Of a stretch of DNA of 64,000 bases, positions 1 to 64,000 are shown one piece after another. The position numbers and the translations under genes were made by a program. Below the pieces are notes generated by a model that worked only from the letters and a program-made list of their open reading frames with translations, had not been told where the DNA came from and did not search any database. Origin of the DNA: Natronoarchaeum philippinense (GTDB taxonomy: Archaea; Halobacteriota; Halobacteria; Halobacteriales; Natronoarchaeaceae); the NCBI RefSeq assembly GCF_900215575.1, contig NZ_OBEJ01000002.1, positions 558,001 to 622,000 on the forward strand, given 5' to 3'. Position 1 is the first letter of the stretch; the number at the start of each line of letters is the position of its first letter.

Positions 1-792
1 CGTCGTGAAGCCGTGGTCGGAGGCGACGACCATCGTCACGTCTTCGGGAAGTTGCTCGCGCAGTTGGCCGAGATAGTCGTCGAGTTTGCGGTAGAACTCG
101 AGGAACTCCTCTTTGTACTCGCCGTCTTTCTCGTAGTGCTCGAACAGGAAGTGGTTGACACGATCGGTCGTCATGAAGACGCCGAAAAACAGATCCCAGT
201 CGTCCTGCTCGACGTAGTTCGAGAACGCCTCGTACCGGGCGTCGAGCGTCTTGTGGGCGTTCTCGATGAACGCGGACTTGTCGTCGTCGTGGCCGAGCTT
301 GGCGTTGGCGTCGATCTTGTAATCGATGCCGTCCAGATACTCGGCCAGCTCGTCGGGGTAGGCGGCCTTGTCGATACCCGGCGAGAGGAACCCAGAGACC
401 ATCCGCTGGACGTTTCGCTGTGGCGGGAACGTGACGGGGACGTTCATCACGGTGGCGTCGCGGCCCTCCTCTTGGGCGATGTCCCAGACGCGGTCGGCCT
501 GCACGTCCCGACCCATCGGAACGTAGGTGTCGTAGGAGCCGACTTCGCGGTCCTGAAAGCCGTAGACGCCCGTCTCGCCGGGATTCTTCCCGGTCGTCAG
601 GCCCGGCCAGCAGGCGGAGGATTCGGGCGGGACGATGCTGTCTATCGGACCGGCGGCGCCGTCCTCGGCCAGCGCCGCCAGATTCTCGAACTCGTCGAAG
701 TGGTCCGCGAGCAGGCTATACGGTACGCCGTCGATGCCGAAAAAGGCGACACGCGGGGCGTCGTCGCCGCGCAACCGATCGAAGAGACCCAT
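1..792 (-). CDS. Alkaline phosphatase/phosphodiesterase superfamily protein (3' end outside window)
   Basis: The first 264 codons are present and the frame runs off the left edge. The N-terminus carries the metal-ligand motif FFGIDGVPYSLL (about residues 17-28), then SSACWPGLTTGKNPGETG (about 60-77), whose Thr is the usual phosphorylated nucleophile, and ASDHG near the truncation. This is the layout of type I phosphodiesterase/nucleotide pyrophosphatase proteins. The ATG at 792 is preceded by a G-run (AAGGGGG) that could act as a ribosome binding site. The natural substrate cannot be read from the sequence; relatives cleave phosphodiesters or phosphonates. The family call is firm and the substrate is unknown. 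Confidence 0.85.
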   Translation of the reverse strand, partial: MGLFDRLRGDDAPRVAFFGIDGVPYSLLADHFDEFENLAALAEDGAAGPIDSIVPPESSACWPGLTTGKNPGETGVYGFQDREVGSYDTYVPMGRDVQADRVWDIAQEEGRDATVMNVPVTFPPQRNVQRMVSGFLSPGIDKAAYPDELAEYLDGIDYKIDANAKLGHDDDKSAFIENAHKTLDARYEAFSNYVEQDDWDLFFGVFMTTDRVNHFLFEHYEKDGEYKEEFLEFYRKLDDYLGQLREQLPEDVTMVVASDHGFTT

Positions 793-930
793 GTTGCCCC
801 CTTGAGTGGACTGATACAAGAAGGTTCTTTTCGGGTGCGAGAACGGCCGCTCGTCGCCGATCGCGTCAATGCTTGCAGGAGTCGAGCCGTCGCGGCGTCG
901 AGACGCCGCCGCGCACGCTCTCCGGACGGG

Positions 931-1065
931 TCACTCCTCGTCGCGGTCCTCGGCGTCCGGCGTCGTCTCCGAATCGAAGTTGACCGGAACGACGGTCGGA
1001 TGAGCGATGCCGACGCTGGGCCCGTCTTCGCGGCGATCGTCCGAGGGCGGTGTTCTCGTAGCCAT
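931..1065 (-). CDS. Possible small acidic protein, 44 aa
   Basis: A 44-codon frame starts at an ATG at 1065 and reads MATRTPPSDDRRED..., with a charged N-terminal half, the hydrophobic patch VGIAHPTVVPVNFD and an acidic tail ending DRDEE. Its composition fits a haloarchaeal protein and the stop is clean. A weak TATA-like T-run lies about 30 nt upstream. I recognise no family. A longer in-frame start near 1239 would add a stretch that does not look like haloarchaeal protein, so I prefer the short form. It may not be a gene. Confidence 0.4.
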   Translation of the reverse strand: MATRTPPSDDRREDGPSVGIAHPTVVPVNFDSETTPDAEDRDEE

Positions 1066-1273
1066 CACGGCTGGACGTAGGAGTGGGACGCCCAAAAGAT
1101 TACCCATGCTCATAACACATGACCGGATCGGCGCAGTATTCCTCCGGTGCATGTGGGCGACGCCGAAACCGCGCGACGCCGCCGTGGAGACGCCAGTGTT
1201 GGCTGTCGGGGCGATCTGGCGACCGGCCAGCGGCGTCACGACGGCGCTGAAAAAACGAAGTTCGAACGACGGC

Positions 1274-1819
1274 TCAGTTGCGCGGGCTGTCGAAGTTCTC
1301 GTCGTAGAGGTCCATCGCGTGTTCGATGGCGTCCTTCGCGGCGTCTTTGTCCTCCCAGCCGAGCGTCTCGACTTCCTTGCCCGCTTCGAGGTTCTTGTAG
1401 GTCTCGAAGAACTCCTCGATCTCGTCGAGCTGCTGGTCCGAGAGGTCTTCGAGGCCCTCGACGTGGTCGTAGCGGGGGTCCTCAGTGGGGACGGCGATGA
1501 CCTTGTCGTCTTGCTCGCCGTCGTCGTCCATCTTCATCAGTGCGACCGGACGGGCCTCGATCACGCAGCCGGGGAACGTCTGGTCCTCGACGAGCACGAG
1601 CACGTCGAAGGGGTCCTCGTCGTCGTAGTACGACCGCGGGATGAACCCGTAGTCCGAAGGGTAGTGAACGTTCGAGTGGAGCACGCGGTCGAGCACGACG
1701 CCGGGCACGTCCTTGTCGTACTCGTACTTGTTGCGCTCGCCTTTGAGACACTCGACGACTGCGTAGATCTCTTCGGGCGGGTTCGGTCCCGTCTCCAGAT
1801 CTTCCCAGAGGTTCGTCAT
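1274..1819 (-). CDS. ppa: Inorganic pyrophosphatase, family I
   Basis: This 181-residue protein has the usual length and motifs of soluble family I pyrophosphatases: ERNKYEYDKD (about 29-38), YPSDYGFIP (about 54-62) and the acidic metal-binding segment DEDPFDVLVLVED (about 67-79). It hydrolyses pyrophosphate to two phosphates in the cytoplasm and so pulls nucleotide and aminoacyl-tRNA synthesis forward. The ATG at 1819 gives MTNLWEDLETGPNPPEEIY, the expected N-terminus; the frame is open further upstream but that part does not look like the family. It is divergent from the RosR-like regulator. Confidence 0.95.
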   Translation of the reverse strand: MTNLWEDLETGPNPPEEIYAVVECLKGERNKYEYDKDVPGVVLDRVLHSNVHYPSDYGFIPRSYYDDEDPFDVLVLVEDQTFPGCVIEARPVALMKMDDDGEQDDKVIAVPTEDPRYDHVEGLEDLSDQQLDEIEEFFETYKNLEAGKEVETLGWEDKDAAKDAIEHAMDLYDENFDSPRN

Positions 1820-2000
1820 TGCAGGTACGGATCGTCGAGGCGGCCAAAAAGCATTTTCGGCATTGCCCCGAGCATCAATACGGACAAAAACGGCCACGAA
1901 ACGACGGTGTCGGCCGGACGCGAGTTGCGAACGGCCGTCCCGTTCCAGTGGCTACTGACCCGCATATTACGAATTGATATCGAAGAATAGTTACGAAGTG

Positions 2001-2007
2001 TTAAATA
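2001..2007 (+). promoter_or_regulatory. TATA-like box of the rosR-like gene
   Basis: TTAAATA ends 26 nt before the ATG at 2034, the spacing of a haloarchaeal leaderless promoter. The flanking 1970-2030 stretch is clearly more AT-rich than the surroundings. Confidence 0.6.
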
Positions 2008-2033
2008 TCCTGGTTACATTCACACACTCAGCC

Positions 2034-2390
2034 ATGTCAGAGGCACGGACAATCACCGAACAGGGAGTCGCACGCGACCTGACAGCGTTTCAGCGAAATA
2101 TTCTAACCATTCTCGCCGAAGAACCGATGTACGGTCTCGCAATCAAGCGAGAGCTTGAATCGTACTACGGCGACGAAGTGAACCACGGGCGCCTGTACCC
2201 CAATCTCGACGAGCTCGTCGAACTGGGTTTCGTCGAGAAGAGCGAACTCGACAAGCGAACGAACCAGTACGAACTCACCGACGACGGTGAAGCTGCGGTG
2301 TTCGACCAGTTCGAATGGGCCCTCTCGAAGGTCGTCACCGACGAGAATCGAGCAGAGGACCTCCGAACGCTCGTCGACGACCAGCTCTAA
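2034..2390 (+). CDS. rosR: PadR-family winged-helix regulator, RosR-like
   Basis: The 118-residue protein is almost entirely one PadR winged-helix domain: AFQRNILTILAEEPMYGLAIKREL (about 17-40) followed by VNHGRLYPNLDELVELGFVEKSELDKRTNQYELTDDG (about 47-83), with a C-terminal helix that should dimerise. This pattern is very close to RosR, the regulator of the oxidative-stress response in Halobacterium salinarum, which as I recall also lies next to a pyrophosphatase gene, as here. The ATG at 2034 was chosen because it sits 27 nt after a TATA-like box and the frame upstream is not protein-like. The stop overlaps the convergent gene by 4 nt. The family is certain; orthology to RosR is inferred from sequence feel and neighbourhood. 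Confidence 0.85.
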   Translation: MSEARTITEQGVARDLTAFQRNILTILAEEPMYGLAIKRELESYYGDEVNHGRLYPNLDELVELGFVEKSELDKRTNQYELTDDGEAAVFDQFEWALSKVVTDENRAEDLRTLVDDQL

Positions 2391-2941
2391 AACTCGGGGA
2401 GTCGGGCGTCTGCAGTCTCGAAGACGAGTTCGATCGACCGATCGATTTCGGCCTGTTGCGTTTCGGACGGCCACGCGTTACGTGGGAAATACTCGCTGAG
2501 AAACGTCTGGATTTCCTCACCCGTGGCCGATTCGACCGGCTTGGCCAGATGGTTCTGCATGAAATCGGCGAACGCAGCGGCGTTGTCGCCGTGTACGTCG
2601 CCGTGTGCGTCCCGTACCTGCTCGGCGATCGCCTCGTTGTGGTCCCGCACGTCGTCCCACTCGTCGGGGTCGCCGGGGCCTTCGAGTGAGATCTCGGTCG
2701 CACGATCGGTGTCCTCGATCCGATCGGGATGGATCCGGCCGTCCTCGATCCACTCCTCGGGATGTAACACGAGCACGTCGCCCGTCTCGTCCTCGCGGAT
2801 TCGGGCGGTGAACTCGTGGTTGTCGAGCAGACTCGCTCGTCTGCGGCGGTAGGCCGCCGCCTCGTCCTCGTCGACGGCTTCCCGGGCGAGTCTGGTCAGG
2901 CGCTCTGCTTCCTCACTGACATCTGTCGGTAGCTCTGACAT
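2387..2941 (-). CDS. rnhA operon protein (DUF7108-type)
   Basis: A 184-residue soluble acidic protein of the haloarchaeal family usually annotated as rnhA operon protein. It has an N-terminal helical, arginine-rich segment (EAAAYRRRRASLLDNHEF, about 27-44), a central part that reads like a small beta domain (RIREDETGDVLVLHPEEW), and a C-terminal helical part with NHLAKPVESATGEE. No catalytic motif is visible and its function is unknown. It begins 22 nt after rnhA and should be co-transcribed with it. Its stop overlaps the convergent regulator gene by 4 nt. Confidence 0.85.
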   Translation of the reverse strand: MSELPTDVSEEAERLTRLAREAVDEDEAAAYRRRRASLLDNHEFTARIREDETGDVLVLHPEEWIEDGRIHPDRIEDTDRATEISLEGPGDPDEWDDVRDHNEAIAEQVRDAHGDVHGDNAAAFADFMQNHLAKPVESATGEEIQTFLSEYFPRNAWPSETQQAEIDRSIELVFETADARLPEF

Positions 2942-2963
2942 CGTGATGTGGTCGCCGGATCGG

Positions 2964-3557
2964 TCACTCGCCGTCCAGCGCCTCGTTTGCCAAGTCGTCG
3001 GCGCGCTCGTTTATCTCCCGCGGTACGTGTTCGAGCGACCACGTCTCGAATCGGTCGAGCAGTTCCCGCGCTTTGACTCGTCGCTCACGGAGTCCCGGAT
3101 CGTTCGTGTCCCACTGGCCCGTGACCTGCTTGACGATCAGTTCCGAGTCACCCCGAACGTCGACCTCGTCGAAGCCGTAGTCGGCCGCCATCTCCAGCGC
3201 GCGCACGAGCGCCTCGTACTCCGCGCGGTTGTTCGTCGTCTCACCGATACGCTCGCCGCCCTCCGCGACGATGCCGTCGCTGGTGACGATCGCCCAGCCG
3301 ACCGCCGCCGGGCCGGGGTTGCCACGGCTCGCCCCGTCGAAATAGACGTGGGCCCGGCCGCCTTCCTCGCGCAGGATCGCCTCGATGTCCTGTGGATTTG
3401 CTCCCTGAATCACGACCTTGCCGTCGTAGGCGACGGCCGTGGCGTCTCCCCGCGAGGCGCGCCATCGCTCGTGGTCGGTGTTGCCCTCGGCCACCTCGAC
3501 GCCCGCGTCGAGAAGCCGCTCCCGAGCGCGCTCGGCGTCACATTCGATCGTCGGCAT
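2964..3557 (-). CDS. rnhA: Ribonuclease HI
   Basis: This 197-residue protein has a C-terminal RNase H fold with all four acidic catalytic positions: YFDGASRGNPG (about 69-79), TTNNRAEYEAL (about 104-114), VRGDSELIVKQ (about 128-138) and NERADDLANEAL (about 183-194). It cuts the RNA strand of RNA-DNA hybrids, removing primers and R-loops. The first 65 residues are an extra domain (MPTIECDAERARERLL...) seen in haloarchaeal members. The ATG at 3557 was chosen over longer upstream openings because those run into the TFB promoter and gene. It is divergent from tfb, a common haloarchaeal order. Confidence 0.93.
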   Translation of the reverse strand: MPTIECDAERARERLLDAGVEVAEGNTDHERWRASRGDATAVAYDGKVVIQGANPQDIEAILREEGGRAHVYFDGASRGNPGPAAVGWAIVTSDGIVAEGGERIGETTNNRAEYEALVRALEMAADYGFDEVDVRGDSELIVKQVTGQWDTNDPGLRERRVKARELLDRFETWSLEHVPREINERADDLANEALDGE

Positions 3558-3699
3558 TGACGGAAGGTCAAGCGATTCGGGATATATGTGTTTCCGTTCT
3601 CGATCGCCCGTTACTACCGGTAATCGGCCGCAGTCTTCCGATTCGATGATTTCGGCCCCTATTCTGTCCTCTGGGATAGAATAGAATTCCCACCGAGGG

Positions 3700-3705
3700 T
3701 TTAAG
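3700..3705 (+). promoter_or_regulatory. TATA-like box of the first TFB gene
   Basis: TTTAAG ends 29 nt before the TFB ATG at 3735. A second AT-rich word (CTATAAAAG, 3722-3730) is too close to the start codon to direct transcription of the full coding region. Confidence 0.5.
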
Positions 3706-3734
3706 TGCCTCGATGATACTACTATAAAAGTGCG

Positions 3735-4700
3735 ATGACACGGTCCACCCGCCAGCGGGAGCGCGAACACGAGACGGAGCAAGGAGAGGAGGAGGAAGAG
3801 GGGGTCCGGGAGTGTCCCGAGTGCAACTCCGATAACCTCGTTAAGAGCTCCGACAGGGGCGAACTCGTCTGTAACGACTGTGGCCTCGTGGTCGAAGAGG
3901 AGAAGATCGACCCCGGTCCAGAGTGGCGCGCATTCAACCATCAGGAGCGCCAAGAGAAGTCGCGCGTGGGCGCCCCGACCACGCAGACGATGCACGACAA
4001 AGGATTGACAACGACGATCGACTGGAAAGACAAGGACGCCTACGGTCGCTCTATCTCCTCGAAGAAGCGGAGTCAGATGCACCGGCTGCGCAAGTGGCAG
4101 GAGCGAATTCGGACCAAAGACGCCGGCGAGCGTAATCTACAGTTCGCGCTCAGCGAGATCGACCGGATGGCCTCCGCGCTGGGGGTCCCCCGCTCGGTAC
4201 GCGAGGTCGCCTCGGTGATCTATCGGCGCGCGCTCAAAGAAGACCTCATCCGCGGGCGCTCGATCGAGGGCGTCGCCACGTCGGCGCTGTACGCCGCCTG
4301 TCGGAAAGAAGGCATCCCGCGCAGTCTCGAAGAGATTTCGGAGGTCTCCCGGGTCGAGCGAAAGGAGATCGGCCGAACGTATCGCTACATCTCCCAAGAA
4401 CTCGGCCTCGAGATGAAACCCGTCGACCCCAAAAAGTACGTCCCGCGCTTTTGCTCTGAACTCGAACTCTCCGAAGAGGTCCAGACGAAGGCCAACGAAA
4501 TCATCGAGACGACGGCCGAGGAAGGACTACTCTCGGGCAAGTCCCCGACCGGCTACGCAGCCGCCGCCATCTACGCCGCCTCGCTGCTGTGCAACGAGAA
4601 AAAGACCCAACGCGAAGTCGCTGACGTTGCTCAGGTGACGGAAGTCACGATCCGGAACCGCTATCAAGAGCAGATCGAGGCGATGGGCATCCACAGTTAA
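3735..4700 (+). CDS. tfb: Transcription initiation factor TFB (first copy)
   Basis: The 321-residue TFB has an N-terminal zinc ribbon (C27, C30, C46, C49), the B-finger/linker region around [21 protein letters not shown], and two cyclin-like repeats from about 110 to 320 ([18 protein letters not shown]; then [17 protein letters not shown]). It binds TBP and BRE-TATA DNA and recruits RNA polymerase. Haloarchaea carry several TFBs with differing promoter sets; a second copy lies at 58.5-59.5 kb in this window. The acidic, Glu-rich stretch at residues 13-22 before the ribbon is copy-specific. It is divergent from rnhA. Confidence 0.97.
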
Positions 4701-4848
4701 TCTCCCGCCTTCTTCACCGCTTTCCCGCATTCGGAGCACCTGCTGGTTTTGGACTCTGTCGACGCCGATCCGGCGTCATCGCGCCGAAGCCCGACCTCGA
4801 TCGACTCACGCCGCGGCGTCGGATTCGTTCGACCAGTGCGTCGTCGAC
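4697..4848 (-). pseudogene. Possible gene remnant ending in a CxxC knuckle
   Basis: Between the first TFB and the next gene, the minus strand keeps an open frame with no usable start codon. It ends in an acidic/serine linker followed by [15 protein letters not shown] and a stop at 4697-4699, which overlaps the TFB stop. The acidic linker plus a CxxC knuckle is typical of haloarchaeal zinc-ribbon tails, so this could be the end of a decayed gene. It is in a different frame from the neighbouring secreted protein. Evidence is weak. Confidence 0.2.
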
Positions 4849-5336
4849 TCAGTCATCAATCGATTACAGCCGAGGTCGGGCCCAGACGTGGCCCCACCAC
4901 AGCTCACTGTCTGTCCGTCGACGGTCGTTGCGACGCGGTGGCCGACGGTGTCGTCGCTGGCGTGGGTGTCGTACTCGATCCGGTACGCGATCCGACCGGG
5001 ACACGTCTCGTTTGCGGTGGTCGTTTCGTGCGTTCGGAGGTCGATTCGGTACGTAGTGATCGCTGCGCCCTCGGGCGACGTTCTGCGGATCTGAGCCGAG
5101 AGTTCGGTCTCGGGCGTCGCCGTGTCGATCGTTCCGAACTCGGTACCGTCGGTCCCGCTGCTCGACGACGAGAATTTGCGGACATCGTCTTGACAGCCTC
5201 GATCGGTGATCTCGAACGACTCGATTTCGGGGGGACCTGTCGGCTCGGCGTCGCTCTGGAACGGCCCAGCACCGGCCAAGGCGGCGCCCGTGGCGACTGC
5301 TGCGAGTACGACAATGAGGAGGGACAACCGCTTCAT
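4806..5336 (-). CDS. Secreted protein of unknown function
   Basis: The 176-residue product starts with a typical Sec signal peptide (MKRLSLLIVVLAAVATGAALAGAG, residues 1-24) with no lipobox Cys, followed by a Ser/Thr-rich, acidic region and probably a beta-rich domain. Three to four cysteines (DRGCQDD, ETCPGR, SCGG, GCNR) could form disulfides outside the cell. I recognise no family. The ATG at 5336 was chosen because it places the signal peptide at the N-terminus; the longer upstream frame would bury it. It stands alone and is divergent from nreA. Confidence 0.75.
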   Translation of the reverse strand: MKRLSLLIVVLAAVATGAALAGAGPFQSDAEPTGPPEIESFEITDRGCQDDVRKFSSSSSGTDGTEFGTIDTATPETELSAQIRRTSPEGAAITTYRIDLRTHETTTANETCPGRIAYRIEYDTHASDDTVGHRVATTVDGQTVSCGGATSGPDLGCNRLMTESTTHWSNESDAAA

Positions 5337-5453
5337 ATCCACACGCTTGTATTTGATACCCAATAGATCTATCCGTTCGATTGACACTCGGCCATCGACG
5401 CACCGACGCCGGGAGACGAACATTCATAGGCGCGACGCGCCAACTACTGGCGA

Positions 5454-6761
5454 ATGCGGCTCGACGAGTTCGTCGAGGGACTGGAGCGCGACGAGGCCGC
5501 CGAGCGACGGCGTCTCGCCGAGGAGAAGTCCTACGAGATCACAGACTACATCGACCGCGTCGAGGACCGGTTCGAGGACGTCGTCACGGGCGACTCGCTG
5601 GTCGGCTCGACCTCGCCCTCGATCTTCGTCGGGCGAACGGGGTATCCCGACGTGTCGACGGGCGTGCTCTCGCCGGTCGGCGACGAGGACGACGCCGCGG
5701 ACTACGTCACCGACGGGAACTGGTACCAGCAGGGCTACTCGATCGACGACGTGTTCCAGCGCCGGACCGGGCTGATGAACTCCCGTCGGCGCTCGAAAGT
5801 CGACGTGGAAGACGTTTGGGACGGCTTCGTCGGTGCCCAGCGCGAGGTCGCTATCGCCGACCGGCCGGTCGACGTGGAGATCGGACTCGACGGTAGGCCC
5901 GAACTGGACATGGACGTCGACGAGATCGCCGCGCCAACCGGCCCGAACGTCGACGCGAAGTCGGTCGATCTCACCGAGAACCCCTACGTCCCGAAACCGG
6001 TCAAAAAGACCCTCGAAGACGACGATTGGCAGGCCCAAGGCGCGATGACGTACCTCTATCGCCGCGGGTTCGACGTGTACGACATCAACAAGATCCTCTC
6101 GGCCGGCGCGCTCGGGCAGGGCGAGAATCGCAAACTCGTCCCGACGCGCTGGTCGATCACCGCGGTCGACGATACGATCGGTCAGTATCTCCGGGGCCAG
6201 ATCCGCAACTCGCCGTCGATCGACGAGACGCAGGTCTGGTACAACGAGTTCATGGGCAACCGCTTCTGGATCGTCCTCTCGCCGGGGCAGTGGGAGTTCG
6301 AACTGGTCGAAATGAAAGCGCCCGGCAGCGTCTGGAATCCCAACACCGACACGGGCTACTGGATGTCGAGCGCCTCCGAGGGGTACGAGGGTCGCACCGG
6401 CTACGTCGACGAGACCGCCGGCGCGTACTACGCCTCCCGACTGGGCGTGCTCGAACACCTCGCCGACGAGGATCGGCAGGCAAAGTGCATCGTGCTTCGG
6501 GAAGTCACCGACGACTACTGGGCGCCCGTCGGCGTCTGGCAGATCCGCGAGAGCGTCCGGAACGCGTTCGACGCCGACGCCGGCCGCAAGTCACCGGCCG
6601 GTCCGGAGACGCCGCCAGAACTGGCCGGCGAGTACGCCACCGCCGAGAGCTTCCACGGGGCGATCAAAGGGCTCGGCCCGCAGCTGCCCGTCTCGATCGC
6701 AGACCTCCGCCGGAAGTCGGACATGGTGGCGGGGCTGCAGGCGCAGTTGACCGACTTCTGA
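5454..6761 (+). CDS. nreA: DNA repair protein NreA with PCNA-binding tail
   Basis: A 435-residue member of the archaeal Nre family. Recognisable parts are GSTSPSIFVGRTGYPDVSTGVLSP (about 50-73), the middle VPKPVKKTLEDDDWQAQGA (about 181-199), and the C-terminal half with QVWYNEFMGNRFWIVLSPGQWEFE. The last seven residues, QAQLTDF (429-435), match the PIP motif QxxLxxF, through which archaeal NreA binds the sliding clamp PCNA. In Haloferax volcanii the protein takes part in repair of DNA damaged by mitomycin C. The ATG at 5454 leaves the family N-terminus intact. Confidence 0.93.
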   Translation: MRLDEFVEGLERDEAAERRRLAEEKSYEITDYIDRVEDRFEDVVTGDSLVGSTSPSIFVGRTGYPDVSTGVLSPVGDEDDAADYVTDGNWYQQGYSIDDVFQRRTGLMNSRRRSKVDVEDVWDGFVGAQREVAIADRPVDVEIGLDGRPELDMDVDEIAAPTGPNVDAKSVDLTENPYVPKPVKKTLEDDDWQAQGAMTYLYRRGFDVYDINKILSAGALGQGENRKLVPTRWSITAVDDTIGQYLRGQIRNSPSIDETQVWYNEFMGNRFWIVLSPGQWEFELVEMKAPGSVWNPNTDTGYWMSSASEGYEGRTGYVDETAGAYYASRLGVLEHLADEDRQAKCIVLREVTDDYWAPVGVWQIRESVRNAFDADAGRKSPAGPETPPELAGEYATAESFHGAIKGLGPQLPVSIADLRRKSDMVAGLQAQLTDF

Positions 6762-6773
6762 GGGCGCCGGCGT

Positions 6774-7271
6774 CTACTCGATATCCTCGAACAGCGCCTC
6801 GGCCCGCCGGAAGATCGGCGCGCCGAGCCAGTCCCGACGCTCCGCGATGGTCTCGACTCGCTCTCGGGCGTCGTCGGCTTCGAGCACACCACGTTCGACC
6901 AGCGCTCGGAGGACGATCGGTGAGATTGCAACTTTCGCGTCCACCAGCGACTGCAGTTCGGGCAGCGCACGGAGATCGTCAGTGATCAGGAACTCGGCGC
7001 CGATGTCGGAGAGGAGCGACGCACAACTGGCTTCGCCGGCATCGACCCGTGAGGACATCACGCCCGGTTCGTCGATACAGTGAACGGACAACCGGTCGCG
7101 CGCTTCGAGCACGGTCCGTGCAGCGTCGGCGTGTTCGTCGTCGTACTCGGTCGTCGCCTCGATTTCGGACGTGACGACCGTCGTCGCGTGAACGTCGAAC
7201 TCGGCGAGCACGACGCCGAGCGAATCGCCCGCGGCCAGCGAGAGCAGCGCGCTGGCGTCTGCGACGATCAT
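6774..7271 (-). CDS. PIN-domain toxin-like protein
   Basis: The 165-residue protein opens with MIVADASALLSLA, the first acidic site of PIN nucleases (D5), and carries further acidic sites at GEASCASLL (about 78-86) and LITDDLRALPEL (about 94-105). PIN toxins of the VapC group usually cut tRNA or rRNA in a metal-dependent way. Its ATG follows directly on the TAG of the upstream ribbon-helix-helix gene (positions 7272-7274 then 7271-7269), so the two should be translationally coupled as an antitoxin-toxin pair. The C-terminal 40 residues (VLEADDARERVETIAERRDW) are longer than in the minimal domain. Confidence 0.8.
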   Translation of the reverse strand: MIVADASALLSLAAGDSLGVVLAEFDVHATTVVTSEIEATTEYDDEHADAARTVLEARDRLSVHCIDEPGVMSSRVDAGEASCASLLSDIGAEFLITDDLRALPELQSLVDAKVAISPIVLRALVERGVLEADDARERVETIAERRDWLGAPIFRRAEALFEDIE

Positions 7272-7574
7272 CTACAGATCAGCGAGATCCTCGGCCAGCT
7301 CGTCGCCCTGATCGAGCAGCGTCTTCGAGGCCCGCACGGCTTCGGCGTCCTGCCGCCCGACGAACTCTTTCAACGTCGAGAACTCGATCTCGCCGTCCAG
7401 ATACAGTTCGACGACGGCCTCGCGGAACGCCTCGTCGTCTTCGACGGTATCGAGGTACGCCCGGAGCGCCTCGGTGACGATCTCCGTTCGGTTCTTGTGT
7501 GTCACCTCGGCGGCGACATCGGCTTTCTCCAGCAGTTCGTCCGGTAGTCGGAAATTGACGTGTCTCGTTCCCAT
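7272..7574 (-). CDS. Ribbon-helix-helix antitoxin-like protein
   Basis: The 100-residue protein has an N-terminal ribbon-helix-helix DNA-binding segment (HVNFRLPDELLEKADVAAEV, about 5-24; NRTEIVTEALRAYLDTV, about 28-44) and a C-terminal region (EFSTLKEFVGRQDAEAV) that looks like the toxin-binding part of UPF0175-type antitoxins. It should bind its own promoter and neutralise the PIN protein encoded immediately after it. The 170 bp between it and the divergent membrane gene would hold the operator; I see no clear repeat there. Confidence 0.8.
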   Translation of the reverse strand: MGTRHVNFRLPDELLEKADVAAEVTHKNRTEIVTEALRAYLDTVEDDEAFREAVVELYLDGEIEFSTLKEFVGRQDAEAVRASKTLLDQGDELAEDLADL

Positions 7575-7746
7575 GTCGATGGCAACCCGTTGTAATTACG
7601 TTGTACCCACACTCGCCTAAGCGTTTCCCCGATCAAGGTGATCGGGCCGGGTGCTAGCCCATCTGCCCACGCGAGGACGCCGGAGCGCCTCGGTGACGAA
7701 TATGTTCGGGACCACCCGGACGGACGCTCGGGCGCTATCCCCGCCT

Positions 7747-9123
7747 ATGAGCGCCGTCCCCGGCAACGTCGACACCGACCGACAGCCGCCGATGACCGTT
7801 CCGTTGCGCCACTTCGTCGTCGCGCTGGCGTTTCTGCTGGCGGGGATCGTGCTGGGCCTCGGCGACGCCGCCGGTCGGGTTTCGGGACTGGCTGGACTGG
7901 CCCACGTCCACCTGTTGCTCGTGGGCTGGGTCTGTGTGACGATCATGGGCGCGATGACGCAGTTCGTGCCGGTCTGGTCCGGCGTCGAGTTACACTCCCG
8001 GCGGCTCGCGGTCGTCCAGCTCTGGCTCGTCACCGTCGGCCTCGTGGGCTTCGTCGTCGGCCTCCAGCAGTGGCGTCCCGCCGTCCTACCGTGGTTCGGC
8101 GCCGCGATGGTGCTCGGCTTCTGGACGTTCGCGTACAACGTCGGCCGGACGCTCGCGGCCGTCGAGCACTTCGACGTGACCGAACGGCACTTCGCCGCCG
8201 CGCTGGGGTTTTTCGTGCTCCTCACCACGCTCGGCCTCCTGCTCGCGCTCGATTTCGCCCGGCCGTTCCTGTTCGAGTTCGGCATCGCCCGCGGCGATGT
8301 CGTCGCGGCCCACGCCACGCTGGGGGTGTTCGGCGCCGTGCTCACAACCGTCGTCGGCGCGCTCTACCAGCTTGCGACGATGTTCACACAGACCGAACTC
8401 CACGGCGTCGACGTGTCGATCCGGCGATTCGAGGAAGTCGCGTATCCCGTCGGCGTCTTGGCACTCGCGGGCGGCCGACTCGCCGCTTCAGCGCCGATCG
8501 CCCGGCTCGGGGGAGCGCTCGTCGCGCTGAGCCTGCTCGGCGTCGGCGTCGTGCTCGCCAGACGACTCTACGAGACGCGCGTGGAGTGGACGCCGATGCT
8601 CTCGCGGTACGCCGTCGCCGCGCCGGCGCTGGCGCTGTGGGCGCTCCTGACCCTTCCGGCGTGGCTCCGGACGCCGCTCGACCCGGCCACCCGTTTCGGC
8701 GCGCCCGGCACCGGTCACTTGCTCGCGTTCGGCGCCGTCGGCTTCGTCGTGCTCGGCACGGTGTACCACGTCGTCCCCTTCATCGTCTGGGTCCACCGGT
8801 ACAGCGACCTGCTCGGGTTCGAGGACGTGCCGATGATCGACGACCTCTACGACGACCGGCTCGCTGCGGCTGACTTCGCGCTGCTACTCGCCGGCTTCGC
8901 CGCGATCACGGCGTCGGACTGGCTCGCTGGCGACGCCCTCGGCGCCGCGGCGCTGACGGCGCCCGAGTGGCTGGTGCCCGTCGGCGGCGCGCTCGCAGGA
9001 CTTGGCGCTGCGCTGTTCGTTGTCAACGTCGCGTTGGTGCTCCGGAACCACGGCCAGCACACGCTCCGCGAACTGCTGGTCGGCGGCGGGACCGACGGCG
9101 AGGACGCGTCGACGCCGGAGTAG
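7747..9123 (+). CDS. Heme-copper oxidase subunit I-like membrane protein
   Basis: The 458-residue protein is mostly membrane spanning, with about 12 hydrophobic segments. Conserved His positions are LAHVHLLLVGW (about residues 41-51), VAAHATLGVFGAV (about 185-197) and, near the C-terminus, HLLAFGAVGF...TVYHVVPFIVWVHRYSD. This resembles the stand-alone COX1/NorB-like proteins of archaea and bacteria that keep some heme-ligand histidines but lack the other oxidase subunits. I cannot assign a reaction. The ATG at 7747 is chosen over an upstream GTG since the extra residues are not family-like; an internal ATG at 7792 is an alternative. It has no oxidase partner genes nearby. Confidence 0.7.
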   Translation: MSAVPGNVDTDRQPPMTVPLRHFVVALAFLLAGIVLGLGDAAGRVSGLAGLAHVHLLLVGWVCVTIMGAMTQFVPVWSGVELHSRRLAVVQLWLVTVGLVGFVVGLQQWRPAVLPWFGAAMVLGFWTFAYNVGRTLAAVEHFDVTERHFAAALGFFVLLTTLGLLLALDFARPFLFEFGIARGDVVAAHATLGVFGAVLTTVVGALYQLATMFTQTELHGVDVSIRRFEEVAYPVGVLALAGGRLAASAPIARLGGALVALSLLGVGVVLARRLYETRVEWTPMLSRYAVAAPALALWALLTLPAWLRTPLDPATRFGAPGTGHLLAFGAVGFVVLGTVYHVVPFIVWVHRYSDLLGFEDVPMIDDLYDDRLAAADFALLLAGFAAITASDWLAGDALGAAALTAPEWLVPVGGALAGLGAALFVVNVALVLRNHGQHTLRELLVGGGTDGEDASTPE

Positions 9124-9176
9124 CCGCGGCGGCGTGACGCCGAAGGAGACCTGTTCGCGGGACAGCGACAGTGCAG

Positions 9177-9791
9177 TCAGAACGGCGCGCTCGGCCCCGG
9201 AACGGCGTCGTCGTCGATCGAGTCGTCCGCGGGCATCGCTCCGAGCCCGTCGGAGCCGTCGCCGTCCGGCACCTCGCCAGTTTCGACGAGCTCGGCTTCG
9301 AGGTTCGCTAACTGTTCGTTGATCGCCCGGCTCTGGTGGTGCATCGGTGCGGCGCGCACCCGGACGAGATCGTACTCGTGACGCTCGGCGAGGCCGTTCC
9401 AGGCCCGGAACGAGCCGATCGTTAGCGTGTGGGTCTGGGGACAAAACGGCGTCGTCGGCGTGAACTCCGCCCGGAGCACCGACCGATCGCCCGCATCGGG
9501 ACCGTCGAGGTCGCTCGCGTCGGTCTCCTCGGCGTATCGGTAGCCGGCCCCCTCGTGGCGCGTATCGAAGTTCAACCGGGCGAGGTTGTAGTTGAACGTC
9601 ATATCGTACACCGTGCGCTCCTCGAACAGTTCGCGGGTGATCTCGTGAAAGTCGAGGTGATCTTCGCCCGCCAGAACCGCCTGCTCTTCGATGAACGGTC
9701 CCGGATCGGGCAGGTGCTCGGGGACGAACTCGTCGTAGCCGTCGAACAGCGCGTCGTCGTCGCCGCCGAAGGGTGAGGGAAAGCCCGCCAT
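9177..9791 (-). CDS. Conserved haloarchaeal protein of unknown function
   Basis: This 204-residue acidic soluble protein has a core segment, YDMTFNYNLARLNFD (about 62-76), and TPTTPFCPQTHTLTIGSFRAWNGL (about 112-135), followed by a helical, acidic tail with low-complexity DDSIDDDA. The single CPQT in a strand-like context recalls the CP motif of DUF59/MIP18 proteins of iron-sulfur assembly, but the likeness is limited to a few residues. The ATG at 9791 begins MAGFPSPFGGDDDALF. It stands between the oxidase-like gene and the CPBP gene with no tight coupling to either. Confidence 0.6.
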   Translation of the reverse strand: MAGFPSPFGGDDDALFDGYDEFVPEHLPDPGPFIEEQAVLAGEDHLDFHEITRELFEERTVYDMTFNYNLARLNFDTRHEGAGYRYAEETDASDLDGPDAGDRSVLRAEFTPTTPFCPQTHTLTIGSFRAWNGLAERHEYDLVRVRAAPMHHQSRAINEQLANLEAELVETGEVPDGDGSDGLGAMPADDSIDDDAVPGPSAPF

Positions 9792-9863
9792 GCAAGAGCG
9801 TTAGCGCTGCCACCGGGTAGCGATAGTCCCCAACATGTTCGTCCGATCGGCGTGATCGTCCGA

Positions 9864-10547
9864 TCAGAGCGGAATCGGAACCCACGAGAGCCAGCGCAAC
9901 ACGGCCTCGGGCGGAAACACGGGCGGTCGGAGCACCAGCCAGTCGAGCAACACCAGCCCGCAGCCGTGGGCGACAACGGAAGGGAGAATCGACCCGCTGT
10001 TGTAGTCGACGGCGCCAAAGAGCACGTCAGTCGGCCCCGACAGTGCGAGTTCGATCGGCGGCTTCCCCGAGTGCAACAGCGCGTAGACGACGGGGCTGAC
10101 GAACACCGCTTTGGGGCCGATGTCGCGGACGCCGACACAGAGCAGCCCTCTGAAGTACGTCTCGGTCGCCAGCGCAAGCGCGAACAGCTTGATGGCGTGG
10201 GGGAGGAACTCGCCCGGTGCCAGCGTCGTCTCCCAGAGCGGGTAGAACGTCCTGATCGAGGGCAGCGACGAGCCGACGACGTAGAAGGGCAGCACGAACA
10301 GCGCCAGCAACACGGTGTCGCGCAGGGCCGTTCGGTTGACGGTCCAGCCGACGCGCCGGCCGTGTAGCAGTCCGAGCGCGAGCGGCCCGGCGACCAGCAG
10401 CACGAGGTCACGGACGATGCGAGCGCTCAGCGTCGGCGTCGACCAGCGGACGTAGGCTAACAAAAGCACTGCGGCGCCGATGAACGCCCGCTGAACCCAC
10501 GTGAGCGATTCGAACCGATGGCGAACGGTCCGAGCGACATCTGTCAC
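9864..10547 (-). CDS. CPBP-family intramembrane protease homologue
   Basis: The 227-residue protein has about six to seven membrane segments and the ABI/CPBP pattern: motif 1 is ATETYFRGLLCVGV (about 127-140), motif 2 SPVVYALLHSGKP (about 150-162) and motif 3 ILPSVVAHGCGLVLLDW (about 186-202). Motif 1 is normally EExxFRG; here the first Glu is Thr, so activity is in doubt. Start is the GTG at 10547, 12 nt after the upstream DUF5789 gene, so they probably form an operon. Relatives act as prenyl-protein proteases or as membrane proteases of unknown substrate. Confidence 0.8.
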   Translation of the reverse strand: MTDVARTVRHRFESLTWVQRAFIGAAVLLLAYVRWSTPTLSARIVRDLVLLVAGPLALGLLHGRRVGWTVNRTALRDTVLLALFVLPFYVVGSSLPSIRTFYPLWETTLAPGEFLPHAIKLFALALATETYFRGLLCVGVRDIGPKAVFVSPVVYALLHSGKPPIELALSGPTDVLFGAVDYNSGSILPSVVAHGCGLVLLDWLVLRPPVFPPEAVLRWLSWVPIPL

Positions 10548-10559
10548 GGGCGGACGGCC

Positions 10560-10847
10560 TCAGCTCGTCTGGACGGGGCCGGTACCGACGACATCCTCGA
10601 CATCGGCGACGAAGTCCTGCCGGCGCGAGAAGTACGTCGTCTCGACATCGTCGAGCACGTCCCCGAGTTCTTGAGGGCCTTCGGGCGTTCGGATCGTGAC
10701 CTCGCCTTCCTTGCGGACGATCTCGCTCTTCTGGATCGGCCACTCGAGGCGCGAGGCGACCCGCGCGAGCGGCGCGCCCTCGACCGGCGTGCGCTCGCCC
10801 AGTTCGACGGCGGGAGCGTCCTCCTCTTCGTCGGCGTCGTCTGACAT
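10560..10847 (-). CDS. DUF5789 family protein
   Basis: The 95-residue protein matches a small haloarchaeal family: an acidic N-terminus (MSDDADEEED), ELGERTPVEGAPLARVASRLEWPIQKSEI, TIRTPEGPQELGDVLDDV and TYFSRRQDFVADVEDVVG. It is soluble and of unknown function. The basic stretch in the middle (KSEIVRKEG) is unusual for so acidic a protein. It lies 12 nt upstream of the CPBP gene and is likely co-transcribed with it. The 200 bp before its start, toward the next divergent gene, holds a short T-run (10949-10957) and no other feature that I see. Confidence 0.8.
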   Translation of the reverse strand: MSDDADEEEDAPAVELGERTPVEGAPLARVASRLEWPIQKSEIVRKEGEVTIRTPEGPQELGDVLDDVETTYFSRRQDFVADVEDVVGTGPVQTS

Positions 10848-11051
10848 GCTCAGACGTTCGACAGCCCGTCGATTATGCTTTTCGTTTCGCTACATCGCTA
10901 GCGTGTGGTCTCCGTGCGCGAACGTGAAGCGGTCGAACGCCGTCGAGGGGTTTTTGTTTCATCGCATGGAGACGCCGCCAATAGGTGACGCGGCGACGAC
11001 GAGTGAGCGTCTGACGTAGTGTTATGTACCCGGAGCAACAAAGTGGCAAGC

Positions 11052-12011
11052 ATGACCAGCCTCGCTGACGTTTACGAAGGGCACGTCGGGGAGGTCCGGA
11101 ACGTCCGACGGCTGTACCTCGGCACGGGCCTGTTTCTCGCAGGCGCGCTGGTGACCGTCGTGGGAATGCTCGTTGCGACGACCGGCCTCGCCGGACTGGT
11201 GGGGATCGAGAGGGAGTTCGCGCCGTACCGGTACGGCGGCCTGCTGGCCGGGCTCGGCGTCCCCGCGATCTTCGTCGGCGTCTCGACGGTGCTGCCCGCG
11301 AGCGTCCGCCTTCGGGCGGCCGCCGGCATCGGCGCGAGCATCGCGGTGCTGGGCGTCGCGCTGTTCTGGTACGCCTACCCCGACCACTGGCTCGACTACG
11401 GACAGGAGCTGACGGCGATCGTCGTCGGCGTCTACTTCATCGGCGTGATCACGACGCTTGGCTGCCTGTTCGTCGGCATCGCCAACTTCAAAGAGCGCAA
11501 CGCGCCCGGCGGAACCGTCTCGATGCAGTTCACCACCGAGGAGGGCGAGACGCGCGTCGTCGAGGTCGAGCGCTCGGAGATCCGCGACAACGGCCTCGGC
11601 GGCGTCGGCATGCTCGGGGGGACGCCCGACGGCAACGTCGAAACCCAAACCAACCGACCGAACGAAACGCGATCCGCGACCCGCTCGCGGTCCAGCAGAT
11701 CGAACGGATCGGGGACGAGCACGCGAGGCGACCGCGGTCGGTCGTCCGGAAACGGTGGCGCGTTCGGAACGGCGTCGAGTCCGGCGAGCGACGGCGGCGC
11801 GACCACCGCCGACATCTCGTTCCCGCTGGACGAGCAATCGGGCGACGCCGCGGCGTCGAACGCCGACCGCGATCTGGCAGACCGATACTGCGGCAACTGC
11901 GAGCACTTCCGGTACGAGCGCTCCAGCGACGGGATGGTACCCTACTGTGGCTACCACGACGCCGCCATGGACGACATGGACGCCTGCGACCAGTGGGAGC
12001 CAAACGGGTAG
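11052..12011 (+). CDS. Membrane protein with C-terminal cysteine domain (DUF7139-like)
   Basis: The 319-residue protein has a short N-terminal helix (MTSLADVYEGHVGEVRNVRRLY), four membrane segments between about 22 and 155, a soluble linker rich in Ser, Asn, Arg and Gly (about 205-245), and a cysteine domain near the end (RYCGNCEHFRYE...VPYCGYHDAAMDDMDACDQW, about 281-315). The four Cys and two His could bind zinc or an iron-sulfur centre. The family is haloarchaea-specific and of unknown role. The ATG at 11052 begins right before the family N-terminus. Confidence 0.75.
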   Translation: MTSLADVYEGHVGEVRNVRRLYLGTGLFLAGALVTVVGMLVATTGLAGLVGIEREFAPYRYGGLLAGLGVPAIFVGVSTVLPASVRLRAAAGIGASIAVLGVALFWYAYPDHWLDYGQELTAIVVGVYFIGVITTLGCLFVGIANFKERNAPGGTVSMQFTTEEGETRVVEVERSEIRDNGLGGVGMLGGTPDGNVETQTNRPNETRSATRSRSSRSNGSGTSTRGDRGRSSGNGGAFGTASSPASDGGATTADISFPLDEQSGDAAASNADRDLADRYCGNCEHFRYERSSDGMVPYCGYHDAAMDDMDACDQWEPNG

Positions 12012-12044
12012 TTCAGACGCGTTGGGCTCGTTCTCGGTCTCGTT

Positions 12045-12536
12045 TTACTCGCCTTCGGTTGCACGTCGCACGTCGGCGAGCGTCCGCTCGACGCGCGCCC
12101 AGTGGCTTCCCTTCCAGAAGTACTGCCCGCAGTCCCGACAGTGCCAGAGATCGGGCTCGGCGTCGACGCCGGCGCGTGGCAGGTCATCGGGGACGTACTC
12201 GGGCAGTTCGGTGGTACCGGAATTCTGATCGACGGCGTCGAGCCGGCCGTTACAACGCCCACAGCGCGACGGCTCGGCGTCCGGCGTCAGGTCGACGCCC
12301 GCCACGGCGAGTTCGCGCAGTTGGTCGACCGACTCGCGCTCGGTCAGCAGGATGCCGCCGCCGGCGGCGGCCAGTTGTTCGTCGCGCGTGATGACGGTCC
12401 GATCCTCGGCGTCGGCCAGCGCCAGCACGGCGCTGTCTGCCTCGGCGTCGCGGTCGAGCGCGTACGCGGCGTCGTGCCCGGCCATCCGGAGATAGGCGCG
12501 CAGGCCGCCACACATCGCGTCCAAAAGGAGTTTCAT
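12045..12536 (-). CDS. Mut7-C RNase domain protein
   Basis: The 163-residue protein starts with MKLLLDAMCGGLRAYLRMAGHD, the hallmark of the Mut7-C PIN-like nuclease fold (acidic D6), has TRDEQLA (about 50-56) and a C-terminal zinc ribbon (CGRC, about 91-94; CRDCG, about 133-137). It is predicted to be an RNase. It begins 3 nt after polX and is third in the DUF5788-polX-Mut7-C operon, a clustering that points to nucleic-acid processing or repair. Confidence 0.88.
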   Translation of the reverse strand: MKLLLDAMCGGLRAYLRMAGHDAAYALDRDAEADSAVLALADAEDRTVITRDEQLAAAGGGILLTERESVDQLRELAVAGVDLTPDAEPSRCGRCNGRLDAVDQNSGTTELPEYVPDDLPRAGVDAEPDLWHCRDCGQYFWKGSHWARVERTLADVRRATEGE

Positions 12537-12539
12537 CGG

Positions 12540-14291
12540 TCAGTGCAGGAACTCGCGCAGATCGTCGATCGACCACGCGTTGAGCACGTCCGCCGGTTCG
12601 GCCCACCCGCGCCGGGCCGTGTGGACGCCGTAGCGAACGTGCTCGAACTCGCCGGGGCTGTGGGCGTCGGTGTCGATAGCGATCGGCGCACCCGCTTCGA
12701 TGGCGGCTCTGACGGGGCGGCCCCACAGATCGAGCCGCGCGGGGTTGCTGTTCACTTCGAGAGCGGTGTCGGCGTCGGCCGCCGCGGCTGCGAGGTCCGG
12801 AACGTCGAGGTCCAACCCCGAGCGCTGGTTGAGCAGGCGCCCGTGGGGATGGCCGAGCACGTCGACCGCGGGGTGCTCGACGGCCGCGATCAGCCGGTCG
12901 GTCCCCGCGTCGCCGTCGGCGTCGAGCGCGCTGTGTGGCGAGGCCACGACGAGATCGAGTTCGTCGAGCACGTCGTCGCCCGTCGAGAGTTCGCCGTCGG
13001 CGTCGACGTTCGTCTCGACGCCGGTCAGCACCTCGATGTCGTGGTCGGCGGCGACCTCGCGGACCGCGTCGATCTGCTCCAATAGCTCCTCGTCGTCCAG
13101 TCCGGTGTTGCCGAAGATGCCGGGGCCGCTGGCGTGGTCGGTCACCGCGAGGTACTCGTGGCCAACGTCGGCGGCGGCCGCGATCATCTCCTCGATCTGA
13201 TAGCCGCCGTCGGACCAGTCGGAGTGGGTGTGGAGGTCGCCGCGCACGTCGTCTTCGCCGAGGAGGTCGGGTAGGTCGTTCTCGGCGGCGGCTTCGATCT
13301 CGCCGGTTCCCTGCCGGATCTCGGGCGGCATCCGGGGGAGGCCGAGAGCTTCGTACATGCTCTCCTCGGTCGTGCCGCCGATGCGCTCGCCGACGCGCTG
13401 GTCGGCGTCGGGATCCCCGACCTCGGAGATGTCGAACGCCCCGTACTCGTTGAGCTTGACATCCCGGTCGAGCGCGTAGTTGCGCAGCGCGACGTTGTGG
13501 TCTTTGCTCCCCGTGAAGTACTGGAGCGCGCTGCCGAACTCGTCGGGAACGACGACGCGCAGATCGAGGCGGACGCCGCCGCCGGCCCGGACGCTGGCCT
13601 TGTGCGTGCCGGCCTCGATCACGTCCTCGACGCGCTCCCAGTCGGTGAACGCCTCGACGACGGCCTCGCTGTCCTCGCTCGCCGCGAGCACGTCCACGTC
13701 GCCGACGGTGTCCTTCCAGCGTCGGATCGAGCCGGCGACCTCGCAGCGCTCGACCGTCTCGTGCTCGCTCAGATGCGAGAGCAAGGCGTCCGCGAGCGGT
13801 CGGCCGTCGCCCAGCAGTTCGCGCTCGCGGGCCGACTTTGCGAACTCGATGTTCTCGGCGATGTTCTGCTCGGTCTTGGCGCCGAAGCCCGACACCTCGC
13901 GGATCTTCTCCTCGCGGGCCGCCCGGTCGAGGTCGGTGAGCGTCCGGACGCCGAGGGCCCGATACAGCGTCCCGACGGTCTTCGGGCCGACGCCCTCGAC
14001 CCGGGTGAGCGCTTCCATCTCGACGGGAAGCTCTTGACGCAGGTCCTCTAGCTCGCCGATCGTGTCGGTCTCGACGTACTCGACGATCTTCTCGGCGATG
14101 GCGTCGCCGACGCCGTCGATCTCGTCGAGCTGAGCGGGGTCGTCGGCCGCCAGATCGGTGACGGAGGCGGGATGATCGCGGATGTTCTCTGCGGCCCGAC
14201 GGTACGCGCGGGGCTTGTACTCCACGTCGTTGGCCTCCAGCAGGTCGGCCATCTCCTCTAGGGCTCCCGCGACGGCGTCGTCGTTCGTCAC
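12540..14291 (-). CDS. polX: DNA polymerase X with PHP domain
   Basis: The 583-residue enzyme has an N-terminal 8-kDa-type domain with helix-hairpin-helix motifs (DEIDGVGDAIAEKI, about 56-69; RVEGVGPKTVGTLY, about 97-110), the nucleotidyltransferase centre GSIRRWKDTVGDVDVL (about 187-202, with D198 and D200; D243 is the third acid), and a C-terminal PHP phosphoesterase (LHTHSDWSDGG, about 353-363; TDHA; DTDAHSP). Family members do gap-filling in base excision repair and can trim 3' ends. It starts with GTG at 14291, overlapping the stop of the DUF5788 gene by 4 nt. Confidence 0.95.
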   Translation of the reverse strand: MTNDDAVAGALEEMADLLEANDVEYKPRAYRRAAENIRDHPASVTDLAADDPAQLDEIDGVGDAIAEKIVEYVETDTIGELEDLRQELPVEMEALTRVEGVGPKTVGTLYRALGVRTLTDLDRAAREEKIREVSGFGAKTEQNIAENIEFAKSARERELLGDGRPLADALLSHLSEHETVERCEVAGSIRRWKDTVGDVDVLAASEDSEAVVEAFTDWERVEDVIEAGTHKASVRAGGGVRLDLRVVVPDEFGSALQYFTGSKDHNVALRNYALDRDVKLNEYGAFDISEVGDPDADQRVGERIGGTTEESMYEALGLPRMPPEIRQGTGEIEAAAENDLPDLLGEDDVRGDLHTHSDWSDGGYQIEEMIAAAADVGHEYLAVTDHASGPGIFGNTGLDDEELLEQIDAVREVAADHDIEVLTGVETNVDADGELSTGDDVLDELDLVVASPHSALDADGDAGTDRLIAAVEHPAVDVLGHPHGRLLNQRSGLDLDVPDLAAAAADADTALEVNSNPARLDLWGRPVRAAIEAGAPIAIDTDAHSPGEFEHVRYGVHTARRGWAEPADVLNAWSIDDLREFLH

Positions 14292-14752
14292 CGTCCTCGC
14301 CCCCGTCCGGCGCCGCCGCCGAGCCGTCCGGAACTGGCGTCTTCGTGGCCGAGCGCCTGCTTGAGAAAGGACATCCAGCGCTTGCGGTCGGCGGCCTCGG
14401 TCGCCTGCTGCTCGCGTTCGAGATCGGTCGGGCCGAGATTCTCCAACCCGTTGAGCGCCCGGTCGATGCCGATGATCGAGCGCACGAGGCGCTCGCCCTC
14501 CTCGAAGGAGATGTCGCCCTCCTCGATCTGCTGGCGGCGCTGGAGACGCTCCCGGCGCAGGTTCTTTTTCGCCTGATCGACGCGCTCGCGTTCGCCCGAC
14601 GGGATCGTCTCGCGGCGCTTGATCTCGAAAACGAACTGCCGCAGATCGACCGGCTCGCCCTGAACCTCGATGCGCTCGGGGATCTCAGCGCCCACCGTCG
14701 CGCCCTCCCGGTCGAGGCGCTCGATGAGTTGCTTGCGCTCGTACTCTTTCAC
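14288..14752 (-). CDS. DUF5788 family protein
   Basis: The 154-residue protein is helical and highly charged (KEYERKQLIERLDREGATVGAEIPERIEVQGEPVDLRQ...; then RERVDQAKKNLRRERLQRRQQIEEGDISFEEGERLVRSIIGIDRALNGL), with a glycine/arginine tail (GRLGGGAGRGRGR). It matches the haloarchaeal DUF5788 family, whose function is unknown. The GTG at 14752 is the likely start. It is the first gene of an operon with polX and the Mut7-C nuclease, with a 4-nt overlap to polX, so a DNA or RNA repair role is plausible. Confidence 0.85.
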   Translation of the reverse strand: MKEYERKQLIERLDREGATVGAEIPERIEVQGEPVDLRQFVFEIKRRETIPSGERERVDQAKKNLRRERLQRRQQIEEGDISFEEGERLVRSIIGIDRALNGLENLGPTDLEREQQATEAADRKRWMSFLKQALGHEDASSGRLGGGAGRGRGR

Positions 14753-14908
14753 GGCCGTAGGTCGGGGCCGAACGATCAAAAAACTCACTCGCGCGCTCGG
14801 ACAGGATGTTCTCCCATCGCCCGCGATCCTCTATTCACCCGTTCGAACACCGGAAAGTAGTGCGCGGGACCGCAAACCCCTTTGGACCGCCTCCCGAAAC
14901 TCCTGCAA

Positions 14909-15823
14909 ATGGCGACGTGTGAACTGTGTGGGCGCGAGGAGAACATGCCGTACAACTGCAGCCAGTGTGGCGGCACGTTCTGCTCCGAACACCGGCTGCC
15001 GGAGAACCACGACTGTCCGGGCCTGAACCAGTGGAACGACCCGGACGGCGTCTTCGACAGCGGCTTCGACGACAGCGTTCAGAACGAGGGCGGAGGTTCA
15101 AAGAGCCTGCTGCGGCGACTCGGCATCGACACCGGCCCCGGCGGGCCGCTCGGCTACTTCCGCGGGAACATGACCTACGTGTTCCTCGTGTTGATGTGGC
15201 TGACGTTTCTGGCGCAGTTGGTTGCAGAGGCGACGTTGAACGTCTCCAGATACTGGCCGGCTGTGTTCACTGTGAACACGTTCCACATCGAGTACGTCTG
15301 GACGTGGGTGATTTCCGTGTTCGCACACGGCGGCTTCGGCCACATCGCGGTCAACAGCATCATCATCTACTTCTTCGGCCGCTTGGTCGAGGACTACATC
15401 GGCTCCCGGGACTTCACGCTGCTGTTCCTCGTCAGCGGCGTCCTCGCGGGACTTGGACAGACCCTCATCGCGCTTGCGCTGGGTGAGCCTTCGCTCGGAC
15501 TCGGCGCCAGCGGGGCCGCCCTCGCGTTGATGGGTGTCCTAACCGTTCTGAATCCGGACCTGAAGGTGTACATCTGGATGATTCTCCCGGTCCCAATCTG
15601 GCTGCTCACGGTGTTTTACGCCGGATACTCGGTGCTGGGGATCGGCGCGGGGATCGCCCCCGGCGTCGGCCACCTCGCCCACCTGATCGGCCTCGCAATC
15701 GGCCTGCTGTACGGCAACCACGTCAAAAACGAGATCCGGACGCCGAACCAGATACAGATGGGCGGCGGGCGCGGGCCGGGCGGTCCCGGCGGCCCCGGCG
15801 GTCCCGGACGCGGCCGATTCTGA
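14909..15823 (+). CDS. Rhomboid family intramembrane serine protease with AN1-type zinc finger
   Basis: The 304-residue protein starts with an AN1-type zinc finger (MATCELCGREENMPYNCSQCGGTFCSEHRLPENHDC, about 1-36), then a linker, then a rhomboid domain of six or more membrane helices. The catalytic Ser lies in LGASGAALALMG and the His in GHLAHLIG; WTWVISVFAHGGFGHIAVN is the N-terminal rhomboid loop. The tail is a Gly/Pro repeat (GPGGPGGPGG). Rhomboids cut transmembrane helices of other proteins. The ATG at 14909 gives the full zinc finger. It is followed by the endonuclease V gene 21 nt later. Confidence 0.92.
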   Translation: MATCELCGREENMPYNCSQCGGTFCSEHRLPENHDCPGLNQWNDPDGVFDSGFDDSVQNEGGGSKSLLRRLGIDTGPGGPLGYFRGNMTYVFLVLMWLTFLAQLVAEATLNVSRYWPAVFTVNTFHIEYVWTWVISVFAHGGFGHIAVNSIIIYFFGRLVEDYIGSRDFTLLFLVSGVLAGLGQTLIALALGEPSLGLGASGAALALMGVLTVLNPDLKVYIWMILPVPIWLLTVFYAGYSVLGIGAGIAPGVGHLAHLIGLAIGLLYGNHVKNEIRTPNQIQMGGGRGPGGPGGPGGPGRGRF

Positions 15824-15844
15824 CGCCGCTACGTTCTCTGCCAC

Positions 15845-16618
15845 ATGCTCTCAGTCCAACGCCCTGATCTGCTCCCCGATCCCGCGCTCTCCCGCGAGGA
15901 GATGGAGGCGCTCCAGCGCGAGATCGCCGCCGAAGCCTCCTTCGAGAACGATCTATCGTTCGACCCCGCGGCGGTCACCGACGGCCCGCTTTCGACGCCC
16001 GGCGAGGGGCCGCCGCTGGTTGCCGGCGTCGATCAGGCGTTTCTCGACGACCGGGCGATCAGCGCGATCGTGGTCTCGCGCGGCGGCGAGATCGTCGAGA
16101 GAGTCTACGCCGTCTCCGAACTGTCGATTCCTTATATCCCCGGGCTGCTCTCGTTCCGCGAGGGCGGGCCGATCGTCGACGCCGTCGCCGAGTTGACCGT
16201 CGAGCCCGATCTCGTGCTGTTCGACGGCAGCGGGCGGATCCACTTCCGCGAGGCCGGGCTCGCCACCCACATGGGCGTCGTCTTCGACGTGCCGAGCGTC
16301 GGCGTCGCAAAGAGCTTGCTCTGCGGGACGCCGACGGACACGACCGACAATCTCCCCGAGGGCGCCCGCGTGCCGATCGAGGCCGACGCCGACGTGACCG
16401 CTGCGGCGGGGACCGTGATCGGCCACGCCGTCCAGACGCGACAGTACGACTCGGGAAATCGGTCGATCAACCCGCTGATCGTCAGCCCCGGCCACCGCGT
16501 CGACGCCGACACCGCCGCGGCGCTCGTCGCCGCGCTGACGGATGGGTACAAACTTCCCGAGCCGACCCGCCGCGCCGACGCCTACGCCGAGGAGGCCAAG
16601 TCGCTGTTCGACGGCTGA
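15845..16618 (+). CDS. nfi: Endonuclease V
   Basis: The 257-residue enzyme has the endonuclease V signature: LVAGVDQAF with metal ligand D63, SIPYIPGLLSFREG (about 94-107) including the PYIP wedge, and LFDGSGRIHFREAGLATHMG (about 125-144). It cuts one base 3' of deoxyinosine and similar damage; archaeal forms also act on inosine in RNA. Compared with the common DGxG-x-HPRxxG motif, the Pro after His is Phe. An N-terminal extension of about 40 residues precedes the core. It follows the rhomboid gene closely and may be co-transcribed with it. Confidence 0.93.
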   Translation: MLSVQRPDLLPDPALSREEMEALQREIAAEASFENDLSFDPAAVTDGPLSTPGEGPPLVAGVDQAFLDDRAISAIVVSRGGEIVERVYAVSELSIPYIPGLLSFREGGPIVDAVAELTVEPDLVLFDGSGRIHFREAGLATHMGVVFDVPSVGVAKSLLCGTPTDTTDNLPEGARVPIEADADVTAAAGTVIGHAVQTRQYDSGNRSINPLIVSPGHRVDADTAAALVAALTDGYKLPEPTRRADAYAEEAKSLFDG

Positions 16619-16717
16619 CCGGCGGCGTCGCCCCGCCGCGACCGGATGCCGTAGCCGGGTACCTCGGACATCACCGATTCGCACACGCTTTTTTGCTTCG
16701 CCACTGAACGGTCCGGC

Positions 16718-17599
16718 ATGGCAGACACGGAATCCGACGAATCGGTCGGCGACGACGAGCGATCGGGCCAGAGCGTCCGCAAGACCGCCCTGATCACCGG
16801 CTGTTCCTCGGGGATCGGCCGCGAGACCGCGCTCCAGTTCCTCGACGAGGAGTGGACGGTCTACGCCACGGCCCGCGATCTCGACGACATCTCGGATCTC
16901 GCTGACGCGGGCTGCGAGACGGCCGAACTCGACGTGACCGACGAGAACCAGTGCCGAGCGGTCGTCGAGCAAGCGATCTCCGAGACCGGCCGGATCGACT
17001 GTCTGGTCAACAACGCGGGCTACGGCCAGCTCGGCCCGATCGAAGAAGTGCCGACCGAGGTCGTCAGCGAGCAGTTCGACGTGAACGTCTACGGCCCCCA
17101 CCGGCTGATTCGGGCGGTCCTCCCCCACATGCGCGAGCGCCGGACCGGGACGATCGTCAACGTCTCCAGCGTGGCCGGCCGGATCTCCTACCCCGGAAAC
17201 GGCGTCTACTGCGGCTCGAAGTTCGCCCTCGAAGCGATGAGCGACGCGCTCCGGGCAGAGGTCGATCCGTTCGATATCGACGTGGTGCTGGTCGAGCCCG
17301 GCCCGGTCGACACGCAGTTCGAGAACCGTGCGGTCGAAAGCGCAGACGAGGGCGCCGAGCGCTCGGGCGCCTACGAGTGGTTCTACGATCTAGTCGAAGA
17401 TTCGCAGGTGCTCGGTGGCGGCGGCGTCGGCGCCGTCTCGGCCGGCGAGGTGGCCGACTCCATTCTCGACGCCGCGACGCGGACGGCGCCACCGGCGCGC
17501 TACCCGGTCGGGCCCGTCGCCAAGTACGGCGTCTTCGCTCGATTCCTCCCCGACGCGATGCAGGACAAGCTCTACGGCGTCGTCCGAAAGTTAGTCTAG
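16718..17599 (+). CDS. Short-chain dehydrogenase/reductase (SDR)
   Basis: The 293-residue protein has the NAD(P)-binding motif TGCSSGIG (about 28-35), the NNAG motif (about 94-97) and an active-site YCGSK (about 167-171), with an N-terminal acidic extension of 20 residues. The substrate cannot be derived from the sequence. The long C-terminal tail (VGPVAKYGVFARFLPDAMQDKLYGVV) resembles the lipid- or retinol-type SDRs. Its last 9 nt overlap the convergent Get3 gene. Confidence 0.88.
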   Translation: MADTESDESVGDDERSGQSVRKTALITGCSSGIGRETALQFLDEEWTVYATARDLDDISDLADAGCETAELDVTDENQCRAVVEQAISETGRIDCLVNNAGYGQLGPIEEVPTEVVSEQFDVNVYGPHRLIRAVLPHMRERRTGTIVNVSSVAGRISYPGNGVYCGSKFALEAMSDALRAEVDPFDIDVVLVEPGPVDTQFENRAVESADEGAERSGAYEWFYDLVEDSQVLGGGGVGAVSAGEVADSILDAATRTAPPARYPVGPVAKYGVFARFLPDAMQDKLYGVVRKLV

Positions 17600-18805
17600 A
17601 CAGCGAGCGACGATCCGAAGCATCTCCTCGCCTCGAACCTCGTCGGCAAACAGCGGGACGCGCTTGATCTCGTGACCTCGAAACAGATCCTGTGCCGACG
17701 CGAGCGCGTCCTGTTGGACGTCCCAGCGGCGCTGGCAGAACTCACAGGAATCGAGGTTCGGCGAGACGAACTGCGAGGCGTCCACGTCGTCGGTAACGTC
17801 TGCGAGATTCTCCATCACCTTGTTGACGATGACGGTCCCGACCGGAATCTCGAACTCGTCTAACTGGCCGACGAGGCGCTGGCTCTCGACGACGCTCATC
17901 TCCTCGGGTACCATCACGACGCGGAAGTCGGTTTTCGATGGGTCCCGGAGCGTCCCGCGAAGTTTCTCGATCCGGTCCTGTAGCTCCCGGAGGTCGTCGA
18001 TCCCGTCTTCGTCGCCCGGCGCGTCGCCGCCGAACATTCCCTTGACGCCGTCGATCATCCCGCCGATGCGCTCGCGGATGGTGACCATCCGCCCGACCAT
18101 CGTGTCCATGATCTCGGGCAGTTCGAGCAGGCGTAGGGTGTGGCCCGTCGGCGCCGTGTCGACGACGACGCGATCGAACCGCGGGTCGTCCATGTACTCG
18201 ACGAGCAACTGCATCGCCGCGGCCTCGTCGGCGCCCGGCATCGCGCCGCCCATCAGCGCGTCCATCGGGCCGTCCCCGCCGAGCAGGTCGCCCAGCCCGC
18301 CGAGCGGGCCGCCGGCGCCGCCGGCCGGCCCTCCCGTCGGACCGTCAGCAGGACCGCCGGCTTCGCCGCCCGCTTGCCCGTCTCCGAAGGGGTCGTCAGC
18401 ACCCCCAGCGCCGCCGGACTGGTCGCCCATCCCGAAGACAGAGGCGGTCTCGGCCATGGCGTCGTCGGGGTCGATCTCGGCCGCCCACAGCGGCACGTCG
18501 TCGCGGATGCGCTCGGGACGGGGCGCGATCTCGGTCTCGAACGTGTCCGACAGCGAGTGGGCCGGGTCGGTCGAGACGACGAGCGTCGCCGCGCCGGACT
18601 CGGCGCTGGTCAGCGCGGTCGCGGCGGCCATCGTCGTCTTTCCGACGCCGCCTTTCCCGCCGTAGAGGACGTACTCGGGGGCGTCCGGCGAGAGGTCATC
18701 CGCCGTCCCCACGTCGATGCGCGAGTCGTCGTCCGGCTCGGAGCGGTCGGCCGCCGAGGACTCCTCGTCCACGCTCTCGACGGGTTCGACGTCCAGTGAA
18801 CTCAT
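17591..18805 (-). CDS. Get3/ArsA-type ATPase
   Basis: The 404-residue ATPase has a deviant Walker A, GGKGGVGKTT (about 49-58), switch motif DPAHSLSD (about 80-87), and VVDTAPTGHTLR. A CxxC pair (C354, C357) sits where Get3 dimers bind zinc. Its family either delivers tail-anchored proteins to membranes or powers arsenite pumps; absence of arsB/arsD partners favours the Get3-like role. A Gly/Pro-rich insertion of about 65 residues (about 126-190), with Asp and Met, interrupts the helical part. The acidic N-terminal 44 residues are typical of haloarchaea. Confidence 0.9.
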   Translation of the reverse strand: MSSLDVEPVESVDEESSAADRSEPDDDSRIDVGTADDLSPDAPEYVLYGGKGGVGKTTMAAATALTSAESGAATLVVSTDPAHSLSDTFETEIAPRPERIRDDVPLWAAEIDPDDAMAETASVFGMGDQSGGAGGADDPFGDGQAGGEAGGPADGPTGGPAGGAGGPLGGLGDLLGGDGPMDALMGGAMPGADEAAAMQLLVEYMDDPRFDRVVVDTAPTGHTLRLLELPEIMDTMVGRMVTIRERIGGMIDGVKGMFGGDAPGDEDGIDDLRELQDRIEKLRGTLRDPSKTDFRVVMVPEEMSVVESQRLVGQLDEFEIPVGTVIVNKVMENLADVTDDVDASQFVSPNLDSCEFCQRRWDVQQDALASAQDLFRGHEIKRVPLFADEVRGEEMLRIVARCLD

Positions 18806-18933
18806 GCCCGTGGGTATCGGCCAAGGACTTGTGTACTCGTCGGTCCAACTCGGATCGGACGCTACGTACCGCTACCGAGCGCCATACACCCATCATAGCA
18901 ACCGTTTACGCAGCAGAGAGACGAATTCGGTGC

Positions 18934-19572
18934 ATGGAATCGCACGAAGCGGCGTCGGCCGCGGACCCAACGCGACTGCGAGCGTTCGTCGAGTCCGTAC
19001 GGGAGTGTGTGGGTCAGCTACCGACGCTGTTGAGCCAGTATCGCGGCGACGACGAAGCGTTCGAGGAGACGGTAGCAGAGATCGACGCCATCGAATCGCA
19101 GTGTGATGCGACGGTGCGCAGTCTGCGACACTCCCTCGTCAGCGGCGTCGACGGCGCCACGAACGCCGGGACGCTCCAGTTGCTCGACGACATCGACCGG
19201 ATCGTCTCCCGGACCGAGCGCTTCGCCAAGGAACTCGCCGCAATCCGTCCGGCGCTTCCAGTGTCGGTCGCCGGCACGCTGTTGGATATGGCTCGAGCGA
19301 CCGTCGAGGCGACCGAGATGCTCGTCGGCGCCATCGAAACGCGATGGCTGCAGACCTCTCCTGACGACATCGGCGGGCAGTGCCAGCGCGTCCGCACGCT
19401 CGAACGCGAGTGCGACGAGCGCAAGTACGAACTGCTCGAACGACTGTTCGGCGACCCTCGCGTCGACGATCCGAAGCTGCTCAAGGAGTTCGTGACGGCG
19501 TTCGACGAGATTCCCAACGCCGTCGAGGACGCCGCCGATCGGTTGCTGTACGTGCCCCGGGATGGTTGGTAA
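18934..19572 (+). CDS. PhoU-like DUF47 family protein
   Basis: The 212-residue, all-helical protein has the DUF47/TIGR00153 pattern: repeated helical segments with conserved acidic pairs (EETVAEIDAIESQCD, about 50-64) and the C-terminal KLLKEFVTAFDEIPNAVEDAADRLL (about 179-203). Relatives bind metals and are usually encoded with a low-affinity phosphate transporter and regulate it. No transporter gene adjoins it here. The ATG at 18934 lies 25-30 nt after a TTTAC box, consistent with a leaderless start. Confidence 0.85.
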   Translation: MESHEAASAADPTRLRAFVESVRECVGQLPTLLSQYRGDDEAFEETVAEIDAIESQCDATVRSLRHSLVSGVDGATNAGTLQLLDDIDRIVSRTERFAKELAAIRPALPVSVAGTLLDMARATVEATEMLVGAIETRWLQTSPDDIGGQCQRVRTLERECDERKYELLERLFGDPRVDDPKLLKEFVTAFDEIPNAVEDAADRLLYVPRDGW

Positions 19573-19599
19573 TCGCTGGTTGGACCCCCGTCGACCGGC

Positions 19600-20700
19600 C
19601 TACCGGAAATACTCGGCCAACCGATCCGCGGCTTCCTCGACGCGCGGCGTCACCAGCGCGAATCGGAGCCAGTCCTCGCGCGCCGAGCCGAAGGCGTCGC
19701 CCGGCATCCCCGCGACGCCGGCCTCGTCGATCAGGCGCTCGACGTTGTCGAGCGTGCCCGGGAAGTCATCGAAGCGCGCCAGCACGTAGAAGCCGCCGTC
19801 TGGCGTCGTGTACTCCGCGCCGGCGTCGTCGAGCGCGGCGGTGAACGTCTCGACGCGCTCGGCCATCAGGTCTCGGTTGTCGGCGTAGTAGTCGGGACCG
19901 GTCTCCTGAAGCGCGGTCAGGACCGCGCGCTGGGCGGGCTGGCTCCCGGCAACGTTGACGAGCATGTGGCGAGTCTTGGCGTCGTCGACCAGTGCCTCGG
20001 GGAAGACGGCATAGCCAACGCGGAAGCCGGTGATCGCCATCGACTTCGAGAAAGAGTTGGTGACGATCCGGTGCTCGGAGTCGACGCCGAGCGCGCTGGC
20101 GAACCGGCCGGAGTAGTCGAAGTGGTCGTACACCTCGTCGCTGAGCAAGAGGGCGTCGTTGTCCTCGGCGATGGCGACGAGTTCGCGCATCGTCGCCTCG
20201 TCGTAGACGGCGCCGGTCGGATTGTTCGGCGTGTTCACCAGAATCGCAGCGGTGTCCTCGCTCGCGTGCTCTCTGACGGTGGCCGGATCGAGTTGGCCGT
20301 CCTCGGCGACGGGAACGTATCGTTCGGTCCCGCCGAGCAGTTCGGTCTTGCCTGGGTAGTACGGGTAGACGGGATCGGTCAGGAGGAGTTCGTCGCCCGA
20401 GTTCCGATCCAGCGCAGCGGCCATGGCCAGATAGTTCGCCTCGCCCGCGCCGTTGGTCACGACGACCTGCTCGATGTCGACGCCCCGGCGCTGTGCGATC
20501 TCGGCGCGGAGCTTCGTCAGCCCCTCGCTGGGCGGGTACTGGAACGCCTCGATGTCTGCTTCGGCATACTCAGCGAGCCCTTCGCGGAGCGCGGCTGGCG
20601 GCTCCCAGTCGGGGTTGCCACTGACCATGCCGACGACATCCCTGTCGGCCCGGGCCGCGTACTGCATGACGCGGAAGAACAGCGGGCGCTCGTATTCCAT
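19600..20700 (-). CDS. Pyridoxal-phosphate aminotransferase, class I/II
   Basis: The 366-residue enzyme carries NTPNNPTGAVYD (PLP Asn motif), LLLSDEVYDHFDYSG (Asp/Tyr ligands) and TNSFSKSMAITGFRVGYAV, in which the Lys forms the Schiff base. This is fold-type I aminotransferase of the aspartate type. The amino donor and product cannot be told from sequence alone. The ATG at 20700 gives MEYERPLFFRVMQYAA, the right N-terminus for the family; upstream codons would clash with the leader of the neighbouring divergent gene. Confidence 0.9.
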   Translation of the reverse strand: MEYERPLFFRVMQYAARADRDVVGMVSGNPDWEPPAALREGLAEYAEADIEAFQYPPSEGLTKLRAEIAQRRGVDIEQVVVTNGAGEANYLAMAAALDRNSGDELLLTDPVYPYYPGKTELLGGTERYVPVAEDGQLDPATVREHASEDTAAILVNTPNNPTGAVYDEATMRELVAIAEDNDALLLSDEVYDHFDYSGRFASALGVDSEHRIVTNSFSKSMAITGFRVGYAVFPEALVDDAKTRHMLVNVAGSQPAQRAVLTALQETGPDYYADNRDLMAERVETFTAALDDAGAEYTTPDGGFYVLARFDDFPGTLDNVERLIDEAGVAGMPGDAFGSAREDWLRFALVTPRVEEAADRLAEYFR

Positions 20701-20800
20701 ACCGGCAGGTGCGCGCGGGAGACAGTGATTCTTTCGAGAGACGCCGAGCGCCGGCACCGACTGACCGGGGTTTCAAGCCCGTACGCCGAGAGCACGACGT

Positions 20801-21382
20801 ATGAACGCGAATCGCGGCGACGGCGACGACGCCGCAGTGGACGCGGCACAACGGGACGCGGCTCGATCGGACGGCGGCGAGCCGATCGAACGACGCGTCG
20901 GCGAGGCGTTGCGCGACGCCGACGCGACGGTCGCGCTCGCGGAGTCGTGTACCGGCGGGCTGATCGGAACGCTCCTGACCGCGGTGCCGGGCTCCAGCGA
21001 CTACTTCGATCGGTCGCTTGTCACCTACGCCTACGACGCCAAGCGCCAGTTGCTCGGCGTCTCCCGCGAAGCGCTCGACGAACACGGCGCTGTCAGCGAA
21101 CCCGTCGCCCGACAGATGGCTCGCGGCGTCCGCGACACGGCCGACACCACGTGGGGCATCGGCGTCACCGGCGTCGCCGGACCCGGCGGCGGCACCGAGG
21201 AGACGCCCGTCGGGACGGTGTACGTCGGTGTCGCCTACGCCGGTCCGTGGGGAAGCGAGTCCTCGTACGCGACCGTCGAGCGCTACGAGTTCGACGGCGA
21301 CCGTGAGGCCGTCCGCGAGGCGGCGGCGCAGCAGGCGCTCACAGATTTGCTCGCCGAGATTGACGCGGCCGACGCTGCCTGA
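20801..21382 (+). CDS. CinA C-terminal family amidase (nicotinamide-nucleotide amidohydrolase)
   Basis: The 193-residue protein matches the PncC/CinA C-terminal domain: AESCTGGLIGTLLTAVPGSS (about 47-66), LVTYAYDAKRQLLGV, and TGVAGPGGGTEETPVGTVY (about 127-145). Such enzymes deamidate NMN to nicotinate mononucleotide, salvaging NAD breakdown products. The first 25 residues are an acidic haloarchaeal extension. The ATG at 20801 is the only good start. It is divergent from the aminotransferase. Confidence 0.9.
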   Translation: MNANRGDGDDAAVDAAQRDAARSDGGEPIERRVGEALRDADATVALAESCTGGLIGTLLTAVPGSSDYFDRSLVTYAYDAKRQLLGVSREALDEHGAVSEPVARQMARGVRDTADTTWGIGVTGVAGPGGGTEETPVGTVYVGVAYAGPWGSESSYATVERYEFDGDREAVREAAAQQALTDLLAEIDAADAA

Positions 21383-21498
21383 CTCCGGGACGGGTTCTCC
21401 GACGTACTCAGAGCGTTACCTGTCGGCGACCGTCGAGTACCTGTGAAGGGAAAGTACCATCTTCCGGGAGTGCTCAGAGTGGAGTACGTACCGGTTTC

Positions 21499-21984
21499 AT
21501 GAACAAAAAAGGCCACGTCCTGAACGCTGTGTTGTTGAGCATCGGTCTCGGATATCTTCTCGAACCCGCCGGCGACGAGACGACGTTCATCCGAATCATC
21601 GAAGTCGGAACGCCGGTCGTGCTGGGCGCGCTGTTTCCGGACGTCGACACCGCATTCGGCAAGCACCGCAAGACGCTGCACAACCTGCCGATCCTCGTCG
21701 GGTTCCTCGCGTTCCCGTACTTCTTCGGCAATCTCGAATACGTCTGGCTCGGGGTCCTGACCCATTACGTCCTTGACGTTGCGGGCAGCACGCGCGGCAT
21801 CGCGCTGTTTTACCCGCTCTGGAAGAAGGAGTTCGGGCTTCCGATCGGCGTCACCGTCAGCAGCGAGCGGGCCACGCTGATGACCACGATCGTGACCGTC
21901 GCAGAACTCGCGCTGGTCGCGCTAGTCATCTATCGCGTCCCCCTGAGCGCCGTCGATATGGCACGCCAGTCGCTCGGAGTGTAG
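21499..21984 (+). CDS. Membrane-bound metal-dependent hydrolase family (DUF457-like)
   Basis: The 161-residue protein has four to five membrane segments and conserved polar motifs of the YdjM/DUF457 group: MNKKGHVLNAVLLSIGLG (His early), LGALFPDVDTAFGKHRKTLHNLPILVG (about 42-68, the DxDxxxxxHR-like site) and LTHYVLDVAGSTRGIALFYPLW (about 87-108). The family is often called a putative hydrolase without proven substrate. The C-terminus ends 5 nt before the convergent PHP gene. Confidence 0.85.
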   Translation: MNKKGHVLNAVLLSIGLGYLLEPAGDETTFIRIIEVGTPVVLGALFPDVDTAFGKHRKTLHNLPILVGFLAFPYFFGNLEYVWLGVLTHYVLDVAGSTRGIALFYPLWKKEFGLPIGVTVSSERATLMTTIVTVAELALVALVIYRVPLSAVDMARQSLGV

Positions 21985-21989
21985 CTGGG

Positions 21990-22778
21990 TCAGTACACCG
22001 CAACGTCGTCGAACCGACCGTCGTAGGCGTCGTGTCGCGGATGGGTCGCCTCGCGGCCGGACAGCAGAATGCGGTCGATTTTCTTCCACGAGTTTTCCCA
22101 GCCCAGATGGGCGAACTCGGCGGCCGAGAGAACGCCGTACTCGACGCCGCTCCGTCGGTACACGTCCCGCGGCACGCCCTCACGGAGCGCCTCGACGAGG
22201 GCGGTCGCACTCTCGATCGCTCGGTCGAACTCGGTCCAAGCCGCCCCCACCGTCTGTCGCAGGTGTGCGTACGACGACGCAAACGACGGCCGGTCGACGG
22301 CGTCGGCGATCCGGTCGGCCCGTCGCGTGTGGTGTGGCCAGTGTTTCGGGTTGTACACTTCGACTGCGTCGACGACATCGGCGTAGTGCTCGATGTCAGA
22401 CTGGTTCATGCCGACCGAGAGGAACTCCGGGTGGGGAACGACGACGGCGGCGTCTTGCCGCCGAAACTCGGCCATCGCGCCGTCGAGGGTCACGAAATCC
22501 GGGACCGGGTCGTCGAGGCCGATCGCCAGCACGTGCTTTCGACTTTGCCACGCTTCGGCGAACACCTCTCTGGCGGGGACGACCAGCAGGTCCTCGTCGG
22601 TGTAGCGCTCGGCGCGGCGTCGGATCGTCGGCAGTCGCTCGAAGTGGGGCGCGTACACGAGCACGTCGATGCCCCGGTCTTTCGCACGCTGGGCGACGTG
22701 CTCGTCGAGCACTTTCACGTGCATGTCCACCCGCGTCCCCTCGCTGTCGCTCACGCGGTCGGATTCTCGATAAGTCAC
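21990..22778 (-). CDS. PHP domain phosphoesterase
   Basis: The 262-residue protein has the PHP pattern: DMHVKVLDEHVAQRAKDRGIDVLVYAPHFERLP (about 18-50), VVVPAREVFAEAWQSRKHVLAIG, VVVPHPEFLSVGM and VEVYNPKHWP. PHP domains hydrolyse phosphoester bonds using three metal ions; many archaeal stand-alone members are of unknown substrate. The first 18 residues precede the motif. The start is GTG at 22778; no better ATG is in frame nearby. Divergent to it is the small zinc-finger gene. Confidence 0.85.
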   Translation of the reverse strand: MTYRESDRVSDSEGTRVDMHVKVLDEHVAQRAKDRGIDVLVYAPHFERLPTIRRRAERYTDEDLLVVPAREVFAEAWQSRKHVLAIGLDDPVPDFVTLDGAMAEFRRQDAAVVVPHPEFLSVGMNQSDIEHYADVVDAVEVYNPKHWPHHTRRADRIADAVDRPSFASSYAHLRQTVGAAWTEFDRAIESATALVEALREGVPRDVYRRSGVEYGVLSAAEFAHLGWENSWKKIDRILLSGREATHPRHDAYDGRFDDVAVY

Positions 22779-22871
22779 ATTATGGGTTCTGATTCCCGGA
22801 CGGGGCAGCCGATTCGGCTCCGGCGTCGCGGCGGAACAGTTTTAGGATTCCCGGCGAAACCATCGGCAACG

Positions 22872-23168
22872 ATGACTTGGGCCTGCGGTATCGACGACTG
22901 CGGGGAGACCTTCGAGGACGTGGAAGACGCGGTCGTCCACCAGACCAACGAGCACACGCGCCGCGAGTGTGCGGTCTGTGGCGTCGTCGTCCCGGACGGC
23001 TATCTGGCGATCCGCCACGCGTTCAACGAACACACTCGCGCCGAGTACGTTCGGGCCTACGGCGCCGACTCCGAGGAAGTCCGCCAGCGCGAGGAGATCA
23101 AAGACGAGATCGAAGCCGAAGCCGACCTGCAGGAAGTCGTCGAGCGACTCAATCAGGCTGAGCTGTAA
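22872..23168 (+). CDS. Small C2H2-type zinc finger protein (DUF7565-like)
   Basis: The 98-residue protein has two C2H2-like units: WACGIDDCGETFEDVEDAVVHQTNEH (about 3-28) and ECAVCGVVVPDGYLAIRHAFNEH (about 32-54), followed by a charged helix (RQREEIKDEIEAEADLQEVVERLNQ). It probably binds nucleic acid or protein; no target is known. The ATG at 22872 is a clean start. Such small two-finger proteins are common in haloarchaea and are probably regulatory. Confidence 0.8.
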   Translation: MTWACGIDDCGETFEDVEDAVVHQTNEHTRRECAVCGVVVPDGYLAIRHAFNEHTRAEYVRAYGADSEEVRQREEIKDEIEAEADLQEVVERLNQAEL

Positions 23169-23215
23169 GACCATCTTTGTGCGGCCCGGATGCGCTGGAG
23201 GCGCACCACTCGGCG

Positions 23216-23235
23216 CAAAAACGTGGGCGAAAAAC
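23216..23235 (-). terminator. Tandem oligo-T terminator of the secE-spt5 transcript
   Basis: Read on the minus strand, two T5 runs (complement of 23229-23234 and 23216-23221) lie 57-76 nt after the spt5 stop, the usual form of an archaeal terminator. A palindrome-rich element separates them from the stop. Confidence 0.5.
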
Positions 23236-23244
23236 TCTGCTCAC

Positions 23245-23266
23245 TCACTCCGTTCGCTCGCAGTGA
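23245..23266. repeat. Short palindromic element TCACT-loop-AGTGA
   Basis: A 5-bp stem encloses a 12-nt loop (CCGTTCGCTCGC). Its loop shares the CGTTCGC core with the palindromes at 48.5-48.7 kb. A second small inverted repeat (GGC-TTC-GCC) follows at 23272-23280. Confidence 0.5.
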
Positions 23267-23291
23267 ACCGTCGGCTTCGCCGCCGGATGCT

Positions 23292-23729
23292 CTATCGTTC
23301 TTCGGAGTCCAGCACGCGAATCTGGTCGCCACGCACAGTCACGGGAATCGGGACGGTCGCCTCGTACAGCTCCACCGTGACCTGATCCTTGCCCTCGTCG
23401 ATGCGCTGGACCTGCGCCTTCTCGCCCTTGAACGGGCCGGCGATGAGTTCGACGATGTCGCCCTCCGCGATGCCCTCGACGTCCGGCGTCGGCGAGAGGA
23501 AGTGCTCGACTTCGGAGATGTCGCTTTCGCCGGGAACGATGTCGCGGGCGTGGGGGATCTCTTCGAGGACGCGAGAGAGGATGGCGTCGTCCTCGGCCTC
23601 GACCATGACGTAGCTGGTCAGCGAGTCCGGCGCCAGCGCGGCGTGGATGTCGTCGGCCTCGCGGTTCATGATCATGTCGGCGACCGTCCGCTCCTGACTG
23701 GCGGTCGTCTTGACGGCGTAGATCGGCAC
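23292..23729 (-). CDS. spt5: Transcription elongation factor Spt5
   Basis: The 145-residue protein has an N-terminal NGN domain ([20 protein letters not shown], then [28 protein letters not shown]) and a C-terminal KOW motif ([23 protein letters not shown], about 88-110). It clamps the RNA polymerase with Spt4 and raises processivity. The start is GTG at 23729, 5 nt after the secE stop, so the pair is one transcript. The longer upstream reading would pass through secE in another frame and is rejected. Confidence 0.95.
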
Positions 23730-23734
23730 GGCTG

Positions 23735-23956
23735 CTAGACCCCCATCGGAACGGTGCCTGCCAGCCCGATCACCGAGCCGGCCTCGAACGGCGGCACGAG
23801 GTGGAACATGATGGATGCGATGACGAAGCCGATCAGCCCGATCAGCAAGATGCCGGCGCCGGCGATCTTGGCGACCTGTGAGAACTCGTCCCACGCGGGC
23901 GTGCTCGCCATCTTGAGCACCCGCACGTACGACGTGAGGTCAAGTGGAACGTCCAT
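23735..23956 (-). CDS. secE: Protein translocase SecE/Sec61-gamma
   Basis: The 73-residue protein has an amphipathic N-terminal helix ([30 protein letters not shown]) and a single membrane helix (about 33-57: [19 protein letters not shown]), the standard layout of the archaeal translocon gamma subunit. It clamps SecY. The ATG at 23956 precedes spt5 by one short gap. In other haloarchaea secE usually follows ftsZ1; here about 4.6 kb of other genes lies between. Confidence 0.93.
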
Positions 23957-24060
23957 TGTTTCTGCCCGATCCTTGCAGATGGGGCTTTTTCTATCTTTCT
24001 ACAAGGAACTCGAACGGTTCTGGCTGGCGCTGTCTCTGACAGCGACAGTCCACGGCCCAG

Positions 24061-25695
24061 TTACCGATCGCTCGCTTTCCCGTCGGCGGCGTCGCGCTCG
24101 ATCGACGCCGAATCTCGGTCGTCCGGATCGCCGTACCCGCCGCCTCCGGGCGTCTCGACGGTGACTGTCGTCCCGGCGGGAACGTCTCGGGTGGCTTTGG
24201 CCGGCACCGGCTCGCCGTCGATCAGATTCCGTCCCGGTTGGCCGTCCTCGCCGCCGGCGACGCCCGACGGCGCCGTACGACGCCGTTCGGTCAGCAGCGA
24301 GACGGTCGCGTCGTCGAGGACGCGCACCGATCGGACGAGGCCGAGGCCGCCGCGGTGCTCGCCCGCGCCGCCGCTGTCGGGGCGGAGCGCGTAGCGCTCG
24401 ACGCGGAAGGGGTACGCCGTCTCCATGGCCTCGACGGGCGTGTTCAGCGTGTTGGTCATCCCGACCTGCACGCCGTCGAGGCCGTCGCCGGCGAGTCGGC
24501 CGCCGGCGCCGCCGCCGATCGTCTCGTAGTAGGTAAAGCCCTCGCGGCCGCCGGCACCGATCGTGAGGTTGTTCATCGTCCCCTGCCCGGCGGCGGGGAC
24601 GCGCTCGGGCGCGGCGTCGGCCAGCGCCGCGAACACGACATCGACGACGCGCTGGCTCGTCTCGACGTTGCCCCCGACCACGGCTGCTGGGGCGTCCGGA
24701 TTCAACACCGATCCCTCGGGAGCGGAGACGGCGATCGGTTCGTAACAGCCCTCGTTGGGCGGCACGTCGGGGTCGGTCGCACAGCGCACCGCGAAGTAGA
24801 CCGCGCTCCGGGCGACCGCCAGCGGCGCGTTGACGTTGCCCGCGACCTGCTCGTCGGTGCCCGCGAAGTCGACGGTGATCTCCCCGCCGTCGACGGTCAC
24901 CGTCACCGCGATCTCGATCGGGTCCTCGGTGACGCCGTCGCCCTCCAGCGCGTCGGTCGCCCGGTACTCCCCGTCCGGTAACGCCTCGATTTCGGCGGCC
25001 GTCCGATCGCGCGAGTAGTCGATCACGGCGTCAAACGCCGCTCGAAGCCGCTGGACGCCGTGCTCGGCCGCGAGTTCGTCGAGCCGTTCGGCGCCTCGGT
25101 CGTTGGCGGCCCGCTGGGCCCGCAGGTCCGCGCGGCGCTGTTCGGGGTCGCGCACGTTGGCGAGAAACAGATCGAGCACGTCGTCGACGCGCTCGCCGCC
25201 CTCGACCAGTCTGATCGGCGGGATCCGAACGCCCTCTTGGGTGATCTCGGTCGCGCCGGCCGGCATGCTCCCCGGCGCCATGCCGCCGACATCGGCGTGG
25301 TGGGCCCGCGAGGCTGCGTAGCCCAGCACTTCACCGTCCCCTCCGATCGGCGAGACCATCGTCACGTCCGGCAGGTGCGTCCCGCCGGCGTAGGGATCGT
25401 TCAGCACGAACACGTCGCCCGGCGCCGGATCGCGGTCGAGCACCGCGTCGACGGCGGCTGGCATCGCACCGAGGTGGACCGGGATGTGCTCGGCCTGCGC
25501 GACGAGCCTGCCGTCGGCGTCGAACAGCGCCGTCGAGCAGTCCCGGCGCTCCTTGATATTCGGCGAGTACGCACCCCGGATCAGTACTTCGCCCATCTCC
25601 TCTGCAATGCCTTCCAACTGGTTACGCAGCACCTCCAGCGCGACGGCGTCGAGATCGGCGCTCGCGGCGGCCGACTCGTCGGCGTCGTCACGCAT
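24061..25695 (-). CDS. hyuB: Hydantoinase B / 5-oxoprolinase beta-type subunit
   Basis: The 544-residue protein matches the HyuB family: LEVLRNQLEGIAEEMGEVLIRGAYSPNIKERRDCSTALFD (about 18-57), VFVLNDPYAGGTHLPDVTMV (about 99-118), SRAHHADVGGMAPGSMP, and a glycine-rich C-terminus (VETPGGGGYGDP). With HyuA it forms an ATP-dependent N-methylhydantoinase or 5-oxoprolinase. The ATG at 25695 overlaps the hyuA stop by 8 nt; a GTG at 25704 is an alternative. Confidence 0.93.
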   Translation of the reverse strand: MRDDADESAAASADLDAVALEVLRNQLEGIAEEMGEVLIRGAYSPNIKERRDCSTALFDADGRLVAQAEHIPVHLGAMPAAVDAVLDRDPAPGDVFVLNDPYAGGTHLPDVTMVSPIGGDGEVLGYAASRAHHADVGGMAPGSMPAGATEITQEGVRIPPIRLVEGGERVDDVLDLFLANVRDPEQRRADLRAQRAANDRGAERLDELAAEHGVQRLRAAFDAVIDYSRDRTAAEIEALPDGEYRATDALEGDGVTEDPIEIAVTVTVDGGEITVDFAGTDEQVAGNVNAPLAVARSAVYFAVRCATDPDVPPNEGCYEPIAVSAPEGSVLNPDAPAAVVGGNVETSQRVVDVVFAALADAAPERVPAAGQGTMNNLTIGAGGREGFTYYETIGGGAGGRLAGDGLDGVQVGMTNTLNTPVEAMETAYPFRVERYALRPDSGGAGEHRGGLGLVRSVRVLDDATVSLLTERRRTAPSGVAGGEDGQPGRNLIDGEPVPAKATRDVPAGTTVTVETPGGGGYGDPDDRDSASIERDAADGKASDR

Positions 25696-27847
25696 CGCCC
25701 TCACCTCGCGTCAACAGCAGCGTGCCGTCTCCTTGCACCGCGGCGCGCCAGTCCGGCGGGACGACGGTGGTGCTCTCGGCCTGCTCGACGACCGCGGGGC
25801 CGTCGATCTCGCGTCCGGCGTCGAGCCCCGCCCGGTCGTAGATCGGCGTCGAGACGGGCCCGTCCGCGCCGAACGTGACTTCGCGCTCGCCGCGTCGCGC
25901 GTCTGCGCTCGACTGGTATCCGATCGGAAGCTCTCGCCCCGGAACGACGGCGCGAGCCCGAAGCGTCACCAGTTCGACGGCCTCGTCCATCCGGTAGCCA
26001 CGAGTGCGCTCGTGGGCCTCGTGGAAGCGTTCGGCGAGCGCGGCCGGATCGACCGGTTCGTCCGCCTCGACTTCGAGTTCGAAGCTCTGGCCGGCGTACC
26101 TGAGATCGGCCGAGCGCTCGACGCGAGCGGCGGCCGGATCGCTCGCCGACGCCAACACTTCCTCCCGAAGCCCCTCGTAGCGCTCCTCGATCGCGGCGCG
26201 GTCGGCGTCTGCTGAGAGTTGCGTGCGGTGGGTGCGGGCGGCGTCGTGGGCCTCGTCGGCCGCGAGCAGGCCGTATGCCGAGAGAACGCCGCAGGCGCGG
26301 GGCACGAGCACGGCGTCGATCCCCAGTCGGTCGGCCAGCGCGGCGGCGTGCATCGGCCCCGCGCCGCCGAAGGCCGCCAGCGCGAACTCGCGGGGGTCGA
26401 GCCCGCGCTCGACCGTGGCCGACCGGATCGCACGTGTCGTCCGGGCGAGGGCGACCTCGTGGACGCCGCGGGCTGCCGCGAGCGCGCCGTCGAGGTCGGC
26501 CGCATCGGCGAGGTCGGCGAGCGCGCTCCGGGCGGCGTCGGCGTCGATCGACAACTCGCCGCCCAGTTCGGCGTCGGCGCCGACGTAGCCGAGCACGACG
26601 GCGGCGTCGGTGACGGTCGGCTCCGTCCCGCCGCGGCCGTAGCACGCCGGGCCCGGCTCGGCGCCGGCGGATTCCGGACCGACGGTGAGCGCGCCGCCGG
26701 CGTCGACGCCCGCGAGGCTCCCGCCGCCGGCGCCGACGGTCGTCACGTCGACCACCGGCAGGCCGATCGGGCGTCCCCCAATCTCTGCGTCGGTGGTGCG
26801 CTCGGCGCCGCCGTCCCGGACGAGGCTCACGTCGGTCGAGGTGCCGCCCATGTCGACCGTGACGACGCCGTCGTACTCGGCCAGTGCGGCGGCGCCGTTG
26901 CTGTCACCCTCGCCGCGCCCACCATCGAGCGCGCCCTCGGCGATCTCTCCGGCGCCGACGACGCCCGCGGCCGGCCCCGAGAGCGCGGTCGTGATGGCGC
27001 GCTCGCGGACCGTCTCGGCGTCGGCGATGCCGCCGTTGGACTGCATCACGCGGGGCGCCGGGACGCCGGCGTCGGCGGCGCGTTCGACGAGCCGTTCGAG
27101 GTACTCGTCGACGACCGGCCGGACGGCGGCGTCGAGCGCGGTCGTCGCGGTGCGCTCGTACTCGCGGAACTCCGCGAGCACCTCGTGACTCGCCGAGACC
27201 GGAACGTCCAGTTCCTCCCGGAGGACGGCCGCGGCTCGGCGCTCGTTCTCGGGATGGGCGTAGGCGTGGAGAAAGGCGACGGCGACGCTCTCGACGGCGC
27301 GCTCGCGGAGGTCGGCCGCAAGGTCGCGGACCTCTCCCTCGTCGACCGACTGTTCGATTCCCTCCGGCGTCGCCCGTTCGTCGACCTCGAACCGGCGGCG
27401 TCGGGGGACGACCGGGTCCGGCGGCGTCGCGTCGAAGTCGTACAGCGCGGGCCGGTCCTGTCGGCGGATCTCCAGCACGTCGCGGAATCCCTCGGTCGTC
27501 ACCAGCGCCGTCTTCGCGCCACGCCCTTCGAGCAGGGCGTTGACCGTCACCGTCGTCGCGTGGCGGAACCGGTCGATCCCGTCCGGCTCGACGCCGGCGG
27601 CCCGGCAGGCTTTCTTGATCCCCGCGAGGACGCCCTCGCTCTGGTCGGCCGTCGTCGGCACCTTCGCGGTGACGAGCCGGCCGCTGTTCGGCGCAGCGTC
27701 GGCATCGTCGCTGGACGCCGCCCGAGAGCCGCTCTCAGACGCCGCTTCGGCCGCGGCGTCGACCAGCACCACGTCGGTGAACGTGCCCCCAACGTCCACG
27801 CCGACCCGGAGTTCTCGGTCGGCGTTCCCGTCTGCGTTCTCGCGCAT
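25688..27847 (-). CDS. hyuA: Hydantoinase A / 5-oxoprolinase alpha-type subunit
   Basis: The 719-residue protein has the ASKHA-fold HyuA pattern: VGVDVGGTFTDVVLVD (about 15-30), FRHATTVTVNALLEGRGAKTALVTTEGFRD (about 90-119), VMQSNGGIADAETV, VTVDMGGTSTDVSLV (about 312-326) and AAFGGAGPMHA. An acidic/Ser/Ala insertion (about 32-55) lies in the N-terminal domain. It splits the substrate ring with ATP in complex with HyuB. Start ATG at 27847. It is probably an accessory operon in this locus. Confidence 0.93.
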   Translation of the reverse strand: MRENADGNADRELRVGVDVGGTFTDVVLVDAAAEAASESGSRAASSDDADAAPNSGRLVTAKVPTTADQSEGVLAGIKKACRAAGVEPDGIDRFRHATTVTVNALLEGRGAKTALVTTEGFRDVLEIRRQDRPALYDFDATPPDPVVPRRRRFEVDERATPEGIEQSVDEGEVRDLAADLRERAVESVAVAFLHAYAHPENERRAAAVLREELDVPVSASHEVLAEFREYERTATTALDAAVRPVVDEYLERLVERAADAGVPAPRVMQSNGGIADAETVRERAITTALSGPAAGVVGAGEIAEGALDGGRGEGDSNGAAALAEYDGVVTVDMGGTSTDVSLVRDGGAERTTDAEIGGRPIGLPVVDVTTVGAGGGSLAGVDAGGALTVGPESAGAEPGPACYGRGGTEPTVTDAAVVLGYVGADAELGGELSIDADAARSALADLADAADLDGALAAARGVHEVALARTTRAIRSATVERGLDPREFALAAFGGAGPMHAAALADRLGIDAVLVPRACGVLSAYGLLAADEAHDAARTHRTQLSADADRAAIEERYEGLREEVLASASDPAAARVERSADLRYAGQSFELEVEADEPVDPAALAERFHEAHERTRGYRMDEAVELVTLRARAVVPGRELPIGYQSSADARRGEREVTFGADGPVSTPIYDRAGLDAGREIDGPAVVEQAESTTVVPPDWRAAVQGDGTLLLTRGEGDA

Positions 27848-27922
27848 GGATTGCCGGTCGGACCCGAGGCTACTCAAAGTGGGCGGTTCTGGAAAAATTG
27901 CAGTGAACTGCCGACGGCGCGG

Positions 27923-28480
27923 TCAGGGCGCGTCGTCCGGCACGTCGAAGTCGTGGTAGTGCTCGCCCTTCTCGTCGCTGAGGATCGACAGCGCGGCGGC
28001 GCCGCCGTCGCCGGCCGCGATGACGGCCTGCCACTCCTCGGCCCGGACCATCGCGCCGGTCGCGTAGAGATCGTCGACGCTGGTCTCCATCGAGAGGTTC
28101 ACGTCGACGGTGTCGTCGTCGCTGAAGTCACAGCCGAGGTCCTCGGCCAGCGAGCGATCGGCGCCGGTCGCCAGCACGACGTAGTCGGCGTCGTACTCGC
28201 CGTCCTCGGTCGTCAGCGAGAAGCCGTCGTCGGTCTGCTCGATCTCGGTGACCTCCTCGTCGGTGCGCACGTCGGCCTCGTAGTCCTCGGCCTGCCCGCG
28301 TGCGATGGCCATGTACTCGTCGCCGCTGAGGCTCCGGATTCCGGGGTAGTTGAACAGGTGGGCCTTGTGCATCCACGTCTCGTCGCCGTCGAAGACGACG
28401 GTGTCGAGGCCGTTTTTCGCGGTGAACAGCGCCGTGCTCAGGCCGGCGGGACCGCCGCCGACGACTGCTACGTTCGTCAT
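27923..28480 (-). CDS. Small FAD/NAD(P)-binding oxidoreductase, thioredoxin reductase-like
   Basis: The 185-residue protein starts with the dinucleotide motif VAVVGGGPAGLSTALF (about 4-19) and has YVVLATGADRSLAEDLG (about 99-115) and a C-terminal FAD-type motif ([30 protein letters not shown], about 137-166). It resembles a thioredoxin reductase shortened to the FAD domain: there is no CxxC redox pair and no separate NADPH domain. Whether it is active alone is not known. A strong TATA-like box (GTATAAAA in + coordinates 28504-28511) lies 24 nt upstream of the ATG at 28480. Confidence 0.82.
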   Translation of the reverse strand: MTNVAVVGGGPAGLSTALFTAKNGLDTVVFDGDETWMHKAHLFNYPGIRSLSGDEYMAIARGQAEDYEADVRTDEEVTEIEQTDDGFSLTTEDGEYDADYVVLATGADRSLAEDLGCDFSDDDTVDVNLSMETSVDDLYATGAMVRAEEWQAVIAAGDGGAAALSILSDEKGEHYHDFDVPDDAP

Positions 28481-28503
28481 ATTCGACAGGACGGCCGCTG
28501 GGA

Positions 28504-28511
28504 GTATAAAA
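28504..28511 (-). promoter_or_regulatory. TATA-like box of the small flavoprotein gene
   Basis: On the minus strand the sequence reads TTTTATAC, ending 23 nt before the ATG at 28480, consistent with leaderless transcription. The remaining sequence toward ftsZ1 (28512-28631) is GC-rich and contains an imperfect direct repeat of GGCGTCGCCGC. Confidence 0.6.
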
Positions 28512-28631
28512 ACAACAGTGACGGCCAATGAGGGTGGCTTCCTGTGCGGCGTCGCCGCGGCGTCTACACGCCGCCAGTCAGGGGCGTCGGCCGGCGTCGC
28601 CGCAGTCTACGCGGCACGTCAGTTCAGGGCG

Positions 28632-29777
28632 TTACTCGACGTAGTCGATGTCTTCGACCTGCTCTGCCGACTCGGGTTCTGCTTGGGCGTCGGTGTTGCT
28701 ACCGTAGATCTGGGGCGACTCGACGCCCGTGACGACGATCATCGTGCGCATGGTGCCTTCGAGCTGTTCGTCGATCGAGGTCCCCCAGATGATCCGGGCG
28801 TCCGGGTCGATCCGGTCGTAGATCTCCTCGACGACGCCTTCGGCTTCCTCGATGGACATGTCCGAGCCGCCGGTGACGTTGACGAGCGCGCTGTTGGCGC
28901 CCGAGATGTCGACGTCGAGCAGCGGAGAGCGCAGGGCAGTTTTGACCGAGTCTTGGGCTTTGGCGTCCGAATCGGACTCGCCGAGGCCGATCATGGCGAC
29001 GCCGCCCCGCTCCATGACGGTGCGAACGTCGGCGAAGTCCAGATTCACGAGACCGGGCTTGGTGATCAGTTCGGTGATGCCCTTGACCGATCGCATCAGC
29101 ACCTCGTCGGAGACCTTGAACGCCTGCCGGACGGGAAGCTTGCCGACCGAGTCGAGCAGGCGGTCGTTGGGCACGACGATCACGGTGTCGGCAACGTCGC
29201 GCAGCCGTTCGAGGCCGGCCTCGGCGTTGGTGCGCCGGACCTCGCCCTCGGCGGTGAACGGCGTCGTGACGATGGCGATGGTCAGCGCGCCGCTCTCGCG
29301 GGCCGCCTTGGCGACGACGGGCGCGCTGCCCGTGCCGGTGCCGCCGCCGAGTCCGGCCGTGACAAAGACCATATCGGAGCCGTCGACGGAGTCGTAGATC
29401 TCTTCTTGGCTCTCGATCGCGGCTTCCTCGCCGACCTGCGGGAGCGAGCCGGCCCCGCGGCCGCGGGTCTTCTGTTCGCCCATCAGAATCTTCGTGTCGG
29501 CTTCGACGTCGACGAGGTGCTGCACGTCGGTGTTGGCCGCGACGAGCTTCGCGCCGTGGATCCCCTCCTCGGCCATCCGGTTGACGGTGTTGCCGCCAGC
29601 GCCGCCACAACCGACGACCGTGATGTTGGTCTGAAGGTCCTGTAGAACGTCCTGTAGTTCGTCGTCGGTCATCTTGCCGGAGGCGTTGACATCGGTCGAG
29701 GCGGTCTCGCCCTGTCCCGCGGAGTCGTCGCCCCCGCTTTCGGCCTCGTCGATGGCGTCGTCTACGATCGAGTCCAT
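28632..29777 (-). CDS. ftsZ1: Cell division protein FtsZ1
   Basis: The 381-residue FtsZ has the GTPase motifs [12 protein letters not shown] (about 54-65), the tubulin signature GGGTGTGS (144-151) and the T7 synergy loop NLDFADV (245-251). An acidic N-terminal extension of about 40 residues and the C-terminal tail ([30 protein letters not shown]) fit the haloarchaeal FtsZ1 group rather than FtsZ2. It polymerises at the division site; in Haloferax FtsZ1 acts early as a scaffold. A TTAATTA box at 29805-29811 precedes the ATG by about 28 nt. Confidence 0.95.
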
Positions 29778-29804
29778 TCTTGCCCAACTGTTACAGGATG
29801 GAGG

Positions 29805-29811
29805 TTAATTA
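29805..29811 (-). promoter_or_regulatory. TATA-like box of ftsZ1
   Basis: TAATTAA on the minus strand, about 28 nt upstream of the ftsZ1 ATG. The spacing suggests a leaderless or nearly leaderless mRNA. Confidence 0.5.
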
Positions 29812-29914
29812 CCTTTCCCCTCAAGTGTCAGATAGTCGGGGGAGACCGGAACCGCCAGAGATATTCGGCCGCGTTGACGGGCCTCAGACCTGTCGCGCCG
29901 GTCGGGCACGAGCG

Positions 29915-30907
29915 CTACGCGAACAACTCGACGAACGGGTCGACGCGCTCGCGCGTCCCCGTGACCAGTACCGAACGCCCGTCTTGGGTAGTCGTGACGG
30001 ATGTGTGTGGCGCAAATCGTCCGTCTTCGGAGCTGTTCTGGTCGACCCAGCTCCGGACCGCCTCGACATCCACACTGGCCTCGTCCGCGAAGACGATCAC
30101 GTACGTTTCCTCGAAGGGATCGCCATCGAGGCCCAGCGCGTACCCGTATCCGACCTGTCCCTCGAACACCGGGATCGTGAGATCGGTCTCGGGAATCTCG
30201 TCGGAGGTTTCCGCGAGGACGCGGTCGCCGTCGCCGACGTGGTCGAGTACCTCGGCCATGTCGGGGTTTTCGTCGGCGTACAGCGGCGTCTCCTCGGTCT
30301 GGGTGTCGGCCAAGTCCCGAAGCCCTTCGACGGGCGACTCGTTCTCGATCCACAGGAGAACGAACTCGCTGACGCCGATGGCGACCTGCGAAGACTGGCC
30401 GTCGACCTCGTTGAGGTACAGATCGAACTCCCGGTGTTCGCCCGCCGTCTCGAAGCCGAGATTGTCGACCAACCCCTCCCCGATCGCATCGGCGGGGTGG
30501 TCGCCGTACAGCACCTGCTGGCTGTTGTTGTCGGTCGTGACGTATTCTTCGAACGTGTCGACCGGGCTTCCGGCAGCTGAGGGCAGCGGAAACGGCGCCC
30601 GACCTTTGCCGTTCGTCCGGTCGACCAGCTCGGAGTACGCGCCCTCGATGAACGAGTTTTCGACACTCAGCAGCGCCTCGAACGAGAAGTACTCCGCTGG
30701 GTAGTGGTCCTGTCCCGTCACCGCGCCGGGCGCGGCGATCCACGTCTCCAACGAGAACGACGGTTTCTCCGAAGGGCCGTCGTCGCCATCGTCGTCATCA
30801 TTGCCGTCGCTACCGCCCAGACATCCCGCGAGGCCGGCCGTCGCTCCCGCCGACGCGAGCGCACCGACGGTTCCGAGTAGATCCCGCCGCTCGATCTCCT
30901 CTGACAT
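29915..30907 (-). CDS. Tat-type lipoprotein of unknown function
   Basis: The 330-residue product has a twin-arginine signal with a lipobox (EERRDLL-like start: MSEEIERRDLLGTVGALASA, then GLAGCLGG with Cys about 29), as is common for haloarchaeal lipoproteins. An acidic Asp/Gly linker (GNDDDDGDDGP) follows and then a folded region with no recognisable motif. It should sit on the outer face of the membrane. The ATG at 30907 places the twin Arg at residues 7-8; a longer upstream start would move it inward. Divergent from the radical SAM gene. Confidence 0.8.
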   Translation of the reverse strand: MSEEIERRDLLGTVGALASAGATAGLAGCLGGSDGNDDDDGDDGPSEKPSFSLETWIAAPGAVTGQDHYPAEYFSFEALLSVENSFIEGAYSELVDRTNGKGRAPFPLPSAAGSPVDTFEEYVTTDNNSQQVLYGDHPADAIGEGLVDNLGFETAGEHREFDLYLNEVDGQSSQVAIGVSEFVLLWIENESPVEGLRDLADTQTEETPLYADENPDMAEVLDHVGDGDRVLAETSDEIPETDLTIPVFEGQVGYGYALGLDGDPFEETYVIVFADEASVDVEAVRSWVDQNSSEDGRFAPHTSVTTTQDGRSVLVTGTRERVDPFVELFA

Positions 30908-31033
30908 TTCGATATGCGGATCGGTTCGCCCATCCACATAACTGTTGGCAAGTGGGTGTGGTGGTCGACCTGCTGTCCGTCGGCGTCTCGCCGATCCGCA
31001 TCAGTTTTCCCCGTCGAGAGGCTACCTGCGGGC

Positions 31034-32755
31034 ATGACAGACCCCGCGAATCTCGACGTGACGCTGGTCGACGGCTACGTCGACGAGCCGGCCCACTTCG
31101 GGGTCCCGCCGTACATCTCGACGTACCCGCGCTTTACCGCCGGCGCGCTCGTCGACGCCGGCGTCCCGAAAGACCAGATCACCTACCACACGATCGACGA
31201 ACTCCGGGACGACCGCTCGAAGTGGCGCGACGTGGCCGAGGCGGATCTGACCTGCTACATCGGCGGGATGACCGTCCCCGGCAAGTACGTCGGCGGCACA
31301 CCCGCGGAACCCGACGAGGTCCGGGAGATCGCCTGGACGGCGAAAGGGACCTGTCTGATGGGCGGTCCCGTCAAGTTCGGCGTCGGCGACCAGAACGAGG
31401 GCGCCAGCGAAACCGAACGCGACGATCTCGACTACGACTTCGTGGCGAAAGGCGACATCGAGGCCGCCGCCTACGACCTCGTCGAGAGCGGACTGGAGGG
31501 CTTTGGCGACCGGATGCGCGATGTCGAGGAGGTCGACCGCTGGGCCGCCAAAGGAGCCTTCGTCGTCGAACAGCACCCCAATCATCCCGAGTACCTGATC
31601 GCCGAGATGGAGACTTCTCGGGGCTGTCCGTATCGCTGTTCGTTCTGTACGGAACCGCTGTACGGCAACCCCTCGTTCCGGCCGCCCGAGTCCGTCGTCG
31701 GCGAAGTCGACCGGCTCTCGGACCACGGCGTCAAGCACTACCGACTGGGCCGACAGGCCGACATTCTCGCCTACGGCGGCGACGGCGAAGCGCCCAATCC
31801 CGACGCGCTCAGGACACTCTACGGCGGCATCCGCGAGGTGGCCCCCGATCTGGAGACGTTGCACCTCGACAACATGAATCCGATCACGATCGTCGAGTGG
31901 CCAGAGAAAGCGCGGGAGGGCATCCGGATCATCGCCGAGCACAACACGCCCGGCGACACCGCGGCGTTCGGACTCGAATCGGCAGATCCCGAGGTGATGA
32001 GCGACAACAATCTCAACGTCACCGCCGACGAGTGTCTCGAAGCCGTGCGCGTGGTCAACGAAGAAGGCGGGTGGCGTCCCGGCGAAGAGCCCGGAAGCGG
32101 CCCCTCGACGGGTGCGGACGCCGCGAATCGCCTGCCGAAACTGCTGCCCGGAATCAACCTCGTCCACGGGCTCAAGGGCGAGCGCGAGGAGACGTTCGAG
32201 CACAACAAGAACTTCCTCCACCGCGTCTACGACGAGGGGTTGATGCTCCGCCGGGTGAACATCCGGCAGGTGATGGCCTTCGCGGGGACAGACATGTCCG
32301 ACACCGGCGCCGAGATCGCCCGCGATCACAAGAAGATGTTCAAGCAGTACAAACGCGAAGTCCGCGAGGAGATCGACAACCCGATGCTCCAGCGCCTCGC
32401 GCCGCCGGGCACCCGACTGCCCGACGTGCATCTGGAGTATCATCAGGACGGCAAGACGTTCGGCCGCCAGTTGGGTACCTACCCGCTGCTCGTCGGCATT
32501 CCCGGCGAACTCGAACTCGGCCGAACGATCGATGTCGCGGTCGTCGACCACGGCTACCGGTCGGTCACGGGCGTTCCCCACCCGCTGGATCTCAACGACG
32601 CCTCGATGGACGAACTCACCGCGATCCCGGGCATCGGCAAACAGCGCGCCGGCGACATCGTCGTCAATCGCCCCTACGAATCGCCCGACGAGATCGAGGC
32701 CGATGTCGACCTGACGGCGTTTGCGACGGCGGGGCGGCCGGGCGATGCGGACTGA
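31034..32755 (+). CDS. Radical SAM protein with C-terminal helix-hairpin-helix
   Basis: The 573-residue protein has a radical SAM cluster motif RGCPYRCSFC with C198, C202 and C205, preceded by a roughly 190-residue N-terminal domain that looks like the B12-binding-type fold of other large radical SAM proteins (no cobalamin His motif is obvious). The C-terminus has a helix-hairpin-helix (LNDASMDELTAIPGIGKQRAGDIVVNRPY, about 523-551) that often binds DNA or RNA. The substrate is unknown; the HhH points to nucleic acid. Start ATG at 31034, after a TGCGGGC leader. Confidence 0.88.
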   Translation: MTDPANLDVTLVDGYVDEPAHFGVPPYISTYPRFTAGALVDAGVPKDQITYHTIDELRDDRSKWRDVAEADLTCYIGGMTVPGKYVGGTPAEPDEVREIAWTAKGTCLMGGPVKFGVGDQNEGASETERDDLDYDFVAKGDIEAAAYDLVESGLEGFGDRMRDVEEVDRWAAKGAFVVEQHPNHPEYLIAEMETSRGCPYRCSFCTEPLYGNPSFRPPESVVGEVDRLSDHGVKHYRLGRQADILAYGGDGEAPNPDALRTLYGGIREVAPDLETLHLDNMNPITIVEWPEKAREGIRIIAEHNTPGDTAAFGLESADPEVMSDNNLNVTADECLEAVRVVNEEGGWRPGEEPGSGPSTGADAANRLPKLLPGINLVHGLKGEREETFEHNKNFLHRVYDEGLMLRRVNIRQVMAFAGTDMSDTGAEIARDHKKMFKQYKREVREEIDNPMLQRLAPPGTRLPDVHLEYHQDGKTFGRQLGTYPLLVGIPGELELGRTIDVAVVDHGYRSVTGVPHPLDLNDASMDELTAIPGIGKQRAGDIVVNRPYESPDEIEADVDLTAFATAGRPGDAD

Positions 32756-32908
32756 TCGAAGCGTCGACCGGTGTTCGTTTGAATCGGATTTTTCCTGCTA
32801 GTGGCGTCCCGCCATGGTGGTGATCCATCGAATTATCCGCCGTCTACGGCGAAAACGGCCGTGCGAACTGTCGACAGTTCTATTATGGATGGCTCCAACG
32901 GTCGACAC

Positions 32909-32913
32909 GGAGG
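32909..32913 (+). promoter_or_regulatory. Shine-Dalgarno-like GGAGG before a TTG start
   Basis: GGAGG lies 9 nt before the TTG at 32923. It supports the unusual start codon of the TRAM gene, which has no in-frame ATG or GTG before its conserved N-terminus. Confidence 0.55.
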
Positions 32914-32922
32914 CATCTGACC

Positions 32923-33321
32923 TTGGAGATATCTGATAAACTGCTGTGTCTGTTCAGCGCCGAGGTATCAGTCGACGACGACAACTACGTCGTCGAGATT
33001 CCCCGACGCGAGGTCGAGACGGGCGACATCGACCCCGGAGACACCTACCGAGTCGCGCTCATCTCTCGTGACGTCGAAGAGGCCGACGAGGAGCCGGCAA
33101 CCGCCAGCGCCCCGTCTGAACCACAACCCCCGGTCGAGATCGGCGAGACGCGCTACGTCGAGATCGAGGACATCGGCAAGCAGGGCGACGGCATCGCCCG
33201 CGTCGAGCGGGGCTACGTGATCATCGTCCCCGGCGCCGAGGTCGGCGAGCGCGTCAAAGTCGAGGTCACCGAAGTGAAATCGAACTTCGCCGTCGGCGAA
33301 GTGATCGAAGAAACCTTCTGA
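32923..33321 (+). CDS. TRAM domain protein
   Basis: The 132-residue protein has an N-terminal half (MEISDKLLCLFSAEVSVDDDNYVVEIPRREVETGDIDPGDTYRVALISRDVE) of the haloarchaeal type and a C-terminal TRAM domain (VEIGETRYVEIEDIGKQGDGIARVERGYVIIVPGAEVGERVKVEVTEV, about 71-118), an OB-like RNA-binding fold. Such small TRAM proteins are thought to act as RNA chaperones. The start is TTG at 32923, supported by the GGAGG upstream and by the family N-terminus. An acidic, Ala/Pro linker separates the halves. Confidence 0.88.
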   Translation: MEISDKLLCLFSAEVSVDDDNYVVEIPRREVETGDIDPGDTYRVALISRDVEEADEEPATASAPSEPQPPVEIGETRYVEIEDIGKQGDGIARVERGYVIIVPGAEVGERVKVEVTEVKSNFAVGEVIEETF

Positions 33322-33369
33322 ATCGGTTCTCCGGCGGCATCACCGCCCGCCGTTACCCCGCGACAGCAG

Positions 33370-34035
33370 TCACTCGATGAGCGTGCCGTCGTCGGTTTTC
33401 GCCCCTTCGGAGTCGTGGACGACGACCCGATCGTCGGCGTCGACCGGCCGGTACTCGTCGCGCACGTCGATCGCCTCTTCGAGTTCCGTGATCGCCCGTT
33501 CTTTGAGCGTCGCCGCGAGTGCTTCGGCGTCACTGCGAGAAATATCTCGGCCCAGTCCCTCGCACTCGTGGGCTCGGACCATTCCCGACTCGTCGACGGC
33601 CTCGCCCATCGGCTGGCTCGTGCCCGCCAGCGCGACGCTGAAGGGGTAGGTTGCACAGATTAGCGGCCGGTCGCCGTGAATCGAGCAGGCGCCGACGCCG
33701 TCGTCGTCTTCCTCGTAAAACGTGCAGTCGCCACAGCCGTCAGTCTGGAGCGCCCACTCGAACGTCTGGCCGGTTCGGTCGCTGGTCTCCTCGTCGGCGT
33801 CGAGGCCATACGGCATCGGCCGCGCAACGTCGCGCCAGTCGTACTCCTCGTCGTGTTCCGACTGAATCTCCCGGACTTCGTCGGGGAACACCGTCGCCGT
33901 GTGTGGGTCGTCGTCCTCGGCCTTGCAGCAGGACCCACAGCGGGTACACTCGAAGCCGATCGACTCGATGGCGTCGGCCAGATCGGCCACGTCGAGATCT
34001 CGGGCGCGGTCGAGTTCGGCTTCGAGCGATTCCAT
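33370..34035 (-). CDS. YkgJ family cysteine cluster protein
   Basis: The 221-residue protein has the CxxCGxCC motif ECTRCGSCCKAE (about 29-40), then DGCGDCTFYEE (about 98-108), CSIHGDRPLICATYPF (about 117-132) and a C-terminal Cys (AHECEGLG). This is the putative Fe/Zn-cluster family UPF0153 of unknown function. Two acidic segments lie between. The ATG at 34035 gives MESLEAELDRARDL as expected. It ends convergent to the TRAM gene and is divergent from the DUF2071 gene. Confidence 0.88.
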   Translation of the reverse strand: MESLEAELDRARDLDVADLADAIESIGFECTRCGSCCKAEDDDPHTATVFPDEVREIQSEHDEEYDWRDVARPMPYGLDADEETSDRTGQTFEWALQTDGCGDCTFYEEDDDGVGACSIHGDRPLICATYPFSVALAGTSQPMGEAVDESGMVRAHECEGLGRDISRSDAEALAATLKERAITELEEAIDVRDEYRPVDADDRVVVHDSEGAKTDDGTLIE

Positions 34036-34129
34036 GCGAGTACGGAGCGGGCCCGCGGGCAAAAGCGTCGCGCTGTCGTCCCGATTCCGTCGGCGAAACC
34101 AACTTTTGTCTACCCTCCTGAGGGGACGC

Positions 34130-34819
34130 ATGGTCGTTCCCTTGGCGATGGGCTGGCGACACTTGCTGTTCGAGAACTGGCCGATCGACCCCGACGTGAT
34201 GGACGCCCACCTACCGGATGCGCTGGCGCCGGACACGTACGATGGATCGGCGTGGCTCTCGGTCGTCCCGTTTACCAACGTCGCCGTCCGACCCAAAGGA
34301 GTCCCCGAGGCGTTCGGCATCCGGCTCCCGGAACTCAACCTCAGGACGTACGTCACGCGAGACGGCGTTCCCAGCGTCTACTTTTTCAGCCTCGATGCAC
34401 AGGGGCTCACGAGCGTGCTCGGCGCGCGGGTCTTCCAACACCTACCGTACTACTATGCGCGGATCTCGCTGGAGTGTGCGGACGGCCGTGTGGCGTTTCG
34501 CAGCCGTCGGAAACACCCCGGAGCACGCCCTGTTCACTTCGAGGGGCGATACTGGCCGACCGGCGAACCGTTTTCGGCGCCCGAGGACCCGCTCGCGGAG
34601 TTCTTGGTCGAACGCTACCGATTTTACACGGAGGCCCAAGACGGCTCGATTCGCTACAGCGATGTCAGCCATCCGCCGTGGACGCTGTACCCGGCCGCCA
34701 CCGAAATCGAGACGAACACGCTGCTGTCGGCACACGGGTTCGCTGAACCGGACACAGAACCGGTGTGCTACTACAGCCCGGGACTGGATGTGACCGCCTC
34801 CCGGAGCCAGCAGGAGTGA
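34130..34819 (+). CDS. DUF2071 (YqjF-like) family protein
   Basis: The 229-residue protein matches DUF2071: MGWRHLLFENWPIDPDVMDAHLPDALAPDTYDGSAWLSVVPF (about 7-48), LPELNLRTYVTRDGVPSVYFFSLDAQG and LPYYYARISLE. The fold resembles acetoacetate decarboxylase. No substrate is known. It is likely soluble. The ATG at 34130 precedes the family core by only a few residues. Confidence 0.85.
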   Translation: MVVPLAMGWRHLLFENWPIDPDVMDAHLPDALAPDTYDGSAWLSVVPFTNVAVRPKGVPEAFGIRLPELNLRTYVTRDGVPSVYFFSLDAQGLTSVLGARVFQHLPYYYARISLECADGRVAFRSRRKHPGARPVHFEGRYWPTGEPFSAPEDPLAEFLVERYRFYTEAQDGSIRYSDVSHPPWTLYPAATEIETNTLLSAHGFAEPDTEPVCYYSPGLDVTASRSQQE

Positions 34820-34849
34820 CCCCGGGTGCGATCGGGGGGTTGCCCCCGG

Positions 34850-35668
34850 TCACTCCTCGATCGGCCGGGCGCGCTCGCCGTCCCAGTCGAGCGCGTCCTC
34901 GACTGCCAGCTTCTCCAGATGCGCGATCACGGCCCGCCGAGCAAGGTCACGGACGCCGGAGAGATCTTTGTCGTAGGCCGCCTCCACGACGGCGTCGGGC
35001 GTCGTCGCTCCGTCGCGGACGGCCGCCAGCACGCGGCGCTCGCGGTCGAGTCGGTGGTCGACGAGTCGGGAGAGGACGGCCGCCGGGTCGGTGATCGGCG
35101 GGCCGTGCCCAGGCAGCAGTGCTTCTGGTGCCCGCGCGTGCAGCCGCCGGAGCGCGGTGAGATACCCGCGCATGTCGCCGTCCGGCGAGCCGACGAACAC
35201 GCTCCCCTCAGCGACGGCGAGGTCACCGACCAACATCTGATCGTCCTCGCTCGACGCCGCGGCGTCCGCGGCGTCCCGGACGGTCAGCGCGATGTGATCC
35301 GGCGCGTGGCCCGGCGTCGCCGTTACCGAGATGTCGAGGCCGCCAGTCGAAATTGTGTCTCCGTTGCGCAGGGTCGCGTCCGGCGTCACGCCGGTCGCCC
35401 GCTCGAACCGATCCTCGTAGCCCGCTCGCGCGTACACGTCAAGGTCGTATTCTGCGGCGTACTGTTCGAGAGCGCCGACGTGGTCGGGGTGGGCGTGGGT
35501 GACCAGCACCGCGTTGGGCGAGCGCTGATCGAGGCGGGCATCGAGGTCGGACGATCGTCCAGCGGGATCGACGAGCACTGCGTCGGACGTGCCGATCACG
35601 TACGCGTTCGTGGTGCCGGTCGGTACGGCGTCCGAAACGGGAAGAACGACGCGAGCGATCGGGTCCAT
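34850..35668 (-). CDS. MBL-fold metallo-hydrolase (LACTB2-like)
   Basis: The 272-residue protein has the MBL signature THAHPDHVG (about 57-65), TATPGHAPDHIALTV (about 116-130), a metal Asp in LVGDLAVAE (about 145-153) and LLPGHGPPI (about 184-192). A C-terminal winged-helix-like region (about 195-265: VDHRLDRERRVLAAVRDGATTPDAVVEA) is typical of the LACTB2 group, which includes RNA endonucleases. A role on RNA is possible but not proven. Upstream is a HTH regulator on the same strand. Confidence 0.88.
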   Translation of the reverse strand: MDPIARVVLPVSDAVPTGTTNAYVIGTSDAVLVDPAGRSSDLDARLDQRSPNAVLVTHAHPDHVGALEQYAAEYDLDVYARAGYEDRFERATGVTPDATLRNGDTISTGGLDISVTATPGHAPDHIALTVRDAADAAASSEDDQMLVGDLAVAEGSVFVGSPDGDMRGYLTALRRLHARAPEALLPGHGPPITDPAAVLSRLVDHRLDRERRVLAAVRDGATTPDAVVEAAYDKDLSGVRDLARRAVIAHLEKLAVEDALDWDGERARPIEE

Positions 35669-35716
35669 GGCCGGTGAGTACCGGGTGGGAGAATAAAAAG
35701 ACCAGCAGCAGAACGG

Positions 35717-35998
35717 TCAGTTATGTAGGAAGTACACCTGTTTGCGGGCGTCACGGAAGCTGTATCGGGAGCCGACGAGGCCGACCTCTTCGAGCCGGTT
35801 CAGGGCGTATCGAACTGTGCGGTCGGGCAGCAACGATTCCTCGGCGAGCTGGCCCTGCGAGAGGGGCGCATCGGTTTCGAGAACCTTGGCGATCAGCTTC
35901 GCGCTGGGCGGGAGTTCGCGCAGCCGATCGCGGTACTCGGTGTCCGAAAGCGGTTCCTCTACCCTGTCAGCGCGTTCCTCGCCGGTGGTCGTGCTCAT
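35717..35998 (-). CDS. Small winged-helix transcriptional regulator
   Basis: The 93-residue protein has an acidic N-terminus and a winged helix (LPPSAKLIAKVLETDAPLSQGQLAEESLLPDRTVRYALNRLEEVGLVGSRYSFRDARKQVYFL, about 29-91), of the MarR/TrmB sort common in haloarchaea. It is too small to hold an effector domain. A TTTTAC box (complement 36024-36030) is about 27 nt upstream of its ATG at 35998, and an AT-rich palindrome at 36063-36080 lies 65-82 nt upstream and could be an operator. Confidence 0.85.
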   Translation of the reverse strand: MSTTTGEERADRVEEPLSDTEYRDRLRELPPSAKLIAKVLETDAPLSQGQLAEESLLPDRTVRYALNRLEEVGLVGSRYSFRDARKQVYFLHN

Positions 35999-36060
35999 AC
36001 TGAGCGGTGGTCCGTCACCGATGGTAAAACTTGGCTATATGGGGATTGAAACAATTGAGA

Positions 36061-36082
36061 GAATATATAGTGTATATATAGC
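36061..36082. promoter_or_regulatory. AT-rich palindrome upstream of the HTH gene (operator candidate)
   Basis: The core reads TATATA-GTG-TATATA within an extremely AT-rich 50-bp stretch. It stands out from the GC-rich surroundings. Its place upstream of a small HTH gene suggests a regulator site; nothing else in the sequence proves binding. Confidence 0.4.
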
Positions 36083-36424
36083 ATACCTATTTTGTGGTGG
36101 TGCTTGCCGTCGCAGGGAGTCAGCACACGATCGACGAGCCCCAACCGGTCGGCGACCATGCTGTGTCCGCACATTTTGGACTCGTCGCGTGGCGTGTGGC
36201 GTCGCAGCGGCGGGTACAGAGTAGACGAACGTCCAGTTTCGGACGCCACACGATGCCGGACTCGCTGCCGGGACCTGCTCCGGCCGGTGACGGGAGTAGA
36301 ACCACACGCAGATGGGCGCACCGCGATGGACGATTCCCGGCGAAGCGAACGCCACGATCGGTTCAACGTTTGACGAATCGTTTCCAGTATCGTTTTATCC
36401 CCGGGGCAGGTAGCAAATCTCAGC
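36083..36424. other. About 340 bp without a convincing gene; contains an 11-bp inverted repeat
   Basis: No frame here looks like haloarchaeal protein on either strand. CGTGTGGCGTC (36193-36203) and GACGCCACACG (36242-36252) form a perfect 11-bp inverted repeat with a 38-nt spacer, flanked by a direct repeat GGACTCG (36178-36184 and 36258-36264). A TTTTAT box at 36393-36398 probably serves the methyltransferase gene. It could be gene debris or a structured transcript. Confidence 0.4.
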
Positions 36425-37132
36425 GTGAAGGGCCAGGAGTGGTATCAGGCGACCGATGTCGCCCAAGAGTACGACGACAAGCGGTTTTCCCGCGGCGGTC
36501 GACTGATCGACCGGCGCGAAAAGGAGGCCGTACTGGACGCGATCGGTCCCGTCGACGGGAAAGACGTCCTCGAAATCGCCTGTGGAACCGGTCGGTTCAC
36601 CGCGATGCTCGCCGAGCGCGGCGCCGACGTTGTCGGGCTCGACATCTCCGCCGAGATGCTCGCTGAGGCCCGCCAGAAGGCCAAGGCCAGCGGCGTCGGT
36701 GACGCCGTCGAGTTCCTGCGCGGCGACGCCGGCCGACTCCCCTTCGAGGATGACGAGTTCGACGCCGTCATCGCGATGCGATTTTTCCACCTCGCGGACA
36801 CGCCGGCAGCCTATCTGGATGAACTCCAGCGAGTGTCCCGCGATCAGGTGATGTTCGACACGTTCAAGCGCTATAGCACGCGAAGCATCTACAACTGGGC
36901 GCTTCCGATGGGATCGCGGCTGTACTCCCGGTCGGAGGTCGAGTCGCTGATCGACGGCGCCGGCCTCGAACTCGTCGAGGATTCCCACGATTTCGTCCTG
37001 CCGTACGGCTTCTACCGGAAGATCCCGGACAGCATCGCCAGCACCCTCCGATCGATCGACACGACGCTCGGCGTCGGACCGGGTGGCGACGCCATCGCGT
37101 CGGTCTCGTACTGGTCGGCGAGCGTCGAGTGA
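36425..37132 (+). CDS. Class I SAM-dependent methyltransferase
   Basis: The 235-residue enzyme has motif I VLEIACGTGRFTAMLAERG (about 48-66), GLDISAEMLAEARQKA and FEDDEFDAVIAMRFFHL (about 107-123), typical of Methyltransf_11/25 enzymes. The substrate is unknown; the C-terminal region (FVLPYGFYRKIPDSIASTLRSIDTTLG) resembles quinone or lipid methyltransferases. Start is GTG at 36425, about 27 nt after a TTTTAT box. The next gene, a glycosyltransferase, follows by its own promoter. Confidence 0.85.
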   Translation: MKGQEWYQATDVAQEYDDKRFSRGGRLIDRREKEAVLDAIGPVDGKDVLEIACGTGRFTAMLAERGADVVGLDISAEMLAEARQKAKASGVGDAVEFLRGDAGRLPFEDDEFDAVIAMRFFHLADTPAAYLDELQRVSRDQVMFDTFKRYSTRSIYNWALPMGSRLYSRSEVESLIDGAGLELVEDSHDFVLPYGFYRKIPDSIASTLRSIDTTLGVGPGGDAIASVSYWSASVE

Positions 37133-37154
37133 CCGGCGCGGTCGGTCGGGACGC

Positions 37155-37160
37155 TTTTAA
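37155..37160 (+). promoter_or_regulatory. TATA-like box of the glycosyltransferase gene
   Basis: TTTTAA ends 24 nt before the ATG at 37185, which fits a leaderless promoter in the 50-bp gap after the methyltransferase gene. Confidence 0.55.
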
Positions 37161-37184
37161 CCTTTGCCGGAAATATCGGGGTGT

Positions 37185-38090
37185 ATGGACCTCTCGGTAG
37201 TGGTCCCCACGTTGAACGCCCGGGAACAGCTGGCCGGGTGTCTCGACGCCCTGACGGAACACGCCCCCGACGACGAGGTGATCGTCGTCAACGGGCCCTC
37301 GTCGGACGGGACCACCGGGATGGTTCGAGAGCGCGGCGATGTCGACGTGCTCGTCGAACTGTCCGATCGGAACGTCAACGTCTCGCGCAACGCCGGGATC
37401 GAGGTCGCAACCGGCGACGCCGTGGCGTTCGTCCACGACGAGCTTGCGGTCGAGCCGTCGTGGCGCGAGGCCGTTGCCGAGTCGCTCGCCGGCGGCGCCA
37501 GCGTCGTTACGGGGCCGACCCATCGGACGCTCCGCGCGGGCATGACGACCGAGAACGAAACTTCGAACACCGTCGCCGGCCGCGAGGTCGCGTTTTTCAA
37601 CGGTGGCAACGTCGCCTTCGCACGCCCCGCGATCGAGGCGCTGGACGGCTTCGACGAGTATCTCGAAACCGAGGGAGCACGCGACGCCTCACATCGACTC
37701 GCCGCACTGGACTACGACGTGTGCTGGAACGACGAGATGGGCGTTCGCGGCGAGTACGGTACCGACGGCGGGCGTCCTCAACAGGAGTTCGGCGCGAAGT
37801 ACCGATCGCTTTCGTATCAGCTTGCAAAGAACTACGGACTCCGCCCGACAGTCGCTCGATCGACGGTTGCGTCCGCGATCCGAGACTCGCTGTCGGCCGC
37901 CCGCGAAGTGACCCGCGGCGACGTGACGCCGACAGCGTGGTTGGGAACGGGCCGGGAAGTCGTATCGAGCATCGCCAGCGGCGTCGCCGCGGGACTTCGT
38001 GCTCGCCGAGACGACGAGACGTGTCGCCGGAACCCCAACGGCGTCTCGACGCGTCACGATCGGGCCGTCCGACGATACGACTGGCGCTGA
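37185..38090 (+). CDS. Glycosyltransferase family 2
   Basis: The 301-residue enzyme starts with the GT-A motif MDLSVVVPTLNAREQLAGCLDAL (about 1-23), has VIVVNGPSSDGTTGMV (about 35-50), the ribose-binding DRNVNVSRNAGIEVATGDAVAFVHDE (about 62-87) with the metal DxD replaced by HDE, and EGARDASHRLAALDYDVCW. The acceptor is unknown; many haloarchaeal members glycosylate lipids or S-layer proteins. The C-terminal 80 residues are basic and unlike a membrane helix. The ATG at 37185 fits both promoter and family. Confidence 0.85.
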   Translation: MDLSVVVPTLNAREQLAGCLDALTEHAPDDEVIVVNGPSSDGTTGMVRERGDVDVLVELSDRNVNVSRNAGIEVATGDAVAFVHDELAVEPSWREAVAESLAGGASVVTGPTHRTLRAGMTTENETSNTVAGREVAFFNGGNVAFARPAIEALDGFDEYLETEGARDASHRLAALDYDVCWNDEMGVRGEYGTDGGRPQQEFGAKYRSLSYQLAKNYGLRPTVARSTVASAIRDSLSAAREVTRGDVTPTAWLGTGREVVSSIASGVAAGLRARRDDETCRRNPNGVSTRHDRAVRRYDWR

Positions 38091-38111
38091 GTCGACGGTT
38101 GATGCGTCCCG

Positions 38112-38930
38112 CTAGCCGCCGTCGGGGCCGAGGGCATCGACGACGCGCTCGGAATTCTTGCTGAACACGCGCCGAAGCTTATCCTCCGACACGTCGAGCG
38201 TCAGCATCTCCATGACGGCGACGTTCGGGTGGGTCTCGGGGGCGCCGCTGCCAAAGAGCACGCGGTCGGGATGTTCGAGCAGCGCGCGCTCTAGAAGATC
38301 GCGGAATCGGACGTAGCTCGTGTCGAGATAACAGTCGTCGTGGGCCGCGAGCACGTCGATCGCGTCGGCCATCAGGTCGCGGTTCAGCGGGTAACCACCG
38401 AAGTGCGCGAGGATCACCGGGAACGAGTAGCTAAGTAGCGAATCGGCGACCGCGGCCGGCGGGAATCCCTCGCCGCCGTGGACCAGCACGGGAAGCCCGA
38501 CGTCTTCGAGCTCCGCCAACACGTCCTCGTCCGGGAGCCCGTCGCGTGCCGGATCGAGCTTGAACCCGTGGAACCGATCGTCGTAGGCGTACTTCTCGAT
38601 GTCTTCGGGCGCCGTGTGATGGTCCTTGCGTGACGCCGTGAGGTTACGCAGTTGCGAGGTCGCACCCTCACCCGGATCCCGTGGACCGTTGATCCGCGCG
38701 AACGCGATGAACGGTCGTTCGACGCTCATCCGGGCGACGGCGTTGTTCGCCCGCAGGTAGTCCGTCCCGGCGCGGTGGCCGGGGAACACGACCGATCGGA
38801 CCACGCCGGCTTGGTGCATCTCGCGCTCTAAGGTGTCGGGCGTGATCGACCGACCGGTCGTCGCTCCTTCCTCGGCGTCCAGCCGGGCGTGCACGTCGAC
38901 CACCCGGAACCGGTGCTCCAGTTCCAGCAT
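38112..38930 (-). CDS. Amidohydrolase-superfamily protein, probably lacking key metal ligands
   Basis: The 272-residue protein has the TIM-barrel layout of the amidohydrolase 2 family: VVDVHARLDAEEG (about 10-22), HGGEGFPPAAVADSL, ILAHFGGYP (about 169-177), CYLDTSY and VLFGSGAPETHP (about 228-239). Two usual metal sites are changed: the HxH near the N-terminus is HAR, and the usual FGSD is FGSG. It may therefore have a different chemistry or be inactive. It stands convergent with the glycosyltransferase and divergent from the thermosome gene. Confidence 0.78.
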   Translation of the reverse strand: MLELEHRFRVVDVHARLDAEEGATTGRSITPDTLEREMHQAGVVRSVVFPGHRAGTDYLRANNAVARMSVERPFIAFARINGPRDPGEGATSQLRNLTASRKDHHTAPEDIEKYAYDDRFHGFKLDPARDGLPDEDVLAELEDVGLPVLVHGGEGFPPAAVADSLLSYSFPVILAHFGGYPLNRDLMADAIDVLAAHDDCYLDTSYVRFRDLLERALLEHPDRVLFGSGAPETHPNVAVMEMLTLDVSEDKLRRVFSKNSERVVDALGPDGG

Positions 38931-39078
38931 CGGCCTACCGTTTCTGGTCGCGGTATTTTTCGTTACCGGTTCGGCCAGTGCCGCGGCGCTACAACCCGGT
39001 CGTCGACGACCCCCGATCGGCGCCTCGTCGCCGAAAGCCCGCGAGGGCGACGGGGACGCGTCGGCGTCACCAGCAACA

Positions 39079-39085
39079 TTTATAT
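39079..39085 (+). promoter_or_regulatory. TATA-like box of the thermosome gene
   Basis: TTTATAT ends 29 nt before the ATG at 39115, preceded by GCAACA. The rest of 38931-39114 shows no other clear signal. Confidence 0.6.
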
Positions 39086-39114
39086 TGAACCGCTAAGTAC
39101 AGTTTACCGAACAC

Positions 39115-40701
39115 ATGGCAGACAACGCTTCACAGCGGCGCATGGGTGGACAGCCGCTCTTCATTCTGAGCGAGGACAGCCAGCGAACGTCGGGCAAGGA
39201 CGCACAGCAGTCCAACATCACCGCCGGAAAGGCAATCAGCGAGGCCGTACGCACGACGCTCGGCCCCCGCGGGATGGACAAGATGCTCGTCTCCGACTCG
39301 GGCGACGTCGTGATCACCAACGACGGCGCGACGATCCTCCAAGAGATGGACATCGAGCATCCCGCCGCCGACATGATCGTCGAGGTCGCCGAGACACAGG
39401 AGGACGAAGTCGGCGACGGAACGACGACGGCGGCGATTCTCGCGGGCCAGCTGCTCGCCCAAGCCGAGGACCTCTTCGAGGACGACGTGCACGCGACGAC
39501 GATCGTCGAGGGGTATCACGAGGCCGCCGAGCTCGCCCACGACGCCGTCGACGAGCTCGCACTGGAGGGCGAAGTCGACGAGGACCTGCTTCACTCGGTC
39601 GCCGAGTCCAGCATGACCGGCAAGGGCACCGGCGGCGTCACCGCCGAGTCGCTGGCCCGCTCGGTCGTCGACGCCGTCGAACACGTCCGTAGCGACGCCG
39701 GCGTCGACCGGGACAGCATCACGCTCCAGACGCAGGTCGGCGCAAGCTCCAGCGCGACCGAGCTCGTCGAGGGTATCCTCGTCGACGAGGAGCCGGTCCA
39801 CGAGCAGATGCCCGGCGACGTCGAGGACGCCGACATCGCCCTGCTCGACGTCGAACTCGGCGTCCGCACCGGCGACGTCGACGCCGAGTACAGCGTCGAC
39901 AGCGTCGACCAGCTCACCGCCGCGATGGACGCCGAAGAAGAAGAGCTCAAGGAGGCCGCTCAGTCCGTCGCCGACTCGGGCGCCGACGTGGTCTTCACGA
40001 CCGACGACGTCGACGGTCGCGTCGCCTCCACGCTCGCCGACGAGGGCGTGCTCGTCTTCGAGAACCTTTCCGACGACGACATCCGTGGCATCGCCAGCGC
40101 GACGGGCGCCCGCCGCGTCGGCGCGCTCGATGATCTCGACGCCGAGGAGTTCGGCAGCGCCGACCGCGTCCGCACCGAGACCTACGGCGGCGACGAACTC
40201 GTGTTCATCGAGGGCGGCGCTGCAGCCGAGTCGGTCACGCTGTTCGTCCGCGGCGGCACCGAGCACGTCGTCGACGAACTCGAACGCGCCATCAAGGACG
40301 CGCTCGACGTCGTCACCGCGGCGGCCGACACCGACAGCGTCGTCCCCGGCGCCGGCGCCGCCGAAATCGCAATCGCAGACCGCGTCCGCGCCGAGTCCGC
40401 CGGCGTCTCCGGGCGCAAACAGCTCGCCGTCGAGGCCTTCGCCGACGCGCTCGACGCCATCCCGCGCACGCTCGCCGAGAACTCCGGGCTCGACCCCATC
40501 GACGCGCTGGTCGACCTGCGCTCCGAGCACGAAGCCGAGGGCCGGGCCGGCCTGATCGTCGACGGCCAGACCCGCGAGGTCGGTGACCCCGTCGAGCACG
40601 GCACCGTCGACCCCGCCGCCGTCAAGCACGAAGCCGTCGAGTCGGCCACCGAGGCCGCGACGCTGATCGCCCGGATCGACGACGTTATCGCTGCTGAGTA
40701 A
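39115..40701 (+). CDS. Thermosome (group II chaperonin) subunit without GGM tail
   Basis: The 528-residue subunit has the chaperonin motifs [12 protein letters not shown] (about 48-59), [11 protein letters not shown] (about 69-79) and [12 protein letters not shown] (about 100-111). The apical region is about 200-360. The site usually GGG near residue 395-402 reads VPGAGAAE. The C-terminus ends at DDVIAAE without the GGM repeats of the main haloarchaeal subunits, which is like the third (CCT3) type. Expression of these genes is heat-induced in haloarchaea; a TATA box lies at 39079-39085. The promoter has no clear heat element that I can name. Confidence 0.93.
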
Positions 40702-40732
40702 ACGGCCGCCCGTTTCAGCGAGACTGATTTCC

Positions 40733-40740
40733 ACCTTTTT
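40733..40740 (+). terminator. Oligo-T terminator after the thermosome gene
   Basis: A T5 run (40736-40740) 35 nt after the stop codon, as expected for archaeal termination. Confidence 0.45.
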
Positions 40741-40802
40741 CGATCAGTTGGTCTGATTGGTTACGACGAACACTTTTCAGCTATCCGCCACAAGATCAAG
40801 TC

Positions 40803-40937
40803 ATGACTGAACGGGATATCGACCGTAGCGATGCAATCGAAGTTCTTGAAGGCTATATCGACGAGGTGTCGCGGCGTCCCGACGCAGACGACCTCTCGCC
40901 GGTAGATCTAAAACGCGATTGGGCGTCGGACCTATAG
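40803..40937 (+). CDS. Small acidic protein, 44 aa
   Basis: ATG at 40803 opens a 44-codon frame, MTERDIDRSDAIEVLEGYID...VDLKRDWASDL, with strong acidic bias, haloarchaeal codon use and a predicted helix. The stop TAG overlaps the end of the convergent acetyltransferase gene by 6 nt. It is preceded by an oligo-T terminator and a weak T-run about 30 nt upstream. I recognise no family. Its length and composition resemble small antitoxins or regulators, but no toxin adjoins it. Confidence 0.5.
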   Translation: MTERDIDRSDAIEVLEGYIDEVSRRPDADDLSPVDLKRDWASDL

Positions 40938-41399
40938 CTGTGTGTCCATCTTGAGCCGCCGCACCTCGTACCCCCGCGACTCGTAGACCTTCCTTGCGGT
41001 CTCGTTGTCCGCGTTCACCGAGAGCGTCACGTACTCACAGTCTCGCTCGTCGGCCCACGTCTCGGCCCGGTCCAGCAACTCGCTGGCGAGTCCCTCACCT
41101 CGACGGTCCTGGTCGACGTACACTTCGTTGATCGTCGCTTCCGGACCGCGCGCGAACACCACCGGCGTTTCGGCGTACGCGACGTGGGCGTACCCGACGA
41201 TTTCTCCTTCGGCGTCGGCGACGAACGTCGCCGCGTCGTCGTCCAGTAGCTGCGTCCGTCGGTAGGCGACGGCGTCGCGGTGGACGTCCTCGGCGAGTTC
41301 GTTGTACTCGTCGAGGTCGGCCATCTCTCTGGCGAAGGGCAACCACACGTCGTCGACGAACGTCGCGATCTCGTCCTCGCGGAGGCGTCGAAACTCCAT
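40932..41399 (-). CDS. GNAT family N-acetyltransferase
   Basis: The 155-residue protein has a GNAT fold with acetyl-CoA motif DQDRRGEGLASELLDRAETWA (about 97-117) and ESRGYEVRRLKMD near the end. The substrate is unknown; NEVYVD is the beta-strand before the loop. The ATG at 41399 begins MEFRRLREDEIATFVD. It is divergent from tenA. Confidence 0.88.
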   Translation of the reverse strand: MEFRRLREDEIATFVDDVWLPFAREMADLDEYNELAEDVHRDAVAYRRTQLLDDDAATFVADAEGEIVGYAHVAYAETPVVFARGPEATINEVYVDQDRRGEGLASELLDRAETWADERDCEYVTLSVNADNETARKVYESRGYEVRRLKMDTQL

Positions 41400-41482
41400 A
41401 CCGCACGCTGGGCCCGCTGGCTACTGTTCGTTTCGGCCTTCGACTCCACACAGCCCAAATATAACTCGGTAGTATTAGCAAA

Positions 41483-41488
41483 TTATAT
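41483..41488 (+). promoter_or_regulatory. TATA-like box of tenA
   Basis: TTATAT ends 23 nt before the ATG at 41512, within a short AT-rich island (41460-41492). It should also cover the promoter of the divergent acetyltransferase. Confidence 0.5.
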
Positions 41489-41511
41489 CAGTCGTAGCGA
41501 TCGTCTCTCGG

Positions 41512-42177
41512 ATGATGCCATTCAGTGAGGAACTGCTGGCCGACGGTGAACAGATCTGGCAAGCGCAGTACGACCACCCGTTCGTTCGGGAACTCGCCGA
41601 GGGCACGCTCGATCCCGCGGCGTTCGAGACGTGGGTGCGACAGGACTACCGATACCTGCTGGATTACGCCAGAACGCACGCCATCGCGGGGACGAAGGCC
41701 CGCGAGGAGTCGACGATGGCCCACCTGCTCGGCGTCGCCGAGCGCATCCTCAACGAGGAGATGGATCTCCACCGGGAGTTCGCCGCCGAGTACGGCTTGG
41801 CGCCCGAAGACCTCGAAGCCACGGCGAAAGCCCCCACGTGTGTCGCCTACACGAACTTCCTCGTGCGAACCGCCCACGAGGGGAGCCTCGCCGAGATCGC
41901 GGCGGCAATCTACCCCTGCGCGCAGGGGTATCTCGACGTGGCTGAGCGCATGGCCGAAATTCAGGGCGACGCCGACCATCGGTACACGCCCTTCATCGAG
42001 AAGTACACTAGCGACGCGTTCCGCGACGCCGTCACTCAGACCCGCGAGCTCGTCGACCGCTGTGGCGAGCAGTTCCCCGGCGAGCGCGACGCCATGCGCG
42101 AGGCGTTCCTGACGAGCGCACGACTGGAGCACGACTTCTGGGAGATGGCCTACACCACCGAGGAGTGGGCGGTCTAA
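41512..42177 (+). CDS. tenA: TenA family thiaminase II-like enzyme
   Basis: The 221-residue all-helical protein has the TenA pattern: WVRQDYRYLLDYARTHAIAGTKA (about 41-63), APTCVAYTNFLVRTAHEG (about 107-124), the active-site Cys C136 in AIYPCAQGYLDVAERM, and the C-terminal LEHDFWEMAYTTEEW. TenA frees HMP from degraded thiamine for reuse. Its stop codon overlaps the symporter start by one base (TAATG), so the two are translated together and a thiamine precursor is a likely transport substrate. Start ATG at 41512 (a second ATG follows at 41515). Confidence 0.92.
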   Translation: MMPFSEELLADGEQIWQAQYDHPFVRELAEGTLDPAAFETWVRQDYRYLLDYARTHAIAGTKAREESTMAHLLGVAERILNEEMDLHREFAAEYGLAPEDLEATAKAPTCVAYTNFLVRTAHEGSLAEIAAAIYPCAQGYLDVAERMAEIQGDADHRYTPFIEKYTSDAFRDAVTQTRELVDRCGEQFPGERDAMREAFLTSARLEHDFWEMAYTTEEWAV

Positions 42178-43784
42178 TGGTGTCGAGCGCGCTCGCGCTC
42201 GGCGCCGCCGCGGCGACGCTCGCGGCGGTGACGGCGCTCGGACTCCTCTACTCGCGCGGCCGGGTCGACACCGTCGAGGACTACGTCTCGGCGCGCAACT
42301 CGATCGGCACCGGCGCGACGACGGCCACGCTGGTCGCCTCCTCGATGGGCGCGTGGATCCTGCTCAGCCCGGCGGAAGCCGGCGCCGCGTTCGGCGGCCT
42401 CCCAGCGGTGCTTGGCTACACGATCGGGAGCGCGATCCCCCTGCTCCTGTTCGTGCCGGTCGGCGTCCGAATCCGTCGGCTCATGCCCGAGGGCCACTCG
42501 CTGACCGAGTACGCGCTCGTTCGGTTCGGCCCGCGGATGTACGGCTACGTGCTGACCGTCTCGGTGCTGTACATGTTCGTGTTCCTCGCCGCCGAGATGA
42601 CCGGCATCGCCGGCGCGATGGCGATGCTGGCCGGCGTCCCGCGCTGGCAGACCGCCGCGATGGTCGGCGGGTTCGTGCTCGTCTACACGGCCTACGGCGG
42701 CCTCGTCGCCACCGTCGTCACCGACGCCGTCCAGACGCTCGTGATCCTCCCGCTGCTGGCGGTCGGACTCGCCGGCGCGCTGTTCTCGCTCGGCGGCACC
42801 GGTGAGGTCCACGCTGAGATCGCCAGCGCGAACGCGTATTTGCTCGATCCGGGCTACGCGGCCGGCGTCGAGTTCGGTATCTACGTCGTGTTCGCGGTGC
42901 TGGGTGCCGGCATGCTCAATCAAGGCCGGTGGCAACGAATCTACGCCGCCGAGGACGACGCCACGCTCCGGCGCTCGCTCGTTGCGGCCGCTGTGATGAG
43001 CATTCCGATGGTACTGCTCTCGGGACTGTTCGGCGTCGCGGCGTCGGGACTCGGCTTCGTCGACGGCAACGCCAGCGTCGCCTTCTTCGCGCTCGTCGAC
43101 GGCGCATTTCCCGAGTGGATCGCGCTGGTCGTCGTGGTGCTGGCCGTGCTGCTCGTCGCCAGTTCGGCGGACACGATGTTCAACGCCGTCGCCGGACTGG
43201 TCACGGCCGACCTCGCACGCTTGGTCGATGCGGACGCCCAAACGCTCTCGCGGGTCGGGCGTGCGCTGACCGTCGCCGTCGCTGCTGGTGCGATCGGCGT
43301 CGGCGCGCAGGGGTACAGCGTGCTCGCGCTGTTTCTGACCGCAGACTTGCTCGCCGCGGCGACGTTCGTCCCGTTCCTCGCCGGCCTGTACTCGACGCGA
43401 CTCACAGAGGCCGGTGCGCTCACGAGTTCGGTCGTCGGCCTCGCCGTCGGCGTCGCCTTTTTCCCGACGCTCCGCGGCCCGCTCGCGGCCGTTCCCGGCC
43501 TCGAAGCGGCGCTTCCGGCGCCATCGTTCGCGTACGCGTTCGTCGGGGCGACCGCAGTTTCGGCGGTGCTGACGCTTGTCGCCATTCGGGTCGCTGACGC
43601 CGACTTCGATCACGGTGGACTGGCCCGCGAAATCAGGGAAATCGAGCAGCCGATGACCGACGGCGGAACGGACGCCGTCGGTGCAGACGCTACGGCCGGT
43701 ACTGACGCCACGGACGCCGTCGGTACAGACGCCGCGACCGGTGCGGACGCCGCTGACGCCGCGGCGTCGGAGGCCGAGCGATGA
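42177..43784 (+). CDS. Sodium:solute symporter (SSS family)
   Basis: The 535-residue transporter has about 13 membrane segments. The N-terminus (GRVDTVEDYVSARNSIGTGATTATLVASSMGAWILLSPAEAG, about 24-65) carries the first SSS motif; LGAGMLNQGRWQRIYAAEDDATLRR (about 245-269) and SSADTMFNAVAGLVTAD (about 328-344) are also typical. The start overlaps the tenA stop (TAATG). A soluble tail of about 40 residues contains a 42-bp tandem duplication (TDAVG.DA..). Cargo is not stated by the sequence, but the tie to TenA suggests a thiamine-related pyrimidine. A small membrane peptide follows. Confidence 0.9.
   Translation: MVSSALALGAAAATLAAVTALGLLYSRGRVDTVEDYVSARNSIGTGATTATLVASSMGAWILLSPAEAGAAFGGLPAVLGYTIGSAIPLLLFVPVGVRIRRLMPEGHSLTEYALVRFGPRMYGYVLTVSVLYMFVFLAAEMTGIAGAMAMLAGVPRWQTAAMVGGFVLVYTAYGGLVATVVTDAVQTLVILPLLAVGLAGALFSLGGTGEVHAEIASANAYLLDPGYAAGVEFGIYVVFAVLGAGMLNQGRWQRIYAAEDDATLRRSLVAAAVMSIPMVLLSGLFGVAASGLGFVDGNASVAFFALVDGAFPEWIALVVVVLAVLLVASSADTMFNAVAGLVTADLARLVDADAQTLSRVGRALTVAVAAGAIGVGAQGYSVLALFLTADLLAAATFVPFLAGLYSTRLTEAGALTSSVVGLAVGVAFFPTLRGPLAAVPGLEAALPAPSFAYAFVGATAVSAVLTLVAIRVADADFDHGGLAREIREIEQPMTDGGTDAVGADATAGTDATDAVGTDAATGADAADAAASEAER
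43671..43754 (+). repeat. Two tandem 42-bp copies in the symporter tail
   Basis: Copies 43671-43712 and 43713-43754 begin GACGCCGTCGGT and encode DAVGADATAGTDAT and DAVGTDAATGADAA. The tail is low in complexity and the 42-bp period keeps the frame. Confidence 0.7.
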
Positions 43785-43894
43785 CGCCGCTGGGACCGAC
43801 CGCGTTCGCACTGCTCGTCTGGGGCTCGATCGCGCTGGTGCTGGCGAGTTTCGCGTATCTGGCGTATCAACTCGGGCGGGACGTGCGAGCGTGA
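43781..43894 (+). CDS. Small membrane protein, symporter accessory subunit (37 aa)
   Basis: ATG at 43781 overlaps the symporter stop (ATGA). The 37-residue product has one membrane helix (about 7-28: TAFALLVWGSIALVLASFAYLAY) and a short basic end (QLGRDVRA). Small partners directly after SSS-type symporter genes are known (symporter small accessory proteins). The 4-nt overlap and haloarchaeal codon use make it likely to be real. It is too short for normal gene finders. Confidence 0.75.
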   Translation: MTPLGPTAFALLVWGSIALVLASFAYLAYQLGRDVRA

Positions 43895-43916
43895 CCTGAT
43901 CGGGTACCGCTCGCTC

Positions 43917-44285
43917 TCACCGGAGATCCTCTAGTGCGATCCGATCGGTCAGATCGTCATACGTCTGGTCGCTCGATACGATCGGATCGTCTCCGGAGTG
44001 GACCAGATGGAGCGCGTCGAACGGCGTCATGCCGTCCTCGGAGACGTGTGTTGCAGCGACCAACAGTGGATCGCTGTCCCCGCGGATTTCGAGTAGCTGA
44101 GCGGCATTTGCTACGACGCGTTCGACGTTCCGGTCTTCACGGTAGGCGACCAGCATCAGTTCCATCAGCGCGTGTGGGGAGGTCCACAGCTCGTCGTGGT
44201 GTTCCCGATACACGGACTCGGCGGCGTCACCGAGCCAGTCGTCGTCCTTGATAAGCGCGAGTAAAAAATCGGTCTCGACGTACAT
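43917..44285 (-). CDS. PIN-domain toxin (VapC-type)
   Basis: The 122-residue protein starts with METDFLLALI-like MYVETDFLLALIKDDDW (acidic D6), has ALMELMLVAYREDRN (about 39-53) and SEDGMTPFDALHLVHSGDDPIVSSDQTYD (about 82-110), the further acidic sites of VapC nucleases. Its ATG follows directly on the TAG of the AbrB-type gene before it. It likely cleaves RNA and is held by its partner. Confidence 0.85.
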   Translation of the reverse strand: MYVETDFLLALIKDDDWLGDAAESVYREHHDELWTSPHALMELMLVAYREDRNVERVVANAAQLLEIRGDSDPLLVAATHVSEDGMTPFDALHLVHSGDDPIVSSDQTYDDLTDRIALEDLR

Positions 44286-44510
44286 CTAGCTCCCCGCGTC
44301 GTCGATTGCGTCCTGCCGCGCTCGGCCGCGTAACTCCGTCGCTGATTCGTCCACGTCGTCGAATTCGTCCCGAAGCGCTTCGAGCGGGTCGTCTGCCACC
44401 GGGAGCAGCACGATCCTGTCGCCCCTGTCGATCAGTTCGAATCGGTCACCGAACTTGTCCCGCAGTTTCTGTGGGAGGTACACTCGACCGTCCCCGGCCT
44501 CGACTTCCAT
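44286..44510 (-). CDS. AbrB/SpoVT-type antitoxin
   Basis: The 74-residue protein has a swapped-hairpin AbrB fold: MEVEAGDGRVYLPQKLRDKFGDRFELIDRGDRIVLLPVADDP (about 1-42), then an acidic C-terminal helix (LEALRDEFDDVDESATELRGRARQDAI) that should bind the PIN toxin. It represses its own promoter in related systems. The ATG is at 44510 with a short AT-rich upstream stretch. Confidence 0.85.
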   Translation of the reverse strand: MEVEAGDGRVYLPQKLRDKFGDRFELIDRGDRIVLLPVADDPLEALRDEFDDVDESATELRGRARQDAIDDAGS

Positions 44511-44566
44511 ACACTACGGTTAGCTCCGAATAGCAAAGAAAGTACCGTGAAATCAGAAACTCGCCA

Positions 44567-45373
44567 CTACAGCTCGATTCGCACCGAATCGCTCGCTTTG
44601 ACTCCGAAAGCGTCGTCGCCACGCCCGCGGTTGACATCGAGTTCGACGTTCCCGTGACTCCCGACGGTGGCGAGCCACTGTCCTTCGGGAACTTCGGCGA
44701 ACGTCTCGACGGCGGGCACCGACTGCCCGTCGACGCGCACCTCGTCGAGGCCCTCCAGCACGTAGCCCGGGACGTTCGTGATGGCGTTGCCGAAGTCGTC
44801 GACGACCAGCACCTCGCCCCGGATCGTGTCACCCTCGATCTTCGGTTCGGGGAGTTCGAGGTCGACGAACTCGTCGGTCGGCGCCACGTCGCCGAGCCCG
44901 TCGACGGCGTTCGGGACGGTGCCGTCGTCGACCCATGAGTCGTGGACTGCGGCCGCGGCGGGCGCGAACACGTCCCGGCCGTGGAACGTGCTCGACTCGG
45001 CGTCCTCGTAACCGATGTCGTGGACGGCGAACGCGTCGGTGCCGTCGCCGGCCGCGGCTTCGGCGTCGGCCTGCGTCGCCAGTGCTCGCGCGGCCGGCAG
45101 CAGGACGCCGTTGTCGGGGCCCACGAGGACGTGCTCGCCGGCCTCGACGGCGACGGCAGCCCTGTCGGTACCGACGCCGGGGTCGACGACGACCAGATGT
45201 GTCGCTGGCGGGAAGTACGGTAGAATTTCACGAAGCCAGAACGCGGCGGCTCGCACGTCCTGTCGCGGGAACTCGTGGCTCACGTCGACGAGGCGGGCGT
45301 CGGTCCGCTGCAGAACGACACCCTTCATCGCGGCGGGGTACGGCGATCCGAAATCCGAGGAAAGCGTAATCAT
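44567..45373 (-). CDS. S-adenosyl-L-methionine hydroxide adenosyltransferase (SAM hydrolase)
   Basis: The 268-residue protein matches the DUF62 family: MITLSSDFGSPYPAAMKGVVL (about 1-21), HLVVVDPGVGTDRAAVAV (about 59-76), VLVGPDNGVLLPAARAL, and the C-terminal domain IRGEVLVVDDFGNAITNVPG (about 188-207). Such enzymes split SAM with water to adenosine and methionine. It lies just downstream of the NMN adenylyltransferase gene in the same direction and is probably co-transcribed. Confidence 0.92.
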   Translation of the reverse strand: MITLSSDFGSPYPAAMKGVVLQRTDARLVDVSHEFPRQDVRAAAFWLREILPYFPPATHLVVVDPGVGTDRAAVAVEAGEHVLVGPDNGVLLPAARALATQADAEAAAGDGTDAFAVHDIGYEDAESSTFHGRDVFAPAAAAVHDSWVDDGTVPNAVDGLGDVAPTDEFVDLELPEPKIEGDTIRGEVLVVDDFGNAITNVPGYVLEGLDEVRVDGQSVPAVETFAEVPEGQWLATVGSHGNVELDVNRGRGDDAFGVKASDSVRIEL

Positions 45374-45409
45374 GTGTGCTGTGTGGTCGTGGGGTTGGGA
45401 ATGGCCGGC

Positions 45410-45934
45410 TCAGACGCCGTTGCTGTCGGTTTCGCTGACGCGCTGGATGCGCTCGATGCCGTCGATCTCCTCGACGACCTCGGCGACGGCGTCGGGCACC
45501 AGCGACTCCCAGTTGCCGTCCTTGATCATGCGCTCGCGGACCTCCGATCCCTCCAGCACCTCCCGGTTGAACATCGGCGACTGGCGCACCTCGACGCCGG
45601 CTTCCTCGAACAGCTGGATGACCAGCGGGTTGTTCGAGTACGCCACGTCGAAGTCGGGGCTCATGCTCTGGACGTGGCTCACCCAGACGGAGTTGCGATC
45701 GAGGTCCTCGATCGGCACCGCGTAGGTCACGAGGTCGACATCAACCAGCGACTTGGTGAGCATCATGATGCGCTCGCCGGCGGTGAAGGGGTCGTGTCTG
45801 GAGTGGGAGGCGTCGGCGCTCCCGATCCCGAGGACGAGTTCGTCGACGTGGCCGTCATCGACGATCGCCTCGACCATGCTGCGATGGCCGTTGTGAAACG
45901 GCTGAAATCGTCCGATGTAGCACCCGCGGGTCAT
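45410..45934 (-). CDS. nadM: Nicotinamide-nucleotide adenylyltransferase
   Basis: The 174-residue enzyme has YIGRFQPFHNGHRSMVEAI (about 6-24; the HxGH-like site is HNGH), LVLGIGSADASHSRHDPFTAGERIMML, and a C-terminal EVLEGSEVRERMIKDGNW. It makes NAD from NMN and ATP. The ATG at 45934 gives MTRGCYIGRF, the family start. It is divergent from lonB, a known haloarchaeal order. Confidence 0.95.
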   Translation of the reverse strand: MTRGCYIGRFQPFHNGHRSMVEAIVDDGHVDELVLGIGSADASHSRHDPFTAGERIMMLTKSLVDVDLVTYAVPIEDLDRNSVWVSHVQSMSPDFDVAYSNNPLVIQLFEEAGVEVRQSPMFNREVLEGSEVRERMIKDGNWESLVPDAVAEVVEEIDGIERIQRVSETDSNGV

Positions 45935-46077
45935 GGCCGAAAATTCGTCGGTCGGGCTATAAGCGTGGCGAGACGCCGCGCCGCCGGTCCGATTCGGTGG
46001 GTCCCGCGTCCGCCTCGGAACCGGTGTCGAGCCGCTGTACGGCGTTTCTGACGTGTGCCGGCGACGCATCGAGGGAG

Positions 46078-46086
46078 AAAGTATAT
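46078..46086 (+). promoter_or_regulatory. TATA-like box of lonB
   Basis: AAAGTATAT lies 39 nt before the ATG at 46126, implying a short 5' leader. Confidence 0.45.
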
Positions 46087-46125
46087 CAGTGCGCCAGCCT
46101 TCGAATTAGGTAGCAGAACGATTCT

Positions 46126-48324
46126 ATGAGTAACGACACGGATACCGACGACGACCCCCGCAGGGACGGGGGTGGCAACGCGCCCGCCGAGTCCCCGGCG
46201 TCCCAAGAGGAAGACGCCGAGGAGCGACCGGGCGAACCCACAGAGCCGACGGACGACGCGTCGGACGACGCGCCGTCGGGGACGGAACAGCAACCGGGAG
46301 ACGGTGTGAACGAAAACGGTCGGGACGACGCAGATCCGGGGGGATCTGCCCCGACCGACGACCTCGACGACGAGTACGGCCTCGAAGACGACCTCGGGAG
46401 CGAGGTCGAGGCCGACATACGGGACGACTTCGACGAGGACGACCTGCTCGGGGGACTCGACATCGACTCCACTGCTGATCTGGAGATCCCCGACGAGCTG
46501 GTCGACCACGTCATCGGGCAGGACGACGCCCGCGACATCGTCAAAAAGGCGGCCAAACAGCGCCGTCACGTGATGATGATCGGGTCGCCCGGGACCGGCA
46601 AGTCGATGCTGGCCAAGGCGATGAGCCACCTCCTGCCGAAGGAGGATTTGCAGGACGTGCTGGTCTATCACAACCCCGACGACGGCAACGAGCCGAAGGT
46701 CCGGACCGTTCCGGCGGGGAAGGGCGACCAGATCATCGACGCCCACAAGGAGGAGGCCCGAAAGCGCAACCAGCTTCGGACCTTCCTGATGCTGATCATC
46801 GTTGCGATCATCCTCGGGTACACCCTCCTGACGCCCGCGTCGCTCCTGCTGGGCATCATCGCGGCGGTCGCAGTCTACATCCTGTTCCGCTACACCCAGC
46901 GCGGTAGCGACGCGATGATCCCCAACATGATCGTCAACGCCGCCGACCAGACGACGGCGCCGTTCGAGGACGCCACCGGCGCCCACGCCGGTGCGCTGCT
47001 GGGCGACGTTCGCCACGACCCCTTCCAGTCCGGCGGCATGGAGACGCCCAGCCACGACCGCGTCGAGCCGGGTGCGATCCACAAGGCCAACAAGGGCGTG
47101 CTCTTTGTCGACGAGATCAACACGCTCGACATCCGCAGCCAGCAGAAGCTGATGACGGCCATCCAGGAGGGCGAGTTCTCGATCACGGGCCAGTCCGAGC
47201 GCTCCTCGGGCGCGATGGTCCAGACCGAGCCCGTCCCCTGTGACTTCATCATGATCGCGGCCGGGAACCGCGACGCGTTGGAGAACATGCACCCCGCACT
47301 GCGCTCGCGTATCAAGGGCTACGGGTACGAGGTGTTCATGGACGACACCATCGAGGACACCCCCGAGATGCGGCGCAAGTACATCCGCTTTATCGCCCAA
47401 GAAGTCGAGAAAGACGGCCGTCTACCCCACTTCACGCCCGAAGCGGCCGAGGAGGTCGTGCTCGAAGCCAAGCGTCGGTCCGGCCGGAAGGGTCACCTGA
47501 CGCTGCTGTTCCGGAACCTCGGCGGTCTGGTCCGCGTCGCGGGTGACATCGCCCGCGCCGAGGACAAGGAGTTCACCGAGCGCGAGGACGTGCTCAAGGC
47601 CAAGCAGCGCTCGCGCTCGATCGAGCAGCAACTCGCCGACACCTACATCGAGCGCCGCAAGGACTACGAGCTCACGGTCGCCGACGGCGACGTCGTCGGC
47701 CGCGTCAACGGGCTCGCCGTCATGGGCGAGGACTCGGGCATCATGCTCCCGGTCATGGCGGAGGTCGCACCCGCACAGGGCGGCGGCCAAGTGATCGCCA
47801 CCGGGAAGCTCCAAGAGATGGCCGAGGAATCGGTCCAGAACGTCTCGGCGATCATCAAGAAGTTCTCCGACGTGGATCTCTCGGAGAAGGACGTTCACAT
47901 CCAGTTCGTCCAAGCCGGCCAGCAGGGCGTCGACGGCGACTCGGCGTCGATCACGGTCGCCACCGCGGTCATCTCGGCGCTGGAGGACATCCCGATCCGA
48001 CAGGATCTGGCGATGACCGGCTCGCTGTCGGTGCGGGGCGACGTGCTGCCCGTCGGCGGCGTCACCCACAAGATCGAAGCCGCCGCCAAGTCCGGCATCG
48101 AGACGATCATCATCCCCAAGGCCAACGAGCAAGACGTCATGATCGAGGACGAGTACGAGGAGATGGTCGAGATCATCCCCGTCAGCAACATCAGCGAAGT
48201 GCTCGATGTCGCGCTGGCCGGTGAGACCGAGAAGGACAGTCTCGTCGACCGCCTCAAGAGCATCACCGGGAACGCGCTCGATCCGCAGGTCGGACCCGGC
48301 GGCTCGAACCCCAGCCCGCAGTAA
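46126..48324 (+). CDS. lonB: Membrane-anchored ATP-dependent protease LonB
   Basis: The 732-residue protein has an acidic N-terminal tail (about 1-110), Walker A GSPGTGKS (153-160), two membrane helices inserted in the AAA+ domain (about 219-236 and 239-254), [12 protein letters not shown] (Walker B region), and a C-terminal Lon protease domain. The catalytic Ser is S606 in DGDSAS and the Lys is K649 in VTHKIEA, with the 43-residue spacing of Lon enzymes. It is the essential archaeal protease for membrane-associated and regulatory proteins. The tail of the protein is short ([10 protein letters not shown]). Confidence 0.96.
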
Positions 48325-48358
48325 CACCCTTTTCTATTCGCCGTTTCGTAGGTAACAC

Positions 48359-49297
48359 GTGACTCAGTGGGCCGCGTTTGCGCTGGTCGCCACGGTCGTA
48401 CTGGTCGTCGTGCTCGCGCTCGCGCGGGCGACGCAGTCGGCGTCGGAGCAGGCGCCGTCCAGTGCAGCGCGCGACGGCTCGCAGGCTCGGCAGGACATCG
48501 AATCGCGAGGCGTTTCGAGCCCTCGTTCGCAAGCTTACGAGGACGCCGCGGAACACAGTTCCGCGAGTCCTGACTCGCACACTCGTCAGGACGCCGGAAG
48601 CCCCACCGCGGCTTCCGAGTCCTCGCTCGGTGGCGCTCGCGAGAACGCCGGAGAGCAAACCTCTCCGAGCCCTCGTTCGCAAGCTCACGAGGACGCCAAC
48701 ATCCGGACGCTCTCGACTGCCGCCCTGCTCGCCAACGTCGTCGTTACCCACGGCCTGCTGGCCGCAATCGTGCTGGTCGCCGCGTGGGCGGCAGACATCC
48801 CCGCGACCGCGCTCGGAATCGACGCCGCCGCGAACGTCGGCTGGACGCCGCTGGCCGTCGGCCTCGGACTCGGAGGTGCGCTGTACGCGGGCAACGAACT
48901 ACTGGCGGCGGGATTCGACCGCGCCGGGATCGAGTACGACGAGACGCTACGGGGCGCACTCGGCCCCGACTCGATCGTAGGATGGATCGTCCTACTCGGG
49001 ATCGCGCTGCCGATCATCGCCGTCTTCGAGGAACTGCTGTTTCGGGCCGCGTTGATCGGCGCGCTCTCGGCCGGATTCGGCGTCTCGCCGTGGGTACTGG
49101 CGGTGATCTCCTCGCTGGCCTTCGGGCTCGGCCACGGTATTCAGGGGCCGACCGGCGTGGCCGTGACGGGGCTGCTCGGGTTCGTGCTGGCGGCAGCGTT
49201 CGTAATGACGGGGAGCCTGCTGACCGTCGTCGTCGCGCACTACCTCATCAACGCGCTGGAGTTTCTCGTCCACGAACGGCTCGGCGTCGAGTGGTAG
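48359..49297 (+). CDS. CPBP family intramembrane protease with palindrome-derived linker
   Basis: The 312-residue protein starts at GTG 48359 with a membrane helix (MTQWAAFALVATVVLVVVLALA), then has a linker of about 85 residues (28-114) rich in Ser, Ala, Arg and Asp encoded by palindromic repeats, and then the CPBP core of six or more helices: VFEELLFRAALIGALSAGFG (motif 1, canonical EExxFR, about 222-241), GLGHGIQGPTG (motif 2) and VVAHYLINALEF (motif 3). The core is complete, so a protease is likely. The linker repeats are the odd part and are described separately. The gene follows lonB closely. Confidence 0.88.
   Translation: MTQWAAFALVATVVLVVVLALARATQSASEQAPSSAARDGSQARQDIESRGVSSPRSQAYEDAAEHSSASPDSHTRQDAGSPTAASESSLGGARENAGEQTSPSPRSQAHEDANIRTLSTAALLANVVVTHGLLAAIVLVAAWAADIPATALGIDAAANVGWTPLAVGLGLGGALYAGNELLAAGFDRAGIEYDETLRGALGPDSIVGWIVLLGIALPIIAVFEELLFRAALIGALSAGFGVSPWVLAVISSLAFGLGHGIQGPTGVAVTGLLGFVLAAAFVMTGSLLTVVVAHYLINALEFLVHERLGVEW
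48517..48697. repeat. Array of alternating palindromes inside a coding region
   Basis: Units start at 48517, 48565, 48617 and 48667, each opening GAG[CT]CCT. Each has an X hairpin with a 6-bp stem (CCTCGT/ACGAGG; CCTGAC/GTCAGG; CCTCGC/GCGAG with one end mismatch; CCTCGT/ACGAGG) around a loop such as TCGCAAGCTT. Between units lie Y hairpins: GCGGAAC/GTTCCGC, GGAAGCC/GGCTTCC and GGAGAG/CTCTCC. The stems differ in sequence between units yet stay paired. Unit lengths are 48, 52 and 50 nt, so single units break the frame but their sum keeps it. A worn unit may precede 48517. Confidence 0.85.
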
Positions 49298-49379
49298 TGG
49301 GCTGCCGAGGACCCCGCCCGTCGTGCGTCGACGCCTCGTCGGCAATCCTCAAGGCCGAGGGCGCCCAAGACACTGCAAG

Positions 49380-49736
49380 ATGGAAACGCTCGAACTCCCG
49401 GACGGTGAGGTCGTCACGACCGAAGACGTGTTCCTCTACGAGGAGTACCCCTACCGATTCCGGCCGCTGGAGCACGAGACCTACGAGTTCAAACTGGTCC
49501 CGCTGTACTGGGGCGGCGGCGACATGGATGTCCCGTTTCCGGGCCGCGAGGAACTCGTCGAGCAGTGGGGCGAGGAGTCCCGCGGCACGCTGACCGAAGA
49601 GGAGTGGGAGCAATGGCTCCAGTCGGCGCGAAACGACGAGCGCTTCGGGGCCGAAGAACTCGACGCGCTGGCCCGCGAGCTACCGACTGGCGAGTCGGGT
49701 CTGGTCGAGTCGATCCGGGACGCGCTGGGCCTTTAG
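49380..49736 (+). CDS. Conserved haloarchaeal protein, 118 aa
   Basis: The acidic, soluble protein begins METLELPDGEVVTTEDVFLYEEYPYRFRPLEHETYEF and carries KLVPLYWGGGDMDVPFPGREELVEQWG (about 38-64) and a C-terminal helical half (LTEEEWEQWLQSARNDERFG...). I know no function. It ends 4 nt into the convergent MGMT-like gene. The ATG at 49380 is chosen as first in frame. Confidence 0.75.
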   Translation: METLELPDGEVVTTEDVFLYEEYPYRFRPLEHETYEFKLVPLYWGGGDMDVPFPGREELVEQWGEESRGTLTEEEWEQWLQSARNDERFGAEELDALARELPTGESGLVESIRDALGL

Positions 49737-50200
49737 AGCCCCTCGATCGACCGCAGGCGCTGTTCGACCGGCGGCGGCGCGGCGCTGGGGCCGTCGCTGA
49801 TCCGGTGGTCGGGGATGAGCAGCGGCGCCGGATTCTCCGCCAATGCGGTGCGAACGAGCGCGATATCTGCTTCTTCGTCGTCGTTCAGGTTCGGCGTCAT
49901 GCGTGCGACGGCGGCGACCGTGATCGATTCGCCGTAGGGAACGTCTCGCACCGTTTCGAGCACCTTGCGCTGGTCGGTCGGCACCGTCAGGGCGACCTGC
50001 ACGTCGGCGAAGTCGGCTTCCTCGACGCCAGTCAGGTAGTCCTCGATTCGGTCCAAAAGCGGGTGATCGGGCGTCGCGTCGGCGTCCGGGGCGTCGGGGA
50101 ACGTCACTCGCAACACCTTGCCGCTGGCGACGCCGAGTTGGACCGCTCGGTCAAGGTAGTCGGCGTCACGGGCGTAGATACCAGCGTCGTCTGGGTTCAT
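49733..50200 (-). CDS. MGMT-like protein with Asp in place of the active-site Cys
   Basis: The 155-residue protein matches the C-terminal domain of O6-alkylguanine-DNA alkyltransferases: VLETVRDVPYGESITVAAVARMTPNLN (about 81-107), ALAENPAPLLIPDHRISDGPSA (about 118-139). The active-site motif is normally PCHRV; here it reads PDHRI, with Asp for the alkyl-accepting Cys. It therefore cannot take alkyl groups by the known route, and may instead sense damage as the ATL proteins (PWHRV) do. N-terminal 75 residues have the usual Rossmann-like lead-in. Confidence 0.82.
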   Translation of the reverse strand: MNPDDAGIYARDADYLDRAVQLGVASGKVLRVTFPDAPDADATPDHPLLDRIEDYLTGVEEADFADVQVALTVPTDQRKVLETVRDVPYGESITVAAVARMTPNLNDDEEADIALVRTALAENPAPLLIPDHRISDGPSAAPPPVEQRLRSIEGL

Positions 50201-50291
50201 GCGATAGCGTCGGGTCGACACCGACTTGAACGTTGGTACGTCGGCGCTGTCGCGGCTTCGACACCGATCCGAGCGTGTCCGGTGCGCAAGT

Positions 50292-50298
50292 CTTATGT
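50292..50298 (+). promoter_or_regulatory. TATA-like box of the trpCBA operon
   Basis: CTTATGT ends 26 nt before the ATG at 50325. A short inverted sequence around GTCCGTTAATGTACGATAATGGAC lies between it and the start (50308-50329) and might be an operator. Confidence 0.4.
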
Positions 50299-50324
50299 GC
50301 ATTTCCGTCCGTTAATGTACGATA

Positions 50325-51131
50325 ATGGACGCTGATGAAGACGTAGCACCAGCAGTTCGGTCGATCCTCGACGCCGCCGACGCTCGGGACGCGCCCGAGA
50401 GTGGTCGCGTCGCGGTCGATCCGCGATCGCTGGACGCCGCGTTCGCGGCAGCCGAGGCCGACGGTCGTGCGCCGGTGATCGCCGAGGTGAAGCCGACAAG
50501 TCCCACCACGGACGGCACCCGGACGGAGGATCCGGTCGAACTCGCCCGCGCGATGGTCGACGGCGGCGCCGCGGCGCTGTCGGTGCTCACCGAACCAGAG
50601 CACTTCGGCGGCAGCCCGGAGTACCTCCAGTCGGTGCGCGACGCCGTCGACGTGCCGGTGCTGCGCAAGGACTTCCTACTGGAGGAGTCTCAACTCGACG
50701 CCGTCGAGGCCGATGTCGTCCTGCTGATCGCGCGATTCGTCGGCGACGATTTGGCCGACCTGCTGGCGGCGGCCCGCGATCGCGGCTTTCAGGTGCTCGT
50801 CGAAGTCCACACGCGAGAGGAGTTAGAGCGCGCGATCGACGCGGGCGCCGAGTTCGTCGGCGTGAACAACCGCGACCTCGCCAAACTGGAGGTCGACCTC
50901 TCGACGTTCGAGACGGTCGCCGAGCACGCACCCGACGACGTGACGCTGATCGCAGAGAGCGGCGTCTCGACGCCAGACGACGCCCGGCGAATGCGTCGGG
51001 CGGGCGCTGACGCCCTGCTGGTCGGGAGTGCGATCATGGACTACGAGGACGCGGACGATCCGACCGCGGCGGTACAGGCGAACACCGAACGACTGACGGC
51101 GGCCGAGTCCCAGACTCACGACAACGACTAA
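50325..51131 (+). CDS. trpC: Indole-3-glycerol phosphate synthase
   Basis: The 268-residue TIM-barrel enzyme has [16 protein letters not shown] (about 51-66), [39 protein letters not shown] (catalytic Lys in LRKDF), and [20 protein letters not shown] (about 183-202) and [12 protein letters not shown]. It closes the indole ring in tryptophan synthesis. First gene of trpCBA; one base separates it from trpB. The loop in EVKPTSPT differs from the usual EVKRASPS but keeps the Lys and Ser. Confidence 0.95.
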
Positions 51132-51132
51132 C

Positions 51133-52404
51133 ATGAGCACGACGAAGTTCGGAGACTACGGCGGACAGTACGTACCGGAAGTGTTGATGCCGGCGATCGA
51201 GGAACTCACCGACGCCTACGAGCGCTACGTCCTCGACAACGAGGACGGCTTCATGGACGAGTTCCGCGAGCGCCTGGCCGACTTCGGCGGCCGGCCCACA
51301 CCCTTGCAGCGGGCCGACCAACTGAGCGAGCGCTACGACGCCGACATCTACCTCAAGCGTGAAGATCTGCTCCACGGCGGCGCTCACAAACTCAACAACG
51401 CGCTCGGGCAGGTGCTGCTGGCGAAGTACATGGGGAAAGACCGAATCGTCGCCGAGACCGGCGCCGGCCAGCACGGCACGGCGACGGCGATGGCCGCGGC
51501 GCATCTGGACATGCCCTGCGAGATCTACATGGGCAAGCGCGACATCAATCGTCAGCGCCCCAACGTGTTCCGAATGCGCCTGAACGACGCCGAAGTCGTT
51601 CCGGTGACGGTCGGACGAGGTACGCTCAAGGAGGCGATCAACGAGACGATGCGCGAGTGGGCGACCAGCGTCGAGGACACCCACTACGTGATCGGCTCGA
51701 TCGTCGGTCCCCACCCGTTCCCGCGAATGGTCCGAGACTTCCAGTCGGTCATCAGCGAGGAGGCCCGCGAGCAGGTTCAGGAACAGGCCGGTCGCCTGCC
51801 CGACAGCGTCGTCGCCTGCGCCGGCGGCGGCTCGAACACGATGGGGACGTTCCACGAGTTCGTCCCGGACGCGGAAGACGGAGAGACGACGCTCTACGCC
51901 GTCGAGGCCGGCGGCGAGGGCCTGTTCGTCGACGAGGACGAGGGCGTCGCCCCGCATTCGGCGTCGCTGTCGTCGGGCGAGGAGGGCGTGCTCCACGGCG
52001 CCCGCACCAAGCTCCTGCAGGACGCCGACGGCCAGATCGTCGAGTCCCACAGCGTCTCCTCGGGGCTGGACTACGCCGGCGTCGGGCCGGAGCTGTCCTA
52101 TCTCGTCGACGAGGGCCACGTCACGCCGGTCAGCGTCGACGACGACGCCGCACTGGAGGGGTTCCACCGGCTCTCGCAGACCGAGGGGATCATCCCCGCG
52201 CTGGAGTCGGCCCACGCCGTCGCGTTCCTCGAACAGCAACTCGGTCCCGACGGCATCCCGGAGGAAGCGGCCGAACACGATCTGGGCGACGTGATCGTCG
52301 TGAACGTCTCCGGTCGGGGCGACAAGGACCTCGAATCGGCCATCGAGGAGACCGAGAAGCGCGACATCGATGCCGCGCCTGACATGGGGGTCTTCCATGA
52401 GTGA
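51133..52404 (+). CDS. trpB: Tryptophan synthase beta chain
   Basis: The 423-residue enzyme has [15 protein letters not shown] (about 7-21), the PLP Lys K86 in [22 protein letters not shown] (about 112-121), and [12 protein letters not shown] (phosphate loop, about 232-243), followed by SGRGDKD near the end. It joins indole and serine to tryptophan. Its last 8 nt overlap trpA. Confidence 0.97.
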
Positions 52405-53302
52405 CGACGCCGCTGCGGCGACCGGCGACGCCGCCGCTGCTGGCGAGATCGAAGCCGCATTCGCGGGCGACGAGCCCTCGCTGGTCCCCTACGTCACGGC
52501 GGGCGATCCAGAGCCCGAAGCGACCGCCGAGTACGTCGAGGCGCTCGCGGCCGGCGGCGCCGACGTGATCGAACTCGGGATGCCCTTCTCCGAGCCGATC
52601 GCGGACGGGCCGACGATCCAGAACGCAATCCAGCGCGCGCTCGCGGCGGGCACGACGCCCGAACGCTACTTCGAACTGGTCGAATCGCTCGACGTGGACG
52701 TGCCGCTCGTCTGTATGACCTACTACAACCTGCTGTACCAGTACGGCGACGCCCGGGAGGGCAGCGACTACGAACGCCTGCGCCCGTTCGTCCGGCGCGC
52801 CGCCGAGGCGGGTATCTCCGGGCTGATCATCCCCGACCTGCCGGTCGACGAGTCCGATCCGCTCCGGGAGGCCTGCGACGAGTTCGGCGTCGATCTGATA
52901 TTCGTCGTCGCGCCGACGACCACCGACGAGCGCTTAGAGGCGATGCGCGAGCGCGTCTCGGGGTTCGTCTACGTGCAGGCCCGACTCGGAACGACGGGGG
53001 CACAAGCCGATGTCAGCGACGCCACCCACGAGAGCCTCGCACGACTCGCAGAGTGGTCGGTCCCCAAAGCGGTCGGCTTCGGCGTCAGCGAGCGCGAGCA
53101 CGCCGCAGAGATCGTCGCGGCGGGCGCCGACGGCGTCGTCGCCGGCAGCGTGTTCGTCGACATCGTCGCTGAGGGCGACGGTGACGAGGGGACCGTCGCG
53201 GAGCGGCTCGAAGCCAAAGCCGCCGAGCTGAAAGCCGGTGCGATCGATGGCGCCGAAGCGCGGCCCGACGAAGTCGGCGAACCGGTCGACCGCACGACGT
53301 GA
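52397..53302 (+). CDS. trpA: Tryptophan synthase alpha chain
   Basis: The 301-residue enzyme has [22 protein letters not shown] (about 29-50), [20 protein letters not shown] (about 58-77), which holds the catalytic Glu and Asp, YYNLLYQYG and [29 protein letters not shown] (about 221-249). It yields indole to TrpB. The C-terminus has a long Ala/Glu-rich tail. The ATG at 52397 overlaps trpB. Confidence 0.96.
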
Positions 53303-53373
53303 CGACGAGCCAGACGTACCACCGTACGAATCGGAAAGCTTCATAACCGCAGATTGCCAGAGACTCACATACC

Positions 53374-54180
53374 ATGACTATCGGAACGGACGCGCGACTC
53401 GAGCGCATCGGGACAGACGGGAAATTCGTCGTCGTCCCGATGGACCACGGGATCACACTCGGCGCAGTACAGGGACTCAAAGACATCGAATCGACGATCG
53501 ACGCGGTGACCAGCGGCGGCGTCGACGCCGTGCTCACCCAGAAGGGGATCGCCTCCCGCGTTCACGGGAACAAGAACGGAAAAGGCTTCATCGTCCATCT
53601 CAACGCTTCTACCTCGATCGGGCCGGACTCGAACGACAAGCGCCGCACCGGAACGGTGGAGGAGGCCGTCCGCGCCGGCGCCGACGCCGTCTCCTACCAC
53701 ATCAACGTCGGCAGCAAGTACGAGCGCGACCAGTTAGCTGATCTGGCCAAAGTTACTGACGAGGCCGACCGCCTCGGCATCCCGGTGCTGGCGATGGCCT
53801 ACGCCCGCGGAGTACACCTCGAAGGCGAGGACCCAGAGCACGACGCCGAGAATCTGGGCCACGCGGTCCGACTCGCCGAGGAGGTCGGCGCAGACATCGT
53901 CAAGACCGCCTACAGCGGCGACGCCGAGAGCTTCGCGCACGTCACGTCCTCGACCAGCCTGCCGGTCGTCATCGCCGGCGGCGCGCGGGGCACCGACCGC
54001 GAGACGATCGAGATGGTCCGCGGGGCGATGGACGCCGGCGCCGACGGCATCTCGATGGGTCGATCGATCTTCCAGCACGAGGACCCCCGCGCGATTTCGG
54101 AAGCCGTGACCGGCGTCGTCCACGAGGATCTCAGTTCCGAGGAAGCTCTCGAACGGGCCGGACTGGCCGTCGAAGCGTAA
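53374..54180 (+). CDS. 2-amino-3,7-dideoxy-D-threo-hept-6-ulosonate (ADH) synthase
   Basis: The 268-residue class I aldolase of the DhnA/Fba-like type has FVVVPMDHGITLGAVQGLKD (about 18-37), IASRVHGNKNGKGFIVHLNAST, ADAVSYHINVGSKYE (about 105-119), ADIVKTAYSGDAESF (about 175-189; Schiff-base Lys) and ISMGRSIFQHEDP. In archaea that lack DAHP synthase, it makes the early shikimate precursor ADH, as studied in Halobacterium salinarum. It follows trpA and has its own TTCATAAC box (53339-53346). The 3-dehydroquinate synthase II gene lies 2 kb downstream. Confidence 0.93.
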   Translation: MTIGTDARLERIGTDGKFVVVPMDHGITLGAVQGLKDIESTIDAVTSGGVDAVLTQKGIASRVHGNKNGKGFIVHLNASTSIGPDSNDKRRTGTVEEAVRAGADAVSYHINVGSKYERDQLADLAKVTDEADRLGIPVLAMAYARGVHLEGEDPEHDAENLGHAVRLAEEVGADIVKTAYSGDAESFAHVTSSTSLPVVIAGGARGTDRETIEMVRGAMDAGADGISMGRSIFQHEDPRAISEAVTGVVHEDLSSEEALERAGLAVEA

Positions 54181-54222
54181 GCGAACGTAACTGTTTTGCG
54201 CGGCGAGCGCGCGCTCCCTGCC

Positions 54223-54981
54223 ATGGACGCCGTCGATCGGGTACACGTCGTGCCGTTCGGGAGCGAGTTCGACCGGATCGTCGAGCCGGTCGTGCGCTAC
54301 CGCGCCGACGTGGTCTACCTGCTCGAACACGACGACCCACACGGGACGACGCCGACGTACCACGACGAGGTCGTCGCCGCCATCGAAGACGAGGGCATCG
54401 AAGTGCGTCGCCGCGACTGCAATCTCGTCGACGTGTACGACGTGCTCGGCGTCGTCACGACCGTGGCGGCCGAGCACCGCGGCGATTCGGTGCGCGTGAA
54501 CGTCTCGGGCGCGGGCACGATCGCCGCCATCGGCGCGACGATCGCCTGCATGGACGTGTCGACCGACGCGACCGCCTACTACGTCGAGCCGGAGAGCTAC
54601 GCCCACGACGCCGAAGCAGAGCCGATCAGCGAGGGATTCTCCGATCTGGCGACGCTACCGACCTACCCCGTTGACTCGCCCTCGCGCGATCAAGTTGCGA
54701 TCATGTCCTACGTCGCCGAGCGCGAGGGCGGCACCGCCCGCCCGAAAAAGCGCGACCTGATCGACCACGCCGAAGCGGAGGCGCTTTCCTTTATCGCCGA
54801 TCGCGATCCCGCCAACGACAAGGCGAAGTTCCGGCTGCTCGACACGCACGTCGTCGCGCCGCTGGTCGAGGACGGGTATCTGGAGATCAAGAAAGTCGGT
54901 CGGCGGCATCTCGTCGCGTTGACCGACCGCGGCCACGACGCGCTCCGGGCGTTTCGGCACAAACTGGCGCATCCCGAGTAG
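54223..54981 (+). CDS. HFX_2341-type transcriptional regulator (DUF6293)
   Basis: The 252-residue protein has an N-terminal Rossmann-like sensor domain (VHVVPFGSEFDRIVEPVVRYRADVVYLLEHDD, about 7-38; VRVNVSGAGTIAAIGATIACMD, about 89-110) and a C-terminal winged helix (about 180-250: PANDKAKFRLLDTHVVAPLVEDGYLEIKKVGRRHLVALTDRG). The family resembles CARF-fold regulators by shape, though I cannot show ligand residues. Its place between two genes of the early shikimate route suggests it may regulate that route. The ATG at 54223 fits the family. Confidence 0.85.
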   Translation: MDAVDRVHVVPFGSEFDRIVEPVVRYRADVVYLLEHDDPHGTTPTYHDEVVAAIEDEGIEVRRRDCNLVDVYDVLGVVTTVAAEHRGDSVRVNVSGAGTIAAIGATIACMDVSTDATAYYVEPESYAHDAEAEPISEGFSDLATLPTYPVDSPSRDQVAIMSYVAEREGGTARPKKRDLIDHAEAEALSFIADRDPANDKAKFRLLDTHVVAPLVEDGYLEIKKVGRRHLVALTDRGHDALRAFRHKLAHPE

Positions 54982-55066
54982 ACCGTCGAGTAACAACACC
55001 CGACAGCCCGGCGAAAAGCAGGATCTGTGGAGCGGCGGCAAGCGACGGGAGGGTGGGGAGTGGAGG

Positions 55067-55222
55067 TGGCGTCAGCGGGGCGGTGGGAGGGGGCAGCGTC
55101 AGCGGGGCGGTGGGAGGGGGCAGCGTCAGCGGGGCGGTGGGAGGGAGATGGCGTCAACGGGGACGATGGGGGAAGGGGGCAGCATCAGCGGGGTGTGGGG
55201 AGGGACCACGTCAGCGAGGGAC
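55067..55222. repeat. Tandem repeats with period near 27 bp
   Basis: Three near-perfect copies (55067-55093, 55094-55120, 55121-55147) share GCGTCAGCGGGGCGGTGGGAG; three worn copies follow (55148-55179 with 32 nt, 55180-55205, 55206-55222). The strand is strongly purine biased. It fills part of the 54982-55338 gap, in which I see no gene. Open frames across it arise from the 27-bp period and are not taken as coding. Confidence 0.8.
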
Positions 55223-55338
55223 TGGCCGACGAGCGTCGGCGTCAGGACGCCGCGGCGGGGGCGGCGGCCCGGCGGTCAGCCGCGGCGAAATCCCGGTCGG
55301 CGTCACTCGCATGGTGCCACCACCGAGCGCGGCCGCAC

Positions 55339-55941
55339 TCATTGTGGTCCGCCAAGTTCGGCCTCGACGACGGCGTCGTACAGCCGGAAGCCGAGCCGGG
55401 CACAGCGTAGGTCCGACCGCAGTCGGTGGTAGTACGCCTTTAGCTCCTCGACGCTCTCGCCGGGCGGCAGCGGCTCGACGTGCGCCGGCACCTCGACATC
55501 GTCCGGGTCAGTGGTGCCGTCGCCACACAGCACCGTGGTGATCCGCGGGGGGCCGGCGCGCTCGCGGGCGGTCGCCACCAACACCTGCCGGCAGCGCTCG
55601 ACGCGCTCGGCGAGTTGCCGGATCTCGTCGGGGGCGGCCGGATTGGTGAGCTCCGACAGCAGCGCGTTTTCGGCGCGGGCCGTCGTCGGCACGTCGAGGT
55701 CGGCCTCCGAACAGATGTCGGGAAGCGGCGTCGCCTCGCAGCCGGTCCGGTCCTGCGCGATCCGCCGGGCGGCCGCGGCCGTCGGTGCCCGTCCGAACTG
55801 GCACAGCGCAGGGCCGCCGAACTCCGTGACGAGTACCCGCGCGACGAGTGCGACCCTGTCGTCGTCGCACTCGACATCGACGCCGAGGAGGGGGCTGTCT
55901 GATCGGGGGGCATCACGATCGTCGTCGAGGCTTGTCGCCAT
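55339..55941 (-). CDS. Conserved haloarchaeal protein (DUF7114-like)
   Basis: The 200-residue acidic protein has TAAAARRIAQDRTGCEATPLPDI (about 53-75), ALLSELTNPAAPDEIRQLAERVERCRQVLVATARERAGPP and the C-terminal LKAYYHRLRSDLRCARLGFRLYDAVVEAELGG. Several cysteines are spread without a metal-binding pattern. No role is known. It is divergent from the 3-dehydroquinate synthase gene and is placed in the aromatic locus in other haloarchaea as far as I recall. Confidence 0.7.
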   Translation of the reverse strand: MATSLDDDRDAPRSDSPLLGVDVECDDDRVALVARVLVTEFGGPALCQFGRAPTAAAARRIAQDRTGCEATPLPDICSEADLDVPTTARAENALLSELTNPAAPDEIRQLAERVERCRQVLVATARERAGPPRITTVLCGDGTTDPDDVEVPAHVEPLPPGESVEELKAYYHRLRSDLRCARLGFRLYDAVVEAELGGPQ

Positions 55942-56105
55942 ACTCGAAGGGGCGCGCTACCGGATCTTATCTACTTTGTCGATAGTATCGCTACTATCAT
56001 ACTAATCAGTACGATCGATACGATCGGTACTGTTGTCTCGCCACCGTTCGCGCAAGCTTCCGACGTTCCGCCACGTTCAAGCCCGGTCCCTGCGAGCGTT
56101 GGAGT

Positions 56106-57284
56106 ATGACACGCTCCGTCTGGCTGAAGGCCGACGACTCCGTCGGCGACTGGGACGAACGACGCAAGCGGATCACCGCCGGACTCGAATCCGGCGTCGA
56201 CTGGGTGCTCGTCGACGAGCACGACGTGGCCCGCGTCCGCGAACTGGGTGACGTGAACGTCGCGGCGTTCCGGACCGGCGGCGACGTTGACGTGATCGAC
56301 GACGCCGAAAGCGAGGTCGAAGAAGACGCCGAGCCCGACGCTTACGTCGTCGGCAAGGACGGCGAGGGCGACGGCACAGTCGACCTTCCGGGCGACTTCT
56401 CGGGCTCTGCGGATCTCTCTACGCTCCGCCGGGACGACGACCGAGCACAGGGCGCCTACGTCCGTATCTTCGACGAGGACTACGAGGCGTTCGCCCAGTC
56501 GGCCGCCGACGACGCCGAGTACACGATCATCGTCAGCGAGAACTGGCAGATCATCCCCCTCGAAAACCTGATCGCGCGCATCGGCGAGGAGACGACGCTG
56601 ATCGCCGGCGTCACGACGGCCGAGGAGGCCCAGACCGCCTACGAGACGCTCGAACTCGGCGCCGACGCCGTGTTGCTCGACAGCTCCGACCCCGACGAGA
56701 TCCGCGAGACCGTCGAGGTCCGCGACGAAGCCGAGCGCGAGACGCTCGATCTGGAGTGGGGAGAAGTCACCAACGTCGAACGCGCCGGTAGCGCCGACCG
56801 AGTCTGCGTCGACACGGGCAACCTGATGGACCACGACGAGGGGATGCTCATCGGCTCGATGTCCCGCGGGCTGGTCTTCGTTCACGCCGAAACCGCCGAG
56901 TCCCCCTACGTCGCCTCCCGGCCGTTCCGGGTCAACGCCGGCGCGGTCCACGCCTACATCCGGACGCCCGACGGCGGCACGAAGTACCTCTCGGAGCTCA
57001 AAAGCGGCGACGAGGTGCAGGTCGTCGACGTTAACGGCAACACCCGCGAAGCGATCGTCGGCCGCGTCAAGATCGAGAAGCGCCCGATGTTCCGGGTCGA
57101 ACTCGACGTCGACGGCGACCGCGTCGAGACGCTGATCCAGAACGCTGAGACCGTGAAAGTCGCCACCGGCGAGGGCCGCACCGCGGTGACCGATCTCGCA
57201 GAAGGCGACGAGGTCAAACTGTACTACGGCGACGGCGCCCGCCACTTCGGCGAGGCCGTCGAAGAGAGCATCATCGAAAAGTGA
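56106..57284 (+). CDS. 3-dehydroquinate synthase II
   Basis: The 392-residue protein matches the archaeal DHQS II family: MTRSVWLKADDSVGDWDERRKRITAGLESG (about 1-30), SENWQIIPLENLIARI (about 145-160), NVERAGSADRVCVDTGNLMDHDEGMLIGSMSRGLVFVHAETAESPYVASRPFRVNAGAVHAYI (about 222-284). It is NAD-dependent and turns ADH into 3-dehydroquinate after oxidative deamination. It works directly after the ADH synthase found at 53.4 kb. An acidic insertion (about 63-80) is haloarchaeal. Confidence 0.95.
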   Translation: MTRSVWLKADDSVGDWDERRKRITAGLESGVDWVLVDEHDVARVRELGDVNVAAFRTGGDVDVIDDAESEVEEDAEPDAYVVGKDGEGDGTVDLPGDFSGSADLSTLRRDDDRAQGAYVRIFDEDYEAFAQSAADDAEYTIIVSENWQIIPLENLIARIGEETTLIAGVTTAEEAQTAYETLELGADAVLLDSSDPDEIRETVEVRDEAERETLDLEWGEVTNVERAGSADRVCVDTGNLMDHDEGMLIGSMSRGLVFVHAETAESPYVASRPFRVNAGAVHAYIRTPDGGTKYLSELKSGDEVQVVDVNGNTREAIVGRVKIEKRPMFRVELDVDGDRVETLIQNAETVKVATGEGRTAVTDLAEGDEVKLYYGDGARHFGEAVEESIIEK

Positions 57285-57314
57285 GTCCGCGTCCGTAGGG
57301 ACGCCGAAGCGACC

Positions 57315-57716
57315 TCAGGCCGACTCGTTTTCTCTCGGCTTGTCGAATCGCGCCGTACACCAGTGACAGAACTCCAGATCGTCGTCGAGTTCCTTGCCGC
57401 AGTTGGGGCAGGTCGGGGTCCCGTCGTCGACCTGCCGACCGGCGTGGGCGGCCAACACGTACGCGTCGAGCATATTGAATCCGACAATCGACGCGAGGGC
57501 GAACTCCTCGGCGACGGTGAGTTGTTCGAAGAGGAGATCGACGCTGGCGAGGAGAGACATCGACCCGTCCAGCGCCGCCTCGGGCGCGACGAACGCGAGC
57601 GCGGAAGCGACCAGTCCGAACCACAACAGCGCGCGCAGCCACCGGCGCTGATAGACGTGCCCCAACCCGGGATACAGAGAGAGCGCGACGGCGACGAGTG
57701 GACGCTTTCGGACCAT
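57315..57716 (-). CDS. Membrane protein with C-terminal zinc ribbon (DUF7575-like)
   Basis: The 133-residue protein has two to three membrane helices (RPLVAVALSLYPGLGHVYQRRWLRALLWFGLVASALAFV, then a further segment EEFALASIVGFNMLDAYVLAAHA) and a C-terminal zinc ribbon (PTCPNCGKELDDDLEFCHWCTARFDK, about 101-126). Small proteins of this type are common in haloarchaea. The ATG at 57716 is chosen; an ATG at 57749 would add eleven residues. Its role is unknown. Confidence 0.78.
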   Translation of the reverse strand: MVRKRPLVAVALSLYPGLGHVYQRRWLRALLWFGLVASALAFVAPEAALDGSMSLLASVDLLFEQLTVAEEFALASIVGFNMLDAYVLAAHAGRQVDDGTPTCPNCGKELDDDLEFCHWCTARFDKPRENESA

Positions 57717-57809
57717 TCTCTTTCCTCGGCGTTGTGACGCCCCGGGCATTACGCTTCGGGTTTCGACTGATAGCGGCCGACAGACCGGCGCAGGACGCGA
57801 CCGGACGCC

Positions 57810-58487
57810 CTACTCTCCCGACTGCAACTGGTCGATGAGGTCTCGGAGCGTCGCCAGATCGTACTGTCCGGGAGCGGTCGCATCGTCGGGATCGACCGGC
57901 GCGTAGCCGATCCGGGAGCCGTACAGTGGCGCCACGGCGCGGGAGTGGCGTCCCGCCTCGCCCATCGCCATCGTGGCGACGCGCTCGCCCCGAGCGTCGA
58001 ACTCCTCGGTCGCCGTGAGCAGCGCCAGCACGTCCTCGGGCGTCCGAGCGGTGACGGCTAGCTTCCCGACATCGCCGACGGCTGTCGCCTCCGAGAGCAC
58101 GTTCCGCAGGTCCGCCGACGACGGCGTGCGCTCGAAGTCGTGGACCGAGACGACGACCGCAGCGCCGGCATCCCGGGCCGCGGCGGCGACCTGCTCGCCC
58201 TCCTCGGTTCGGACGCTGTCGAGTTCGATGTCGATCGCCTCGACGGCGTCGAGTTCGGCGGCGTCGCGCAGGTCCGACAGCCGGTCGTGTCCCGTCGCCT
58301 CGCCGCCCTCCCAGTCGGCGCGGTTGGTCGCCAAGATCGGTAGCTCGCCGTCGTAGGCCTCGAGCGCCTCGATCGGGTCCTCGGCCAGATCCATCCGAAA
58401 CTCGACGGCATCGGCGTGCTCGCGGGCGGCCGGCTCGTCGTCGAGACTCGCCGTGGCCGCACAGAGAACGAACTCGTCGAAGTTCAT
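57810..58487 (-). CDS. aroD: 3-dehydroquinate dehydratase, type I
   Basis: The 225-residue TIM-barrel enzyme has VEFRMDLAEDPIEAL (about 28-42), VVSVHDFERTPSSADL (catalytic His, about 117-132), GKLAVTARTPEDV (Schiff-base Lys, about 145-157) and MGEAGRHSR (about 179-187). It dehydrates 3-dehydroquinate in the shikimate pathway. Start ATG at 58487. It sits between DHQS II and the second TFB. Confidence 0.95.
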   Translation of the reverse strand: MNFDEFVLCAATASLDDEPAAREHADAVEFRMDLAEDPIEALEAYDGELPILATNRADWEGGEATGHDRLSDLRDAAELDAVEAIDIELDSVRTEEGEQVAAAARDAGAAVVVSVHDFERTPSSADLRNVLSEATAVGDVGKLAVTARTPEDVLALLTATEEFDARGERVATMAMGEAGRHSRAVAPLYGSRIGYAPVDPDDATAPGQYDLATLRDLIDQLQSGE

Positions 58488-58551
58488 ACTGTAGGGCGCG
58501 CGTGCCGGCCTCAAAAAAGCATCTTCTCCGGAACCGCTGAGCGGGCGATAC

Positions 58552-59523
58552 TCAGGCCAGACCGAGGCTCTCCTCGGCTTCGAGCAGTTCGTGGTAGCGG
58601 TTGCGGATCGTCACTTCCGAGATGTCGGCGACCTCGCTGACGGCGGCCTGCGTGGTCTTCTCGTTGGTCAACAGCGCGGCGGCGTAGACGGCGGCGGCCG
58701 CGAGGCCGACCGGGCTCTTGCCCGAGTGGACGCCTTTCTCCTTGGCGTTCTGGAGGAGCTTTCGGGCGCGGTGCTCGGCCTCGTCGGAGAGTTCGAGTCC
58801 GGAGGCAAAGCGGGGAACGTAGCTCTCGGGGTCGGCGGGCTGGACCTCCAGCCCGAGTTCGCGTACCACGTAGCGGTAGGTGCGAGCGACCTCGTTTTTC
58901 TCGACGCGGGAGACTTCCGCGATTTCGTCCAGACTCCGGGGCACGCCGGCCTGCCGTGCGGCGGCGTAGACACAGGCCGTCGAGACGCCCTCGATCGAGC
59001 GTCCGGGCAGGAGGTCCTCGTTGAGCGCGCGCCGGTAGATCACGCTGGCGGTCTCGCGGACGTTGCTCGGCAGGCCCAGCGCGGAGGCCATGCGGTCGAT
59101 CTCGCCGAGCGCCTGCTTGAGGTTGCGCTCCTTGGAGTCACGCGTGCGGAATCGCTCGTTCCACTTGCGCAGGCGCTGCATCTTCTCGCGCTGTCGGGAG
59201 CCAAGCGAGTTGCCGTAGGCGTCCTTGTCGCGCCAGTCGATGTTGGTCGAGAGCCCCTTGTCGTGCATCGTGTTCGTCGTGGGGGCGCCGACGCGGGACT
59301 TCTCGTTCTTCTCGCGGGCGTCGAACGCGCGCCACTCGGGGCCGCGGTCGACCGAGTCCTCCTCGACGACGAGGCCGCAGTCGGCACAGATCGTCTCGCC
59401 GTGTTCCTCGTCGTTGATGAGCTGGCCGCTACACTCCGGGCAGGAGATGCTCTCTTCGGTCGATTCGCTCTCTCGCTCCTGTTCGTCCGTTCGGGTTCGC
59501 GTCCGTGCGTTTGACTCTGTCAT
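58552..59523 (-). CDS. tfb: Transcription initiation factor TFB (second copy)
   Basis: The 323-residue TFB has zinc-ribbon cysteines C28, C31, C46 and C49, the B-reader region [35 protein letters not shown] and two cyclin repeats. It is similar to the copy at 3.7 kb over the core, with a different N-terminal tail (Arg/Thr/Glu-rich). A TAAATAGA box (complement of 59602-59609) lies about 80 nt upstream of the ATG, so this mRNA may carry a 5' leader. Haloarchaeal TFBs differ in promoter use; the neighbouring gene content is aromatic metabolism. Confidence 0.97.
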   Translation of the reverse strand: MTESNARTRTRTDEQERESESTEESISCPECSGQLINDEEHGETICADCGLVVEEDSVDRGPEWRAFDAREKNEKSRVGAPTTNTMHDKGLSTNIDWRDKDAYGNSLGSRQREKMQRLRKWNERFRTRDSKERNLKQALGEIDRMASALGLPSNVRETASVIYRRALNEDLLPGRSIEGVSTACVYAAARQAGVPRSLDEIAEVSRVEKNEVARTYRYVVRELGLEVQPADPESYVPRFASGLELSDEAEHRARKLLQNAKEKGVHSGKSPVGLAAAAVYAAALLTNEKTTQAAVSEVADISEVTIRNRYHELLEAEESLGLA

Positions 59524-59601
59524 AGTGCGAAGGCGGGGGCTGACCGGGCAGGAAATCCTGGAAAAACCCCGGGTGAATCCTTTCGTAGAAATTGCCCAGC
59601 A

Positions 59602-59609
59602 CTCTATTT
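59602..59609 (-). promoter_or_regulatory. TATA-like box of the second TFB gene
   Basis: On the minus strand it reads TAAATAGA, about 80 nt upstream of the ATG at 59523. The gap 59524-59695 also contains the T-rich terminator of the gene upstream; I see no other gene in it. Confidence 0.4.
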
Positions 59610-59670
59610 AGTTCATTCGGTATTCGGACGCCCCACTCCTGTGCCAGCGGTCGAGACGCCGAAATCTATA

Positions 59671-59683
59671 CAAAAATCAAAAC
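59671..59683 (-). terminator. T-rich terminator of the Rsm22-like gene
   Basis: On the minus strand GTTTTGATTTTTG follows the stop by about 15-25 nt, as expected for archaeal termination. The surrounding 45 bp is AT-rich. Confidence 0.5.
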
Positions 59684-59695
59684 ATTCATTATCCG

Positions 59696-61162
59696 TCATC
59701 TGACGAGCCGGTCGATCACCGTCTCGTCGTCGACGACGAGGTTGTACGCCCCCTCGTCGTCGTTCCACAGCGCGAGCGCCGACTCGATCGAGAGCAGGTC
59801 GCCGTACTCGGCGGCCGCCAGATCGCGGTTCAGTGACGTTTCACGGGTCAACACGGCGTAGTGCTCGGTCGCCTCGCTGCCGTCGCTGATCTTGTACAGC
59901 GGGTTGGCGTCGCCCTCCGAGAGCGACCGGCTGAGCTTCATCGCCAGCAGGTCGATCCGCTCGGAGACGTGCCGCTCCATCTCGGCCATCTTCGCGTACC
60001 GGTCGGGTTCGGGATCGAGGTCGTACTTGCGCAGGCCGTCGCGCCGCAGGATCGAGTGGGAGAACTGCACGTCGACGTTGACGAACTCGCCGGGATCGTG
60101 GTCGGCGTCGTCGGCCGCCTCGTCGAGACGCCGCTGGAAGGCCGGCACTGCGAGGTCGGGCCGAACGTCGAACGACCAGCCCCGATCGGTCGGCGTCTCG
60201 CCGGGCCACAGCCGCACCGTCGGCGAGAAGACGGTCGCCGGTGGCTGGCTCTCCGCGGGTTCGTCGGCGAGCGCGCGTTCGACCTGCCGAAGTCCGGTGC
60301 TGGTGTTTTGATCGGCCGGCGCGAGCGCGACCATCGAGCCGTCGGGCGCCAGCGCGTCGAGATACCGCCGTGTGACGGCGACCGGGTCGTCGAGTTCGTT
60401 CAACACGTTGCCGAAGATGATCAGGTCGAACCCGACAGCCTCGTCGCCGGCGTCGAACTGCGCGTCGAGGACGCTCTCGGGGTCGAACGCCTCGGCGCGC
60501 TCGCGGTGGATCGTCGGGTGGAAGTTCCGCGAGGTCTCGGCGAGCAGCCCGTCGAGCACGTCGGCGGCCGCGCTGGGCTCGACGGCGTGATACTCGACCA
60601 GCGCGTCGTCGGCCAGCAGGTCGTGCAGCCCGAGCGCCGGGCCGCCGACGCCGGCGCCCACGTCGAGTACGCGCAGGCGACGCCCGACCAGCCCGCGCTC
60701 GGTCAGATCTGCGAGCGCGTACTGGACGACCGCGTAGTTATCTGGAAGGTGGTAGATAGCGTAGCCGAGCGCGGCCTCGCGATCGTACTCAACGGGATGC
60801 TGTCGGTAGTAGGCGTCCTTGAGCCGCCGGATCGTCAGCCTGAGCAGGTCTCCGGAGGGGCCGTCGTGCCAGTCCGGGCCGTACTCATCGACGAGCAGAT
60901 CGTCGAGCCGGTCGGCGTACGTCTCGGGAAGCGCCTCGACCGTGCCCGGCGTCGCCGTCACCGGCTCTTCGGAGACGGGGACGAACGTGCCGTCCTCGCG
61001 TTCGCGCAGGCCGAGCGCGACGGCCTCCTCCCGGAGCACCTGTCGGACGACCGCGGGATGGGGCTGGCTGGCGACGTACTCGTAGATCTCGTCGGGGTCG
61101 ATCGGGCGCACCTCGCGCAGATATTTGGCGTTCTCGACGATCGCTTGGCGCTCGTCGGTCAT
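59696..61162 (-). CDS. Rsm22-like SAM-dependent methyltransferase
   Basis: The 488-residue protein has motif I RVLDVGAGVGGPALGLHDLL (about 163-182), LIIFGNVLNELDDP (about 248-261) and the later FSHSILRRDGLRKYD (about 380-394). The N-terminal 120 residues carry a degenerate, charged lead-in. The pattern resembles Rsm22 (mitochondrial and archaeal small-subunit rRNA methyltransferase family); typical Rsm22 cysteines that bind iron-sulfur are not evident. The start overlaps the TyrA stop by 4 nt, implying a shared transcript with TyrA and the TFB-distal side. Confidence 0.75.
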   Translation of the reverse strand: MTDERQAIVENAKYLREVRPIDPDEIYEYVASQPHPAVVRQVLREEAVALGLREREDGTFVPVSEEPVTATPGTVEALPETYADRLDDLLVDEYGPDWHDGPSGDLLRLTIRRLKDAYYRQHPVEYDREAALGYAIYHLPDNYAVVQYALADLTERGLVGRRLRVLDVGAGVGGPALGLHDLLADDALVEYHAVEPSAAADVLDGLLAETSRNFHPTIHRERAEAFDPESVLDAQFDAGDEAVGFDLIIFGNVLNELDDPVAVTRRYLDALAPDGSMVALAPADQNTSTGLRQVERALADEPAESQPPATVFSPTVRLWPGETPTDRGWSFDVRPDLAVPAFQRRLDEAADDADHDPGEFVNVDVQFSHSILRRDGLRKYDLDPEPDRYAKMAEMERHVSERIDLLAMKLSRSLSEGDANPLYKISDGSEATEHYAVLTRETSLNRDLAAAEYGDLLSIESALALWNDDEGAYNLVVDDETVIDRLVR

Positions 61163-61947
61163 TGGTCTCCCCCGTGACCCGCCCCTGCCGACTCGTCGAC
61201 GGCCGATCGAGCCTCCTCGTACAGTTCGACGAACGCCTCGTCGGTGTCCGCCTCGGCGATCCGCCGGGCCGCCGCCGCGACCGCGTCGGCGCCGTCGAAC
61301 GTCGACTGGATCTCGGCGTACACCTGCGGGCTGTTGCCGGTCACCTGCTCGACCAGATCCAGCAAGCCCTCCGAGATCGGCGTCTGGAACCGGTCGGGGA
61401 CGGACTCGGCCGCCAACGCGTAAGCAAGTACCGCGGTGTGGGCACTCGCCTGTACGGTCGCCATCGCCTCGTCGTGTTCCGCGGGCGTGGTCTCGAACAC
61501 GTCGTTGCCCGCCGCCGCGATGGCGTCGAGCACGGCGTCGGTGGTCGGTCCCGGCGACGCCCGGACGGCGGCGACGTTGCCCGGCGCGTTCGACGGCGCG
61601 AACAGCGGGTGCAAGCTCGCTCGCTCCCGGTTGGGGGCGTGGGCTGCCATCGCAGCCACCGGCTCGGCCATCGCGCCGGTCACGTCGACGAGCGCCTCAA
61701 TCGCCCGATCGGCGTACTCGTCGATGGCAGCTTCCGCGATCGACATCGGCACCGCGAGACAGACGACATCGAATCGGTCCTCGGTGTCGGTCGGCACGTC
61801 TCGCCCGCCGATTGCGTCGGCGGCGGTAGCCGCGGCCTCGGCGTCGAGATCGGTAAAGGCGACATCGAACGTCGCCTCGTCAACGGCGGCTAGCGTCGCG
61901 CCGAACCAGCGTCCCATCGCTCCGGCACCGACGACCAGTACGTCCAT
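61159..61947 (-). CDS. tyrA: Prephenate dehydrogenase
   Basis: The 262-residue protein has the NAD-binding motif VLVVGAGAMGRWFG (about 3-16), FDVVCLAVPMSIAEAAIDEY (about 62-81), VDVTGAMAEPVAAMA, RASLHPLFAPSNAPGN (about 111-126) and SAHTAVLAYALAAES. It oxidises prephenate toward tyrosine. The 4-nt overlap ATGA with the methyltransferase gene suggests co-translation. Start ATG at 61947. Confidence 0.9.
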   Translation of the reverse strand: MDVLVVGAGAMGRWFGATLAAVDEATFDVAFTDLDAEAAATAADAIGGRDVPTDTEDRFDVVCLAVPMSIAEAAIDEYADRAIEALVDVTGAMAEPVAAMAAHAPNRERASLHPLFAPSNAPGNVAAVRASPGPTTDAVLDAIAAAGNDVFETTPAEHDEAMATVQASAHTAVLAYALAAESVPDRFQTPISEGLLDLVEQVTGNSPQVYAEIQSTFDGADAVAAAARRIAEADTDEAFVELYEEARSAVDESAGAGHGGDQ

Positions 61948-62013
61948 TGGAGCGAGGTAGCCGGGGACGGTCAAAAAAGGCTACGAGTCGACCCCTCGCG
62001 TTCCGAACGGTAC

Positions 62014-62020
62014 TTTTAAA
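62014..62020 (+). promoter_or_regulatory. TATA-like box of the tfe operon
   Basis: TTTTAAA ends 25 nt before the ATG at 62046, as expected for a leaderless start. Confidence 0.6.
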
Positions 62021-62045
62021 CTCGCGGACACCCGCCACTAGAACA

Positions 62046-62576
62046 ATGGCTTTTGAGGATCTCCTCGAGGACCCCGTCATCCAGAAGTACCTACACGAGC
62101 TGGTCGGGCCGAAGGGCATGCCGGTTGCGGCCGCTCCGCCGGACGGCGAGGTCACGGACGAGGAACTGGCAGAGGAGCTCGACATGGAGCTCAACGACGT
62201 TCGCCGGGCGCTGTTTATCCTTTACGAGAACGACCTGGCGTCGTACCGTCGGCTCCGCGACGAGGACTCGGGATGGCTCACGTACCTCTGGACGTTCGAG
62301 TACGACAAGATTCCCGAGAACCTCGAAGAGGAGATGCACCGCCTCTACGAGGCCCTCGAAGAGCGCCGCGAGTACGAGCGGACTCACGAGTTCTACCTCT
62401 GTGAGGTCTGTTCGATCCGCTTCGAGTTCGGCGAGGCGATGGACTTCGGCTTCGAGTGTCCCGAGTGTGGCTCGCCGCTGGAGTCGATGGAGAACACCCA
62501 TCTCGTCGACGCGATGGACGAGCGCATCGAGAACCTGCGCGACGAGCTGAACATCGACATCGAGGCCGAGGCATAA
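62046..62576 (+). CDS. tfe: Transcription initiation factor TFE alpha
   Basis: The 176-residue protein has an extended winged helix (VIQKYLHELVGPKG...TDEELAEELDMELNDVRRALFILYENDLASYRRLRDEDSGWLTYLW, about 11-82), a coiled region and a C-terminal zinc ribbon (C119, C122, C138, C141). It stabilises the open complex with TBP, TFB and RNA polymerase. The stop overlaps the next start (TAATG). It is first in an operon of three. Confidence 0.96.
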   Translation: MAFEDLLEDPVIQKYLHELVGPKGMPVAAAPPDGEVTDEELAEELDMELNDVRRALFILYENDLASYRRLRDEDSGWLTYLWTFEYDKIPENLEEEMHRLYEALEERREYERTHEFYLCEVCSIRFEFGEAMDFGFECPECGSPLESMENTHLVDAMDERIENLRDELNIDIEAEA

Positions 62577-63250
62577 TGGTCGTCCTCGCAACGAAGCTGT
62601 ACGTCTCCGGCGACGCCGAAGATCGGGCGCTCGACTCGCTGCGCTCGCTGATCAACAACGACATCGGCGAGTTGGACGTGGAGTTCGAACTCGGCGTCCG
62701 GCACGACGACTTCCCCTCGGTCACGATCGAAGGCGAGGACGCCGTCGTCGCCCGCAACGTACTCACCGAGGAGTGGGGAGCGATCACCGACGACTTCCAA
62801 GCAGGCGAGACGTACGTCGGTACGCTCGAATCGTGGGATGACGACGGGTTCGTGCTCGACGCCGGCGGCGCCGTTCGTATCTCGACGGCCGACCTCGGAC
62901 TCGGGCAAGGCCGCCCCGAGCAGATCCGCCAGCGATTCGGCATCGTCCAGCACACGCCTCTAGAGTTCGTCTATGGCGACGCCGAAGCCGACGCCCGACT
63001 CTCCGAGGCCCAGCAGGACCAGCTGTACGAGTGGACCCGCGGCACGGGCCGTGTGAACGTCAACAGCGCAACCCGCGCCGAGGTCCGGGCGACGATCAAC
63101 CGCGCCGGCCACGCCCAAGACATCGTCACCGTCGAACGGCTGGGCCTGCTCGAACAGAGCGTCATCTGCGGCGAGGACACCGACCCGCCGGGGCTGGTCG
63201 CAAGCGTCGGGCAGTACCTGCCCTCGGAGCTTCGCGCCGTCGTTCCATGA
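62576..63250 (+). CDS. DUF2110 family protein
   Basis: The 224-residue protein matches the archaeal DUF2110 family: ATKLYVSGDAEDRALDSLRSLINNDIGELDVEFELGVRHDDFPSVTIEGEDAVVARNVLTEEWG (about 5-67), a beta-rich middle (ETYVGTLESWDDDGFVLDAGG) and GRVNVNSATRAEVRATINRAGHAQDIVTVERLGLLEQ. It may bind RNA (the middle looks OB-like) but function is unproven. It overlaps tfe by one base and the following gene by 4 nt, an order kept in other haloarchaea. Confidence 0.88.
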   Translation: MVVLATKLYVSGDAEDRALDSLRSLINNDIGELDVEFELGVRHDDFPSVTIEGEDAVVARNVLTEEWGAITDDFQAGETYVGTLESWDDDGFVLDAGGAVRISTADLGLGQGRPEQIRQRFGIVQHTPLEFVYGDAEADARLSEAQQDQLYEWTRGTGRVNVNSATRAEVRATINRAGHAQDIVTVERLGLLEQSVICGEDTDPPGLVASVGQYLPSELRAVVP

Positions 63251-64000
63251 ATCGCCGGCTGCTCGTCGCCACGGTCGCGGTCGCCGTACTCGCGCTCACA
63301 GCGGGCTGTGTCGGCGGCGGTGGCGGCGTCGACGAGGAGCAACTGAACGAGAACGCCACGTACAACTGGAGCGTCCAGCAGGACGTGTTCATCAACGTCG
63401 ACAGCGCCGGATCGCTCATCGGCGAGGCCGAGTTCGAGGCAGTCTACGACGTCTCCGACCGGGACCAACTCGAACTGTATCGGAGCGGCATCACCAGCGA
63501 CCGACCACTCGAGATCAGTGCGGTCGTGTTCCGCTCGGACAACGGAACCTACTACAACGGCACCGAACTCGACGTCGAGCAGACCAGCGAGGCCACGGTT
63601 ATCGACCTGCCCAACGAGGACGGAAAGCTGGCCTTTACCTCTCGGACGAACTCGAAGGAACTCCGCCTGCCGGCGTACGTCGAAGGCTCCTACCGCGTTG
63701 CGCTTCCGGCGAACCACAGCACCGAAGACTTCCTGCTCGGCCACGTTAGCCCGGGCAACTACCGGACGGAGATGGTCGGCGACCGGATGCACGTCGTCTG
63801 GAGTGACGTCTCCAACCCCGTGCATCTCAAGTACTACCTCGACCGCGACCAGTACTTCTTCTACACGCTGGTCGTCAGCCTCGGCATCGTCGCGCTCGGC
63901 GGGTACTTCTACTTCAACCGCCAGATCCGCCAACTCAAGGAGCGCCGACAGGAGCACGGACTCGAACTCGACCCGGACGACGACGACGGCAAGCGGCCGC
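63247..64000 (+). CDS. Lipoprotein with C-terminal membrane helix, DUF5803-like (3' end outside window)
   Basis: The visible 251 codons start with a lipoprotein signal (MNRRLLVATVAVAVLALTAGCVGGGGG, lipobox Cys about 21), a beta-rich outer domain (about 30-190) and a single C-terminal membrane helix (FFYTLVVSLGIVALGGYFYF, about 203-222), then a charged end (RQIRQLKERRQEHGLELDPDDDDG). The frame continues past the right edge. It overlaps the DUF2110 stop (ATGA) and is probably co-transcribed with tfe. Unknown function. Confidence 0.88.
   Translation, partial: MNRRLLVATVAVAVLALTAGCVGGGGGVDEEQLNENATYNWSVQQDVFINVDSAGSLIGEAEFEAVYDVSDRDQLELYRSGITSDRPLEISAVVFRSDNGTYYNGTELDVEQTSEATVIDLPNEDGKLAFTSRTNSKELRLPAYVEGSYRVALPANHSTEDFLLGHVSPGNYRTEMVGDRMHVVWSDVSNPVHLKYYLDRDQYFFYTLVVSLGIVALGGYFYFNRQIRQLKERRQEHGLELDPDDDDGKRP

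Follow-up and report, generated by a model that had tools for sequence, protein, structure and literature searches.

A hairpin array in a CPBP protease gene of Natronoarchaeum philippinense probably consists of successive copies of a small palindromic mobile element found in haloarchaea

The gene for a CPBP/Rce1-like membrane protease of Natronoarchaeum philippinense contains an array of alternating hairpins which, judged from sequence comparisons, probably (at about 80%) arose from a small palindromic element that is mobile in haloarchaea and is present here in several successive copies. The window analysed here comprises 64,000 nucleotides of contig NZ_OBEJ01000002.1 (positions 558,001 to 622,000 of that contig), and all positions below refer to the window. 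A first-pass annotation of this DNA had proposed either a mobile palindromic element or a structured mRNA that regulates translation. The first proposal is supported by copies dispersed in unrelated genes, by filled and empty alleles and by genome-specific subtypes; the evidence on the second, given below, is unfavourable.

The unit of about 48 nt opens with a Y hairpin, whose two 7-nt arms enclose a 3-nt loop, and continues with an X hairpin of the layout GAGY-CCTnnn-10-nt loop-n'n'n'AGG-ACGCC. Between 48500 and 48697 four X hairpins (31-33 nt) alternate with Y hairpins (17-21 nt). The array encodes a linker between membrane helix 1 and the Rce1-like/CPBP domain, for which a Pfam scan gave a PF02517 match at residues 209-300 (E 6e-16). 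The features are as follows.

48359..49297, plus strand: host gene, CPBP/Rce1-like membrane protease of 312 amino acids with a GTG start (open reading frame; PF02517)
48469..48499, plus strand: X0, a decayed X unit, GGC-TCGCAGGCTC-GGC-AGGACATC (by inspection; 48 nt upstream of the X1 end)
48500..48516, plus strand: Y0 hairpin GAATCGC-GAG-GCGTTTC with 6 of 7 pairs (within the model hit 48495-48542, 35.6 bits)
48517..48547, plus strand: X1 hairpin CCTCGT/ACGAGG, 3' end ACGCC (sequence; the X1 core recurs elsewhere in the genome)
48548..48564, plus strand: Y1 hairpin GCGGAAC-ACA-GTTCCGC (sequence; 75.0 bits in the model together with X2)
48565..48595, plus strand: X2 hairpin CCTGAC/GTCAGG, 3' end ACGCC (sequence; model)
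48596..48616, plus strand: Y2 hairpin GGAAGCC-CCACCGC-GGCTTCC, a 21-nt variant (sequence)
48617..48649, plus strand: X3 hairpin CCTCGC/GCGAG, a 33-nt variant, 3' end AACGCC (sequence)
48650..48666, plus strand: Y3 hairpin GGAGAG-CAAAC-CTCTCC (sequence; 69.6 bits in the model together with X4)
48667..48697, plus strand: X4 hairpin CCTCGT/ACGAGG, 3' end ACGCC, the right end of the array (sequence; model)
48693..48697, plus strand: right junction ACGCC (comparison with orthologues)

All X and Y stems named in the first-pass annotation were found at their places in the sequence. The array starts earlier than had been noted, with Y0 and the decayed X0 (48469-48516) preceding X1; X0 received no separate unit score from the covariance model. 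X3 measures 33 nt versus 31 nt for the other X hairpins, and 21-nt variants of Y are present at further loci, e.g. L063 and L065. It had also been stated that each unit alone would shift the frame. This is an artefact of the register, for the lengths of 48, 52 and 50 nt were counted from X start to X start. The ACGCC ends lie at 48547, 48595, 48649 and 48697, which gives a spacing of 48/54/48 nt, and therefore every unit keeps the frame. That the hairpins are more than chance is borne out by the folding of the array strand, which exceeds dinucleotide shuffles by 4.2 SD as RNA (z -4.16) and by 3.8 SD as DNA and beats 200 of 200 shuffles in both forms, as well as by the unit model, whose scores of 75.0, 69.6 and 35.6 bits compare with 19.7 bits for the next best match in the window.

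The X pattern used to look for further copies, GAGYCCTNNNTCGCNNNCTNNNNAGGACGCC, keeps X fixed and leaves three inner stem positions per arm free, and its reversal served as control. Matches were found in 96 of 392 haloarchaeal genomes of the order and in 34 of 95 genera, while the reversed pattern had zero. Among genomes of 84,980 species exact matches are confined to haloarchaea, including the genera Natrinema, Haloterrigena, Halorussus, Halosimplex, Halomicrobium, Natrialba and Halorientalis. The covariance model recognised 27 units in the genome of the window (G000), 56 in a genome of the same genus (G001) and between 2 and 11 in the remaining members of the family that were searched, and the lengths of its matches are mostly 53, 56, 59 and 62, that is, steps of three. 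The first-pass annotation had named a lack of other copies in the genome as a finding that would speak against its idea; many other copies were found. A viral carrier found no support: 2.9 million viral contigs contain no exact X match. Four haloarchaeal plasmids carry the element, in each case within MBL or kinase genes, and there is no sign that plasmids are a special vehicle.

More than half of the distinct exact-pattern copies (52 of 90) lie at one site, the N-box of histidine kinases (..NLFRNAVEHG^STSPDSQARQDAVEHGG..), and the spread at this site could be explained by vertical descent together with conversion among paralogues. Other hosts of exact-pattern copies are an MBL-fold hydrolase (at two different sites), glutamyl-tRNA synthetase (GltX), a CbiE-like tetrapyrrole methylase, PEBP-like, release-factor-like and response-regulator-like proteins, and others. 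G000 and G001 add trpC, a PUA/TGT-C2 gene, DUF7112 and an alpha/beta-hydrolase-like ORF. Some insertions are situated within Pfam domains (PEBP, TGT_C2, DUF7112), and copies also occur outside clear coding frames. On another contig of G000 the X core is found with zero mismatches twice in tandem in an Old-Yellow-Enzyme-like gene, in the same frame and with the same peptide, SSPRSQAHEDA, as in the array; this gene was named by reading its sequence, and the scanned fragment had no Pfam match. A degraded X core is present in the tail of a PTS EIIB-like gene of the same genome.

The kinase N-box (NAVEHG) can carry up to several tandem units, e.g. in L072, L095, L099, L102 and L105. These arrays add dozens of residues to the ATP-binding domain, and DAVEHG recurs after each unit. 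In L095 and L097 the reading frame of the kinase is apparently shifted just upstream of the array; these appear to be pseudogenes or assembly errors in metagenome-assembled genomes. The kinase arrays L071, L080, L105, L110 and L123 contain a second unit type (GSENASEPSVADAPEDAVEHG; GGAAGCG..CGCTTCC, then GAGCCCTCGGTCGCTGACGCCCCGGAGGACGCC) as well as a decayed-looking type of 45 nt (STSSRPEADDAVEHG). In G001 one open frame holds about seven units, with several Y and X subtypes adjoining each other (L176:2001-2341, G001:C2:120716-121056). The same genome has near-identical 62-nt copies with CTTTCAGTC upstream and no coding frame (L200, L204, L206, L208, L212; CCRCCGGAAGACTCGCTNCGCTCGTCTTCCGAGCCCTGCCTCGCT..), which are perhaps a separate intergenic subfamily.

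Filled and empty alleles of the same gene could be compared at several loci. At the first MBL site GACGCC runs directly into GCCGACCTC.. in L049 (empty), whereas in L079 (filled) 48 nt separate GACGCC from GACGACCTC... At the second site TACGCC is directly followed by GACGGA.. in L114 (empty) and by 48 nt and then GACGGC.. in L049 (filled). In both pairs the gain is exactly 48 nt and lies directly after ACGCC, so the unit enters immediately behind a host ACGCC, and ACGCC again stands at its own right end. All 29 other orthologous loci fetched are without the CPBP array, and the orthologue of the same genus (L007) has GACGCC at the aligned junction without any array. The first-pass annotation would have been contradicted by close relatives sharing the linker with unpaired stems; instead the relatives are without the element altogether. 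For trpC the window holds the empty allele, and G001 has one unit.

50325..51131, plus strand: trpC, empty allele, with the junction region at about 51045-51056 (comparison with G001)

The two members of the genus each have the insertion in DUF7112, and the alleles fetched from other relatives are empty. At its left edge the insertion differs between the two members (L159 and L203) by 12 nt (ACGCCGACGAGC), which look to have been gained or lost between two copies of GACGAGC.

Stem types are shared by copies at different loci at 0.264 within genomes versus 0.062 between genomes, with a shuffle maximum of 0.152. Such a pattern would be expected if local source copies seed other loci, or if copies convert one another, and the sharing could thus in part reflect conversion instead of movement.

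The stems vary and nevertheless remain paired. In the 90 exact-pattern copies the free stem positions are Watson-Crick paired at 232 of 270 places, compared to 113.5 expected when the arms are re-dealt (maximum 141 in 1000), and in the Y arms 492 of 511 positions are paired (395.5 expected, maximum 423 in 2000). Among 51 aligned units 95.9% of the cells pair (78.5% shuffled), two-sided changes occur in 129 cells (45 shuffled) and the covariation score is 0.447 (0.132 shuffled; reached in 0 of 500). A further 69 units of G000 and G001, mostly outside the training set of the model, form a second set, and in its model-fitted alignment, which leans towards structure, two-sided changes are seen in 12 of 13 pairs (198 versus 50 shuffled) with a covariation score of 0.621 versus 0.177. 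The counts of two-sided changes support, and put numbers to, the suggestion of the first-pass annotation that pairing is kept beyond what constraint on the protein demands. At a fixed site in the PUA/TGT-type gene the two alleles of the genus (L163, L196) have both hairpins with different yet paired stems, and the encoded peptides differ accordingly (D to R, Q to E). Single changes can also persist. The second Y pair of GltX is C-G in L115, T-A in L116 and a C.A mismatch in L117, and further unrepaired mismatches in orthologous copies are A.C in L048 and T.G in L060, which shows that the upkeep of pairing is not immediate.

An ordinary expansion of a low-complexity linker, with hairpins arising by chance in Ser/Asp/Arg-rich linkers of a GC-rich genome, would be in keeping with the linkers of the CPBP orthologues, which differ from one another and abound in Ser, Asp and Pro. 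It does not account for one DNA motif across unrelated genes and genera whose reversal has no matches, for insertions of exactly 48 nt, or for two-sided stem changes that alter amino acids. We regard chance expansion as refuted by the free-stem search with its control, the 48-nt insertions and the covariation, and its remaining probability as next to nothing.

The strand and frame of the copies bear on a possible role in the transcript. GC at the codon positions assigns 32 of the 42 coding-located sites in G000 and G001 to sense frame 0, 2 to another sense frame and 8 to the antisense strand. Eighteen sites in the two genomes have no clear coding frame, three of them (L158, L193, L203) with a long open sense frame 0. 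Across 73 units only sense frame 0 is free of stops, and its peptide is acidic (-1.9 per 16 residues) and hydrophilic; translation in any other frame yields a basic or hydrophobic product, or runs into stops in up to 47 of the 73. Since frame 0 alone combines these properties, purifying selection on the host protein could explain the bias, and we infer that a function of the mRNA is not required for it. Copies within genes would then survive mainly in the stop-free frame, where they form an acidic, hydrophilic linker rich in Ser, Asp and Glu that haloarchaeal proteins may tolerate, and the steps of three in match length would reflect the same filter.

If the hairpins acted in the transcript, by slowing translation or protecting the mRNA, and selection on the RNA kept the stems, then the strong predicted RNA fold (z -4.16), the prevalence of the sense strand and the strong covariation would all be expected. 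But the sense bias is accounted for by the peptide, the copies sit at differing positions anywhere in unrelated genes, some of them antisense or without clear coding frame, and the linkers of the CPBP orthologues are without hairpins. Searching 48000-49400 of the window against the covariance models of Rfam 15 gave no match at E up to 1. Moreover, G-U pairs are rare in the two unit sets (3 of 663 cells in one, 6 of 868 in the other) and account for 3 of 30 and 6 of 46 of the cells that are not Watson-Crick. Random single mutations of Watson-Crick pairs should produce G-U in about 17-33%, by our own reckoning; the share seen is at or below this expectation, so G-U is not favoured over plain mismatches, in contrast to what selection on an RNA helix would produce. 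On these grounds we reject selection at the mRNA level, and with it the proposed regulation of translation, as very unlikely. The covariation with almost no G-U is pointing to an upkeep of pairing at the DNA level.

For the mobile palindromic element such upkeep would most likely proceed via hairpins in single-stranded DNA during replication or movement. The sequence of one arm may be copied onto the other by template switching or taken from other copies, and pairing would also be kept if only well-paired copies move. Each unit ends in the ACGCC target used for entry, which would explain the head-to-tail arrays: further units could be added behind it, or a unit could be duplicated.

As to what moves the unit, copying without a dedicated mover, by template switching in replication or by non-allelic conversion anchored on ACGCC and the palindromes, is a real possibility, though we put it below even odds. 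Arms that are homogenised without G-U intermediates and tandem growth by exact units suit it, and the left Y arm is repeated in some host flanks (L114, L119, L074); in yeast, template switching is known to homogenise the arms of coding inverted repeats (PMC8604942). At several sites, e.g. MBL site 2, however, homology does not extend past ACGCC, and a match of 5 bp is short for conversion; no inverted loops were seen. A copying of the left Y arm from host sequence at each insertion was considered and dropped, as it fits some sites only and has no general support.

Movement by a Y1 (HUH) transposase, which would make the unit a single-strand element of the IS200/IS605 or REP type, with Y as left-end hairpin, X as right-end hairpin and ACGCC as cleavage site at both ends, is in our view unlikely. 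Two subterminal hairpins, the fixed ACGCC junction and arrays that grow at their own end resemble these elements, the unit inserts 3' of a short, fixed target and duplicates no other sequence, as IS200/IS605-type elements do, and paired arms of variable sequence would suit recognition by structure. However, presence and absence reveal no association: Y1_Tnp was found in 11 of 20 element-rich and 13 of 20 element-free genomes and is absent from G135, G331, G376, G353 and G073, all rich in the element. The 5' junction in the MBL genes consists of ACGCC and shows no additional guide-like motif, and the sole Y1 copy of the window genome has an internal stop. This copy, L124 (G000:C3:105054-105413), is the only Y1 transposase-like gene found there and is interrupted by TGA. 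The remaining probability, beyond enzyme-free copying and a Y1-type enzyme, belongs to an unknown enzyme.

Among described repeats, RAYT-mobilised GTAG REPs share with IS200/IS605 ends the subterminal hairpins and fixed short junction of the present unit, which in contrast lacks the GTAG tag and an association with Y1 transposases. The CGTC-tagged REPs (CGTC-1 to CGTC-4) are likewise short palindromes, some of them in genes, with CGTC adjoining the hairpin, and we know of no dedicated transposase for them. CGTC is present on the complementary strand of our element (GGCGTCCT..AGGGCTC) at the foot of the hairpin, where X reads GG-CGTC-CT and the last C of the tag is the first stem base. However, CGTC REPs have stems of 8-9 bp starting with A and T, loops of 4-5 nt and CCA tails, and are mostly head-to-head dimers in mainly intergenic positions, whereas X has a stem of 6 bp starting with CCT, a 10-nt loop and the tail GCTC without CCA, and its 48-nt arrays are head-to-tail and mostly intragenic. 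Terminal inverted repeats with a target-site duplication, as in MITEs derived from cut-and-paste transposons, were not found: the two ends of the unit, GYSGARC.. and ..AGGACGCC, do not form an inverted repeat, and ACGCC flanks both ends but is part of the unit consensus.

The Rickettsia palindromic elements (RPE) are similar in being dispersed palindromes inserted in frame in unrelated protein genes, where they encode a tolerated peptide (PMC10969869, PMC3733652). They are set apart by length and host, as RPE are palindromes of about 100-150 bp in Rickettsia and the unit described here has 48 nt, two hairpins and an exact pattern limited to haloarchaea in the scan of 84,980 species; in addition, our element forms 48-nt tandem arrays after ACGCC. 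The identity of RPE repeats is reported to fade with time (PMC6649704), whereas the stems described here stay paired while both arms change. In nematomorph mitochondria, coding palindromes are also inverted repeats in protein genes and are thought to be kept by arm-to-arm copying (PMC6649704), but they are long (up to 284 bp of perfect repeats) and are gained or lost in mitochondrial genes, unlike a short archaeal family with a fixed ACGCC junction. No description of the family was found in the open literature, and an earlier one may exist in subscription papers. Coding palindromes inserted in frame have to our knowledge been treated as largely a speciality of Rickettsia, with few other cases.

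Taken at its widest, the family may be a kind of protein-coding mobile DNA confined to haloarchaea, which moves as single-stranded hairpins without a known transposase, uses ACGCC as target, renews its palindromes by copying arm onto arm and steadily writes new in-frame peptides into unrelated proteins. We put this forward tentatively and consider it doubtful as a whole. For haloarchaeal proteins the element means the addition of short, apparently tolerated segments. Annotators and modellers should be aware that many haloarchaeal kinases and enzymes contain inserted units of 16 residues, some of them in folded domains. With copies across dozens of haloarchaeal genera and with filled and empty pairs, the family is a testable archaeal system, in which the movement of palindromes too small to encode a transposase, the matching of their arms and the absorption of inserted segments by proteins can be addressed.
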